Source: Gemmatimonadota bacterium (GTDB lineage Bacteria; Gemmatimonadota; Gemmatimonadetes; Longimicrobiales; Gaopeijiaceae). Taken from it: DNA of 45,896 bases. Position 1 is the stretch's first letter; the number at the start of each line of letters is the position of its first letter. Position numbers and translations under genes: made by a program. The notes under the pieces were generated by a model. The model saw nothing but the letters and a program-made list of their open reading frames with translations. It was not told where the DNA came from and made no database searches. Below are positions 1 to 45,896 of this stretch, one piece after another. The stretch is from positions 1 to 45,896 of the forward strand of contig VXMI01000143.1 in assembly GCA_009841165.1 (NCBI GenBank), written 5' to 3'.

Positions 1-1478
1 ACCGCACCCGCCGCCGCCACCCCCTCCTCGATCCGAACCTCCGCCGTGTACACCTGGTAGCTCCCCGACCGCGCGTCCGCCCACACCGGGTGAAAGTGCC
101 CGTCGGCCGACGCCGTGAGCCCCATGTAGTCGCCGCCGTTCACCCAGCGCGACGCCGCCGACAGGAGCGCGACCCGCAGCTCTCCATCCGGTCCGCTGAA
201 GGTCGCCGGGGTCGGCAGCAGGTTCCCCGAGCCCATGGGCCGCGACAGCGCGCTGGACACGCGCTCAGGCGCCGCAAAACTCTCCCCACCGTCGAACGAG
301 GCCGCGAAGTACTGATGAAACGCAAACTCCGACGGCGCCTCGCGCGTGTCGTACCAGGTCACCCCAAGAACCCCGTCCCCATTGACGGCCACGGCGGCCT
401 GAAACTGCTGCGCACCCTCGACCCCGCTGGGCGCCACCTGCCGGGGCCCACTCCAGCTCGACCCCCGATCATCCGTCCGCGCCAACACAACCCGCGGCAG
501 TCCCCCCGAGTAATCCGGCCACACCGCGTAGACGCGATCCCGAAACCGCTCGCTCCGATCCACCGCATACATCACCCACGACCCGCCGCGAAACCGCTCG
601 ATACCCTCCCTCGCCCCGCGCAACTCGTCGCCGGTCATCTTCACCGGCCCCGCCCTGGGCTCCGAAAACGACACGCCCCCATCACTCGACACCACCGTCC
701 AGATCCGCGACCCATCCCACTCGGCCGTCTGCTCCGGCGTGAACGGAAAGTCGACGAACGGCACCATGATCGCCCCGTCGGCAAACACCAGCATCGGGTC
801 CACGTTCAGCCCGCGCTCCCCCCCGCCGTCGATGAACTTCACCGGCCCGATCCAGCTCTGGCCGTCGTCCTCCGAGCGGAACACGCCCAGGCTGTACTCG
901 AGTCCGCCGTACAGCGCGCTCACGTACACCCGCCCCGCAAACGGACCCGTCGTCTGGTCGGCCACGAGCATCGGGTGGTCGTAGGACGCGCCCAGGTTGT
1001 ACACGTCCGACCAGGTCGCGCCTTCATCCTCTGACCGGTAAGAGTGCAGAAACGCGCGCGTACGCCCGGTCTCGTCGGGTGCGGTTGTGAGGGTGAGGAA
1101 GAGCGCCGTCCCTGCTGCGGTGAACGTCACTTGCGGATCGGCTCCCCCCATTTCGCGCTGCTCCGGGAAGATGATGTCGTCCCAGACGATACCGCCGTCC
1201 CGGCTCACATAGGCCTTCGTCGCGGCCCCGCCGTCACGGCGCGTGAACGTGATCGCACCGGCCAGCAGGTTGCGCGGGTTGCGCGGATTCGCGGCCGCCA
1301 TGATCTCGACGTGCGGCCGGTCCCCGTCCCTGCTCACCAGGTGGTCCGGGCTCACCACGATGCGGTGCTGCGCTTCGGCCTGCCGGGTTTGGGCCGCTCC
1401 ACCGACTCCCGGCGCCACCAACGACCCGGCTGCGACCCAATTCAAAATGCGTAATTTGCGTATTTTACGTATTTCCAT
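1..1478 (-). CDS. Exported BNR/Asp-box (sialidase-fold) protein, 3' end off the window
   Basis: The frame is open from an ATG at 1478 to the left edge (at least 492 codons), so the C-terminus is missing. The first ~30 residues are basic then hydrophobic (MEIRKIRKLRILNWVAAG) and look like a signal peptide. At least six Asp-box-like motifs are spread along the protein, including SRDGGIVWDD, SEDEGATWSD, SEDDGQSWIG, SSDGGVSFSE, TDDRGSSWSG and SFDGGESFAA. This is the hallmark of a BNR/sialidase-type beta-propeller. Asp boxes are structural, so sialidase activity does not follow; an extracytoplasmic glycan- or protein-binding propeller is equally possible. The start codon overlaps a 9-bp triplicate repeat (1445-1471). 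No strong Shine-Dalgarno is visible. Confidence 0.8.
   Translation of the reverse strand, partial: MEIRKIRKLRILNWVAAGSLVAPGVGGAAQTRQAEAQHRIVVSPDHLVSRDGDRPHVEIMAAANPRNPRNLLAGAITFTRRDGGAATKAYVSRDGGIVWDDIIFPEQREMGGADPQVTFTAAGTALFLTLTTAPDETGRTRAFLHSYRSEDEGATWSDVYNLGASYDHPMLVADQTTGPFAGRVYVSALYGGLEYSLGVFRSEDDGQSWIGPVKFIDGGGERGLNVDPMLVFADGAIMVPFVDFPFTPEQTAEWDGSRIWTVVSSDGGVSFSEPRAGPVKMTGDELRGAREGIERFRGGSWVMYAVDRSERFRDRVYAVWPDYSGGLPRVVLARTDDRGSSWSGPRQVAPSGVEGAQQFQAAVAVNGDGVLGVTWYDTREAPSEFAFHQYFAASFDGGESFAAPERVSSALSRPMGSGNLLPTPATFSGPDGELRVALLSAASRWVNGGDYMGLTASADGHFHPVWADARSGSYQVYTAEVRIEEGVAAAGA
1445..1471. repeat. Three 9-bp AT-rich tandem units in a signal-peptide start
   Basis: On the minus strand the units TACGTAAAA, TACGCAAAT and TACGCATTT follow each other directly. 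They begin a few bases after the ATG of the Asp-box protein and encode an Ile-Arg-Lys type repeat. The composition is far more AT-rich than the surroundings. Confidence 0.6.
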
Positions 1479-1534
1479 ATTCAGCCTGCAGGTTGAGGGG
1501 GCGTCCACCGGGTCGCTGGCTGGTCCACGGGCCG

Positions 1535-2800
1535 CTAATGCCCGGCACTTGCCATCGCCTCGATCACCAGGTCCGCCAGCTTCGGCAGATGGTCGCCCAT
1601 CCGTGAGTCGTCCGAATTGATCTGGATCGCCACCGCGACGCCGTGGTCAGCATAGTACGTGACCAGCGAATTGTACCCGGGGAAGAACCCGCCGTGGCCG
1701 TAGGTCAGTCCGTGTTCGCCCTCGGCGACAGCCACCCCCAGGCCATACCCCAGATGCGGCTTCGTGTCGTCGGTCGGGAACCCGATCCGGAACAGGTCGG
1801 GCAGATCGTCCCCTTCGATCGCCTCACCCTCGTACAGCAGCTTCGCCCAGCGCACCAGCGCCTGCGGGTTGTTCACGACGCCGCCCCCCGTCCACTCCTG
1901 CAGCGGGTGGACCATCAGCTGGCCGTCGACCACGATCTCGAGCGGCGTATCGAAGAGCCGGACGCTCGCGTGCGCGTAGCCCTGTGACAGCCCGGGGAGG
2001 TCGCGGCGGTCGGCCGGCAGGGTCAGTTCGAGCCCGAACGGACCCAGGAACATCTCGTCGAGCAGGTCGTAGTAGTCGCGGCCCGTCGCCGCCTCGATCG
2101 CCAGGCCCGCGAGGGTGTAGTGGACGTCGCTGTAGTGGTATCCCTCACCTGCGGGGAAGAGCGGCTCGGCGTCGAGCACCGCCTCGGCGATGAACTGCTC
2201 CGGGGTCATGTAGGCGTCGGGGTCGCTGAAGAACTCGGCCAGCCGGGCCGCGAAATCGGGGTCCTCGAAGTACGGCTGGATCATCCCGGCGGTGTGGCTG
2301 AGTAGATGGCGCAGCGTCAGGTCCGCGTGATTGGGGACCCGCGAGAACCAGTCCTCGTCGCCGAGCCAGGTCGAGACCGGCGTGTCGAGGTCGATTTCCC
2401 CATTCATCGCCAGCTGCAGGGCGACCGCCGCGACGTACGTCTTCCCGATGCTGCCCGACGGCATCCGCAGGTCCGGCGTCATCGGAATGTCGTCGTCCAC
2501 GTCGGACTCGCCGGTGGCGAAGCCTTGGACGCTCCCGTCCGGCAGAATGAACGCGGCGGTCGCGCCGGGGAAGTTCTCGTCGGTGTCCTGGGCCTGTGCC
2601 CACGCCACGTCGAGTTCGGACTGGAAGCGCTCGCCGAGCTCCGCGGCGGCTTGCGGGGACAGGGAGGGCTGAGGCCCGGCAGTCGCGTCCCCGTTCGAAT
2701 CCGCTGCCGGGCCGCAGGCCGCGACGACGAGAATGCCCAGGCCCGCGAGGTGCAGCCCCGCCGGCCGGAGCAAGAAGTTACCTGGCTGAGTTTCAATCAT
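1535..2800 (-). CDS. Lipid-anchored serine hydrolase, beta-lactamase/PBP4-like (S12) family
   Basis: The 421-residue product begins MIETQ. I chose the ATG at 2800 because AAAGGA lies 8 bases upstream and because it places a lipobox (VVAAC, Cys29) correctly. The catalytic Ser-x-x-Lys is S117-I-G-K120. LLSHTAGM, a Tyr-Ser-Asp in the YxN position and a C-terminal HGG complete the class C beta-lactamase/D-Ala-D-Ala-peptidase fold. Family members hydrolyse D-amino-acid peptides, esters or beta-lactams; the substrate cannot be read here. It is probably an envelope lipoprotein acting outside the cytoplasm. A second family member lies at 18456. The 395 bases upstream contain only a decayed toxin-antitoxin remnant. 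Confidence 0.9.
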   Translation of the reverse strand: MIETQPGNFLLRPAGLHLAGLGILVVAACGPAADSNGDATAGPQPSLSPQAAAELGERFQSELDVAWAQAQDTDENFPGATAAFILPDGSVQGFATGESDVDDDIPMTPDLRMPSGSIGKTYVAAVALQLAMNGEIDLDTPVSTWLGDEDWFSRVPNHADLTLRHLLSHTAGMIQPYFEDPDFAARLAEFFSDPDAYMTPEQFIAEAVLDAEPLFPAGEGYHYSDVHYTLAGLAIEAATGRDYYDLLDEMFLGPFGLELTLPADRRDLPGLSQGYAHASVRLFDTPLEIVVDGQLMVHPLQEWTGGGVVNNPQALVRWAKLLYEGEAIEGDDLPDLFRIGFPTDDTKPHLGYGLGVAVAEGEHGLTYGHGGFFPGYNSLVTYYADHGVAVAIQINSDDSRMGDHLPKLADLVIEAMASAGH

Positions 2801-2908
2801 CCTGTTGTCCTTTCCCATGACAGTCGCTTGCGCAAGGCCGCGAAGGCTGGCCCAACGGCCACACGCTCGCCGCTTGATACACCTGGCCGACTTGGCCACT
2901 ATGGCCAG

Positions 2909-3103
2909 ATGAGAATTGGGCCCTGTCGCATTGACGGTCCCGGCGCAGACCGCGCCGCGGCCGAATTGCTGAGTCGCGGCGTTGCGGTCCCGCCTCGTGC
3001 ATGTCTCGATATCGAGCGCTTCCTGAGTGTACCGGCACCCCGGCTGACCGGAGGCGCAAGCGCCAGCGAGATCATCGTGGCCGAGCGGGCGGCGAGCCGT
3101 TGA
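2909..3103 (+). pseudogene. Possible antitoxin remnant
   Basis: A 64-codon plus-strand frame ends with a segment (RFLSVPAPRLTGG, then SEIIVAERAASR) that resembles the C-terminus of small antitoxins paired with PIN toxins. Its TGA overlaps a TTG that opens a PIN-like N-terminus, the usual spacing in such operons. No Shine-Dalgarno precedes the ATG, and the rest of the frame is not recognisable. It sits alone in the 2801-3195 gap. The call rests on the ending and on the PIN fragment next to it, so it is weak. Confidence 0.3.
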
Positions 3104-3129
3104 AGTACTGGGATTCCTCGGCTCTGTAG
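3100..3129 (+). pseudogene. Decayed PIN-domain toxin start
   Basis: From a TTG at 3100 the frame reads LKYWDSSAL and then stops at TAG. This matches the strand-1 motif of many PIN toxins ([ML]KYWDSSALV), whose Asp is the first metal ligand. No continuation of a PIN domain was found in any frame before 3195, so only the first ten codons survive. Confidence 0.35.
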
Positions 3130-3195
3130 CGACGATCGCCTCTCTCGCGCGGCGCACCGCGAGGGCTTCACCGTTCTTTAGGCCGTCGCCGGTCC

Positions 3196-5124
3196 TCAAT
3201 TCAACTCCAACAGTTGGCTCGCCCCCTCCGGTACGATCGGCAGCAGCACATGCGACGGGTACTCCGCCGAGTGGTGGACCGCGTTGCGCGCCACGACCCA
3301 CTCCGTCTCGTCGTAGTTGTTGCCGCCCGTGTTCAGGTTGCGGTCGAAGCGCGGGAAGCTGGCCGACGCCACTTCGAGGCGGATCCGGTGGCCCGGCGGG
3401 AAGTAGTTGCTCGTGGCGTCGAGGACGACGGTGATCTCGTAGACCTCGCCCTCTTCCATGAACACCCTGCGGTCGAAGCCCTCCCGGTAGCGCGCGCGCA
3501 GGACCCCTTCCTGCAGGAAGAACGCGGTGCCGTCCGGGTGGACATCGACCAGTTTGGCGGTGAAGTCGGTGTCGCGAGCGTCCGATGAAACGTAGAGCGT
3601 GGCCGTGATGGGGCCGGTCATCTCCACGCCGGCTTCGAGGGGTGGGGTGGTGTAGACGAGGACGTCATCCCGCTCTTCGACCGGACGCTGGTCATAGAAC
3701 CCCTCCTCCATACCGTAGGAGCCGGACATGGAGGGGGTCGGCGCACCGGGATCGTAGGTGTATCGGTCGACCGCCCCGTTCTGCGGCGCTTCCGTGGTGA
3801 GCACCCCGTCGCCGTTCAGGCTGTTCGCCGCGCCGCCGCTCGTCAGGTAGTACCGGGTGAACTGCGTGCCCGCGACCGGCCACTCGTCGGCGGCCCGCCA
3901 CTCGTTCCTGCCCATCAGGTAGTACTGCACCGGCGGCATGTCGGTGACCCCGTTGTCCTCGCCCTTGAGCCAGTGGTCGTACCAGCGGACGTAGAGCGTC
4001 CAGAAGTCGTAGCGGGCGTCGCCCAGTTCGCGTTCGCCGACCAGAGTGGGGGCGGTGATGCGTTCCGAGTCGCAGTGGGACACCGGCGAGATGACCACGA
4101 ACTGGTTGTCGCGGGCGGTGCTCGATACGGCGTTCTCCTGGAAATGGTTGAACTGCCAGAGCGTCTCGTTCACGCCGAAGTCGTGCCAGGAATTGATGAA
4201 GAGGGAAGGGACGTCGATCTGCTCGTGGCCCTTGTAGTAGGGGAACTGGTCCCACCAGGGGTCGGCGAGACCATGGGTCAGGATCGATTCCCAGTCGGTG
4301 TGCGGGCGGTTGGCCCTCTGCATCATGTCGATCAGCGGAAGCGAGTTGATGATGGCGTCCAGGTCGACTTCGGGGGCGTTGACCGGGCCCGGCGAGTACT
4401 GGTACGCGATCCGCTGGAATTCCTCGTCGGAAAGGTGGGACGGCGGCCGCAGGTAGACCTTGGACCCGGCGAAGACCATCCACCCGGCGGCAGCCGCCAG
4501 GTTGAACGCGCCGCCGTTGTACGTCCCGAAGTAGCGGTAGATGTTGTCCGCCGGGCCGTTGATGCTGCCCGAGGCCTGCGGAATCATCGCGGCCAGGCTC
4601 GGGGGCTGCGCGGGCGCCATCCACACCTGCGCATCGCCCAGGTCGGAGCAGCCGTAGGTCCCCACCTTGCCGTTCGACCACGACTGATCGGCCAGCCACT
4701 CGACCGCGTCGTAGCCGTCGACATCCTCCCTGACCGCCAGCGAATACACGCCTTCGGACTCGAAGCGCCCGCGCTTGTCCTGCACGGCTACGACGTACCC
4801 CTGCCCGACGAACATGCGGACCACCTGGCCGAGGTAGCCCGTGCGGAACGCGGACTTGTCGTACGGCGTCCGGATCAGGATCACGGGCAGCGGTTCGGGC
4901 GCGCCGTCCGGGAAGTGGAGATCCGTGGACAGGCGGACACCGTCGCGCATCGGCACGCGCGCGGCCTGCTCGACGCGCATGTCGTAGCGCGGCTCGAGCA
5001 TAGGGTAGGGGGCGCCGTCGTCGGTCTGGGCAGGGGAGTCGGTACCGCCATCGGTGGAGGGCGGGGCGCAGCTCGCGAGCGCGAGGGACGCGATGCAGAC
5101 GAGGAGGGTTGTGGTACGGATCAT
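3196..5124 (-). CDS. CocE/NonD-family hydrolase lipoprotein (S15 X-Pro dipeptidyl-peptidase-like)
   Basis: This 642-residue protein starts at the ATG at 5124, 7 bases after AGGAGG, and carries a lipobox (LALASC, Cys19). Residues ~50-330 form an alpha/beta-hydrolase domain with the nucleophile elbow G-T-Y-G-C-S160-D-L-G. Later come Asp (HGLADPWWDQ) and His (VSHCDSE) candidates. The C-terminal third is the jelly-roll typical of the family (PPGHRIRLEVASASFPRFDRN). Known members are X-Pro dipeptidyl peptidases, cocaine esterase and glutaryl-7-ACA acylases, so the exact bond cleaved is unknown. A cysteine precedes the nucleophile where glycine is common. The gene is divergent from the S33 peptidase at 5267, with a 142-base shared promoter region. 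Confidence 0.9.
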   Translation of the reverse strand: MIRTTTLLVCIASLALASCAPPSTDGGTDSPAQTDDGAPYPMLEPRYDMRVEQAARVPMRDGVRLSTDLHFPDGAPEPLPVILIRTPYDKSAFRTGYLGQVVRMFVGQGYVVAVQDKRGRFESEGVYSLAVREDVDGYDAVEWLADQSWSNGKVGTYGCSDLGDAQVWMAPAQPPSLAAMIPQASGSINGPADNIYRYFGTYNGGAFNLAAAAGWMVFAGSKVYLRPPSHLSDEEFQRIAYQYSPGPVNAPEVDLDAIINSLPLIDMMQRANRPHTDWESILTHGLADPWWDQFPYYKGHEQIDVPSLFINSWHDFGVNETLWQFNHFQENAVSSTARDNQFVVISPVSHCDSERITAPTLVGERELGDARYDFWTLYVRWYDHWLKGEDNGVTDMPPVQYYLMGRNEWRAADEWPVAGTQFTRYYLTSGGAANSLNGDGVLTTEAPQNGAVDRYTYDPGAPTPSMSGSYGMEEGFYDQRPVEERDDVLVYTTPPLEAGVEMTGPITATLYVSSDARDTDFTAKLVDVHPDGTAFFLQEGVLRARYREGFDRRVFMEEGEVYEITVVLDATSNYFPPGHRIRLEVASASFPRFDRNLNTGGNNYDETEWVVARNAVHHSAEYPSHVLLPIVPEGASQLLELN

Positions 5125-5266
5125 GGTGCAGCCTCCTGTGCCCGATGTAGTGTCCGGTACCTGATATCCATTAGGCAACGGTACCGCCGGGCGCGCCAGT
5201 CGGTCACGACGGAGCGGTGGGCGCCCGAGAGAACGAACGCCCCACGACGCACCAAGGAAGCCCGCC

Positions 5267-6391
5267 ATGAGCCTGCCAGCCGCCATCAGATCCGGGCCCG
5301 CGTCCTTCGCCATCCTTGCACTCGGCCTCCTGGCTGCCGCTTGCGACGCCCCGGCCCCGAGCGCCGCCATGCCCAGGGACTCGATCGTCGCCCGCCTGGC
5401 CGATCTGCGAGCGATCCACACGCCGGAGGGGGTCGACGTCCTGGAGCCGATCGAGGTCAACGGCTCGACCCAGTGGCTCTCGATCCGTGGGCTGAACCGC
5501 GCCAACCCGATCCTCCTCGTGCTCCACGGCGGCCCCGGCAGCCCGGTCATGGGGATGGCGTGGGCATACCAGAAGCCGTGGGAAGACTTCTTCACGGTGG
5601 TGAACTGGGATCGCCGCGGCGTCGGCAAGAGCTTCGCCGCCGCGGACTCCGCCCGCCTCGCGCCCACGCTGACCCTCCAGCAGCACGTGGACGACGCCCT
5701 GGTGGTCGTCGAACACCTGCTGTCGCGGTTCGGACAGGAGAAGCTCGTGGTCCTCGGATACTCGTACGGCAGTTCGATCGGCCCCCACCTCGTCGAACAG
5801 CATCCGGAGCTCTTTCACGCCTACGTCGGCCTCGGCCAGTCGGGCGGGCCGGGCAGCGAGGCGCAACTCTATTCCACGCTCATGGAGCGCGTCCGCGAAG
5901 CCAGCGACACGACCGCAATCCGCGAACTGGAGGCCCTCCAGCCCTACCCGCCCCCGCCAGGCCCCGGCGCCGTCGCAAAGCTGCTCGCCGCTCGCAGATG
6001 GGCCCGCGAGTACGACGGTGGCTGGTACGGGAAGCCCACGTTCGACCTGTACTTCGCACTCCCGGAGTGGGGACCCGAGTACACCGAGGACGACGTGGCG
6101 AGCCTCCTCCCGGCGATGGCGTGGGCCGAGCGGCACCTGATCGACGGTGCGCCGGAACCCCGGCGGCGCGGGATGGTGGAACGCTTCGAAGTCCCCGTGG
6201 TCATGCTCCACGGCCGCTTCGACCTGCACACGCCGTATGGGAGCGCCCTCGCCTACTTCAACCGAATCGACGCACCCCACAAACGGTTCGTGACCTTCGA
6301 ACGCAGCTCACACATGATCATGTTCGAAGAGCCGGGCCGAATGCTGATGACCCTGGTGAACGAAGTGCTGCCGCTGGCGGGAGGTTCCTAG
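5267..6391 (+). CDS. Lipid-anchored S33 alpha/beta hydrolase, proline-iminopeptidase-like
   Basis: The 374-residue protein has a hydrophobic N-terminus ending in a lipobox (LLAAAC, Cys26). HGGPGSP (88-94) is the oxyanion-hole signature of prolyl aminopeptidases. DRRGVGKS (115-122) and the elbow G-Y-S166-Y-G follow. HGRFDLHTP supplies the Asp, and SSHMIMFEEP the His, of the triad. This is the S33 family, which removes N-terminal Pro or other residues from short peptides. The ATG follows AAGGAAG by a few bases. The stop overlaps the stop of the convergent plug-domain gene (CTAG at 6388-6391). Together with the S15-like gene on the other side of the promoter it points to extracytoplasmic peptide degradation. 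Confidence 0.9.
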   Translation: MSLPAAIRSGPASFAILALGLLAAACDAPAPSAAMPRDSIVARLADLRAIHTPEGVDVLEPIEVNGSTQWLSIRGLNRANPILLVLHGGPGSPVMGMAWAYQKPWEDFFTVVNWDRRGVGKSFAAADSARLAPTLTLQQHVDDALVVVEHLLSRFGQEKLVVLGYSYGSSIGPHLVEQHPELFHAYVGLGQSGGPGSEAQLYSTLMERVREASDTTAIRELEALQPYPPPPGPGAVAKLLAARRWAREYDGGWYGKPTFDLYFALPEWGPEYTEDDVASLLPAMAWAERHLIDGAPEPRRRGMVERFEVPVVMLHGRFDLHTPYGSALAYFNRIDAPHKRFVTFERSSHMIMFEEPGRMLMTLVNEVLPLAGGS

Positions 6392-6873
6392 GAACCCTCT
6401 TTGGTCTTCGTGAAGATCTGGATCACGCCGTTCCGGGCCTCGCTGCCGTAGAGTTCCTTCGCGGCGTCGCCCTTGAGCACTTCGACGCGGTCGATCTGAT
6501 CGGGAGTGAGCAGCTGCATGGCTTCGTCCCGGTCACCTTCGACGCGGACGCCATCGATATAGATGATCGGTTCGCCACCCGACTCCAGGGGTTCCGACGA
6601 ACGGATTCTGACCCTGGCTCCCTCACTGGTGACCGTGCCCCTGACCCTGATTCGTTGGGCTTCGACGCGCTCCGAGGCCTCGGAAAGCCGCTGCGACAAC
6701 TCGGACAGCCGCTCCGTCACTTCCGCGATCTCCTGTTGCCGCGTATCGATCTGCACCGATGAGGCGGCGGGCCCGCGTGTGGCCACGACCGTGAACATGG
6801 TTGCCATTACCCCCACGGCACCCGCACCGGCGATGAGTGCGATGACCCCCAGGTCGTTCCTTTTCTTCCTCAT
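6388..6873 (-). CDS. Membrane-anchored stand-alone TonB plug-like domain protein
   Basis: I chose the ATG at 6873 (MRKKRNDLG) over the one at 6891 because GAGGAG stands 8 bases before it. The 161-residue product has one N-terminal membrane segment (residues ~8-30), a coiled-coil stretch (EIAEVTERLSELSQRLSEA) and a C-terminal plug-like motif: PIIYIDGVRV, DQIDRVEVLKGDAA, LYGSEARNGVIQIFTK. That motif is the core of the plug of TonB-dependent receptors, but no beta-barrel follows. Its role without a barrel is unknown; interaction with receptors or with the TonB system is speculation. The domain recurs in the lipoprotein at 38781. Confidence 0.8.
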   Translation of the reverse strand: MRKKRNDLGVIALIAGAGAVGVMATMFTVVATRGPAASSVQIDTRQQEIAEVTERLSELSQRLSEASERVEAQRIRVRGTVTSEGARVRIRSSEPLESGGEPIIYIDGVRVEGDRDEAMQLLTPDQIDRVEVLKGDAAKELYGSEARNGVIQIFTKTKEGS

Positions 6874-6962
6874 CCGGGTGGCTCCTCTCATTGCGGTTCG
6901 AGTGAAATGCGGACTTCCAGCACTCTAAACCCAGGCGGCTCCCAACCGCAACTCGAACGCCC

Positions 6963-8198
6963 TCAGAACCGCTCCGGCGAGAACGCCCCCAGCCCCACAC
7001 CCGCCGTCCCCTCCAGCATCAGCCCGGCGAGCGCCCACCCGCTGCTCGGCGCCAGCGTCACGCCCAGCATCTGGTGGCCGGTGTTCACGTACACGTTGTC
7101 GCGCGACGGCAATTTCCCCATCACGGGGAGGCTGTCCGGCACGATCGGGCGCATGCCGACCCAGGCGCGGCCTCCGTCCCTGGCCTCCGGGATGTCCACC
7201 TGGCGGCCCACCTGCCGGCGGAGCGACTCGATCCGCGCCACGTCCAGCCGCCGGTTGATCCCCGACAGCTCCATCGTCCCGGAGAAGCGCAGCGCGCCGC
7301 GGAAGGGGGTCAGCCCGATCTTGGCACCGCCCAGGTAGAGCGGTTGGCGCAGCTGGTTGACCGGCTCCTCGATGGTGATCGAATAGCCCTTCCCCGCAGT
7401 CAGCGGGATCGGCCACCCCGCCATGCGCGTGAGTGAGCCGGTGAGGGCTCCCGCCGCCAGCACCACTGAATCGACCTCCAGGTCGCCCTGCGAGGTCACG
7501 AGGGCCCTGACGCGCCGCCCCCGGGTCTGGAACCCGGTCACCAGCGTGCCCTCGTGGATCTCGGCGCCGCCCTCGCGCAGCGCCGCCCCCAGCCCCGCCG
7601 TCAGCGATTCGGGCCGCACGTGGCGTTCGTCGCCCACCAGAAGTCCGAACCGGAACCCGGGACGCAGCATCGGCTCGCGCTCGTACAGCTCGGCCTCGCT
7701 CAGCTCGATGCACGACGCCGCCCCCGCCGCGGCGATCAGCTTGACCTCCTTCTGCGCCGCCGCGGCCTTGTCGGAGTCGCGGAACACCATCAGGACGCCC
7801 GCCCTCGAGTACTCGAACTCCACGCCGCCGTCCGCCAGTTCGTCGTACCGCTCCATCGTGAACCGGTTGAGGGCGGCCAGTACCGCGATTCCACGCTTCT
7901 GGTCGGCGTGGTTGCAGAACGAGCGGAACCGGAGCAGCCACGGGGCCAGCTTGAGCAGCGCAGCTGGTTTGATGTAGAGCGGACTGTCCGCGCGCAGCAT
8001 CCAGGACAGCGACTTGAGGGTGAGACCCGGCGCGGGGAGCGGGCTTGAGATCGACGGGCACACCCAGCCCGCGTTGCCTTGCGAGCAGCCGCCGCCGAGC
8101 GTCCACGACTCCACGACGACCGGATCGGCGCCGAGCTTCTTGAGGTAGTACGCCGTGGAAAGGCCGATGACGCCGCCGCCCACAACCCCGACGCGCAT
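6963..8198 (-). CDS. FAD-dependent D-amino-acid dehydrogenase (DadA-like)
   Basis: The 411-residue protein opens with the dinucleotide-binding motif GVVGGGVIGLSTAYYL, followed by GGGCSQGNAGWVCPS, typical of DadA. WVGMRPIVPDSLPVMG near the C-terminus is the family's substrate/FAD segment. DadA oxidises D-amino acids to 2-oxo acids and ammonia, passing electrons to the respiratory chain. The ATG overlaps the TGA of the upstream deacylase by one base (TGATG), so translation is coupled. A deacylase that frees D-amino acids followed by an enzyme that oxidises them makes a D-amino-acid catabolic function likely. An alternative is another amine or sarcosine-type oxidase. Confidence 0.87.
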   Translation of the reverse strand: MRVGVVGGGVIGLSTAYYLKKLGADPVVVESWTLGGGCSQGNAGWVCPSISSPLPAPGLTLKSLSWMLRADSPLYIKPAALLKLAPWLLRFRSFCNHADQKRGIAVLAALNRFTMERYDELADGGVEFEYSRAGVLMVFRDSDKAAAAQKEVKLIAAAGAASCIELSEAELYEREPMLRPGFRFGLLVGDERHVRPESLTAGLGAALREGGAEIHEGTLVTGFQTRGRRVRALVTSQGDLEVDSVVLAAGALTGSLTRMAGWPIPLTAGKGYSITIEEPVNQLRQPLYLGGAKIGLTPFRGALRFSGTMELSGINRRLDVARIESLRRQVGRQVDIPEARDGGRAWVGMRPIVPDSLPVMGKLPSRDNVYVNTGHQMLGVTLAPSSGWALAGLMLEGTAGVGLGAFSPERF

Positions 8199-9934
8199 CA
8201 GCCGGCCGGCCTGTACCCGGGCCCTCTCACGATCCGTCCCGGCTTCGCGCCCGTGTGCTCGCCACCCCGCAACACCGCCACTCCGTTCACAAACACCTCC
8301 TCGACGCCCACCGAGAGCTGGTGCGGATCCTCGAAGGTGGCCCGGTCCCCGACGGTCGCCGGATCGAAGACGACCACGTCCGCGTACATCCCCGCCCTGA
8401 GAAGGCCCCGGTCCTGGATCGACAGCCGGGTCGCGACCGCGGAAGTCATCTTGCGGATGGCATCCTCCAGGGTGACGACGCCCTCGTCCCGCACGTACTT
8501 GCCCAGGATGCGCGGATACGTGCCGTACGACCGGGGGTGGACCATCGCGGTCGCGCTGTCGGGGTCGAAGCCGGAGGCGTCGGTCCCGATCTTGATCCAG
8601 GGCTGCTGCAGCTGCAGCGCCACGTTGGCCTCGTCCATCATGAAGACGATCATGCCCGCCTGGCCGCCGGTCATGAGGATCACCTCGATCGCCGCGTCGA
8701 CCCAGTCGACGCCCATCTGCTCCGCGACCTCGGCGACCCGCATGCCCACGAAGCCGGCCGCGCCGCTGGGTTCGCCGTCCGGGCCCACTTCGGCCACCGA
8801 CGTGATCATGACGCCCTCCGGTGTGGACAGCACGCCCAGGTTCTCCCAGTCCGCCGTGTCCGCCAGGACCTCGTCGTGGATGCGCTGCCGGGTCTCGGGA
8901 TCACGCAGGTTGTCGAGGAGCGCGCCGTCCTCCGACGCCCATGGCGGCAGCAGCGCGGGGAGTCCGGTCCCGCCGGCCGTGTACGGGTACATGTTGGCCT
9001 GCACGTCGAACCCGGCCGCACGCGCCGAGTCGATCCTGGCGATCGCCAGCGCGGCCTTGTGGTAGTTGCGAACGCCCGCCGCCTTCAGGTGGTAGATCTC
9101 CACCGGCACGCCGCCCCGCTCCCCGATCTCGATGGCCTCGTCGATCGCTTCCAGGAAACGGTCCGCCTCGGAGCGCATGTGCGTGATGTACACGCCGCCG
9201 TAGGGCGCCGACGCCGCGACCACCTCGCCCAGCTCTTCCGCGCTCGCGAAGTTACCGGGCGGATAGATCAGGGCGGTGGCTACACCGAAGGCGCCGCCCT
9301 CCATCGCCCACCGGGTCACCTTGCGCATGGTGTCGAGCTGGGTCTCGCTCGGCGGCCCGCCCGCCTCGCCCATCGCATAGACGCGCACGGTCGTCGCGCC
9401 CACGAACGACCCGAAGTTCGGCGACGCGCCGTTGGCCCACATCGCGTTCAGCCAGGCGTCGAAGCCCCGCGGGCCCGAGAAGTCGTGCCGCTCGCCCTGC
9501 GCCTCGGGGTCGACCAGCCCGGCGCCTGCATCCGTATTCGCGTTGGCGGGCGCGTTCGTCCACCCCTCGCCCATGATCTCGGTCGTAATGCCCTGGGTGA
9601 TCTTGCCCAGCAGCCGCCCGTCGCCGTTCAGCAGGGGCCCGCGCGCGTGCGACAGGATGTCGATGAAGCCGGGCGCGACCACCTTCCCGGAAGCGTCGAC
9701 CCGGGTCCCGGCATCGACCTCCGCCAGGCCGCCCGCGGGCGTCACCGCCGCGATCCGGTCGCCGCGAATGCCGACGTCGCCATGGAACCAGGCCGCCCCC
9801 GTGCCGTCCACGACGCGGCCGCCCTCGATGACCACGTCCATCGGGCCGCTGGCGCCGCTATCCGCGCAGGCGCACAGCAGGACCGGCACGCCAAGCGCAA
9901 GCAAGCCTGCCGGCGCCCGAAACTTCGCTCTCAT
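8198..9934 (-). CDS. N-acyl-D-amino-acid deacylase, amidohydrolase superfamily, lipoprotein
   Basis: Candidate starts are GTG 9943, ATG 9940 and ATG 9934; GGGAG eight bases before 9934 favours MRAKFRAP (578 residues). The N-terminus is a signal with lipobox LLCAC. The sequence follows D-aminoacylases: GGRVVDGTG, VVAPGFID, GEGW, THMRSEADR, YHLKAAG, GTDASGF and a C-terminal ADVVVFDP. The first metal motif reads DILSH instead of the usual DxHxH, so the first histidine is a leucine, and the bridging Cys region reads MGEGW. The other His and Asp ligands are present. Some deacylase subfamilies may share these changes, so activity is still plausible. The product would feed the DadA-like enzyme directly downstream. 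Confidence 0.87.
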   Translation of the reverse strand: MRAKFRAPAGLLALGVPVLLCACADSGASGPMDVVIEGGRVVDGTGAAWFHGDVGIRGDRIAAVTPAGGLAEVDAGTRVDASGKVVAPGFIDILSHARGPLLNGDGRLLGKITQGITTEIMGEGWTNAPANANTDAGAGLVDPEAQGERHDFSGPRGFDAWLNAMWANGASPNFGSFVGATTVRVYAMGEAGGPPSETQLDTMRKVTRWAMEGGAFGVATALIYPPGNFASAEELGEVVAASAPYGGVYITHMRSEADRFLEAIDEAIEIGERGGVPVEIYHLKAAGVRNYHKAALAIARIDSARAAGFDVQANMYPYTAGGTGLPALLPPWASEDGALLDNLRDPETRQRIHDEVLADTADWENLGVLSTPEGVMITSVAEVGPDGEPSGAAGFVGMRVAEVAEQMGVDWVDAAIEVILMTGGQAGMIVFMMDEANVALQLQQPWIKIGTDASGFDPDSATAMVHPRSYGTYPRILGKYVRDEGVVTLEDAIRKMTSAVATRLSIQDRGLLRAGMYADVVVFDPATVGDRATFEDPHQLSVGVEEVFVNGVAVLRGGEHTGAKPGRIVRGPGYRPAG

Positions 9935-9947
9935 CCTCATCACTCCC

Positions 9948-11219
9948 TCAGTTCTCTCGCTCGTAGACCAGCTGCCCGCCCACGTACACGCGGGTCGCCC
10001 AGGTCAGAATGCTCAGCGGATCGCCGTCGAAGACGACCACGTCCGCGTCCTTGCCGACCTCCAGGCTGCCGAGGCGGTCGGCCACCCCCAGCACCTCGGC
10101 GGGACTCAGCGTAACCGCCCGCAGCACGTCGGCCTCGCTCATCCCGTGGCCGCGCGCGATCGACGCGTCGATCAGCAGCCACTGACCCGCCACGCCCGGG
10201 CCGAACCGTCCGAACCCCCGCGAGAAGCTGGCCAGCGAGACGTGCACCCCGGCCTCGTTGAGCCACACCGCGTTGCGCTCGTCGACGCCTCCGTAATCCC
10301 CCGGATCCGGAATCTCCTCGCCCGAGATGTACGGGTGCGAGATCGGGCCCAGGACGACCGGAATCCCGCGGTCCGCAAGCTCGTCGCGCATCTGGTGCGC
10401 GCCCGCGCCGGCATCGATCACCAGCTCGAAGCCGAACTCCTCGGCCAGCTCGATCGCCACCCGGATGTCGCGCGTCGCGTTGGCCTGCACGCGCGCCGGT
10501 ATCTCGCCCCGGAGCATCCGTGCCAGCGCCTCCATGCCGAGGTTGCGGGGACCCGCGTCCGCTGCGTCCGAAGTCGCCATCCACTCCTGCGCCCGCACCA
10601 ACAGATCCCGCAGCTGCGCCACGACCGCCATCCGCGTCGAGGGCGACCGCGATTGCTCGCGGTAGGTCGACGCCGGCCGACCCCCCAGCGTGATGTCGAT
10701 CGCCGCGGGCTCGCGCACGATCAGGTCGTCAAAACGCGCGCCGGCCGTCTTCACCACCGCGCCCTGTCCGCCGACCACCGTCGCATCTCCCGGCCCGATG
10801 TACGTCGCCGTCACACCCCCCGACAGCAGCTCGCGCACCCGAATCTCGCCGGCCTCTCCCGACCCGAACGTCCCGAACGGCGCAAACGCCTCGATGATCC
10901 GCAGCTCGGGCGTCAGCGGACTGGGCACCTCGTTCATGTCCTCGCCCGCGATCCCGTAGTAGCTCATCGCGTCGATAATCCCGGGCATCACCACGCTCCC
11001 GGTCACGTCCACGACCTCCGCGCCCGCGGGAATGTCCACGTCCACGCCAACCGCGGCGATCCGGCCATCCACGAACAGCACCGTCCCCCCTGGCACGGGT
11101 TCCGATGAGATGGGGTAAACCAGCCCCCCGGTAAGGGCAACGGCCTGTGCCTGGACATCGGCCCGCCCGCCATCGAGCGCGGCCATGGCCAATACGGCCA
11201 CCCCGATCGCCCTGATCAT
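9948..11219 (-). CDS. Amidohydrolase-like protein lacking metal ligands (probable pseudoenzyme)
   Basis: This 423-residue protein aligns along its length with the upstream gene product (11216-12439). Shared landmarks are the VVMPGxxD turn, LNE/MNEVPSP, the KTxG segment, RNLGMEAL and the ending DRLGSLEVGKDADVVV. Every metal-ligand position is changed. H-S-H becomes M85-S-Y87, HVHQAHD becomes QANATRD, the second His pair becomes IDAGAG, and TFHTDDP becomes VSLASFS. Its ATG (11219) overlaps the previous TGA in ATGA, so the two are made together, probably as a complex of active and inactive subunits. A signal peptide (MIRAIGVAVLAMAAL) suggests export. I see no catalytic function to assign. Confidence 0.85.
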   Translation of the reverse strand: MIRAIGVAVLAMAALDGGRADVQAQAVALTGGLVYPISSEPVPGGTVLFVDGRIAAVGVDVDIPAGAEVVDVTGSVVMPGIIDAMSYYGIAGEDMNEVPSPLTPELRIIEAFAPFGTFGSGEAGEIRVRELLSGGVTATYIGPGDATVVGGQGAVVKTAGARFDDLIVREPAAIDITLGGRPASTYREQSRSPSTRMAVVAQLRDLLVRAQEWMATSDAADAGPRNLGMEALARMLRGEIPARVQANATRDIRVAIELAEEFGFELVIDAGAGAHQMRDELADRGIPVVLGPISHPYISGEEIPDPGDYGGVDERNAVWLNEAGVHVSLASFSRGFGRFGPGVAGQWLLIDASIARGHGMSEADVLRAVTLSPAEVLGVADRLGSLEVGKDADVVVFDGDPLSILTWATRVYVGGQLVYEREN

Positions 11220-12439
11220 GGCACCTCTCCTTCCCGGTCGTACGCGACCATCCCGTTGACGTACACCCGTGTCACCAGCGTGCTGACCTCGTACCACGTC
11301 CCGTTCAGCACGACGATGTCGGCGTCCTTGCCCACCTCCAGGCTCCCCAGGCGGTCCTCCACCCCGGCGATCGCGGCCGGGTTGATCGTCACCGCCTCGA
11401 GCGCGTCCTGCTCGGTCATCCCGTAGCGCATGCCCAGCCCGGCGTTGCCGCGCTGCCACTTCGAGCCCACCACCGGGTCGTCGGTGTGGAAGGTGAAGCG
11501 GACGCCCTTCTCGTTCATCAGCGTGCCCGTGGCCATGACCTCGTCGGCCAGCGCGATGCGGGTGAAGAGCGGCATCCCGATCACGTCGATCCCGGCCTCG
11601 GCGATGTCGTCGGCGACCTTGTAGGCCTCGGTCGAGTGGTGGATCGCGAGCGAGAAGTCGAACTCCTGCGACAGGCGAATGATCGCGAGGATGTCGTGCG
11701 CCTGGTGGACGTGGGCGCGTATCCGGTCCTCGCCGGTCAGCACACGGACCACGGCCTCCATGGCGAGGTCGCGCGGCGGGGCCGGTCCCTCCCGGCCACC
11801 CTCCTCCCACGCGTCCCAACGGGCCTGGTACTCCTGCGCCTCGATGAACTTGGCGCGAAGCAGGGCGGTGACCGCCATACTGGTCGTCGGCGACTGGTCG
11901 GGACGCTTCCGTCCCATCGCGATCTTGAGGCCGCCGCGCTCCTTCACGATGCGTTCGTCTATTGACTCGCCCCACGTCTTGATCACGATCGCCTGCCCGC
12001 TCGAGACCTCGCCGCTGCCGGGCCCGGTGATGACCGTGGTGACACCGCCCTTGACGGCGCCCTTCCAGAACGCGTCGTCGGGCGACAGCACGTCGCGAAT
12101 ACGGTGCTGCGGCCCGAACCGGATCGGGAACTCATTGAGGTCGCGGCTGTCGGCGCCGATGTGGGAGTGGTTGTCCAGCATGCCGGGCATGACGACCATG
12201 CCGCTCACGTCCACCACCTCGGCGTCGCCGGGCGGCGGGAGGTCCGCGCCCAGCGCCGTGATCACGCCGTCCTGGAAGACAATCGTGCCGTTCTCGATCG
12301 CGGGCCCGGCGGCCGTGTGGATACGCGCGCCGACCAGCGCGACGGGGGTGGATTGGGAGGCGGCGGGGGTGGGAGCGGCGCCAGATGCGGCCACCATGGC
12401 CCCGAATGTCAACCCCACATTACATTTTGTAAATCGCAC
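11216..12439 (-). CDS. Exported metal-dependent amidohydrolase
   Basis: The GTG at 12439 is the best start: AAAGGAGG lies 8 bases upstream, giving a 407-residue protein with an N-terminal signal. The metal site is intact, with H91-S-H93 in MLDNHSHIG, the HVHQAHD segment, IHHSTEAY, and Asp in FHTDDPVVG. This architecture fits the imidazolonepropionase/prolidase-like amidohydrolases that cut amide or dipeptide bonds; the substrate is not identifiable. It lies 63 bases after the M19 dipeptidase and overlaps the inactive paralogue downstream. The first codons lie inside a 21-bp tandem repeat (12407-12448), which also forms TTACA-TTT-TGTAA. Confidence 0.88.
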   Translation of the reverse strand: MRFTKCNVGLTFGAMVAASGAAPTPAASQSTPVALVGARIHTAAGPAIENGTIVFQDGVITALGADLPPPGDAEVVDVSGMVVMPGMLDNHSHIGADSRDLNEFPIRFGPQHRIRDVLSPDDAFWKGAVKGGVTTVITGPGSGEVSSGQAIVIKTWGESIDERIVKERGGLKIAMGRKRPDQSPTTSMAVTALLRAKFIEAQEYQARWDAWEEGGREGPAPPRDLAMEAVVRVLTGEDRIRAHVHQAHDILAIIRLSQEFDFSLAIHHSTEAYKVADDIAEAGIDVIGMPLFTRIALADEVMATGTLMNEKGVRFTFHTDDPVVGSKWQRGNAGLGMRYGMTEQDALEAVTINPAAIAGVEDRLGSLEVGKDADIVVLNGTWYEVSTLVTRVYVNGMVAYDREGEVP

Positions 12440-12448
12440 GTTACATTC
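12407..12448. repeat. Two tandem 21-bp AT-rich units over a gene start
   Basis: On the plus strand the unit at 12407 (TGTCAACCCCACA, TTACATTT) is followed at once by a unit at 12428 (TGTAAATCGCACG, TTACATTC). Each begins TGTxAA and ends TTACAT, with an 8-base spacer, so each is also an imperfect inverted repeat. Related units occur at 21911-21952 and 29833-29868. Here the repeat codes for residues 1-12 of the amidohydrolase and runs back to its Shine-Dalgarno. Confidence 0.65.
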
Positions 12449-12502
12449 CTCCTTTCGCAATCCCTCTCACAAGCAAGCCGCGGATGCGCGCGGAACCCCC
12501 GC

Positions 12503-13723
12503 TCACGCCGCCCAGATCTCACCCAGCACCCGCTGGAAGTTCCCGCCCAGAATCCCGCGTATGTGATCGTCGGTGTAGCCGCGCTCGATCAGCCCCTCGG
12601 TCAGGTCGAACACGCGCTTCGGGTGGTCCACCCCCTCGATGTCGATCTTCTCGCGGAAGGCGTACGAGCCCTTGTACGCGGCCTTGAGCCGCTCGTACTC
12701 GTCGGTGGGCAGGTCGTCGTAGCCGTGCAGGTCGATGTCGCTGCCGATCCCGAGGTGCTCTACGCCCACCAGATCGCGCACGTGGTCGTAGTGGTCGAAG
12801 AAGTCCACGAGCGTGGTCGGCTCCCGGTCGAGCACGAACATGCGCACGCCGGTGATCCCCATCACCCCGCCGGTCGCAGCCATCGCCCGGATCGCCTCGT
12901 CGGTCTTGGTGCGCGGGTGGCCGCCCGACAGCTCCCGGCTGTTCGAGTGCGTCAGGAGAACGGGGCGCGACGAGACCTCGCAGGCGTCGAGCGTGGTCCG
13001 GTCACCGCAGTGCGAGACGTCGACCGCCATCCCGACCTCGTTCATGCGCTGCACGATCGCGATCCCGAAGTCCGAGATGCCGCCGTCGATCCGTTCGGTG
13101 GCACCGTTGCCGATCATGTTCCGCTCATTGTAGGTGAGCTGCGAGACGCGCTGCCCGAGCCCGTGAAAAAGGTTCACGTCGTCGGGGCTGTGGAAGTGCG
13201 ACGAGGTCTGGGTGCCGATCAGGATGCCCACGCGCCCGGAGCCGTGCACGCTGGCCAGATCCTCGGCGGAGTCGATGCGCACGAAGAGGTCGGGCCGGGC
13301 CGCGATCATTGCGTTGTACCCCGCGACGAAGAGCAGGGTGTTGCGGTACTGGTCGGCGAAGTCGCGCCCCCCGATCCCCACTCCAATGTGGAAGACGTCG
13401 ATCTCCGAGTCGCGGAACTCCTGCTCCTCCGCGGCGGTCATGCCGGACAGATCCGACCCCCACCGCTGCCGCACGGACGACGAGATGGCAAGCGGCGAGA
13501 GCATGTCGATCACGAGCGACCCGGCGACCAGGTCGACGCACCGGGTGGAGTACTCCTGGGGGGTTCCGGCCAGACCGTCACGGCGGCGAGCCACCAGCTT
13601 GACGCGGCCGAGGCTTAGGAATGGGGCGGCGATGGCGAGGCCTGCAGCTCCACCGGCGGCTTTCACCATGGTCCGACGGGTCAGCATTGCGGTCGGTCTC
13701 GGATGGGCGCTGTCTTTACTCAT
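12503..13723 (-). CDS. Membrane dipeptidase, M19 (renal dipeptidase) family, Tat-exported
   Basis: The 406-residue form starting MSKDS (13723) carries a twin-arginine signal, LTRRTMVKAAGG, followed by a hydrophobic stretch. An ATG at 13735 would add four residues. M19 features include VIDMLSP at the usual DxHxD position, FHIGVGIGG, VDVSHCGDRT, LTHSNSR and LGIGSDIDLHG. Metal site 1 reads D-M-L rather than D-G-H, so ligand loss there should be checked. M19 enzymes hydrolyse dipeptides and often accept a C-terminal D-residue. The first codons overlap the end of vapC by 8 bases, so the gene appears coupled to the toxin-antitoxin pair. Downstream genes process D-amino acids, which fits release of D-residues from dipeptides. 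Confidence 0.88.
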   Translation of the reverse strand: MSKDSAHPRPTAMLTRRTMVKAAGGAAGLAIAAPFLSLGRVKLVARRRDGLAGTPQEYSTRCVDLVAGSLVIDMLSPLAISSSVRQRWGSDLSGMTAAEEQEFRDSEIDVFHIGVGIGGRDFADQYRNTLLFVAGYNAMIAARPDLFVRIDSAEDLASVHGSGRVGILIGTQTSSHFHSPDDVNLFHGLGQRVSQLTYNERNMIGNGATERIDGGISDFGIAIVQRMNEVGMAVDVSHCGDRTTLDACEVSSRPVLLTHSNSRELSGGHPRTKTDEAIRAMAATGGVMGITGVRMFVLDREPTTLVDFFDHYDHVRDLVGVEHLGIGSDIDLHGYDDLPTDEYERLKAAYKGSYAFREKIDIEGVDHPKRVFDLTEGLIERGYTDDHIRGILGGNFQRVLGEIWAA

Positions 13724-14165
13724 GTGGCTTCTCATGTACTCGAAGACTCGTTTTCGGAACGGTTTCGACCTGCATGTACCGAGCAGCGCGAATCAGCGCG
13801 CGGTCGAGCGTCGCAAGTTGAACACCACGCCTCATGGCCAGCTCAAGATAGGCTGCGTCATAGGTGCTGAGGCTGCATTCGCGGGCCAGCAGCAGGGTTT
13901 CTCGCAGCGCACGCTCATCGGTCTCGGTATCGGTGACTATTGCAAGCCTTCGCAGGAGATGGAGATAGGTCGCGACCTTCGCCTTCGCAATGCGCTTCAT
14001 CCTTTCGGCGCGCACCAGAACATTGCCGATTTCCAGGTGCCAGATCCCTGGGACCAGCGCACCCTCGCTCCTCAGCCGGTCCAGCAGTGCCTCGGTCTCC
14101 GGCGTACCCTGGTCCGGGAACAGCCATGTAGCCGTCACTGAGCAGTCGAGTACGAACGCGCTCAT
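13716..14165 (-). CDS. vapC: PIN-domain toxin (VapC type)
   Basis: The 149-residue product has the four acidic PIN residues in order: D7 (FVLDCS), E45 (WHLEIGN), D103 (TYDAAYLELA) and D121 (TLDRAL). VapC toxins are Mg2+-dependent ribonucleases, usually cutting tRNA or rRNA, and are held inactive by the partner antitoxin. The ATG overlaps the antitoxin's TGA (ATGA), the usual coupling. The end runs 8 bases into the dipeptidase gene, so the toxin lies at the head of a catabolic operon. The site looks intact, so it is probably functional. Confidence 0.9.
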   Translation of the reverse strand: MSAFVLDCSVTATWLFPDQGTPETEALLDRLRSEGALVPGIWHLEIGNVLVRAERMKRIAKAKVATYLHLLRRLAIVTDTETDERALRETLLLARECSLSTYDAAYLELAMRRGVQLATLDRALIRAARYMQVETVPKTSLRVHEKPHE

Positions 14166-14401
14166 GGACGCCCCTCGTCCCGCAGTTCCTTCCAGTCCAA
14201 ATCGCCGAGAGTGACGCCCTCGCGTATGGACCGAAGCTCCCGAATCGCGTCGGCGACATCGCGCCTGTCCGGCTGCTCAACCGGAACGAGGCGCGCAACG
14301 GGCACACCTCGTCTGGTTATCAGGACCTCCTCACCCTTGGCCACCTTCTTGAGCAACGACGAAAGGTGTGTCTTGGCATCGAACGCACCAACCGTGATCA
14401 T
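14162..14401 (-). CDS. vapB: Phd/YefM-family antitoxin (VapB role)
   Basis: The ATG at 14401 (MITVGAFDAKTHLSSLL) has AAGGAGG five bases upstream and gives 79 residues, the usual length. The N-terminal half matches the Phd/YefM DNA-binding fold (AKTHLSSLLKKVAKGEEVLITRRGVPVARLVP). The acidic C-terminus (LDWKELRDEGRP) would wrap the toxin. Such antitoxins repress their own promoter by binding a palindrome, and a perfect one lies directly upstream at 14428-14446. Confidence 0.9.
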   Translation of the reverse strand: MITVGAFDAKTHLSSLLKKVAKGEEVLITRRGVPVARLVPVEQPDRRDVADAIRELRSIREGVTLGDLDWKELRDEGRP

Positions 14402-14427
14402 GTGATCCTCCTTGGGAGAAACAGACA

Positions 14428-14446
14428 ACTAGTTTAGTAAACTAGT
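14428..14446. promoter_or_regulatory. Perfect 19-bp palindrome, probable vapBC operator
   Basis: ACTAGTTTA-G-TAAACTAGT is a perfect inverted repeat (9+1+9). It begins 27 bases before the antitoxin ATG and overlaps the predicted -10 box. Type II antitoxins of this family autoregulate through such sites. Confidence 0.75.
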
Positions 14447-14472
14447 ATATACATGATCTGCGGTCTCACCAA
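14444..14472 (-). promoter_or_regulatory. Predicted vapBC/D-amino-acid operon promoter
   Basis: On the minus strand TTGGTG (14472-14467) and TATACT (14449-14444) are separated by 17 bases, a good sigma70-type match in an AT-rich patch. The palindromic operator overlaps the -10. Transcription from here could run through vapB, vapC and the five following catabolic genes, because the gaps in the run are short. Confidence 0.55.
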
Positions 14473-14527
14473 GCCCCGGGGGGAATTCACAAGGGCCGCT
14501 GCGCCAGGCCACGCGGGTGTGACTCTC

Positions 14528-16585
14528 CTAGCTCGCCATCCCCCGATACCGGTCGAACCACCCGACGATGTACTTGATCTTCTGCATGAAGTGGCTCGGC
14601 CGCACCCGGATCCCATGCGGCTCGCCCGGCACCTTCACCAGCACCGCCTCCACACCCTCGAGCTTGAGCGCCTGGAAGTACTGGTCCGACTCCGACATCG
14701 GCGTACGGTAGTCCTCCACGCCCGTCATGACCATGGTCGGCGTCGTCACGTTGCCGACCAGCGAGATCGGCGAGCGGGACATGTAGTGCTCAGGATCCTC
14801 CCAGGGCATCGACGGGAACCAGTACTTCGACACCGTGATCGGAATGTCCGCGCTCACCGCGAAGCTGTACCAGTTGATCACCGGGTAGAGCACGGCCGCC
14901 GCCTTGTAGCGGTCGGTCATGCCGATCGACCACGACGACAGGACCCCACCGCCCGAGCCGCCAGTGATGTAGAGCTGCTCCGGGTCCACGTACCCGAGTT
15001 CGATCACCGCATCCACACCCGAGTCGAGGTCATGGAAGTCGTTGCCGGGGTATGAGTGGTGGATGAGGTTGCCGAATTCCTCGCCGTACGAAGTGCTCCC
15101 CCGCGGGTTGGTATAGAGCACGACGTAGCCTGCGGAAGCCATCGACTGCTTCTCTATGTCGAACCTGTCGCCGTAGTTCGCGAACGGCCCGCCGTGGATC
15201 TCCAGGATCAGCGGATAGCGCCGCGACGGATCGAATCCGGGGGGCTTGATGATCCACCCATGGATGTCGAGGCCATCGTGCGACGAGGGCCACCACAGCT
15301 CCTCCACCTCGCCGAGCGTCTTGTGCGCCAGCACGTCGTCGTTGACACTCGTGAGCACCCGGACATCCCGGTCGGCTCCGACCGCAACCTCGCTGAGCAT
15401 GGCGGGCGTCGAGACCGTAAGCGCGAAGGTCCCCCGCGGGCCCACCGAGAAGCTTCCGCCCCCGTACGCCGACCCGCTTCCGCCCATGTTCTCGGCCACG
15501 ACGTGCACCTCGTCGCTGCCGGGCTCGACGTACGCAACCCTGGTATTCCCCATGTCCGCGTAGGAGAAATACAGCCGCCCCGAATCAGGCGACCAGGCGA
15601 GGCCGCCCACGGAGCGGTCGAGCCGGGCGGCTACCTGGCGCGCGTCCGATCCGTCGCGGTTCGCCATGTACAGCCCCGTCACCTGGTAGCCCTGGTAGCG
15701 GTCGTCGAAACCGGTGTAGGCGATCCAGCGACCATCGGGTGACACCGCGACGCCCCCGTCGGGCCCGTTGCGGTCCGTCAGCGCGCTGATCTCCCCGTCC
15801 AGGGAGATCTCGTAGATCTCGGTGTTGCGGTTTTCCAGCTCCCAGTCCGGGTGCCGGTTTGCCTCGATCAGCACCGACGCGCCATCGGGCGACCACACCG
15901 GCCGCCCCCTCCCCGAGCGTCCCACATAGCCACCGTGGTGAAAGTCGCCACTCGTGATCTGGCGCGGCGTGCCGCCATCGGAGGGGATCACGAAGAGGTG
16001 GGTGAATCCGTGCTCCAGGTCGCCCGCACCATCGAAGCGGTGCACCAGTTCGTGGATCACGCGCGCCGGTTCCGCCCATTCGACCCCCTCGGGCGGGTCC
16101 GGCATGGAGATCAGTTGCATCCCCGCCTGCGGCACGAAGGAGGAATAGACGATCATGCTGCCGTCCGGCGACCACGCGGGCACCCGCGGTTCCTCGGCGA
16201 GGTTCGTGATCCGCGTGGTGGCCCCCGTGTCCATCCAGCGGACGTGCAGCTGGGGCGTTCCGGTCTCGTCCGATATGTACAGGAGGCGCTGCCCGTCCGG
16301 TGACCAGCGCGGCCAGCTGTCCGCCTGCTTGCCGGTGGTAAGGGAACGCTGTCCCGAACCGTTGTCGTTCATGATCCACAGGTTCGAGAAGTTGCGATCG
16401 GTGTGCGGGTCCGACCATTGCCGGACAAAAACGATCTGCGAGCCGTCCGGCGAAACCTGCGGGTCGCTGACAAACTCCAGGTCGAAGACATCTTCGGCGG
16501 TGAGCACATCCATGTCCCTCTGCGCCAGGGCGCTCGCGGGAACCGCGACGGAGGCAACGACGGCAACGATCAGCAACCGGTTCAT
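14528..16585 (-). CDS. Exported S9-family prolyl oligopeptidase / acylaminoacyl-peptidase-like
   Basis: This 685-residue protein has a signal peptide ending ALAQ. Residues ~30-420 form a propeller with repeated SPDG motifs (VSPDGSQIVFV, WSPDGQRLL, WSPDGSMIVY, VSPDGRWIAY), as in DPP IV- and TolB-like families. The catalytic domain has EIHGGPFANYGD, the elbow G-G-S544-G-G-G, Asp625 (GVEDYRTP) and His657 (GEPHGIR), a complete triad. S9C enzymes release dipeptides or acylated residues from short peptides. AGGAG lies ~9 bases before the ATG at 16585. It ends 126 bases before the vapB start region. Confidence 0.93.
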   Translation of the reverse strand: MNRLLIVAVVASVAVPASALAQRDMDVLTAEDVFDLEFVSDPQVSPDGSQIVFVRQWSDPHTDRNFSNLWIMNDNGSGQRSLTTGKQADSWPRWSPDGQRLLYISDETGTPQLHVRWMDTGATTRITNLAEEPRVPAWSPDGSMIVYSSFVPQAGMQLISMPDPPEGVEWAEPARVIHELVHRFDGAGDLEHGFTHLFVIPSDGGTPRQITSGDFHHGGYVGRSGRGRPVWSPDGASVLIEANRHPDWELENRNTEIYEISLDGEISALTDRNGPDGGVAVSPDGRWIAYTGFDDRYQGYQVTGLYMANRDGSDARQVAARLDRSVGGLAWSPDSGRLYFSYADMGNTRVAYVEPGSDEVHVVAENMGGSGSAYGGGSFSVGPRGTFALTVSTPAMLSEVAVGADRDVRVLTSVNDDVLAHKTLGEVEELWWPSSHDGLDIHGWIIKPPGFDPSRRYPLILEIHGGPFANYGDRFDIEKQSMASAGYVVLYTNPRGSTSYGEEFGNLIHHSYPGNDFHDLDSGVDAVIELGYVDPEQLYITGGSGGGVLSSWSIGMTDRYKAAAVLYPVINWYSFAVSADIPITVSKYWFPSMPWEDPEHYMSRSPISLVGNVTTPTMVMTGVEDYRTPMSESDQYFQALKLEGVEAVLVKVPGEPHGIRVRPSHFMQKIKYIVGWFDRYRGMAS

Positions 16586-16611
16586 GGGGGGTTTTCTCCT
16601 GCGTTCGGGTA

Positions 16612-17478
16612 CTAGCGGGAGACGACGTACCTGCCGTGCGTGTCCCCCGGGATGAATTCGCTTATTGCGTATGGCCCGTTCAGCAGGTGATTGAACGCCC
16701 TGCGGGTCGAACGTCTCCAGCCGAGCGCCTCGTCGAAGGAACGGGCTTCCACTTCTTCGATGTCGCGCGGGATCAGGACTTCGATCACGTCCGCTTCAGT
16801 CGAGGGCAGAGATTCGTCGCTGCCCGGAGCCCACACGACCGGCGGCGATTCGGGTTTTTCCTCCGAAGCTCCCGATCCGGCATGACTGAGCGCGTCCCGG
16901 CGTGTGCTCGTCAGATCGACCTCGCCCGTCGCTTTCGTGCCCGCCAGATCCCACCTGGCGATGAACCGGTCGGTTCCGAGCTGGTGGAGCTCGCTGTCCG
17001 ATGTCCCGTACATGTCCTGCACGAACTCGTCTACGGTGGCCCCGAGCAGGTTCAGGTTCAGGTGCGCGTTCCGGGCCACCAGCGGGTCGAAGGTCCAATA
17101 CATGGTCTTCACCCCGACGCCGCGGAGTTCCTCCTTCTGGGCGAGCTTGAGCCGCCGGCCGATCCCCTGGTTTCGCGCTTCCGGGCGCACGGCCAGCATG
17201 TGCGACCAGTGGGCGAGCTCCCCTCGGCGCAGCCCCGTCACCCCGTAGACGAAACCGTAGAGTGTTCCGTCGGGACCGAACGCCCCGGTCACCACCCCTT
17301 TCATCTTGGCAGTGATCTGCAGCATGCTGAGCGGCACCACGTCCGAGAAGCCCTGTCCCCAGGTGTCGCGTTGAAGATCGACGCACGCGACGAAATCGTC
17401 GCGAGTCTCGGCCGGGCGAATCCGGACCTGAAACGAGCCGGAGGAGTCTGTGCCGGAGGCGGGGGCTTGCGAGGTCAT
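16612..17478 (-). CDS. GNAT-family N-acetyltransferase (COG3375-like)
   Basis: I start at ATG 17478, with GGGAG seven bases before it; this gives 288 residues. The GNAT core is MLAVRPEARNQGIGRRLKLAQ, the acetyl-CoA pyrophosphate loop, followed by VKTMYWTFDPLVARNAHLNL, the pattern of the COG3375 group of uncharacterised acetyltransferases. The C-terminal ~100 residues are variable, with an acidic linker and EVLIPRDIEEVE. The substrate is unknown. It lies 26 bases upstream of the S9 peptidase and may be co-transcribed with it; it is divergent from the GntR gene. Confidence 0.85.
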   Translation of the reverse strand: MTSQAPASGTDSSGSFQVRIRPAETRDDFVACVDLQRDTWGQGFSDVVPLSMLQITAKMKGVVTGAFGPDGTLYGFVYGVTGLRRGELAHWSHMLAVRPEARNQGIGRRLKLAQKEELRGVGVKTMYWTFDPLVARNAHLNLNLLGATVDEFVQDMYGTSDSELHQLGTDRFIARWDLAGTKATGEVDLTSTRRDALSHAGSGASEEKPESPPVVWAPGSDESLPSTEADVIEVLIPRDIEEVEARSFDEALGWRRSTRRAFNHLLNGPYAISEFIPGDTHGRYVVSR

Positions 17479-17535
17479 CACGGCGCTCCCTTGAGAACGT
17501 CCATTCCCTGGCGTCACTTGGGATGGCAACCTAGC

Positions 17536-17564
17536 TTGCAGGTTCGCATACGGCAAGGTATACA
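17536..17564 (+). promoter_or_regulatory. Predicted promoter of the GntR gene
   Basis: TTGCAG (17536-17541) and TATACA (17559-17564, continuing AT) are separated by exactly 17 bases. The expected start near 17571 leaves a leader of ~150 bases before the GntR ATG. Confidence 0.5.
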
Positions 17565-17677
17565 ATGATTCGAGCCCACGCGGAGTACATTTCTGCGTTA
17601 TGTTATCAGGCTGGACATGAGATTTCGGGGTCCTGCTGGAACAACCAGCGGAACCGGGAACAAGGGAATCTAGTAAG

Positions 17678-17713
17678 GAGGCGGATTCCGCCAAGATGCG
17701 CGGTCCGCAATGA
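17678..17713 (+). other. Possible leader: strong SD, small hairpin and 5-codon frame
   Basis: AAGGAGG is followed by GGCGG-ATT-CCGCC, a 5-bp hairpin, and then ATG CGC GGT CCG CAA TGA (17696-17713). The hairpin lies between the SD and the ATG. The stop is 9 bases before the GntR start, so re-initiation is conceivable. The frame may be chance. Confidence 0.25.
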
Positions 17714-17722
17714 CGGGGAGCC

Positions 17723-18418
17723 ATGAGTCTAGTCAACACCACTGTCGATCTCGGGACGCAGGCCTACGAGCGCCTGCGCGAACTAATCGTCCACGGCCGC
17801 CTCGCACCCGGCTCGCGTCTCATCGAGACCGAGATCGCCGACCGGCTCGGGCTCAGCCGCACTCCCATCCGGAGCGCGCTCCAGCGTCTGATGCAGGAAG
17901 GCTACATCGCCGATACCGGAAACGGTCGCCAGAGCCGCCCGTACGTTTCGCCGCTCACGAAGGACGACGCGCTGGAACTGTTGTTCATCGTGGGCGAGAT
18001 CGAGGGGCTGGCCGCCTGGCGCGCCGCCCAGCTCGACACGCGCCCCGCCCTGGTCACCGAACTCAACGCGATCAACTCCGAGATGCTCGCAGAGGCGAGC
18101 CTCGGCAGGCCCTCCCGCGAGCGGCTCTTCCAGCTCGACAACAGATTCCACCGCTCGTACGTGCAGGCGGGGGCCGGCCCCCGGCTCCTGGTGCTCAACG
18201 ACTCCATCAAGCCGCAGGCCGAGCGTTACATACGCCTGTACATCGACGCCCTGATCGATCAGATCACCGTGTCCGTCGACGAGCACGAGAGAATCGTGAA
18301 CGCGATCGCGTCCGGCGACCCGGATAAGGCCCAGGCCACCGTACGGACCAACTGGCGCAACGCCGCCGAGCGACTCGGCGGTGTCATCGCTCGCGCCGGG
18401 GAACTGGGCAGCTGGTAA
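17723..18418 (+). CDS. GntR-family transcriptional regulator with FCD domain
   Basis: The 231-residue protein has an N-terminal winged helix (AYERLRELIVHGRLAPGSRL, then EIADRLGLSRTPIRSALQRL) and a C-terminal all-helical FCD domain with the metal/ligand residues of FadR-type regulators (DNRFHRSYV, DEHERIVNAI). FCD regulators respond to small carboxylates, sugar acids or amino acids and usually control adjacent catabolic genes. The serine hydrolase starts 37 bases downstream and is the obvious target. The ATG is forced by a stop just upstream; the nearest GGGGAG is only two bases away, so initiation may depend on translation of a short upstream frame (17696-17713). Confidence 0.88.
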   Translation: MSLVNTTVDLGTQAYERLRELIVHGRLAPGSRLIETEIADRLGLSRTPIRSALQRLMQEGYIADTGNGRQSRPYVSPLTKDDALELLFIVGEIEGLAAWRAAQLDTRPALVTELNAINSEMLAEASLGRPSRERLFQLDNRFHRSYVQAGAGPRLLVLNDSIKPQAERYIRLYIDALIDQITVSVDEHERIVNAIASGDPDKAQATVRTNWRNAAERLGGVIARAGELGSW

Positions 18419-18455
18419 ACGCGCGGCCATCCATACCCTACAGGAGACTCCACCG

Positions 18456-19964
18456 ATGAACCGCACCCGATTCCTTGCGCTTGCCTTCTTCGTCGTTTTC
18501 GCTCCGGCCGCGGTCGCGCAGCAGGGGCTCGAGGGGCTGGGCGTCGAAATCGAGCAGATGATCGGCGACTGGGGTATCCCGGGAGCCGCCGTCGTGGTGA
18601 TTCAGGACGACGAAATCACCTTCGCGCAGGGCTTCGGCGTCAGGGAGATCGGTGGCGGGGATCCGGTCGACGAGCACACGATCTTCGCGGTGGGGTCCAC
18701 CTCCAAGGCCTTCACCGCCGCCTCGGTCGCCATGCTCGTGGACGAAGGGAAGGTGTCATGGGACGATCCCATCGGTGATCACGTGCCCATCTTCCAGCTC
18801 AGCGACCCCTACATCACGCGCGACTTGCGCGTGCGCGACCTCATGGCCCACAACTCCGGCCTGATGCGCGGCGACCGCCTCTGGTACGCGAGCGGCCGCA
18901 GCCGCGAAGAGGTCCTCGAGCAGGTAAGGCACCAGCCCGTGACCTTCCCGCTGCGCTCGACCTTCCAGTACAACAACACGACCTGGATCGCGGCCGGCGA
19001 AGTCATCGAGAACGCCTCCGGCATGAGCTGGGACGACTTCGTGGCTTCACGCATCTTCCGGCCCCTGGGCATGGCCCGCAGCACGACCTCGGTCGAGGCG
19101 CTCAAGCGGCTCGACAACGTCGCCACGCCCCACAATCCGTCGCTGGACGGCGAGGTAAAGGCCATCCCCTACCGCAACATCGACAACGCCGGGCCGGCGG
19201 GTTCGATCAACTCCAGCGCGCTGCAGATGGCCCAGTGGATCCGGCTGCAGCTCGGCCGCGGGGAATTCGAGGGCGAGCGGCTGATCTCCGAGGAGGCCAT
19301 CGGCGAGACGCACACCAGTCAGATGCTCATCCGCAAGGAGGGCACCTGGGCGCTCACGTGGCCCGAATCCGATTTCCTGACCTACGGGCTCGGCTGGTTC
19401 CTTAGCAGCTACCGCGATGTCACGATGATCTCCCACGGCGGCAACATCGACGGCATGACCGCCTACGTGGGATTCGTCCCCAGGCGCGGCTACGGAATGG
19501 TCATCCTGTCGAACCTGAGCAGCGCGAACGGCTTCAGCTCCGCTCTGGCGCACCGGATCATCGACCGCCTTGAGGGCGGCGAAGGCCTCCCCTGGAACGA
19601 GAACATGCTCAAGGTCTTCAGCGAGTTCATGGACCAGCAGCGCGCCGCGGCCAGGGAGGTCGAAGAGAGCCGCGCGGAGGGCACGTCGACCACGCTGCCC
19701 ATCGCCGAGTACGCCGGCACCTACGCCAACGACATGTACGGCGAGATCGTCGTGACCGAGGACGGCGGGGTGCTGAGCGCCAGCTTCGGTGCCGGCTACC
19801 AGGGCTCCCTGGAGCACTGGCACTACGACACCTTCCGGGTCAGATGGGGCGGCGGCGCCGAGCCCCGTGAGTTCCTGCGCTTCGAGATCGGAACCGACGG
19901 CAAGGTCGCGGTCCTGCACGCGGAGATCGAGGGAAGCATCGCGTTCAGGAGGCAGGAAGGGTAG
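18456..19964 (+). CDS. Exported serine hydrolase, beta-lactamase/PBP-like family with C-terminal beta domain
   Basis: The 502-residue protein starts at ATG 18456, nine bases after AGGAG, with a signal peptide ending AVAQQ. Motifs are S81-T-S-K84, Y172-N-N and SHGGNIDG, the full class C beta-lactamase/D-aminopeptidase set. After residue ~400 an acidic linker leads to a ~90-residue beta domain (PIAEYAGTYANDMYGEI onward) like the DUF3471-type tail of these hydrolases. It is probably an esterase or D-peptidase of the periplasm; the substrate is unknown. It lies 37 bases after the GntR gene and is probably controlled by it. The paralogue at 1535 is a lipoprotein. Confidence 0.9.
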   Translation: MNRTRFLALAFFVVFAPAAVAQQGLEGLGVEIEQMIGDWGIPGAAVVVIQDDEITFAQGFGVREIGGGDPVDEHTIFAVGSTSKAFTAASVAMLVDEGKVSWDDPIGDHVPIFQLSDPYITRDLRVRDLMAHNSGLMRGDRLWYASGRSREEVLEQVRHQPVTFPLRSTFQYNNTTWIAAGEVIENASGMSWDDFVASRIFRPLGMARSTTSVEALKRLDNVATPHNPSLDGEVKAIPYRNIDNAGPAGSINSSALQMAQWIRLQLGRGEFEGERLISEEAIGETHTSQMLIRKEGTWALTWPESDFLTYGLGWFLSSYRDVTMISHGGNIDGMTAYVGFVPRRGYGMVILSNLSSANGFSSALAHRIIDRLEGGEGLPWNENMLKVFSEFMDQQRAAAREVEESRAEGTSTTLPIAEYAGTYANDMYGEIVVTEDGGVLSASFGAGYQGSLEHWHYDTFRVRWGGGAEPREFLRFEIGTDGKVAVLHAEIEGSIAFRRQEG

Positions 19965-20047
19965 GCGCGAGGCTCCGGTGGCCCCCGTGTCATGAACCCG
20001 GTCCCGCGTCGCGAGCCGAGCAGCCGGGCAGCACTTCCCGCCAGGCG

Positions 20048-21211
20048 GTGAGCGGCTCGATCGTCAACGGGAGCACTCACACCGCCGACGTCGTCGTCAT
20101 CGGCGCCGGGATCGTGGGGGCGTCCTGCGCGTATCAGCTCGCCGACCGCGGCCTGTCGGTCGCCGTCCTGGAGCGGGAAGCCGCACCCGCGCTCGGCTCC
20201 ACCGGGAGGAGCGCGGCCGGCGTGCGCGTGCAGTTCACCACGGCGCCCAACATCGCGCTGTCGATGTACTCGCTGCCCATCTACCGCACCTTTCGCGAGC
20301 GGCACGGCTTCGAGGTCGGGTACCGCGACATCGGATACCTGCTGCTCGTGCCGCCGGAGCGCTGGGACGACCACATGGCCTCGGTCGCGCTGCAGCGCAG
20401 CATGGGCGCCCCGGTCGAGGTGCTCGCACCGGAAGAGGCGCTGCACTACGTCCCCATGGCTACCGACGGGCTCGCCGGTATGACCTACGGTCCCTGGGAC
20501 GGGGTCATCGATCCCCACATGGCGACCCACGCGTGGGTGTCGATGGGCCGCCGGGCCGGGGTGCGGTACCATCTCCGCGAGGCCGTGACCGGTGTCCGTT
20601 CCGAGGGCGACGGGTGGCTCGTCGAGACGGAAACTCGAACCTTCTCCTGCGAACACCTGGTCAACGCCGCGGGAACCTGGTCGGGACGGGTCGGCCGGCT
20701 CGCCGGGCTGGAAGTTCCCGTCAGGCCGAAGCGCATCCAGATCTTCCTGAGCGCGCCGATCGCCGACGAGCGCACCTACCCGCTCACGATCGACCTGGGC
20801 ACCGGCGTGTACCTGCGCAGCGAGGGTGACCGGATCCTCTTCGGCATGGACACCCACGCCGACGACGGTTTCACGGAGGGGGTCGACTGGGGCTGGCTGG
20901 AGGAGGTGCTGCTGGCCGGTGTCGACCGCTACCCCTGGTGGGTGGACCTCGGGGTGGACCGCCAGGGAAGCTGGTGGGGATATTACGGCGTGACACCCGA
21001 CAACAACCCGGTGATCGGCTTCAATCCGGGGGCCAGCCGCTGGGTGGACGCTTGCGGGTTTTCAGGGCACGGGATCATGCATGCGCCCGCGACCGGGCTG
21101 GCGGTGTCCGAGCTGATCGCCGACGGACACGCGCACACCCTTGACGTGACCGCCTTCCGTCACGGAAGGTTCGAGGAGGCGGGGGTGGCGGTGGAGGCCA
21201 ACATCTTCTGA
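20048..21211 (+). CDS. FAD-dependent amino-acid/amine oxidoreductase (DAO family, sarcosine-oxidase-beta-like)
   Basis: The start is the GTG at 20048, without a convincing Shine-Dalgarno, giving 387 residues. ADVVVIGAGIVGASCAYQL is the FAD dinucleotide fold; GSTGRSAAGVRVQF and the C-terminal CGFSGHGIMHAPATG are typical of the SoxB/DAO group that oxidises glycine, sarcosine, proline or related amines. No signal peptide is seen, so it is cytoplasmic or membrane-peripheral. It starts 83 bases after the serine hydrolase and is followed 15 bases later by the GPP34 gene. It belongs to a different subfamily from the DadA-like gene at 6963. Confidence 0.87.
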   Translation: MSGSIVNGSTHTADVVVIGAGIVGASCAYQLADRGLSVAVLEREAAPALGSTGRSAAGVRVQFTTAPNIALSMYSLPIYRTFRERHGFEVGYRDIGYLLLVPPERWDDHMASVALQRSMGAPVEVLAPEEALHYVPMATDGLAGMTYGPWDGVIDPHMATHAWVSMGRRAGVRYHLREAVTGVRSEGDGWLVETETRTFSCEHLVNAAGTWSGRVGRLAGLEVPVRPKRIQIFLSAPIADERTYPLTIDLGTGVYLRSEGDRILFGMDTHADDGFTEGVDWGWLEEVLLAGVDRYPWWVDLGVDRQGSWWGYYGVTPDNNPVIGFNPGASRWVDACGFSGHGIMHAPATGLAVSELIADGHAHTLDVTAFRHGRFEEAGVAVEANIF

Positions 21212-21226
21212 GGAGACCGGACCGGG

Positions 21227-21883
21227 ATGACGCTTAGATTCGCCGAAGAGATCATGCTGCTCCTGCTGGACGACGAAGAGGGGCGCTTCCTGCGGGTACC
21301 CGACTGGTCGATGCGGTATGCGCTCGGCGGCGCGGTGCTGATGGACCTCGCGCTCGAAGACCGGATCGACACCGACCTCGAGAAGCTGATCCTGGTCGAT
21401 TCCACCCCGCTGGGCGAAAATCTGCTCGATCCCGTGCTCGCCGAAATCGCCAGCGAGGAGGGTACCCACAACGCGCGCTTCTGGGTGGAACGCGCCGCGG
21501 GTCACTCCGACGCGATCCGCGAAGCCGCCGTGACCCGCCTCGTCGAACGCGGGATCCTGGAGCGCAGGGAGGACCGGTTCCTGTGGGTCTTCCGGTCGCG
21601 GCGCTACCCCGTCGTCGACGGCACCGCGGAGCAGGAGGTCAAGCTGCGGATCATGGAGCTCCTCTTCAGCGAGATGATCCCGACTCCGCGCGACGTCGTC
21701 ATCATCTGCCTGGCGGATGCGTGCGGCATCTTCGCCGAACTGCTCTCCAGGCGCGAACTGCAGCACGTCATGCCGCGCATTCAGTTCCTGCGCCGGATGG
21801 ACCTGATCGGCCGTGCGGTGACGGATGCCGTATGGGACATCGAGGTCTCGCTGGCGCAGGCGATCCGACCCCATTTCGGGTAG
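21227..21883 (+). CDS. GPP34 (GOLPH3-like) family protein
   Basis: The 218-residue protein reads LRFAEEIMLLLLDDEEGRFL at the N-terminus, followed by ALGGAVLMDLALEDRI, then an REAAVTRLVERGILE segment. These are the conserved elements of the GPP34 family, related to the Golgi phosphoprotein GOLPH3, which binds phosphatidylinositol-4-phosphate. Bacterial members are widespread and of unknown function, presumably membrane-associated. The RBS (GAGGAGA, ending about 11 bases upstream) and the 15-base gap to the oxidoreductase suggest an operon. A 114-base gap with promoter-like repeats separates it from the mod regulator. Confidence 0.85.
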   Translation: MTLRFAEEIMLLLLDDEEGRFLRVPDWSMRYALGGAVLMDLALEDRIDTDLEKLILVDSTPLGENLLDPVLAEIASEEGTHNARFWVERAAGHSDAIREAAVTRLVERGILERREDRFLWVFRSRRYPVVDGTAEQEVKLRIMELLFSEMIPTPRDVVIICLADACGIFAELLSRRELQHVMPRIQFLRRMDLIGRAVTDAVWDIEVSLAQAIRPHFG

Positions 21884-21910
21884 GCCCCAAGGGCGTAGTG
21901 CGGGCAAACC

Positions 21911-21952
21911 GTCTGACAAGTAGGCTTTACACTTTATAAGGTAAACCTTACA
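21911..21952. repeat. Two tandem 21-bp AT-rich units upstream of the mod regulator
   Basis: On the minus strand TGTAAGGTTTACC, TTATAAAG (21952-21932) is followed by TGTAAAGCCTAC, TTGTCAGAC (21931-21911). The second unit shares TGTAAAGCCTAC exactly with the unit at 29833. Here the repeat is intergenic, unlike the copies at 12407 and 29833, which lie in signal-peptide codons. Confidence 0.6.
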
Positions 21953-21954
21953 TT
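21926..21954 (+). promoter_or_regulatory. Predicted mod operon promoter with internal operator
   Basis: TTTACA (21926-21931) and TACATT (21949-21954) are 17 bases apart. Between them lies the perfect inverted repeat TAAGGT-AA-ACCTTA (21937-21950), a natural place for repressor binding. The XRE/PBP regulator encoded next is the likely ligand. The site overlaps the 21-bp repeat, so which function came first is unclear. Confidence 0.45.
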
Positions 21955-21997
21955 GTCGGAGTTGTCGGGCCACGCACCAGCACCAGGGAGACTCAGC

Positions 21998-23107
21998 ATG
22001 ACCGATGTCCAGCTAGACAACCGGGTAAGACACTACCGCAAGGCGAACCGGATGTCGCAGCAGAAGCTCGCCGAAGCCCTCGGCGTGTCGCGTCAGGCGA
22101 TCCACGCGATCGAGACGGGCTCGCAGGTTCCTTCCACGAGCCTCGGGCTGCGCATGGCGCGGGTGTTCGGGTGTGCCGTGGAGGATCTGTTCAGCCTGGC
22201 GGCGGATCCCGCAATTCGCGCGCGTCTGGCGCCGGCCGGGCCGGACAACCAGGCGAGTCCGCGGGTCGTCCTCGGACAGGTCGACGGCCGCTGGGCCGCG
22301 CACCGGCTTCCTTCGCTCGGTATCACCGCCGCGGACGGAATCATCGCCGGCGTGGACGGGAACGAAGCCGATGTCACCCCGCTCGCCGATTCGGCGCACC
22401 TCGAGCGCAACGTGCTCGTCGCCGGATGCGCACCCCTGCTGGGGGCGGTGGCGCAGCGGGTCGGAGCCCGGTTCAGCGACGCGCGCGTAACCTGGTTGCG
22501 CACCGGGAACAGGAACTCGATGGGACTTCTCGCGGGGGGGCTGGTGCACATGGCGGGGCTCCACCTGTCGGGAGGCGGAGGTGCTGAGGGTACCGCGGCG
22601 GTCGCGCGCCGAGTGCTTCCCGGCCGCCGACTTCTCGTCGTCAACCTCACGCGCTGGCGCCAGGGGCTGGTGGTGGCGGCGGGGAACCCGCGCGGTATCT
22701 CCGGCGCAGCCGATCTGGCCAACTCGGACCTGCGGGTCGTACGCCGCGAAGAGGGGTCCGGCGCACAGGCGCTGGCCACCCGGCTCGTGGAGGCCGAGGC
22801 CGACTGTGCCCTTCCGGACTCGGGACCGATGGCGCGCGGCCACCTCGAGGTGGCCAACCTGGTGCGGTGCGGGGCAGCGGACGTGGGCATCGCCATCGAG
22901 GGCGCCGCGCTCGCCGAGGGACTCGACTTCGTGCCGCTCACGGAGGAGCGCTTCGACCTGGTCGTCCCCGCAGACATCGCGGCCAAGACGCCGGTGTCCC
23001 GGGTCATCGACGCCCTGGACGACGCCGCCTTCCGCACCGAAGTGAGCCACCTGCCCGGTTACGACGGGTCGATGAGCGGACAGGTCACGACCGTGGACGC
23101 GGCGTGA
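21998..23107 (+). CDS. XRE-type HTH regulator fused to a periplasmic-binding-protein-like domain
   Basis: I start at ATG 21998 (GGGAG seven bases upstream), giving 369 residues; a TTG at 21953 would lie inside the predicted promoter. Residues ~4-65 are an XRE helix-turn-helix (RVRHYRKANRMSQQKLAEAL, SRQAIHAIETGSQVPS). The rest is a PBP-like ligand domain with ADVGIAIEGAALAEGLDFVPL, as in regulators placed beside molybdate transporters. The stop overlaps the GTG of modA (GTGA), so regulator and transporter are translationally coupled. Sensing of molybdate (or tungstate) and control of its own operon is the probable role. Confidence 0.87.
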   Translation: MTDVQLDNRVRHYRKANRMSQQKLAEALGVSRQAIHAIETGSQVPSTSLGLRMARVFGCAVEDLFSLAADPAIRARLAPAGPDNQASPRVVLGQVDGRWAAHRLPSLGITAADGIIAGVDGNEADVTPLADSAHLERNVLVAGCAPLLGAVAQRVGARFSDARVTWLRTGNRNSMGLLAGGLVHMAGLHLSGGGGAEGTAAVARRVLPGRRLLVVNLTRWRQGLVVAAGNPRGISGAADLANSDLRVVRREEGSGAQALATRLVEAEADCALPDSGPMARGHLEVANLVRCGAADVGIAIEGAALAEGLDFVPLTEERFDLVVPADIAAKTPVSRVIDALDDAAFRTEVSHLPGYDGSMSGQVTTVDAA

Positions 23108-23901
23108 GGACTCGCGGGGCGGCGGCCCTGAACGCGGCCGTCCTGAGCGCGACACTCCTCCTCCCGGGCTGCGGCTCCGCCGATCCGGAACGGCAGCCGC
23201 TGCGGGTGTTCGCCGCTTCGTCGCTGACCGACGCGTTCAGCGACATGGCGGGTGCATTCGAAGCTTCGCACCCCGAAACCGAGGTCGTGCTGGTGTTCGC
23301 CGGAAGCCAGGTGCTTCGCCTCCAGATCGAGCAGGGCGCTCCCGCCGACGTCTTCGCCTCGGCCGATCCCCGCCACATGGAGTCCCTGGTGGGCGAGGGG
23401 CTGGTCACCGGGCAGCGCGTCCTGGCCGAGAACGAGCTGGTGGTGATCGTGCCGCGGGGCAACCCGTCCCGCATCGAGGCCTTCGCCGACCTGGTGCGAG
23501 CCGAGCGCCTCGTGATCGGGACGCCGTACGTGCCGGTGGGGGCGTACACGCGCGAGGCGCTGAGGCGCGCGGGAGCCGACGGCGGTCTCCCCGGTTTCGA
23601 AGCGGAGGTGCTGGGCCGCGTAGTCTCCGAGGAGAGCAACGTGAGGCTCGTGCGCGCCAAGGTGGAGCTGGGCGAGGCCGACGCCGCGATCGTGTACCGC
23701 ACGGACGCCGCGCCGGGGCGGGTGCGGACGGTGCGGGTGCCGTCCCGGGCGAACGTGCGCGCCCAGTATCTGATCGGGGTGGTGGCAGGCGCGGAAAACG
23801 TGGCCGGAGCGGAGCGGTGGGCGGGGTTTGTGGCTTCGCCGGAGGGTCGCCGAATCCTGTCCCGCCACGGCTTTCTCACCGACGTCACGACCGCGCAGTA
23901 A
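23104..23901 (+). CDS. modA: Molybdate ABC transporter, substrate-binding lipoprotein
   Basis: The GTG at 23104 overlaps the preceding TGA and gives 265 residues. The N-terminus has a lipobox (LLLPGC). ModA landmarks are VFAASSLTDAF, VVLVFAGSQVLRLQIEQGAP, ADVFASAD and EADAAIVYRTDA, which form the oxyanion pocket (Ser of AASS, Ser of GSQ, Tyr of VYRTD). It binds molybdate or tungstate in the periplasm and delivers it to ModB. The operon order modA-modB-modC is canonical. Confidence 0.92.
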   Translation: MRTRGAAALNAAVLSATLLLPGCGSADPERQPLRVFAASSLTDAFSDMAGAFEASHPETEVVLVFAGSQVLRLQIEQGAPADVFASADPRHMESLVGEGLVTGQRVLAENELVVIVPRGNPSRIEAFADLVRAERLVIGTPYVPVGAYTREALRRAGADGGLPGFEAEVLGRVVSEESNVRLVRAKVELGEADAAIVYRTDAAPGRVRTVRVPSRANVRAQYLIGVVAGAENVAGAERWAGFVASPEGRRILSRHGFLTDVTTAQ

Positions 23902-23910
23902 CAGCCCCGG

Positions 23911-24726
23911 GTGAAGCACCGCCGTTCTCTCGCGGAACGCGCGCCGTTCCTGGCCGCGCTGCCCATGCTGGCCATCCTCGCGGTCCCGCTGGTCGCGCTG
24001 GCCGGCGCATCCTCTCCCGGCGACATCGCCGCGGGTGCCCGCCACCCCCTCTTCGCCCCGGCGCTCTGGCTGAGTACGCGCACGACCCTGTTCTCCCTGG
24101 CGGTCATTGTCCTGGCGGGCACCCCCCTCGCATGGTGGATGGCGGCGCGCCCGGGACGCGCCCCACGCTTCGTCGAGACGCTGGTGGACCTGCCCATCGT
24201 CGTTCCGCCCGCGGTCATGGGCATCGCACTGCTCGAGACACTCGGGCGAAACGGGCTCTTCGGCCCGGCGCTGTCCTCCCTCGGCCTTCGGATCCCCTTC
24301 ACCACCACCGCCGTCGTGGTGGCCCAGGTGGTCGTCTCGGCCCCCTTCTACGTCCAGGCCTCGGCCGCGGCCTTTCGGCGCATCGACGACGACCTCCTGA
24401 CCGTCGCCCGCACCCTCGGTCACTCCCCGGCTAGCGCCTTCTTCCGCGTCGCGGTCCCGCTGGCCCTCCCCGGCATGGTTGCGGGCGCGGCCCTCGCCTG
24501 GGCCCGGGCGCTGGGAGAGTTCGGCGCCACGCTCCTCTTCGCCGGCAACCTCTCCGGCACCACCCAGACCATGCCGCTGGCGATCTACACCGCGCTCGAA
24601 TCCGATGCGCGGGTCGCCGTCGCGCTGGCGCTCGTTCTCGTGGCCGCGAGCGCGCTCCTCCTCATTCCCCTGCGCGCCGTGCCCGCGCTGCTCATGCGCC
24701 GGCTCGGGGTCGAGCACGGCGCCTGA
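23911..24726 (+). CDS. modB: Molybdate ABC transporter, permease
   Basis: The 271-residue product starts at a GTG nine bases after modA. It is strongly hydrophobic with about six membrane segments and the cytoplasmic EAA loop typical of importers ([29 protein letters not shown]), here of the ModB/CysW type. It forms the membrane channel for molybdate or tungstate with ModC. Confidence 0.92.
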
Positions 24727-24729
24727 CCC

Positions 24730-25449
24730 GTGGATTGGAGCGTCCGCGTCGAGGCGCGCACCGGCGGCTTCCACCTCGATGCCCGCATCGAGGGCGGCGC
24801 GGCCCCCGTCGCGGTCATCGGGCCGAACGGTTCCGGCAAGACCACCCTGCTCCGCGTCATCGCCGGCGCCTGCCGGGCCGACCGCGGGCGCATCCGCGTC
24901 GGCGACCGCGTCCTCTTCGACTCCCGCGCCGGTGTCTTCCTGGCTCCCGAGGACCGTCGCGTCGGCTACGTGCCGCAGGGGTACGGCCTCTTCCCTCACC
25001 TGACCGTCCTCGACAACGTCGCCTTCGGGCTCGCCGCCGGGCCCGCGCGCGCACCCAGGGCGGACCGGCACCGCATCGCCGCCGACATCCTCGGCGAGAT
25101 CGACTGCGGACACCTCGCGCGGCGCTATCCCGCCATGCTGTCAGGCGGCGAGAAGCAGCGCGTCGCCCTCGCCCGCGCCCTCCTGCCGGCACCCGAGATG
25201 CTCCTCCTCGACGAGCCCCTGGCCGCCATGGATGTCGCCGCCCGGCGGGGACTGCGGGGCTATCTGGCCAGCCACCTGGCCGGGCGGCGCCAGCCGGCGA
25301 TCGTCGTCACCCACGACCCCCGCGACGTGCGCGCGCTGAACCCGCCCGCGGTCTACGCGCTGGAAAAGGGGAAGGTGATGGAGAGCGGCCCGCCCGATCG
25401 CCTGGCCGCGGAACCCGCCACCGACTTCGTCGCCGAGTTCTTCGCCTGA
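24730..25449 (+). CDS. modC: Molybdate ABC transporter, ATPase (short form without Mop domain)
   Basis: The 239-residue protein starts at a GTG three bases after the modB stop. Walker A is GPNGSGKTT (31-39), the ABC signature is LSGGEKQR, Walker B is MLLLDEPLAAMD, and the switch His is in VVTHDPRD. Many ModC proteins are ~350 residues and end in a molybdate-binding Mop domain; this one ends at the ATPase core, so feedback sensing through ModC is absent and may be left to the XRE/PBP regulator. Confidence 0.92.
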   Translation: MDWSVRVEARTGGFHLDARIEGGAAPVAVIGPNGSGKTTLLRVIAGACRADRGRIRVGDRVLFDSRAGVFLAPEDRRVGYVPQGYGLFPHLTVLDNVAFGLAAGPARAPRADRHRIAADILGEIDCGHLARRYPAMLSGGEKQRVALARALLPAPEMLLLDEPLAAMDVAARRGLRGYLASHLAGRRQPAIVVTHDPRDVRALNPPAVYALEKGKVMESGPPDRLAAEPATDFVAEFFA

Positions 25450-25509
25450 GCCGGCGGGAGTCGACAGCGCGTGGACGAACCCCCCCGGGGGGTATTTGTG
25501 GTCCGCCAG

Positions 25510-26190
25510 CTAACGCCGGAACATGTAGCGCAACGTGAACGACAGCGCGCCGTTGTAGATCTCGCTCCCCTCCATGGACGCCTCCATGGCGCGCACGCCG
25601 GCCTCGTAGCGCGCGCCGATGCCGAGACCGCGCCAGTCCACCTCGCCCCCCACAACCACACCGAAATCGATCTTGCGATGGCCGATCGGCTCGATGTCGT
25701 CGCAGTCGTCGTCCTGCAGCTCGCACCCGAGCAGCGCCCCGATGGAGAGACCGCCAAACAGGTGAGGGCGAAGTGCACCTCCCGGCGCGGTCCGCAGCTG
25801 CGCCAGGACCGGCATCTGGACGTACGTCAGGCCGAAGACCTTGCTGGGCCCGAGGCCATAGTCTCCCAACACGGTGTTCAGCCGGGCCCCCTTGGTGGAA
25901 ACGTAGAGCTCGGGCCGCATGGAAAACGTTTCGCCGAAGGGAACGTCGCCCGTGACACCGATCAGGAGCTTCGTGCGGGCGCTGACCTCGATCGCGCCGC
26001 TGCCGGTGAATCCGGCACGGCTGACACCGCCGATGACCCCCAGTCCCAGCTGGGCCGAGGCGCTGGAAGCGGAGGCCGCGATGAGCGCTGCCGCGATCAG
26101 CAAACCGCGACCGACCGCCGCGCTGCCGCCGACCCGCCGACAGGGACCAGAATCGGCGCGAACGGCCCCGCGCCGGATCTGTGTGGACAT
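25510..26190 (-). CDS. Outer-membrane beta-barrel protein, porin-like (paralogue A)
   Basis: The ATG at 26190 follows GGAGG by four bases; 226 residues. A signal peptide ends SASSASAQ. The mature part is alternating beta structure: GVIGGVSRAGFTG, MRPELYVSTKGARL, GLTYVQMPVLAQLR, RPHLFGGLSIGALLGC, and a terminal LSFTLRYMFRR with an aromatic near the end, the outer-membrane insertion signal. It resembles PorT/OmpW-type eight-stranded barrels; the ligand is unknown. Two cysteines in the CELQDDDCDD loop may pair. It is closely similar to the gene at 27089, the two lying either side of the aldolase. Confidence 0.85.
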   Translation of the reverse strand: MSTQIRRGAVRADSGPCRRVGGSAAVGRGLLIAAALIAASASSASAQLGLGVIGGVSRAGFTGSGAIEVSARTKLLIGVTGDVPFGETFSMRPELYVSTKGARLNTVLGDYGLGPSKVFGLTYVQMPVLAQLRTAPGGALRPHLFGGLSIGALLGCELQDDDCDDIEPIGHRKIDFGVVVGGEVDWRGLGIGARYEAGVRAMEASMEGSEIYNGALSFTLRYMFRR

Positions 26191-26283
26191 TGCACCTCCA
26201 GATGGTATCCCCAAATGTAGTCCCGATCGGCCCTTCCCGTTCCCTGCTTGCGGCGCAAACGCCCGCCCGAGCATACTCCACGC

Positions 26284-27075
26284 ATGCAATCCACCACTGC
26301 AACGGCCAACGCAGCGCCCGCCACGATCGGGGATCCTGCCCGGACGACCGCGCGCGATCTCCTGCGGCAGACGCGGGTCGACCTGGCCGCGGTGCACCGG
26401 ATCACCGTGCTGGAGGGACTCCACGAAGGCACCTGGAACCACTTCAGCGCCACGGTACCCGGCCGTCCGGGATACCTGCTGCTGTCCCCCGGGCAGACGC
26501 ACTTCTCGCGTGTGACGGCTTCCAGTCTGCTGATGACCGATCCGCACGGCAACGTGGTCGAGGGCTCCGGCATCCCCAACAAGAGCGCGTGGGCCATCCA
26601 CGCGCCCCTGTACCGGGCCCGTCCGGACCTGGCCTGCGCCCTTCATGTCCACTCGCCGCACGTCTCCGCGCTCGCCTCGACCGAGGGATGGCGGCTCGAC
26701 ACCCGCGGCGGACAGCACGCCGGCGTGTTTCACGGCAATGTGTCCTACTTCGACTACGAGGGGATCGTGACCGAGGACGAAGAAGGCGAGCGCATGGCCG
26801 AGGCCCTCGGGGACAACAGCACGCTGATCATGGCCAACCACGGGGCGATGGTGGCGGCCGCATCGATCGAGGTGGCCATGCTGCACCTCGTCTCGCTCGA
26901 GCGTGCATGCATGACCGAGTGGATGGTGCGCGCCGGAGGCGGCCGGATGCGCCGGGTTCCCGTCGAGGTTGCCGAAGCCGTGGCCGCGATGGCGCCGGAC
27001 GGTTTCGGCGAGCGGGGGTATCTGGACGGCATGAAGGCGCTGCTGGACCACGAGGGCCAGGACTACGCGGACTAG
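26284..27075 (+). CDS. Class II aldolase/adducin-domain protein
   Basis: I prefer the ATG at 26284 (263 residues) over a TTG at 26248. The metal site is present: H121-V-H123 (ALHVHSPH) and H186 (MANHGAM). GTWNHFSATVPGRP is the N-terminal signature. The glutamate that acts in fuculose aldolase lies in a segment here reading NKSAWAIH, as in the adducin-like subgroup, so true aldol cleavage is uncertain. It is cytoplasmic. It is the only plus-strand gene between two paralogous barrel genes and shares a 93-base promoter region with one of them. Confidence 0.87.
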   Translation: MQSTTATANAAPATIGDPARTTARDLLRQTRVDLAAVHRITVLEGLHEGTWNHFSATVPGRPGYLLLSPGQTHFSRVTASSLLMTDPHGNVVEGSGIPNKSAWAIHAPLYRARPDLACALHVHSPHVSALASTEGWRLDTRGGQHAGVFHGNVSYFDYEGIVTEDEEGERMAEALGDNSTLIMANHGAMVAAASIEVAMLHLVSLERACMTEWMVRAGGGRMRRVPVEVAEAVAAMAPDGFGERGYLDGMKALLDHEGQDYAD

Positions 27076-27088
27076 CAGCCCGCGGAGG

Positions 27089-27706
27089 TCAACGGCGCAG
27101 CATGTACCTGGCGGTGAGCGACGCCACCCCGTTGAAGATCTCGTTCCCGGGAACCGACGCGTCGACCGCGCGGACGCCGACCTCGTAGCGCGCGCCGACT
27201 CCGATGCGCCCCATCGCGAGCTCGACGCCCACCACCACGCCGACATCCACGCCGCTCTGGTCGATTCCCTCTAGGTCGGCGCAGTCCAGGCTGCCCAGAT
27301 TGCACCCGAGCAGGACTGCGGCGGAAAGACCGCCGAAGAGCCGCGGGCGAACCGGGCCGTCCGAGGCGGACCGCAACTGCACGAGCACCGGCATCTGTAT
27401 GTAGGACACCCCGAAGGTCTTGCTCGGCCCGTCGGCGGGGTCGCCGGCTTCAGTGCGCACCTCGGACCCCTTGGAAGAAAAGTGGAACTCGGGCCGCACC
27501 GAGAACCGCGGGCCGACGGGTATGTCTCCCACGACGCCGATCATCGGGCCCGTCCGCGGACTGACATCGACCGCGCCGCCCCCGGTGAAGTTGGCCCGGT
27601 TGAGCCCGGCGATGATTCCGAACTCGGACTGCGCGGCGGTTCTGTACGGCGCCGCGACGACCATCGCAGCCCCGAGGATCAGCGCGCACCCGGCCCCCGG
27701 GCGCAT
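27089..27706 (-). CDS. Outer-membrane beta-barrel protein, porin-like (paralogue B)
   Basis: The ATG at 27706 overlaps the CocE gene's TGA by one base (TGATG); 205 residues with a signal peptide ending TAAQ. It matches paralogue A along its length: GIIAGLNRANFTG, VRPEFHFSSKGSEV, GVSYIQMPVLVQLR, RPRLFGGLSAAVLLGC, GIGARYEVGVRAV-like strands, and ends ARYMLRR. A CNLGSLDCADLEG loop takes the place of the Cys loop of A. It ends an operon with the CocE hydrolase and the acyl-CoA ligase, so it may take up or export a product of those enzymes. That is inference. Confidence 0.85.
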   Translation of the reverse strand: MRPGAGCALILGAAMVVAAPYRTAAQSEFGIIAGLNRANFTGGGAVDVSPRTGPMIGVVGDIPVGPRFSVRPEFHFSSKGSEVRTEAGDPADGPSKTFGVSYIQMPVLVQLRSASDGPVRPRLFGGLSAAVLLGCNLGSLDCADLEGIDQSGVDVGVVVGVELAMGRIGVGARYEVGVRAVDASVPGNEIFNGVASLTARYMLRR

Positions 27707-29868
27707 CAGCTGCCCGGCCCCGGAACGACCGGCAGCTCCACGTACGACCCTCCGTCGCCGCCGCGGTGCACCGTGATCGTCGGCACGATGTTGTCTTCGG
27801 CGTCGGGCCGGTTCGCGGGCGACAGCTTGGGGTGGAGGTCGAAGACGGGCCAGTCCGCCGCCGCGATAGACAGGCGGATGCTGTGCCCGGCCCGGAAGAG
27901 CCACGACGTGGGGTGGAGCGAGGTCGTGACCCGCACCACTGCGCCGTCGGCGAAGACGCGGTCGGTGTAGTCGGCCTCGCGGAAACCGGCCCAGGGCAGG
28001 TCGGGCTTCACGTCGATCCCGGGGTTGCCCGGAATCTGGAGGTCGTTGTCGACGAGGCGGTCGAAGCCCGCGCGGTGCTGGTGCTCGGTGACGAGGATGG
28101 CGTTGCCCTCCGGGTCCACGTCCTCGAGGTAGAAGTAGAGGTCGCCGTAGTCGGCGGTTGACGAGACCGATACGCTGACGACGGGGTGGCCGGTCACCTC
28201 GGTGTCCGCGTCGAGCGGCGCACTGGTGTAGGTGAGGACCTGCGCGGCCTTGTCGGTTCGGTAGGGGAGGTCGTCGGGCACCCCGAACATCTGCTGGCGG
28301 GAATGGCCGAACGACGGCGCGTTGAAGGGGGGCCGCCCCTTCATGGCGTTCGCGACCGAGATCTGCGAGGCGTCGAGCCCGGGGCCGAAGGACGCGTCGT
28401 GGGTGTAGTCGGCGACGTATTCGTCGCTTCCGGGATCGCCGGGTTGCCGCGCGAGCGCCCCCGCGCCGTCCAGGTAGAGCCGCGTGGGCTCCTCCCGCTC
28501 CAGCGGCCACGACCCTTCCGCCCGCCACCCCTCGTTCTGGACGAAGATGTGCACCGGGGGCTCGTATTCGATGCCATTCCTGACCCCTTTCAACCAACGG
28601 TCATACCACCGCAGCGCCTCGCCCAGGTAGGCGGGCGTGTACACGTTCTCGCGCTCCGGGTCGGCTCCGATCGCCATCGAGGCGGCGGGCGAGATCCCCT
28701 GGTGGTACATGGGCCAGGCGGCGATGCGGGACGGGTTCGTAGGCTCGAGCGTGGCGAACACCTCGAACGAACTGCGCGTGAACGCGTCCCACCAGCCGGC
28801 GAAGTGGTAGATCGCCACCCCGGATTCGATGATCGCGGGCGTCAGCGCCCAGTTGAGGCCCGGAGCGGTCAGGCCGTCGGACTCGCGCGTGGTGTCGTAG
28901 AAGCGAGTCGACCTGACGGTATTGACCGCGTCGTAGTTGCCGGGCGCCCCGTTCGGGTGCGCAATGTGCTCCATGGTCGCGTTGAAGTACGCGTGCTCGG
29001 TGCGCGCGACTCCGTCGGGGTATTGCGGGGGATTCGCGGGATCGACCGGCCAGGGATAGTCGTCGGTGAACCAGGTGTCCCCGTCCGCATCCACGGGAAT
29101 CTCGTCGAGCAGTTCGCCGTCCCCGTCTTCGTCGAGCACCGGGGTCACCGGGGGAATGGGGAAAGTCGGGAACGTGTTGTTGTGGTTGATGAAGTCGGTC
29201 ATCGCCGTCCACATCTCTATGAAGGCGTAGCTGAAGACTCCTCCTGGCTTGCCCAGCATCCCGTCCCAGCCCGTGTGGACGGGAATGATCGCCTTGAGCG
29301 CCTCGGGCTGCGCCGCCGCAGTGGCAAACTGCGACCAGCCCTCGTAGGAGCCGCCGAACATGCCCACGTTGCCGTCGCTCCAGGGCTGCGCGGCGATCCA
29401 GTCCACGATGACGCCCGCGTCGTCAATGATCTCGTGGGTCATCACGTCGTTCCAGCCGAAGGACGCGCCGCTGCCTCGCATGTCTGCGGCCACGTAGGCG
29501 TACCCGCGCGCGAGAAAGAACTCGTACGGGGCCACCGGGACCTCACCCGTCTCGGGGTTGATCGACGTGCGGTGATAGGGTGTGTAGCGGAAGATCACCG
29601 GGAACGCCGTCGCGGCCTCGCCCTCGCCGGTGTAGCCCGCGGGCAGCACCACGTCGACGGCCAGTCGCACCCCGTCCGATGCGGTCACGAATTGCGACGA
29701 CCGCTCGTGGCCCGTCCACTCCACCGGGCTGGTGCCCTCGAGCGACAGCGGGCTGGTCTCGACATCGATCACGGGGGCGGCGTCGCTGCCATCGCCACCA
29801 GTGCACGCGGCCAGTGTCGCAGCGAACCAGAATGTAAAGCCTACCTTACATAATGTAATGTTGTCCAT
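27706..29868 (-). CDS. Large CocE/NonD-family (S15) hydrolase lipoprotein
   Basis: The 720-residue protein starts at ATG 29868 and has a lipobox (LAACTGG). The alpha/beta-hydrolase domain has VGMFGGSYEGWSQF, with the nucleophilic serine in GGSYEG, the classic X-Pro dipeptidyl peptidase/cocaine-esterase elbow. HFAGWWDAF supplies the Asp and MYHQGIS a His. ADYGDLYFYLEDV and RAGHSIRLSIAAADWP mark the C-terminal jelly roll. An insertion rich in Asp and Pro (DEDGDGELLDEIPVDADGD) looks like a calcium-binding loop. It lies six bases after the acyl-CoA ligase. Codons 4-14 lie in the 21-bp repeat. Confidence 0.9.
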   Translation of the reverse strand: MDNITLCKVGFTFWFAATLAACTGGDGSDAAPVIDVETSPLSLEGTSPVEWTGHERSSQFVTASDGVRLAVDVVLPAGYTGEGEAATAFPVIFRYTPYHRTSINPETGEVPVAPYEFFLARGYAYVAADMRGSGASFGWNDVMTHEIIDDAGVIVDWIAAQPWSDGNVGMFGGSYEGWSQFATAAAQPEALKAIIPVHTGWDGMLGKPGGVFSYAFIEMWTAMTDFINHNNTFPTFPIPPVTPVLDEDGDGELLDEIPVDADGDTWFTDDYPWPVDPANPPQYPDGVARTEHAYFNATMEHIAHPNGAPGNYDAVNTVRSTRFYDTTRESDGLTAPGLNWALTPAIIESGVAIYHFAGWWDAFTRSSFEVFATLEPTNPSRIAAWPMYHQGISPAASMAIGADPERENVYTPAYLGEALRWYDRWLKGVRNGIEYEPPVHIFVQNEGWRAEGSWPLEREEPTRLYLDGAGALARQPGDPGSDEYVADYTHDASFGPGLDASQISVANAMKGRPPFNAPSFGHSRQQMFGVPDDLPYRTDKAAQVLTYTSAPLDADTEVTGHPVVSVSVSSTADYGDLYFYLEDVDPEGNAILVTEHQHRAGFDRLVDNDLQIPGNPGIDVKPDLPWAGFREADYTDRVFADGAVVRVTTSLHPTSWLFRAGHSIRLSIAAADWPVFDLHPKLSPANRPDAEDNIVPTITVHRGGDGGSYVELPVVPGPGS
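29833..29868. repeat. 21-bp AT-rich unit with partial second unit inside a signal-peptide start
   Basis: On the plus strand a full unit (TGTAAAGCCTACC, TTACATAA) at 29833 is followed at 29854 by a partial one. It contains TTACAT-A-ATGTAA (29846-29858), a perfect inverted repeat. In the coding direction the block matches the one at 12432-12405 at 22 of 28 positions in the same codon phase, giving T-x-C-x-V-G-[FL]-T-F in both signal peptides. Confidence 0.65.
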
Positions 29869-29874
29869 ACTATT

Positions 29875-31482
29875 TCACTCCAGCGCACGCATGTGCCATT
29901 TCCTCAGCGTCGTCTTCTCGACCTTCTCCGTCGGCGTCTTCGGCAGCACGTCCAGGAAACGCACGAACAGGGGCACCATGTAGCGGGCCATGCGCCCTCG
30001 GCAATAGTCCAGCAGTTCGTCGGCGGAAAGATCGTGCCCGGGCCGCAGTGCCACCGAGACCGCCACGTCCTCTTCCGTGTACTCGCTGGGCACGCCGTAC
30101 GCCGCGGCCTCCAGCACCGCCGGGTGCGCCTCGATCACCTGCTCGATCTCGTACGCCGAGATGTTCTCGCCCCGCCGCCGGATCGCGTCCTTCCTGCGCC
30201 CCTCGAAGTAGAGGTTGCCGTCTTCGTCGAGGCGCCCCAGGTCTCCGGTGTGGAACCAGCCGCCGCGGAATACCTCGCGGTTGAGGTCGCGCATCCGGTA
30301 GTAGCCGGTCAGCAGGAGGTGGCGGTCCTCGTCACGCGCGGGCCGGACGACGATCTCGCCGATCCCGCCGGAGGGCAGCGGCCGGTCGTCGTCGTCCACG
30401 ATCCGCAGGCGGAACTCGGGGACCACGCGGCCGCACGATCCCGTCGGGTAGGACTCGCCCGGATCCTGCCAGACCATGACGCCGCCCTCGGTCGAGCCGT
30501 AGCCCTCGATCAGCGTGAGGCCGAACCGCTCCTCGAAGTCGTGCTTGAAGGCGGGCATCGGCACGCCCCATGCAAGCCGGGCCGGGTTGTCGGCGTCGTC
30601 CGGCCGCAGTTCCTGCTTGTGGATGAAGGTCAGCGTCGCGCCCATGAAGTCGAAGATGGTGACGCCGTAGCGCCGCACGTCCGCCCAGAAACGCGATACG
30701 CTGAAGCGCTCGGTCACAACCGCCGTGACTCCCGCCCACAGCGCGGGCGCGATCGTGCCGATGGTCGCGTCCCAGTGGAAGACGGGGTAGGGGCAGAAGA
30801 GCACGTCGTCGCCGCGCACGCCGGCCGACCGCGCCATGATGCGCGCGTGGCCGAGCACGTAGCGGTGGGACAGCTCGCACGCCTTGGACATCCCGGTGGT
30901 GCCGGAGGTGTAGATCAGCAGCGAGGGGGCCGCGCCGGTGGGCGGGGGTGCCGGGGGCACACCGTCGTCGCCGACGTCGAGGGCGTCGAGTGCAAGGGTG
31001 GCGAAACAACCGCTCGCCGGGGCTGGCCCGCCGCGCACGATTAGGCGCTCGACGTCTTCCAGGTCGCCCGCGACCTCGTGCACCGCGTCCACCAGCGAGT
31101 GATCGACCACCAGGTCCCGCGACCCTGTCAGGTTGATGGCGTGCGCCAGTCCCGGTCCGCGGAATTCGGTGTTCAAGGGCGCCCACACCGCGCCGGCCCG
31201 GTTGGCCGCGAACCAGAGGACGGCCGCATCCGCGCAGTTGGGAAGGAGGGTCGGGACGATACGCGAGGCACCGTCGGGAGTCGTGGCGCCCACGCCGTCC
31301 GGGGCGCCCAGCCCGGCCACGCGGTGGCGCCGCAGCCCTGCCGCCAGCGACCGGGTACGGGCCTCGAAGGCCGCGTAGGTGAGGTCGGCCTCGCGGAAGC
31401 GCACGAAATGCCTGTCGGGGTGCTGCCGCGCTCTTTCGGCGAGCGTGGAGACGATGGTGGCAGTGCTGGATGGGCTAGCCAT
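29875..31482 (-). CDS. AMP-forming acyl-CoA synthetase/ligase (ANL superfamily)
   Basis: The 535-residue form starting MASPSSTA (31482) covers the whole family; the RBS is weak, and longer starts upstream are possible. Motifs in order are LLIYTSGTTGMSK (ATP loop), EGYGSTEGG, GWFHTGDLG with RRKDAIRRRGENIS (hinge), and the catalytic lysine in TPTEKVEKTTL. The enzyme adenylates a carboxylic acid and transfers it to CoA; sequence context is closest to the crotonobetaine/carnitine-CoA ligase type, but the substrate is not certain. It heads the operon ligase-CocE hydrolase-barrel. The 289-base upstream gap carries two identical GGGAGCATTCCC sites. Confidence 0.9.
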   Translation of the reverse strand: MASPSSTATIVSTLAERARQHPDRHFVRFREADLTYAAFEARTRSLAAGLRRHRVAGLGAPDGVGATTPDGASRIVPTLLPNCADAAVLWFAANRAGAVWAPLNTEFRGPGLAHAINLTGSRDLVVDHSLVDAVHEVAGDLEDVERLIVRGGPAPASGCFATLALDALDVGDDGVPPAPPPTGAAPSLLIYTSGTTGMSKACELSHRYVLGHARIMARSAGVRGDDVLFCPYPVFHWDATIGTIAPALWAGVTAVVTERFSVSRFWADVRRYGVTIFDFMGATLTFIHKQELRPDDADNPARLAWGVPMPAFKHDFEERFGLTLIEGYGSTEGGVMVWQDPGESYPTGSCGRVVPEFRLRIVDDDDRPLPSGGIGEIVVRPARDEDRHLLLTGYYRMRDLNREVFRGGWFHTGDLGRLDEDGNLYFEGRRKDAIRRRGENISAYEIEQVIEAHPAVLEAAAYGVPSEYTEEDVAVSVALRPGHDLSADELLDYCRGRMARYMVPLFVRFLDVLPKTPTEKVEKTTLRKWHMRALE

Positions 31483-31549
31483 TGCTGAGAGTGACCGACG
31501 ATTCCAGGTCCATGGCTCTGTCGGGAGGGTTGGGAGACGGCGGACGGGT

Positions 31550-31667
31550 GGGAGCATTCCCAGTGTGGCCCATCGTGTCTTCGGCTGCAATGCGTCGCAA
31601 GCCCCCCTTGCGCAGGTCCGAAACGGAAGTATGTTGGCCGCGCTTTTATGCACAGGGGAGCATTCCC
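31550..31667. promoter_or_regulatory. Paired GGGAGCATTCCC sites in a divergent promoter region
   Basis: The 12-mer GGGA-GCAT-TCCC (inverted arms) occurs exactly twice, at 31550-31561 and 31656-31667. The start-to-start spacing of 106 bases is about ten helical turns. The pair lies between the acyl-CoA ligase and the AraC-like regulator. Nothing else recognisable lies in 31483-31771. Confidence 0.45.
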
Positions 31668-31771
31668 GGCACCCGGGGCACCACTCCCCCTTTCACCCGT
31701 CACGCTGCGGCAAGCAATTCTCACTCATTGACCTCCTCCAATCCGCTAGGCCCCTACACGGGCGCGCTCGT

Positions 31772-32583
31772 ATGGGGCTAGAGCAACAAGCGGCAGGCGA
31801 ATCAGCCTTCCGCCGGTTGATGATCGCGGTCCTCTCCTCGCGGAGTGCGTATGCCGACATACAGGCAGTGGCCCGCGACCATCGATGCATTCTGGCCAGC
31901 GACCAGGATGAGCTCCTGCGCCTGGCGCGAATGCTGATGCGCTCGTGCTCGAGGCGGAGGATCTGCCACCAGTTCTTGGCGTGCTGCGGGTCATAACACG
32001 AGAACATCCTCTCTTGCCCGTTATTCTCGTCATCGAGCAAGGCTCACCCGACCTGCAACGGCTGGCATCCATTACCGTCGAGGCGGTCCTCTTCCGACAC
32101 CAGATCGTCGCGCGTCTGCCGGCCGCGCTGAAGAGTTCTGTTGGGACGACCGCCGGAGTTCGAGCACTGGCGGAGGCATACATCAGGAACGAGGCAATCG
32201 CTCCGTCAGTACGCCGCCTGGTGACGTGTGCCCTGACCGCTGTACCCCCGCCGCGCACGGTCCAGCATTTGGCCCGTCTCCTGAACTCCGATCCATCAAC
32301 GGTCCGCCGCCACTGGCGGCGAGGTGTCAATTCGCATGGTATCCAGCGGGTCAAGGACCTATTGGATTGGCTCGTTCTGCTGTACGCGGCCTCGGTGAAG
32401 CGCCCGCATCTGAGTTGGCAGCTCGTCGCCGAGCGAATTGGCACGCACGAGAAGACGCTCAGACGCCTCGCTGCGCGTTTGACTGGGGAAACGCTGGGTT
32501 CTGTGGGCTCCGCCGGTCCTGAACGGCTACTGAGACGCTTTGCGGATTCTCTTGCAGAATCGTTCTGCGCGGAATTGCCCTGA
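31772..32583 (+). pseudogene. AraC-like HTH regulator with degenerate receiver domain, frameshifted
   Basis: From ATG 31772 one frame reads RRLMIAVLSSRSAYADIQAV, then ASDQDELLRLAR up to about 31930. The next frame continues NADALVLEAEDLPPVLG and VLRVITREHPLLPVILV to the stop at 32583. Joined, they make one receiver-like domain (alternating beta and helix, no obvious phospho-Asp) and a two-HTH AraC-type domain (RTVQHLARLLNSDPSTVRRH; LSWQLVAERIGTHEKTLRRL). The join is a one-base change in CGAATG; CGAAATG would restore the frame. A GTG at 31945 could give a shorter HTH protein (212 residues). It is either a recent pseudogene, a sequence error or a re-initiated product. It precedes the Cys-rich peptide operon and would be its regulator. 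Confidence 0.6.
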
Positions 32584-32601
32584 CGTGCGCGCTTTTGTGC
32601 C

Positions 32602-32629
32602 TTGTGGCGCTGTTCCCAACGACTAGACT
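32602..32629 (+). promoter_or_regulatory. Predicted promoter of the Cys-rich peptide gene
   Basis: TTGTGG (32602-32607) and TAGACT (32624-32629) are 16 bases apart. A start near 32636 falls inside the palindrome at 32631-32643. The peptide ATG is ~75 bases downstream. Confidence 0.5.
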
Positions 32630-32630
32630 G

Positions 32631-32656
32631 AGCCAGACTGGCTGAATCTGGCTGTC
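32631..32656. promoter_or_regulatory. Palindrome plus 10-bp-period direct repeat at the predicted start site
   Basis: AGCCAG-A-CTGGCT (32631-32643) is a perfect inverted repeat. CTGGCTG recurs after ten bases (CTGGCTGAAT, then CTGGCTGTCT), so two half-sites face the same side of the helix. That arrangement suits an AraC-like dimer. It directly follows the predicted -10. Confidence 0.45.
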
Positions 32657-32711
32657 TTCCAGGTTCACGGGTTCGCTCTATCAAGGCGCTGGGCGCCGGG
32701 AGGATGGTATC

Positions 32712-32984
32712 ATGAAGAAGCGGCAGAAGCGGCTGGTGACGTCAGTGAGTGCGCTGTTTGTTATGCTCCTTGCTCTTTCGGTCACATCTGGCGAGGCTGG
32801 GGTTACGTCGTCGCAAGAGGACTGCACGGACCCAGAGGGTTGCGACTACTGCTACAACGCAGGTGGCTGCTCCGACAGTTGTGGTGGTGACGAGTGCGAG
32901 GCTATTGGTGAGTGCGACACTTGGTGTGAAAAAGAGATCTGCAGTGGCAAGAAGTACTGGGTCGGATGCGAGCCTGAATACTAG
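32712..32984 (+). CDS. Exported cysteine-rich peptide precursor (ten Cys)
   Basis: The 90-residue product starts at ATG 32712, eight bases after GGGAGG. Residues 1-7 are basic (MKKRQKR), 8-24 hydrophobic, and cleavage after GEA (residue 29) would release a ~61-residue acidic peptide. All ten cysteines (38, 44, 47, 53, 57, 62, 68, 72, 77, 86) lie in the mature part, enough for five disulfides. I do not recognise a family. The layout (short signal, Cys-rich tail, propeller gene next door, thiol oxidoreductase nearby) recalls the NVEALA peptides of Bacteroidota, but there is no NVEALA sequence motif. Bacteriocin, adhesin or signalling peptide are all possible. The local GC is lower than the flanks. 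Confidence 0.8.
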   Translation: MKKRQKRLVTSVSALFVMLLALSVTSGEAGVTSSQEDCTDPEGCDYCYNAGGCSDSCGGDECEAIGECDTWCEKEICSGKKYWVGCEPEY

Positions 32985-33039
32985 TCTACGCGGTACAAAG
33001 CGTGGCTACGTCGTCAACGGGTGACCGGAGGAGCCTCGC

Positions 33040-34278
33040 GTGCGGTTACTGACCCTTGGAGCTGCGTTGGTCCTTTGTGGCCCCGGCATGCTGCGCGGGC
33101 AGACCGCGTGTCCGACCCCTTGGCAGTTGGAAGAGGTTCTGCGGATCGGATCCGTGGAAAGCACGGACTTGGTCGCGCGTGTCCTGGATCTTGCGATCGG
33201 GCCCGACAGCGCCCTTTATGTCGCCCAGGCCATGGTGCCTGCGGTCACGGTGTTCTCTCTTGATGGCCGGGTGGTTGGTCGGATCGGTCGTGCGGGACGG
33301 GGACCAGGTGACCTCGAGGTTTCGGCCAGGGGTGTGGGCTGGATGGGAGACACTCTCTGGGTAGCCGACCTCAACCGGATCCAGTTGTTCAACGCTGACG
33401 AACGCGCGCCGGAGCAGGTTATCCAATTCTCAACGGGCGTGCCCGAGGAAGGGTCGCGCCTGAGCCCGGGCCATATGCTCGCCGACGGTAATCTCATTGG
33501 CAGGCGTCGCATCACCGATGGGCGCGCCTTGTCGTCCCGAGGCGAGAACCCAGGCCTCGCGCTGCGCCGCCTTTCACGATCCGGCGAAGTGCTGGACACA
33601 ATCGCCACCGTCGAATGGCCGGGCAACGCCATTGAGCATGAGAGGGACGCTCGGTTGTTCCCTGGTGAACACCCCCTTAGAGACCTCCCCCCTCTTGGGC
33701 TCGGCGAATACCGTACCGCGCTCAAGCCCGACGGCTCCGCAGTCGTGAAGATCGGGAAGGTGCAAGAAGACGCAACTCCACCGGCCTTCGACCTTCTCGT
33801 GATATCAATCCATGGAGACACGCTCCTGCATCGGTCCGTCAAGTACGAACCCCGCGAAGTCACCCGTGCGATGGAACGCCGCCTGGCGGATGAGTATGCA
33901 AGGCAAAGGGCCGGAGATCACCGACCCTCGTCCCCAGCGTTTGAGCGCACGCGTCGTGCGGCTCTCAGTGTTTTCTGGGTTCCAGAGTATCTGCCCCCGG
34001 TCAGGCAGGTCGTGGCTGGAACGGACGGAACCATCTGGTTGCTTCGCGAGATGCGGGAGGACCGCGTCGATATCTGGGAGATCTACGATTCGGATGGCAC
34101 GCTGGAAGGCACGGTGGAGATTGGGCACGGTCGCAGTTCCGCAGTTCCCTGGGCCCCCTGGGCTCCTCGTCTCGCGGTTGCCCTCGCGAGCCGTGACGAA
34201 CTCTGGGGCGCCACGTATGACGATTTGGACGTCCCGTACATACACCGGTACCTGGTTGATCGGAAGTGCGTGCCTTAG
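33040..34278 (+). CDS. Exported six-bladed beta-propeller-like protein
   Basis: The start is the GTG at 33040, with GGAGGAG six bases upstream; 412 residues. A signal peptide (LLTLGAALVLCGPGMLRGQ) precedes C24. Repeated short-strand patterns such as VLDLAIGPDSALYVAQ, VFSLDGRVVGRIGRAGRGPG, GDTLWVADLNRIQLFNAD and VAGTDGTIWLLREM are NHL/6-bladed-propeller features, as in the BF3164-like lipoproteins. GRAGRGPGDL is a frequent signature in this group. It lies 55 bases after the Cys-rich peptide and is probably co-transcribed. Such propellers are mostly of unknown function; binding of the partner peptide is a reasonable guess. A lipobox is not clear. Confidence 0.8.
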   Translation: MRLLTLGAALVLCGPGMLRGQTACPTPWQLEEVLRIGSVESTDLVARVLDLAIGPDSALYVAQAMVPAVTVFSLDGRVVGRIGRAGRGPGDLEVSARGVGWMGDTLWVADLNRIQLFNADERAPEQVIQFSTGVPEEGSRLSPGHMLADGNLIGRRRITDGRALSSRGENPGLALRRLSRSGEVLDTIATVEWPGNAIEHERDARLFPGEHPLRDLPPLGLGEYRTALKPDGSAVVKIGKVQEDATPPAFDLLVISIHGDTLLHRSVKYEPREVTRAMERRLADEYARQRAGDHRPSSPAFERTRRAALSVFWVPEYLPPVRQVVAGTDGTIWLLREMREDRVDIWEIYDSDGTLEGTVEIGHGRSSAVPWAPWAPRLAVALASRDELWGATYDDLDVPYIHRYLVDRKCVP

Positions 34279-34439
34279 CAGAAGTGTCGGGATCGGGCGG
34301 TTTCATTGCGAGAAAACGACGTATCCTGGTGGCACGGTGGCAAGGGCGTGCTGACTTGGTCGGTTCGCCAGTCTCTCACCCATCTCGCTGCGCCGACAAT
34401 TGGCGTCTGCGGCCAACAGAACCACCACGGAGGTGATTG

Positions 34440-35114
34440 ATGGCGAAGGCGAACTGGTTTGAGCGTATGATAGATGTCGCAACCCTGGGTGCCGGACTTG
34501 CGGCCGTGGTTGTGGCGGGAGTGTTGCTCGTTCGGACGATTGGTCCAGACCCTTCATCGGGCGGACCTGAGGGGGTGTCAGGCTGGCAGCGGTATGCCGG
34601 GGTCGGGCACCGACTGGGACCGGAAACGGCAGCCGTAACGATCATTGAGTTCGGTGACTATCAGTGCCCCTACTGCCGGGCATCGGAGGCCCATCTGGAG
34701 GCGATTCGGAGAGAATACGGCAACGACGTATCGCTGGTGTATAGACATTTTCCGTTGTCGGGGCATGGTTCGGCCTACTCGGCTGCACGCGCGGCGGAGT
34801 GCGCTGGAAAGCAGGATCGGTTCTGGGAGTTCCATGAGTTGCTCTATTCCACCACCCGTTGGATCGAGGACACGTCCGAGGGCGGGCTGGCGGGGCTAGC
34901 TGAGCAGGCCGGTGTGGTGAGCGTTGAACAGTTCACCCGCTGCCTTGCCGATCGCGAGATTGACGACCTTGTGAACGCCGACCTGGCGGCGGGACGAGAA
35001 CTGGGAATTCGGGGAACGCCTACGTTCCTGGTGAACGGGGAGCTTCATGCAGGCGTCCTCGATTCACTCCGGTTCAAGGTGTTGTTCGACGAGCTGGGTG
35101 AGGGTCGGCCCTGA
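34440..35114 (+). CDS. Membrane-anchored DsbA-like thiol-disulfide oxidoreductase (CPYC)
   Basis: The ATG at 34440 follows GGAGG by six bases; 224 residues. One membrane segment (residues ~13-33) leaves the rest in the periplasm. The active site is C76-P-Y-C79 (FGDYQCPYCR) and the cis-proline loop is GIRGTPTFLVNG, typical of DsbA/BdbD-like (Thioredoxin_4) enzymes that form disulfides. AAECAGKQDRFWEFHELLY is a further family signature. It lies 161 bases downstream of the propeller gene; its position near a ten-cysteine exported peptide suggests that the peptide is a substrate. A partner DsbB is not in the window. A related lipoprotein occurs at 44421. Confidence 0.88.
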   Translation: MAKANWFERMIDVATLGAGLAAVVVAGVLLVRTIGPDPSSGGPEGVSGWQRYAGVGHRLGPETAAVTIIEFGDYQCPYCRASEAHLEAIRREYGNDVSLVYRHFPLSGHGSAYSAARAAECAGKQDRFWEFHELLYSTTRWIEDTSEGGLAGLAEQAGVVSVEQFTRCLADREIDDLVNADLAAGRELGIRGTPTFLVNGELHAGVLDSLRFKVLFDELGEGRP

Positions 35115-35128
35115 CACCCCCGCCGCCG

Positions 35129-35638
35129 CTAAGAATCCCGCGGCGTCAGCCAGATCGACAGCCAGTCGCCCACCAGCGCCGGCCTCTCTTCCCCCTCGAT
35201 CTCCACCCGGCAACCCAGTGTCACCTGGCGCTGGCCCGGCTTGCGGTCGCGCACGTCCTTGACGGTGAAGTGCCCGCGGATGCGCGATCCGGAGAGGACC
35301 GGGGCGACCAGGCGGACGCCCTCGAACCCGTAGCTGGCGGGATAGCCGTCGCCGATGCCGCCGTCCATGGGGTAGCGGTAGATCTGGTAGAGCATCGGGG
35401 TCATGAGCGACATGGTCAGGAAGCCGAAGGAGATCGTGCGGCCCCAGGGGCTGTGCTCGGCCGCGTACGCCGGGTCCACGTGGTGCGGGTCGGGGTCCTC
35501 GGTGATCTCGCCGAAGGCGCTGATGCGGTCCTGGTCGACTTCGATCCAGTCCGAGACGAAGGTGCGGCCGACGGCCTGGTCGACGGTTTCGGGCGTGATG
35601 TAGTCGCGTTCGGACGCGGCGGCGGATTCGCGGGTCAT
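35129..35638 (-). CDS. MaoC-like hot-dog (R)-hydratase
   Basis: The 169-residue protein has the hydratase-2 motif in DQDRISAFGEITEDPDPHHVDPAYA, with the catalytic Asp/His pair in DPDPHHVD, followed by SFGFLTMSLMTPML. MaoC enzymes hydrate 2-enoyl-CoA to (R)-3-hydroxyacyl-CoA or act in side-chain degradation; the specific substrate is unknown. The ATG overlaps the permease stop (ATGA), so the two are coupled. It is convergent with the DsbA-like gene, 14 bases away. Confidence 0.85.
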   Translation of the reverse strand: MTRESAAASERDYITPETVDQAVGRTFVSDWIEVDQDRISAFGEITEDPDPHHVDPAYAAEHSPWGRTISFGFLTMSLMTPMLYQIYRYPMDGGIGDGYPASYGFEGVRLVAPVLSGSRIRGHFTVKDVRDRKPGQRQVTLGCRVEIEGEERPALVGDWLSIWLTPRDS

Positions 35639-37092
35639 TCGGACGGGGCCTCCTCGCCCAGAATCAGTTCACGGCGTTGCGGTTCGGTGACGGACTTCCT
35701 GAGCCGGCCCGAGGCAAACCAGAATAGGATGCCCAGCAGGAAGCAGGCGATGATGACCATCCACGCGACCGGGATGCCTTCGCCGGGTTCGTAGGGATCG
35801 CCGAGCGCCAGGACGACGAAGAGCGTCGCGGCCAGCGCCGAGCCGACCGCGGTGACGATGCCGCCGGGGACACGGTAGGGACGGCGCGCGTCCGGGCGGG
35901 TGACGCGCAGCTTCACGACGCCGATCGAGACCAGGGCGAAGATGATGCCGAAGCAGATAGTGGCGGCGCTCACGATGGGCGCGATCGCACCCTCGCCCAG
36001 AACCACGCCCAGCGCACCCAGCCCGCCGACGAACAGGAGGGCGCCCGAGGGGGTCCCGTGGCCCGTGTGGACGGAGCCCAGGAAGGTGGGCAGCATGCGC
36101 GCGCGGCTCATCGCGAAGAAGACGCGCGAGGCCGCGATGATCACCGCGTTCCAGGTGGTGAGGATGCCGATGAAGCCGGCGGCCAGCACCGCACGCGAGA
36201 AGAACGGAGACGAGAACGTCTCCTGGAAGGCCGTTGCGGCGGGCAGCTGGTCGTACTCGAGGAGCTGCTGCCAGGGAACGATCATCGATCCCGACATGAT
36301 GATCAGCACGTAGAAGGCCCCCGCGCCGAGCACCGCCAGCACGAGCATGAGCGCGGCGGCCCGTCCCGTGGTGCCCGGAGCGCGTTCCTCCATGAGCTGC
36401 GGGACCACGTCGAAGCCGGCCAGGAAAAACGGCGCCGTCACGAACGCCGCGATGATCCCGGGCATGATCGACCCGCTCTCGCTCCGCAATACGGCCGGCT
36501 CGAGGTTGGCCGTGTCGCCGAAGAGGAAGGCGGCGCCGATGAAGACCGCGCACAGCGCCAGAAAGCCGTAGGTCATCAGGTCCTGGAAACGGGTGGCCTT
36601 CGCGATGCCGCGGATGTTCATCCAGACCAGCACGGCCATCACGCCCAGCCCCAGCGCGAGCTTGCCGGGGCGCACGGGCACGTCGAACAGGGTGTACCAG
36701 ACCGGGCCTCCGAAGCCGGGGAAGAGGCTCTCGGCGAGCACTCCGATGGCGATGCCCTCCCACCCCGCGACGGCCGTGTAGATGAACGCCAGGGTCCAGG
36801 CGGTGATGAAGCTGGTGCCGGTGCCGAACGACTCGTACGTGTAGGCGAGTTCGCCGCCGGACACGGGAAACATCGACGCCATCTCGGCATAGCAGATGCT
36901 GATCAGCGCGATGAGCAGGGTGCCGGCCGCGAATCCGATGCTCGCACCCACCGGACCGGCCGGCTCCAGCCAGTAGCCCAGGTAGACCATCCACCCCACC
37001 CCGATGATGGTCCCGAAGGCGACCGTGAAGAACTGCACCTTGCCGACGGCGCGCTTGAGGGTCGGTCGGGCGGGCTGGTCGGGCGTTGGCAT
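35635..37092 (-). CDS. APC-superfamily amino-acid permease
   Basis: The 485-residue product starts at ATG 37092 (MPTPDQPARP); a clear RBS is not seen, and longer starts exist. About twelve membrane segments follow. FGTIIGVGWMVYLGYW (segment 1) and FPVSGGELAYTYESFGTGT are typical of APC transporters that move amino acids or amines by proton or sodium symport, or exchange. The coupled MaoC gene implies uptake of a compound degraded through a CoA thioester, but this is inference. It is divergent from the amidohydrolase at 37241. Confidence 0.88.
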   Translation of the reverse strand: MPTPDQPARPTLKRAVGKVQFFTVAFGTIIGVGWMVYLGYWLEPAGPVGASIGFAAGTLLIALISICYAEMASMFPVSGGELAYTYESFGTGTSFITAWTLAFIYTAVAGWEGIAIGVLAESLFPGFGGPVWYTLFDVPVRPGKLALGLGVMAVLVWMNIRGIAKATRFQDLMTYGFLALCAVFIGAAFLFGDTANLEPAVLRSESGSIMPGIIAAFVTAPFFLAGFDVVPQLMEERAPGTTGRAAALMLVLAVLGAGAFYVLIIMSGSMIVPWQQLLEYDQLPAATAFQETFSSPFFSRAVLAAGFIGILTTWNAVIIAASRVFFAMSRARMLPTFLGSVHTGHGTPSGALLFVGGLGALGVVLGEGAIAPIVSAATICFGIIFALVSIGVVKLRVTRPDARRPYRVPGGIVTAVGSALAATLFVVLALGDPYEPGEGIPVAWMVIIACFLLGILFWFASGRLRKSVTEPQRRELILGEEAPSE

Positions 37093-37240
37093 GTCGGTCG
37101 CGGGGCTCGGGTGGCCTGTCGAGGGGCGTCCGGCAATCAGCTTTCCCCGCGCGAGCCGTTCGCGCAAGTTGGACCAATGGGTCGCCCGGGGTGCGCGCCG
37201 CCCCTGGCGAAGGGTCTGTCGTTGCAGGAGGTTCGTCTTG

Positions 37241-38686
37241 ATGAAGAAGAGCGTCGGATTCTGCGCATTCGTGTCTGCCGCGCTGTGCACTGCCTGCGGC
37301 CCTCCGCCCCAGGAGTTCGCCTCGGGCACCGCGATCGAGAACGTGGCCGTGGTCGACGTGGCCGCCGGTTCCGTGACGGAGGGCCGCACCGTAGTGGTGC
37401 AGGGACGGAGGATTGCCGCCGTGGTCTCGCCGGACGACCTCTCGCTTGGCGACGCCGTCGAGCGCATCGACGCCGGCGGCGGCTACCTGATCCCCGGGCT
37501 CTGGGACATGCACGTCCACGAGCTTTCGCCCGGCTTCGAACCGGCGCTCCGGGTCTACATCGCCAACGGCGTGACCGGCGTACGGGACATGTGGGGCGGG
37601 CTGGACGTCTCGCGCGAAGCGCAGCAGGCGATCGCGGCCGGCGAGCGGGTCGGACCGCGTTCGATCGTCGCCGGGAACATCACGGACGGCGCCAACGCCT
37701 GGTGGCCCGGGTCGGTGATCGCCGACACGCCCGAACGCGGTCGCTTCGTGGTCGATTCGCTGGCCGATGCGGGCGCGGGCTTCGTCAAGGTGTATTCCGC
37801 GCTCGAGGCCGACGCCTTCGCGGCCATCGCGGAGCGGGCGGCGGCGCGCGGGATCGACGTGGCCGGACACGTCCCGTTCACGGTCACCGCGGGAGAGGCG
37901 TCGGAAGCGGGGATGCGCAGCATGACCCACATGTTCGGCGTCGTGGAAGCCTGCTCGTCGAACGATGCCGAGGTGCGCGCGCTAAGGGCGGAATGGATGG
38001 CGGACCGTGCGGAGGGCGGCGGGTTCACCGACCCGTTCTTCAATCCCGACCTGTACCGCGCCATCGTCGATGCGGCCGACGACGACGCCTGCCGCGAGCT
38101 TCTGGCACAACTGGCCGGCAACGGCACCTGGCTCACACCGACGCTCACCGTGTTGAGCAGCATGGCCTCGCTCCACCGGCTCCGGGAAGAGGACGATCCG
38201 AGACTGCAGTACATGCCGCAGCCGATCGTGGCGAGCTGGCAGGTGCGGATGCCGCAGATGGCGGCCGATACGCCGGAGAACATCGAGGCGCGCGAGCGTT
38301 TCTTCGACCGGCAGCTGGCGGTCACCGGAATGGCCGCCGCAGCGGGCGTCGGCATTCTGGCCGGGACCGATACACCCAATCCGTTCGTCTATCCAGGATT
38401 CAGCCTCCACGACGAACTGGAGCTGCTCGTGCGCGCCGGTCTCAGCTCCCGCGACGCCCTGGCCGCGGCCACGACCGCACCGGCCGAGTTCCTGGGCGCG
38501 ACCGATTCGCTCGGCACGGTCGCCGCCGGAATGCTCGCCGACCTGGTGCTGCTGGAAGCCAACCCCTTCGACGACATCGGGAACACCCGGCGCATCGCGC
38601 TGGTGGTCGCCAACGGGCGGTTCTTCGCGCGGCCCGAACTGGACGCCCTGCTCGAAGAGGTCCGGAGTGAGCGCGCGGGCGGCTGA
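37241..38686 (+). CDS. Exported amidohydrolase lipoprotein
   Basis: The ATG at 37241 has AGGAGG nine bases upstream; 481 residues with a lipobox (LCTAC). The metal site is present: H-V-H in LWDMHVHELS, a probable carboxylated lysine in GFVKVYSALE, His in DVAGHVPF and MTHMFG, and Asp in LAGTDTPNP. The C-terminal ADLVLLEANPFDDI matches the imidazolonepropionase-like amidohydrolase family. It probably cleaves an amide or cyclic amide in the envelope; the substrate is unknown. It is unrelated in detail to the amidohydrolase pair at 9948-12439, but shows the same repeated use of this fold. Confidence 0.9.
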   Translation: MKKSVGFCAFVSAALCTACGPPPQEFASGTAIENVAVVDVAAGSVTEGRTVVVQGRRIAAVVSPDDLSLGDAVERIDAGGGYLIPGLWDMHVHELSPGFEPALRVYIANGVTGVRDMWGGLDVSREAQQAIAAGERVGPRSIVAGNITDGANAWWPGSVIADTPERGRFVVDSLADAGAGFVKVYSALEADAFAAIAERAAARGIDVAGHVPFTVTAGEASEAGMRSMTHMFGVVEACSSNDAEVRALRAEWMADRAEGGGFTDPFFNPDLYRAIVDAADDDACRELLAQLAGNGTWLTPTLTVLSSMASLHRLREEDDPRLQYMPQPIVASWQVRMPQMAADTPENIEARERFFDRQLAVTGMAAAAGVGILAGTDTPNPFVYPGFSLHDELELLVRAGLSSRDALAAATTAPAEFLGATDSLGTVAAGMLADLVLLEANPFDDIGNTRRIALVVANGRFFARPELDALLEEVRSERAGG

Positions 38687-38780
38687 GGTTGACAGCGGAC
38701 GGTTCCACCGCGGTATAGTGTTGCTCGGGAAGACGGTTCTTTCAGCGAAAACGGTCCTTCAGGGAAACAGGAGTACGGGA

Positions 38781-39179
38781 ATGCAATTGAATCGTAGACT
38801 GCTGATCATCGGCGCGTTCGCGCTGGTCACCGGCCTGGCGGGTTGCGCCAGCGGCGGAGGCGGTGAGGGCGGCCCCCGGCGCGACCCCAACCGCATCACC
38901 TCCGAAGAGCTGGCCGAGTACACGACGCTCACCGCCGTCGACGTGGTGCGTCGGCTTCGGCCCCGCTGGCTGCAAGGCCGCGGTGCGGGCACGAGCGGCC
39001 AGAACACGCCGGTGCTGATCCTCGACGGCGCCCGCATGGGCGATGCTCAGAGCGCCCTGCGTTCGATCTCCGTCTCGGACATCCAGGAGATGGAGTACAT
39101 GAACGCGTCGGACGCCACGATGCGGTTCGGTACCAACTTCACCGGCGGGGCGATCATCGTCAGGAGCCGCAGCAGGTAG
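38781..39179 (+). CDS. Small lipoprotein with TonB plug-like domain
   Basis: The ATG at 38781 follows AGGAG by seven bases; 132 residues with lipobox GLAGC. The C-terminal half (TPVLILDGARMGD, ISVSDIQEMEYMNASDATMRF, FTGGAIIVRSR) has the order of strand, helix and strand of a TonB receptor plug, shortened. There is no barrel. It lies 94 bases after the amidohydrolase and may be a separate unit. It is the second stand-alone plug-like protein here (first at 6388). Confidence 0.75.
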   Translation: MQLNRRLLIIGAFALVTGLAGCASGGGGEGGPRRDPNRITSEELAEYTTLTAVDVVRRLRPRWLQGRGAGTSGQNTPVLILDGARMGDAQSALRSISVSDIQEMEYMNASDATMRFGTNFTGGAIIVRSRSR

Positions 39180-39218
39180 TCCCGGAACCCCGGCACACCA
39201 TCGCCGGGAAACCGGGGA

Positions 39219-40385
39219 CTACCCGACCCTCAAGAACCGCCGGGCGAAATCGGTCAGGACGCGTGCGCACGTTTCGATCTCGGCCACGCTGACCCATTCC
39301 ACCGCCGCGTGCGCCTGCGCGATCGAGCCCGGGCCGAAGCACACCGCCGGCGTGCCGTGCTCGTTCAGGAAGCAGGCGTCCACCCACGCCGACATCCCCT
39401 CGAGCGCACCCGGCACGCCGGATCTTTCGCACGCTTCCCTCAGCCCGGTCACCAGCGGCGACGACTTCGGCACCTCGGTCGCCGCCCGAAACAGCCCCGG
39501 CGACGCCCGGCCCTTCAACCCGGGACGGCGCTCGTGGGCCCGCGCCAGCACCCGCTCCACCTCGGCCATCACCGAGTCGGCGGTTTCGTGCGGCAGCGTT
39601 CGACGTTCGACGACCAGATCGCAGCGATCCGGGTAGACCGAGGGCGCGCTTCCGCCGCTGATCGTTCCCGCGTGCAGCGATGCTGGGCCCAGGAGCGGGT
39701 GGTTGGTCTCGCGCGCCAGTCTCTGCGCCTCCTCCTCGAAGGCGACGAGCAGATGGCCCATGTGCGCGATCGCGTCAACGCCGATCTCCGGACGGGAGCC
39801 GTGCGCCGCGCGTCCTTCCACCCGCGCATCGATCCACAGGAAGCCCTTGTGGGCCGGCATGATCGCAAGGCTGGTGGGCTCGCAGACCACGGCCGCGTCC
39901 GCGCTGACGCCGCCTTCGACGAGCGCGGCCATGCCCAGCGAGGCGTGTTCCTCGTCGGCTGTGAGCGCAACGATCAGCTCGCCCAGGACCTCCTCATCCG
40001 CGAGCGCCGCCGCCGCCGCCAGCGCGCATGCCACCCCCGACTTCATGTCGGCCGACCCGCGCCCGTACATCCGGCCGTCCCGGATGTCGCCCGAGAACGG
40101 CTCGGCCATCCCCGCCACGCCCACGGTGTCCAGGTGGCCGTTGAGCAGAAGTGACGGTCCCGCGCCCCCGCCCCGCCGGGCCACCACGTTGTATCGGCCG
40201 GGCGCGACTTCGACCGTGGCCGGCCGGTAGCCCCAGGCGTCGAGCCACTCGGCGGCCAGCTCCGCCACGGCGCCCTCTCCGTCGCCCCCCTCCTCGAGTA
40301 CCGGATTCACCGAAGGCGTGCGGACCAGTTGCTGCGTCAGGGCTACCGGATCGGCGCGAGTCATGGCATCGGTCGGGCGCGACAT
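39219..40385 (-). CDS. M20-family metallopeptidase (ArgE/DapE-like deacylase)
   Basis: I chose ATG 40385 (MSRPTDAMTR); ATG 40364 is an alternative. Metal ligands are in NGHLDTVG, RGSADMKSG and TADEEHASLG (general base Glu), and the C-terminal His-containing segment is FGPGSIAQAHAAVEWV. Residues ~180-300 form the dimerisation domain. This is the M20 layout of acetylornithine or succinyldiaminopimelate deacylase and of related aminoacylases; a degradative aminoacylase would suit this region better than a biosynthetic role. No signal peptide, so cytoplasmic. Neighbours give no pathway. Confidence 0.85.
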   Translation of the reverse strand: MSRPTDAMTRADPVALTQQLVRTPSVNPVLEEGGDGEGAVAELAAEWLDAWGYRPATVEVAPGRYNVVARRGGGAGPSLLLNGHLDTVGVAGMAEPFSGDIRDGRMYGRGSADMKSGVACALAAAAALADEEVLGELIVALTADEEHASLGMAALVEGGVSADAAVVCEPTSLAIMPAHKGFLWIDARVEGRAAHGSRPEIGVDAIAHMGHLLVAFEEEAQRLARETNHPLLGPASLHAGTISGGSAPSVYPDRCDLVVERRTLPHETADSVMAEVERVLARAHERRPGLKGRASPGLFRAATEVPKSSPLVTGLREACERSGVPGALEGMSAWVDACFLNEHGTPAVCFGPGSIAQAHAAVEWVSVAEIETCARVLTDFARRFLRVG

Positions 40386-40583
40386 GCGTCCAGTTTTCAC
40401 CCTGTCCTTCGGAAAAAGGTACACGGCCGAGGCTTCCCGAGATTCTGCCGCGGGAACCCGCAGACGGTGGGAAAGCTAACCCACGCAACGAGATCGGACA
40501 CCGCTTGCCCGCGCTCGCAAGCGCCCCGACAGTGTGGCACGGAACTTGCTCGACCGATCGGGACGCAGCTGGGGGGATCACGG

Positions 40584-40796
40584 GTGCAGCGTCACCACCA
40601 ACACAAGGAGGGAGCAATTCGCAAGTCAACCGTCAATCTGCTGGGCGCAGCCGCGCTGGTCGCGGCGGGCGTAGCTCTTCTCCGTCAGGGAAGCCAGAGA
40701 CAGGAGCCGACCGAGGCCAAGACCGAAGAGGCTCCCCCGGGGGAGAAGGCTCCCGGGAACGTCAGGCTCGACCGTCTGAGAGAGCTCGGGATCTAG
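40584..40796 (+). CDS. Small membrane protein, unknown function
   Basis: The 70-residue reading starts at GTG 40584, about seven bases after GGGGGGA. One hydrophobic segment (VNLLGAAALVAAGVALL) is followed by a polar tail rich in Glu, Lys and Pro (PTEAKTEEAPPGEKAP) and a final RLDRLRELGI. A stronger SD, AAGGAGG, sits five bases before an in-frame ATT at 40618, so a rare ATT start is possible. I do not recognise the family. A strong terminator follows 63 bases after the stop. Confidence 0.5.
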   Translation: MQRHHQHKEGAIRKSTVNLLGAAALVAAGVALLRQGSQRQEPTEAKTEEAPPGEKAPGNVRLDRLRELGI

Positions 40797-40859
40797 CCGT
40801 TCCGTGGGACGGTGGCCATGCGGCCGCCGACCCGGCGTCCGAGCGAGATTACCCAGAGC

Positions 40860-40891
40860 AAAGGGGGGCGACCCATCGGTCGCCCCCCTTT
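40860..40891. terminator. Strong bidirectional terminator hairpin
   Basis: AAAGGGGGGCGACC and GGTCGCCCCCCTTT pair perfectly (14 bp) around the loop CATC. The arms end in A and T runs, so it can work on both strands. It lies between the small membrane protein and the convergent ferredoxin gene. Confidence 0.85.
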
Positions 40892-40944
40892 CGCGTCTTC
40901 GGCCCGCAGTTGTCCGGCTGCCGCGCTCCGCTCGCCTATTGCGC

Positions 40945-41178
40945 CTATTCGAAGTGCACCGCGTTCTTTTCGATGTAGTCCGACCACTCCGGGGGCACGT
41001 CGGTATCCGGGAAGATCGCCTGCACCGGGCACTCCGGTTCGCACGCCCCACAGTCGATGCACTCATCCGGGTGAATGAGATACTGCTCCCCGGCTTCGTA
41101 GATGCAGTCGACCGGGCACACTTCCACGCAACTGGCGTCCTTGGTGCCGATGCATGGCTCGGTGATGATGTATGTCAA
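40945..41178 (-). CDS. fdxA: 7Fe ferredoxin ([3Fe-4S][4Fe-4S])
   Basis: The 77-residue protein reads [20 protein letters not shown]. Cysteines 9, 17, 21, 25, 40, 43, 46 and 50 follow the C-x7-C-x3-C-P pattern that binds a 3Fe-4S cluster and the C-x2-C-x2-C-x3-C-P pattern that binds 4Fe-4S, as in Azotobacter ferredoxin I. The start is the TTG at 41178, because no ATG or GTG precedes the conserved [16 protein letters not shown] lies just upstream. It is a cytoplasmic electron carrier. Confidence 0.92.
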
Positions 41179-41278
41179 AACTTCCTCTGGGTTCGATGCT
41201 TCCGGTTCCGATCGTGGACTCTGCGAAAACTGATGATTGCGGAACTCGTAACGGGTGGCAACCCTGCCACCCCCCGGG

Positions 41279-42118
41279 TCACGCCCCCAGGGACGACCGG
41301 AAGTGCCGCAGGGTAGCGCGAACGGCCCTGTCGAGCCCGGGCGTCGACCCTTCGAAGGGATGCACGGCCTCGAAGGTGTGTCCCGAACCCTCCACGGGCT
41401 CCAGCCGCGCGCGCGGGCCGGCCCGGACGAGTTCGCGGGCTTCGACGATCGACACGGTCGCATCCTCCGAGCCGTGTACGATCAGCCACGGAGCGTTCAC
41501 CCTGGCCGCGGCGGCAACGATGTCGAAGCGGCGGCTGTTCGCTTCGAGATCGTCCAGCACCGTGCGGTATAGCGGCATCTCCTGTCCGGTGCGCGCGTTG
41601 GCGATGTAGACCACGCCCTGCCGCTTCCATTCCTCCCGCTGCTCCCGGGTCCAGCGCTGGAAGGTCGAGATGGCGGCCCAGGTCACCAGCGAAGAAACGT
41701 CGTCGCGCTCGGCCACGGTGACGATGCCGGTTCCGCCCCCCCGGCTGTGCCCCAGGATGCCCACCGCCTCCGGCCGGCGCCCGCCGCTCCACTCGCCCGC
41801 CGCCAGGAGGTCGACCATGTGGTGCACGTCGCCCACTTCGTGGCTGAAGGTATTCCTCCCGAAGGCCTCCAGGTCGGTGAAGTCCACGAGGTTCGGCCCG
41901 ACCCCGTTCCGGGACCCGTTGAACGAGACGACGAGGTGGCCGTCCTCGGCGAGTCGCTCGCACAGGTGCGGAAAGAAGCCCCAGTCCTTGAAGCCCTTGA
42001 AGCCGTGCGCGACCAGCACCGCCGACCGGGGTTCGGCCGCCGCGGGGCGCCGGACATCGATGCGGATGACTTCGCCGTGCGGAGGCACAACCTCGTCACG
42101 CTTGTGGATCAGGGCCAT
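41279..42118 (-). CDS. Alpha/beta hydrolase, dienelactone-hydrolase/S9-like
   Basis: The 279-residue protein has [17 protein letters not shown] (oxyanion region), the elbow G-H-S-R-G-G (ILGHSRGGG), Asp in [10 protein letters not shown] and His in GSGHTFE, a complete triad. There is no signal peptide. The substrate is unknown. The start overlaps the end of the adenosyltransferase gene by ten bases, so the two are in one operon with the small gene at 42667. Confidence 0.87.
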
Positions 42119-42663
42119 TCGGTGTCTCCCAGGCCTGCGCGGTGGTTCTCGAGGCGTGCCGCCGCGAAGAGGTAGTCCGAGAGCCGGTTGAGGTACTGAA
42201 CCGCCTCCGGGTCCACGAACGAACGGCTCGCCAGCGCCACGGTCCGCCTCTCCGCCCTCCGGCAGACCGCACGGGCGTGGTGGAGGTGGCTCGCTCCTGC
42301 CGTGCCCGCCGGCAGGATGAAGTTCTTCAGCTGCCCGGTCTCGGCTTCGGCCGCGTCGATCCAGGACTCCATCTCGCCGACCCGCTCGACCGGTGTTTCG
42401 GGCACCGCGGGCACCGGGCGTCCGTCACGGGCGGGCGGCGTGGCCAGGCGCGCTCCGATCGCGAAGAGGTCCGACTGGATCCGCCCGAGGGCGCGGCGAA
42501 CCTCCCCGTCCCGCACGTGCACCAGCGCGACGCCGAGGACGCTGTTCAGTTCGTCGACGGTGCCGTAGGCCTCCACGCGCGCGTCGTCCTTGGGTACGCG
42601 TCCGCCGCCGAAGAGTCCCGTCTCGCCGCCGTCCCCCGTCCTCGTGTAGATCTTCACACGCAC
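42109..42663 (-). CDS. pduO: PduO-type cob(I)alamin adenosyltransferase
   Basis: The 184-residue product begins with the family signature YTRTGDGGETGLFGGGRVPK, then AYGTVDELNSVLG. The C-terminal helix RRTVALA, LNRLSDYLF is conserved too. The enzyme transfers adenosyl from ATP to cob(I)alamin to make adenosylcobalamin, used for example by methylmalonyl-CoA mutase. No other cobalamin gene is in the window. The gene is 3 bases after the small upstream gene and overlaps the hydrolase downstream. Confidence 0.92.
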   Translation of the reverse strand: MRVKIYTRTGDGGETGLFGGGRVPKDDARVEAYGTVDELNSVLGVALVHVRDGEVRRALGRIQSDLFAIGARLATPPARDGRPVPAVPETPVERVGEMESWIDAAEAETGQLKNFILPAGTAGASHLHHARAVCRRAERRTVALASRSFVDPEAVQYLNRLSDYLFAAARLENHRAGLGDTEWP

Positions 42664-42666
42664 ACC

Positions 42667-42924
42667 TCAGCGCGGGCCCAGCTTCGTGAACTTGCGGATC
42701 GCCATCGCCTTGTCGAGCAGGCTCGATTCGGGTTTGGGCTCCTCGCCGCGCAACCCCGACAGCGCGTCCCTCACGTCGAGAATCGCCTCGAGCATCACCT
42801 GGTCGCGCTGAAAACCGAAGTCGAGCGCTCGCATGCGGGCCTCGTCGCCGGCCCGGTCCGCCTTCTGGTACGCCTCGCGGTAGACCGTCTCGAGGGTGCT
42901 GATGATCCTGGATCTCGCGCGCAT
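42667..42924 (-). CDS. Conserved small helical protein, unknown function
   Basis: The 85-residue product (MRARSRIISTLETVYREAYQ) is mostly helical and charged, without a signal or membrane segment. I do not recognise it. It heads the three-gene operon with the adenosyltransferase and the hydrolase, with only three bases between. Confidence 0.6.
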   Translation of the reverse strand: MRARSRIISTLETVYREAYQKADRAGDEARMRALDFGFQRDQVMLEAILDVRDALSGLRGEEPKPESSLLDKAMAIRKFTKLGPR

Positions 42925-42998
42925 TCAATCCGCCTTCTGTATGTTGAAGGGTAGCGGCATCGGCACTGCGCCGGCCAACGCGAACCCGGGAACGGACG

Positions 42999-43520
42999 AT
43001 GAAGGAAACGATCAATCCGGCGGAGTCGAAGAGCGACGCCGTCGAGCCCTCCGACGAGGTCGTCACAAAGGCGAACGAACTGTACTGGCACTCGGAAGAG
43101 AGTGTCAACCAGTTGGCCCGGGAGCTGGATCTGTCCAAGGGAACGCTCTACGAGATCCTGGCCCCCCTGCCTGCGGACCTGCGCTGTCCGCGCAACGACG
43201 GAGAGCTGTCGTATCCGAACCGGACGGCCCGCGACCGCGGCTTCGTCAGCTGCGCGACCTGCGGGTTCGAGGACGAGGAAGACCAGGTCCGCGCGCTGCT
43301 CGAACTGCAGGACGACCTGCACGCGACCGAGCTCGGAGCGCCCGACCAGACGGCCGCGACCGGAAGTCCGGCGTCGTCCCGCGACCCCGCTCCCCACGGC
43401 GCCGCCCCGCTCCGCTCGGATCCGTCCCGACCGCGCCGCCTGGAGACGCTCGTGGTACTCTCCGTGCTCACCGGCCTGACCGCCGGGCTCATCCTGGGCG
43501 GGCTCATCCGGCGCCGCTGA
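42999..43520 (+). CDS. Membrane-anchored HTH and zinc-ribbon-like protein
   Basis: The 173-residue protein has an N-terminal helix-turn-helix-like segment (SEESVNQLARELDLSKGTLYEIL) and then four residues suitable for zinc: C73 in LRCPRN and CATCG after it. The middle is a disordered Pro/Ser-rich linker. A single membrane segment (LVVLSVLTGLTAGLILGGLI) lies at the C-terminus, followed by RRR. The HTH would then face the cytoplasm as in one-component membrane-bound regulators. I do not recognise a family. It is 7 bases before the RDD gene. Confidence 0.7.
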   Translation: MKETINPAESKSDAVEPSDEVVTKANELYWHSEESVNQLARELDLSKGTLYEILAPLPADLRCPRNDGELSYPNRTARDRGFVSCATCGFEDEEDQVRALLELQDDLHATELGAPDQTAATGSPASSRDPAPHGAAPLRSDPSRPRRLETLVVLSVLTGLTAGLILGGLIRRR

Positions 43521-43527
43521 AGCACCC

Positions 43528-44424
43528 ATGCCGGGCGACCCGAAGTCCATCGTCACGCCGGACGCCTTTTCGGTAACGCCGGAGCTGCTCGGCACCCCGC
43601 TCGCCACGCCCGGCCGACGCTCGGCGGCGATGATCGTCGACCTCGTCCTGATCGGGTTCCTGCAGCTTCTCGGCTGGCGGGTGCTCGGGGGGCTCGTGGG
43701 CCTCGCCCTTTTCCGCCTGGCGACCCGGCGCACCGACGGAACCCGATCCACGCGCGCGCGCCAGCTCGGGCTCGGCTGCGCGGGGGCGGTCGTGCTGGTG
43801 GTCGCCGTGGGCGCCACCTTCATCCCGGCGCTGCTCAGGATGGCTTCGTCCGATACCAACCCGCCCGTCCAGCTTCAGTTCGGCGACGACACCGTTGCGA
43901 TCGGCCTGCCGGTCGACCCCGGCGTGATCGACCTGGCGGAAACGCTCGCGGACCCCGCCGTGGCCAACCTTGCGGAAGAGCTGGAACAGCGCGAGGAAAG
44001 GATCCAGGAGCTCGAAGAGCAGCTGGCGGCAGTCGATTCCCGCTCCACTCTCTTCACCTGGATCCGCGACGCGGCCGACGAGGCGGGGCTTGTGTTCGGC
44101 TGGGGCACGGTCTATCTCACCCTCTTCCTGGCGCTGTGGGGCGGGCGAACGCCGGGCAAGAAGCTGCTCGGCCTCCGCGTGGTGCGCCTGAACGGCCAGC
44201 CGCTCGGCCTGCTCATGTCGCTCGAACGCGCGGGCGGCTACGCGGCGGGCTTCGCGACGGGGCTGCTCGGCTTCGCGCGGGTGTGGTGGGACCCGAACCG
44301 ACAGGGCATTCACGACAAGATCGCCGAGACGGTGGTCATCAGAGAGGGACAGCCCAACCTTCTGTACCGGGAGGGAGCCGCGGAGGCGCCCGGGCCAAAC
44401 GACATCGAGGAGCTGGCAAGGTGA
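43528..44424 (+). CDS. RDD-family membrane protein with coiled-coil insertion
   Basis: The 298-residue protein has four or so membrane segments and the RDD signature R-R-S-A-A-M-I-V-D near the first, and WGGRTPGKKLLGLRVVRLNG with GIHDKIAETVVI near the end. Residues ~145-175 are a coiled coil (LAEELEQREERIQELEEQL) inserted in the domain. RDD proteins are proposed to be transporters or ion-related, but the function is not settled. It lies between the HTH/zinc protein and the oxidoreductase, in one operon. Confidence 0.8.
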   Translation: MPGDPKSIVTPDAFSVTPELLGTPLATPGRRSAAMIVDLVLIGFLQLLGWRVLGGLVGLALFRLATRRTDGTRSTRARQLGLGCAGAVVLVVAVGATFIPALLRMASSDTNPPVQLQFGDDTVAIGLPVDPGVIDLAETLADPAVANLAEELEQREERIQELEEQLAAVDSRSTLFTWIRDAADEAGLVFGWGTVYLTLFLALWGGRTPGKKLLGLRVVRLNGQPLGLLMSLERAGGYAAGFATGLLGFARVWWDPNRQGIHDKIAETVVIREGQPNLLYREGAAEAPGPNDIEELAR

Positions 44425-45191
44425 ACAGACAATACAGACGAGCAAGATATGGCCGCGCGGCGGCGGTGATGGCACTGTCGGCGGCACTGGCCTGCGGCGG
44501 TGATCAAGAGGCCGACACGGGAGCCGCGGCGACCGGCGCCGAGACATATTCCGGCCCCGAGTCCCAGTCCGTCCCCACCTCCATGCTGTCGGATGGCGGA
44601 ACGAGCGCGGTACCGCCCGCGCAGGAGTTCCAGCTGCCCGAACTCGGCTTCGACTTCGGTTCGGAGGAGGCGCCGATCAAGGTCGTCGAATTCAGCGACT
44701 ACGGGTGCGGCTACTGCCGCCGATTCCACACCGAGACCTTCCCCACGCTCAGGACCGATTACATCGAGACGGGCAGGGTACAGTGGAAGTACGTGACCTA
44801 CGTGAGCGGCATGTTCGCCAACGGCATGGTCGCCGCCTACGCCGCCGAGTGCGCCGGCGAGCAGGACCTGTTTACCCCGATGAGCGAGCTGCTCTACGAA
44901 CGCCAGCCCGACTGGAAGAGCCTGGGCGAACCCTACCCGGTGTTCGAGGAGCTGGCCCAGGAGGTCGGCTTGAACACCGAGGACTTCCGCGCGTGCATCG
45001 CCGAGCAGCGGCCGAGGCCGAGGGTGCGGAGCGGAATCCTGAGCGGCGCGCGGCTCGGGGTGCGCGGGACGCCGTCGTTCCTGGTGAATGGGCTGCCGAT
45101 CGTGGGTGCGCAGCCGCTGCCCTATTGGGAGGGCCTCTTCAGCGCCATCGAGGAGGAGATCGGTGGGGGGGATGGCGGATCCGGGTTCTAG
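44421..45191 (+). CDS. Lipid-anchored DsbA-like thioredoxin-fold protein (CGYC)
   Basis: The GTG at 44421 overlaps the RDD stop (GTGA) and gives 256 residues with a lipobox (ALAC, Cys25). The active site is C96-G-Y-C99 in FSDYGCGYCRRF and the cis-proline loop is GVRGTPSFLVNGLP, both DsbA/Thioredoxin_4 features. AAECAGEQDLFTPMSELLY is shared with the CPYC protein at 34440. It would act at the envelope on exported thiols. Unlike that protein it is high in GC and has no Cys-rich partner nearby. Confidence 0.87.
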   Translation: MNRQYRRARYGRAAAVMALSAALACGGDQEADTGAAATGAETYSGPESQSVPTSMLSDGGTSAVPPAQEFQLPELGFDFGSEEAPIKVVEFSDYGCGYCRRFHTETFPTLRTDYIETGRVQWKYVTYVSGMFANGMVAAYAAECAGEQDLFTPMSELLYERQPDWKSLGEPYPVFEELAQEVGLNTEDFRACIAEQRPRPRVRSGILSGARLGVRGTPSFLVNGLPIVGAQPLPYWEGLFSAIEEEIGGGDGGSGF

Positions 45192-45258
45192 TCCTCGCGG
45201 GGGCCCGGCTCCGTCAACAGTGACACCAACTCGGGCTTTCGGTGTGAGGAATACGCGT

Positions 45259-45741
45259 ATGGCGACGTTGGATGACGTGTACAGAAAGTACGGCGAAACA
45301 TCCGAAGCCGCCCAGCTTCTAGAGACCGATCTCGGGAACTTGCTTTTGGCGCATAAGTGCATTGATGCTGGTCTACTCGAGAATCCGGACGCAGACACTG
45401 CAACTGCGATCTATCGACAGATCAACAAGCAGACCCTTGGCCAACTCATTCGGTCTCTTGGTTCGATCAGCGATTCGGACTTGGTTCTCGATCAACTGCT
45501 CAGCGTTGCGTTGGCTTCGCGCAATCGATTGACGCACTCCTTCTTCTTACAGCACAACTTTCGCCGGAACAGTGATCACGGTTGTGAAACAATGCTCCGT
45601 GACTTAGAGGTGATCCACGATGATTTGCTCGTAGCGCTGAAGGCTGTCTCGCTCCTTTCTGGTGTCGACCTTGAGAAGCTAGCTGAAGAGCAGGACGGAG
45701 ACCCGCTTCCCACACATCATCTGCCGCTCCTACCTGAGTAG
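45259..45741 (+). CDS. Conserved hypothetical protein, HEPN-like, low GC
   Basis: The 160-residue product starts at ATG 45259, about eight bases after GAGGA. It is mostly helical, and SVALASRNRLTHSFF contains R-x4-H, the motif of HEPN ribonucleases. Codon use is visibly more AT-rich than in all neighbours, which suggests recent arrival. HEPN-type toxins are usually next to an antitoxin or nucleotidyltransferase; the window ends before this can be seen. I cannot assign a function. Confidence 0.6.
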   Translation: MATLDDVYRKYGETSEAAQLLETDLGNLLLAHKCIDAGLLENPDADTATAIYRQINKQTLGQLIRSLGSISDSDLVLDQLLSVALASRNRLTHSFFLQHNFRRNSDHGCETMLRDLEVIHDDLLVALKAVSLLSGVDLEKLAEEQDGDPLPTHHLPLLPE

Positions 45742-45896
45742 GACCGTCCGTTAAGTTAGTCGAGTGTGCTCAGACGAAATGAGCGCCGAGTCGGTAGAAG
45801 GGGTGGGAATCCCGAGACCAAGCGTACTCCCGGCCCGAGTAGGCTTGTCTCCCATAATCATGCAGATTCCCGCTTGATTTGCACGACCGGGTCACG

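Follow-up and report, generated by a model that had tools for sequence, protein, structure and literature searches.

In the methylamine dehydrogenase cluster, mauB encodes the heavy chain, a propeller of seven blades, and mauA the cysteine-rich light chain, with mauD and mauE as companion genes. Pediocin PA-1, sublancin and thermophilin 13 are exported cysteine peptides encoded beside their own thioredoxin-fold enzymes (PedC, BdbA and BlpGst, respectively; PMC4919988), and in Myxococcus xanthus the protein Oar is needed to export a periplasmic protein (PopC secretion; PMC6434023). A secreted disulfide peptide with a dedicated oxidoreductase is a known kind of system, of which the Gemmatimonadota cassette described here is a variant. 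We propose that this cassette probably makes an exported, disulfide-bonded mini-protein, with a dedicated DsbA folding it and a secreted propeller next in line.

The window, by which we mean the whole stretch of DNA analysed (45,896 nucleotides, contig VXMI01000143.1 of a Gemmatimonadota bacterium), carries a 3.66 kb island at 31462–35117 containing only four genes, which encode a regulator, a ten-cysteine peptide, a propeller and a CPYC DsbA-like enzyme. Four close relatives retain the empty site; in three of these (G013, G023 and G022) the flanking DNA is collinear up to 31461 and again from 35117/35118, while in the fourth (G017) collinearity extends to 31431 and resumes from 35141, and about 42 nt of the empty site has been replaced by the island. 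A further genome (G019) retains the two ends of the island only, joined at 31668/34948. An earlier sequence-only reading had placed the module at 31772–35114, which must be extended to 31462–35117 on the basis of the four empty sites, but its description of a low-GC module is borne out (0.621 in the island compared to 0.691 in both 4-kb flanks), as is its statement that the peptide, propeller and DsbA-like ORFs all lie on one strand (+). The GC3 of the module genes is 0.66–0.70, compared to about 0.8–0.93 for most neighbouring genes. Terminal repeats or a duplication around the island were looked for and none was found, nor does it contain an integrase or transposase. The cassette is common to different families, the G193 propeller and peptide being 79% and 62% identical to those of the window. 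The island was probably acquired horizontally.

The regulator (31820–32583, + strand) has a C-terminal helix-turn-helix, with weak matches to HTH_20 and HTH_28. It reads from 31820, but the frame is broken near 31925, such that the first 36 residues lie in a different frame from the remainder and the open ORF is called from 31945. As four homologs (61–75% identity by tblastn, aligning in two frames) are intact, the window copy is either a pseudogene or an assembly error. In G001, in G011 and at two places in G029, a regulator homolog (63–69% identity) adjoins a peptide gene.

The peptide precursor (32712–32984, + strand) is the 90-residue ORF recognised in the sequence-only reading, with a Sec-type signal peptide of about 29 residues (32712–32798, the exact cut site being inferred) and all ten cysteines in the mature part. 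Homologs with 55–65% identity were found in three genomes, two of them from a different genus within the family and the third from a different family within the class. The leader is nearly identical in G010 and G193, where the mature part has diverged, and the mature part evolves faster than its partners. In both parts alike dN is lower than dS, and the peptide is under purifying selection; given the homologs in three genomes and dN < dS, the ORF is not a chance one. In the alignment of the eight-cysteine family (A3), cysteines, whose conservation the earlier reading had counted on, are essentially all that is conserved: C38, C53, C57, C68, C72 and C86 are invariant and C62 is conserved in at least 90% of sequences. 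The eight-cysteine core is conserved across three families, and the ten cysteines of the window peptide consist of this core plus one extra pair inside a 9-residue insertion.

The profile search and structure prediction proposed in that reading identified no known family or fold. No Pfam or NCBIfam family matches the window peptide, and the peptide modelled alone gave a low-confidence structure (pLDDT 64) with no fold match (best Foldseek E 3.5). Single weak matches to nec1 (0.0014), MauE (0.026) and Big defensin (0.28) were judged to be due to chance, since none is common to the members of an alignment. A comparison with the NVEALA/BF3164-like loci of Bacteroidota had also been drawn, and holds for layout at most: the propeller resembles Bacteroides DUF5128/DUF4221 proteins, but neither the window peptide nor 31 cassette peptides scanned match PF14055 at E up to 1. 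Control genomes, Bacteroides ihuae among them, do give a PF14055 match, and in the window's own genome the best E is only 0.38, sub-threshold and in an unrelated place. An NVEALA-type leader motif is absent from all leaders in alignments A1–A3, and a search of the available literature on NVEALA and on the peptide/propeller layout found nothing.

The last gene encodes a DsbA-like thiol oxidoreductase (34440–35114, + strand, from an ATG at 34440) with matches to the Thioredoxin_4 (E 1.7e-29) and DSBA (E 3.5e-22) profiles; the membrane anchor and CPYC active site described earlier are both present, the former as an N-terminal hydrophobic segment and the latter at 34665–34676 (+ strand). It belongs to a cassette-specific clade, separated from other DsbA proteins with support of 100/100. 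Its closest solved relatives include copper-resistance proteins of the ScsC type, as might be expected if the peptide bound envelope metal and an ScsC-like DsbA kept its thiols reduced. We consider this metal-handling role highly improbable, as the best solved matches also include the oxidases BdbD and DsbA, the island has no metal transporter or metal sensor, and the peptides of A3 share neither a His-rich nor a CXXC-repeat motif.

The association between the genes was assessed in 31 loci picked solely by similarity to the window DsbA, with 20 housekeeping-DsbA loci as controls and one locus (L158) added for its regulator. A same-strand exported ORF with at least four cysteines is present in 24 of the 31 DsbA-selected loci (25/32 with L158) and a propeller in 19, compared to 0/20 control loci for each (Fisher, 1.2e-8 and 3.4e-6, respectively). 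Most of the remaining loci, inspected by eye, also have a cysteine-rich short ORF, and two stop at a contig end. The density of cysteine-rich ORFs near the DsbA is 0.236 per kb, compared to 0.008 on the opposite strand and a background of 0.010. Loci selected by peptide in other families of the class (L217, L218 and L220) again contain DsbA and propeller, and DsbA-propeller fusions adjoin peptide genes in L158, L183 and L186. A thioredoxin-fold protein with CSFC stands in for the DsbA in the G011 locus, and a CPAC thioredoxin-fold protein probably replaces it in the G361 locus. The membrane-anchored DsbA clade is thus almost always encoded beside a cysteine-rich precursor, the third partner most often being a secreted propeller, which in some loci is fused to the DsbA, and the earlier expectation that peptide, propeller and CPYC genes would recur together holds in divergent genomes. 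A propeller-first search had seemed to refute the association, as close propeller orthologs mostly lack the peptide, and it was selection by DsbA that revealed it. The idea that unrelated genes have simply become grouped in a low-GC stretch could draw on those same orthologs, but is refuted by the enrichment over the matched control, the fusions, the independent peptide-selected loci and the dedicated DsbA clade, and retains almost no probability.

Dozens of versions of the module occur across Gemmatimonadota, and no described peptide family lies behind them. Most cassette peptides have six to twelve cysteines. Peptide diversity is high, gene order is shuffled between loci and the island has come and gone unevenly at a single site, all of which fits competition genes. 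The cassette could be bacteriocin-like, the mini-protein killing or inhibiting relatives after maturation by the DsbA, with the propeller providing immunity or sequestration; dedicated thiol-disulfide oxidoreductases are established in bacteriocin operons (PedC, BdbA, BlpGst; PMC4919988), and the cassette loci likewise place such an enzyme beside an exported cysteine peptide. However, the island contains no export ABC transporter or recognisable immunity gene, and the peptides have no consistent match to an antimicrobial family and none in PADLOC, plasmids or phages, and we regard antagonism as possible but rather unlikely. This explanation shares its folding step with our preferred one, to which it adds a target and an immunity role.

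The propeller (33040–34278, + strand) is secreted, and its ORF begins 55 bases past the peptide stop, in agreement with the earlier reading. Its AlphaFold2 model (pLDDT 90.1, pTM 0.89) has strands readable as six blades and a helical insertion at about 276–311; this model and propeller matches in the PDB give it the six-bladed fold of DUF5128 (PF17170), although its own match to that profile (E 0.02) is below the cut-off. DUF5128 is above the cut-off in the cassette propellers of L157, L162, L178 and L185, and the nearest solved folds include the Bacteroides DUF4221 structures 3s9j (Z 16.0) and 4raa (Z 14.7). A match to peptidyl-alpha-hydroxyglycine lyase (3fvz, Z 13.4) was discarded as a clue to function, being no better than those to many unrelated propellers.

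A six-bladed fold bears on the possibility that the cassette encodes a redox enzyme like methylamine dehydrogenase, with the peptide as light chain, the propeller as heavy chain and the DsbA as a MauD-like maturation factor. The parts list is alike (a small exported cysteine-rich subunit, a propeller and a thioredoxin-like helper), and according to work cited in PMC7794033 methylamine metabolism requires both MauE and MauD, with a disulfide role suggested for MauE. Nevertheless the light-chain family is unmatched in Pfam scans, A3 has no conserved Trp pair (or any conserved Trp), no mauG-like gene is present in the island, and the known heavy chain has one blade more; such an enzyme seems very unlikely.

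The window's own genome encodes about 100 related propellers, only one of them in a cassette, and relatives show a similar expansion. Such a set might represent receptors, the mini-protein being a ligand (secreted or held at the surface) that the propeller receives or carries in sensing, self-recognition or host contact, a reading with which the DsbA-propeller fusions and co-location and the exported Bacteroides propellers among the nearest solved folds are also consistent. Yet nearly all own-genome propellers examined lack a cysteine-rich exported ORF upstream, and Longimicrobiaceae-like loci keep peptide and DsbA where the propeller is absent, making peptide-receptor recognition unlikely. 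Most close orthologs of the window propeller (64–82% identical) have neither peptide nor DsbA alongside, and the propeller thus has another life.

In our preferred explanation, Sec would export the precursor and signal peptidase clip it, after which the dedicated DsbA, with its active site in the periplasm, would oxidise the peptide to its native disulfides. That the DsbA folds the peptide, as the sequence-only reading had suggested, is the best-supported interpretation and well supported by association, because the clade is dedicated, a peptide is present in nearly every locus, and other thioredoxin-fold proteins can replace the enzyme. The propeller may act alongside this oxidation or directly after it, as a protein on which the mini-protein docks or by which it is presented, which would make sense of its fusion to the oxidase. 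The accompanying suggestion, of a propeller that binds or presents the peptide, is conceivable from linkage, in the form of co-occurrence and the fusions, but the pairing is missing from most close orthologs and from Longimicrobiaceae-like loci. In the latter loci a PDZ protein and an Oar-type barrel (CarboxypepD_reg plus outer-membrane barrel) are encoded instead and may take the downstream role of the propeller, which hints at release of the product from the cell once it has folded. On a wider scale, these loci could represent a phylum-wide production line, in which one peptide-dedicated DsbA clade and exchangeable partners (propeller, fusion, or PDZ protein with Oar-like barrel) serve a wide range of peptides of undescribed cysteine scaffolds, which would fold in the periplasm and then be handed on to the cell surface or the exterior; this generalisation might equally well prove right or wrong.

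With the recognisable DsbA clade as a genomic handle, whole families of disulfide-rich mini-proteins predicted to be secreted can be sought in a hardly cultured phylum. The cassette also offers a first testable role for some, at least, of the secreted propellers, of which such a genome encodes roughly 100. The DsbA-propeller fusions yield a clear biochemical prediction and, if the products are active, they would add peptide scaffolds of natural stability to those already available.

Among known systems, the NVEALA and BF3164/DUF4221/DUF5128 loci of Bacteroidota resemble the cassette in propeller fold group and in having a short exported cysteine peptide near a secreted propeller (a layout taken from the earlier reading), whereas the cassette has a different cysteine scaffold, a dedicated DsbA clade and no PF14055 match. 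Methylamine dehydrogenase clusters resemble the cassette in three of their parts and in supplying a small, disulfide-rich protein that is exported with a thiol helper; the cassette differs in having six blades and in lacking light-chain homology, conserved cofactor residues and mauG. The Oar-type barrels beside peptide and DsbA in Longimicrobiaceae-like relatives recall the Oar/PopC system, but the window island has no such barrel, and export of its product in this manner would be putative. Bacteriocin operons likewise pair a small exported cysteine peptide with its own thioredoxin-fold enzyme; the cassette differs in its Sec-type leader without an ABC exporter, its outer-membrane phylum, its peptides of mostly six to twelve cysteines, and its propeller or Oar-like barrel partner.

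The sequence-only reading had described four genes on the plus strand, and the sequence bears this out: a regulator (31820–32583), a 90-residue precursor with a hydrophobic leader and ten cysteines (32712–32984), a propeller-like exported protein (33040–34278) and a CPYC oxidoreductase (34440–35114). These form a discrete island containing nothing else, with GC3 of 0.66–0.70 compared to about 0.8–0.93 in most neighbours. Four close relatives retain the island-free site, in which the acyl-CoA synthetase-like side is directly joined to the MaoC side; G013, G023 and G022 are collinear with the window to 31461 and again from 35117/35118, the more distant G017 to 31431 and again from 35141, and about 42 nt separate the collinear ends in these relatives compared to 3656 nt in the window. 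A fifth relative, G019, keeps both island ends, joined at 31668/34948 (locus L187, G019:C26, around 6083), with the 3.3 kb middle deleted; since these are the outer ends of the same insertion, the island was once present there and has since been mostly deleted. No terminal repeats were found at the island ends. The window regulator carries a frameshift (31820–31960, plus strand, break near 31925) that places its first 36 residues in a different frame from the remainder, while four homologs are intact, and is thus either a pseudogene or an assembly error. Elsewhere in the window, a PIN-domain-like toxin and antitoxin-like gene pair lies on the minus strand (13716–14428), judged from the look of the sequence only.

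The peptide, propeller and CPYC genes, which the same reading had proposed to act together, co-occur in other genomes far above a matched control when loci are picked by their DsbA-like gene. The set comprised 32 loci from 24 genomes chosen regardless of peptide or propeller, 31 by DsbA rank and one, L158, fetched for its regulator. A peptide-type ORF (exported, ≤110 aa, ≥4 Cys, same strand, within 1.7 kb) was present in 25/32 (24/31 without L158) and a propeller in 19, compared to 0/20 for each at housekeeping DsbA loci from different genomes of the same order (Fisher exact 7e-9 for peptide and 5e-6 for propeller with L158; 1.2e-8 and 3.4e-6 without). Signal peptides were assigned by a simple hydrophobicity rule and gene calls were made for this analysis, most genomes being drafts. 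Near cassette DsbAs there are 0.236 peptide-type ORFs per kb; the opposite strand has 0.008 and the background (417 kb of strand sequence) 0.010. Read by eye, most loci that were negative in this crude scan contain a short Cys-rich ORF (e.g. L166 5840–6094, L167 6852–7004, L169 3118–3309), and two, L156 and L175, reach contig ends. Strong regulator homologs, found in G001, G011 and (twice) G029, have an adjacent peptide gene every time. Among close orthologs at loci picked by propeller, a peptide lies upstream in only a few. At L025 (7239–7487) a close propeller ortholog lacks a peptide and is followed by a degraded DsbA; this locus is a decaying cassette.

The cassette DsbAs form a single, dedicated clade with full support, separated from housekeeping DsbAs by a long branch, although both groups were chosen by similarity rank and the tree is therefore a description rather than a blind test. 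A second DsbA-like stretch in the window (44589–45113, plus strand, 35% identical) lies inside a 556-aa open frame.

Gene order and make-up are variable, while the association is constant. Among the orders observed are peptide–propeller–DsbA in the window, G010 and G018, peptide–DsbA–propeller in G016, G029, G041, G060, G098, G019 and G022, propeller–peptide–DsbA in G020, and DsbA–peptide–propeller in G390, from another family. At three loci DsbA and propeller are fused into a protein of about 600 aa adjoining a Cys-rich exported ORF: L158 (3109–4896, propeller half inferred from length only), L183 (8526–10325) and L186 (920–2725, both halves confirmed by Pfam). The same cassette is present in another family in G193, where the peptide shares 62% and the propeller 79% identity with the window versions and the DsbA is read in two frames. 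G011 has two peptide genes, a membrane-anchored thioredoxin-fold CSFC protein in place of DsbA and an exported protein of propeller-like appearance; in G361 two peptides accompany a redoxin-like protein with a CPAC motif. Five loci of the Longimicrobiaceae-like family f2 (L168, L171, L173, L174, L182) combine a 4-Cys peptide and a DsbA with a small PDZ protein and an outer-membrane barrel of Oar type; they have no propeller and are possibly an export version of the cassette. L218, from yet another family, encodes a peptide, DsbA, an Oar-like protein and a propeller-size protein without Pfam match.

Nineteen aligned peptides, drawn from three families within the class, share an eight-Cys core, in which C38, C53, C57, C68, C72 and C86 (window numbering) are invariant and C62 nearly so; the window has ten because a 9-residue insertion adds two. 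Of 395 genomes of the phylum searched with a profile built from 13 of these, 19 contain members. Additional types with four to eight cysteines occur also in a fourth family, f2, and use the same DsbA clade. Pfam and NCBIfam scans of the peptides gave no consistent match. Compared with G010 or G193, the window has a dN of 0.29–0.41 in the mature peptide and 0.12–0.13 in the propeller; the former is still below dS and the cysteines are retained, which marks the peptide as a genuine product that changes fast under selection.

The AlphaFold2 model of the window propeller is confident (pLDDT 90.1) and readable as six blades. In structure comparison it comes closest to NHL domains and to a pair of exported proteins from Bacteroides, 3s9j (DUF4221; Z 16.0 across 307 residues) and 4raa (Z 14.7). 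The draft genome containing the window (4.27 Mb) has about 100 further secreted paralogs of this propeller (109 matches at E ≤1e-5, including fragments), and its relatives have similar or larger numbers of candidates. Nearly all of the approximately 25 examined in this genome lack a Cys-rich exported upstream neighbour, thus recruitment into this type of cassette is limited to few propellers.

We infer as most likely a pathway in which the precursor would be exported by Sec, the peptide oxidised in the periplasm by the DsbA, and the resulting mini-protein docked or presented by the propeller; the product may serve in antagonism or in recognition. A literature search on the NVEALA peptides of Bacteroidota and on this gene layout found nothing, which is no proof of absence. 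Only for the barrel-bearing relatives does crossing of the outer membrane have a precedent, in the Oar barrel of M. xanthus (PMC6434023). Bacteriocin operons that encode a dedicated thiol-disulfide oxidoreductase are the closest established precedent for the cassette (PMC4919988).
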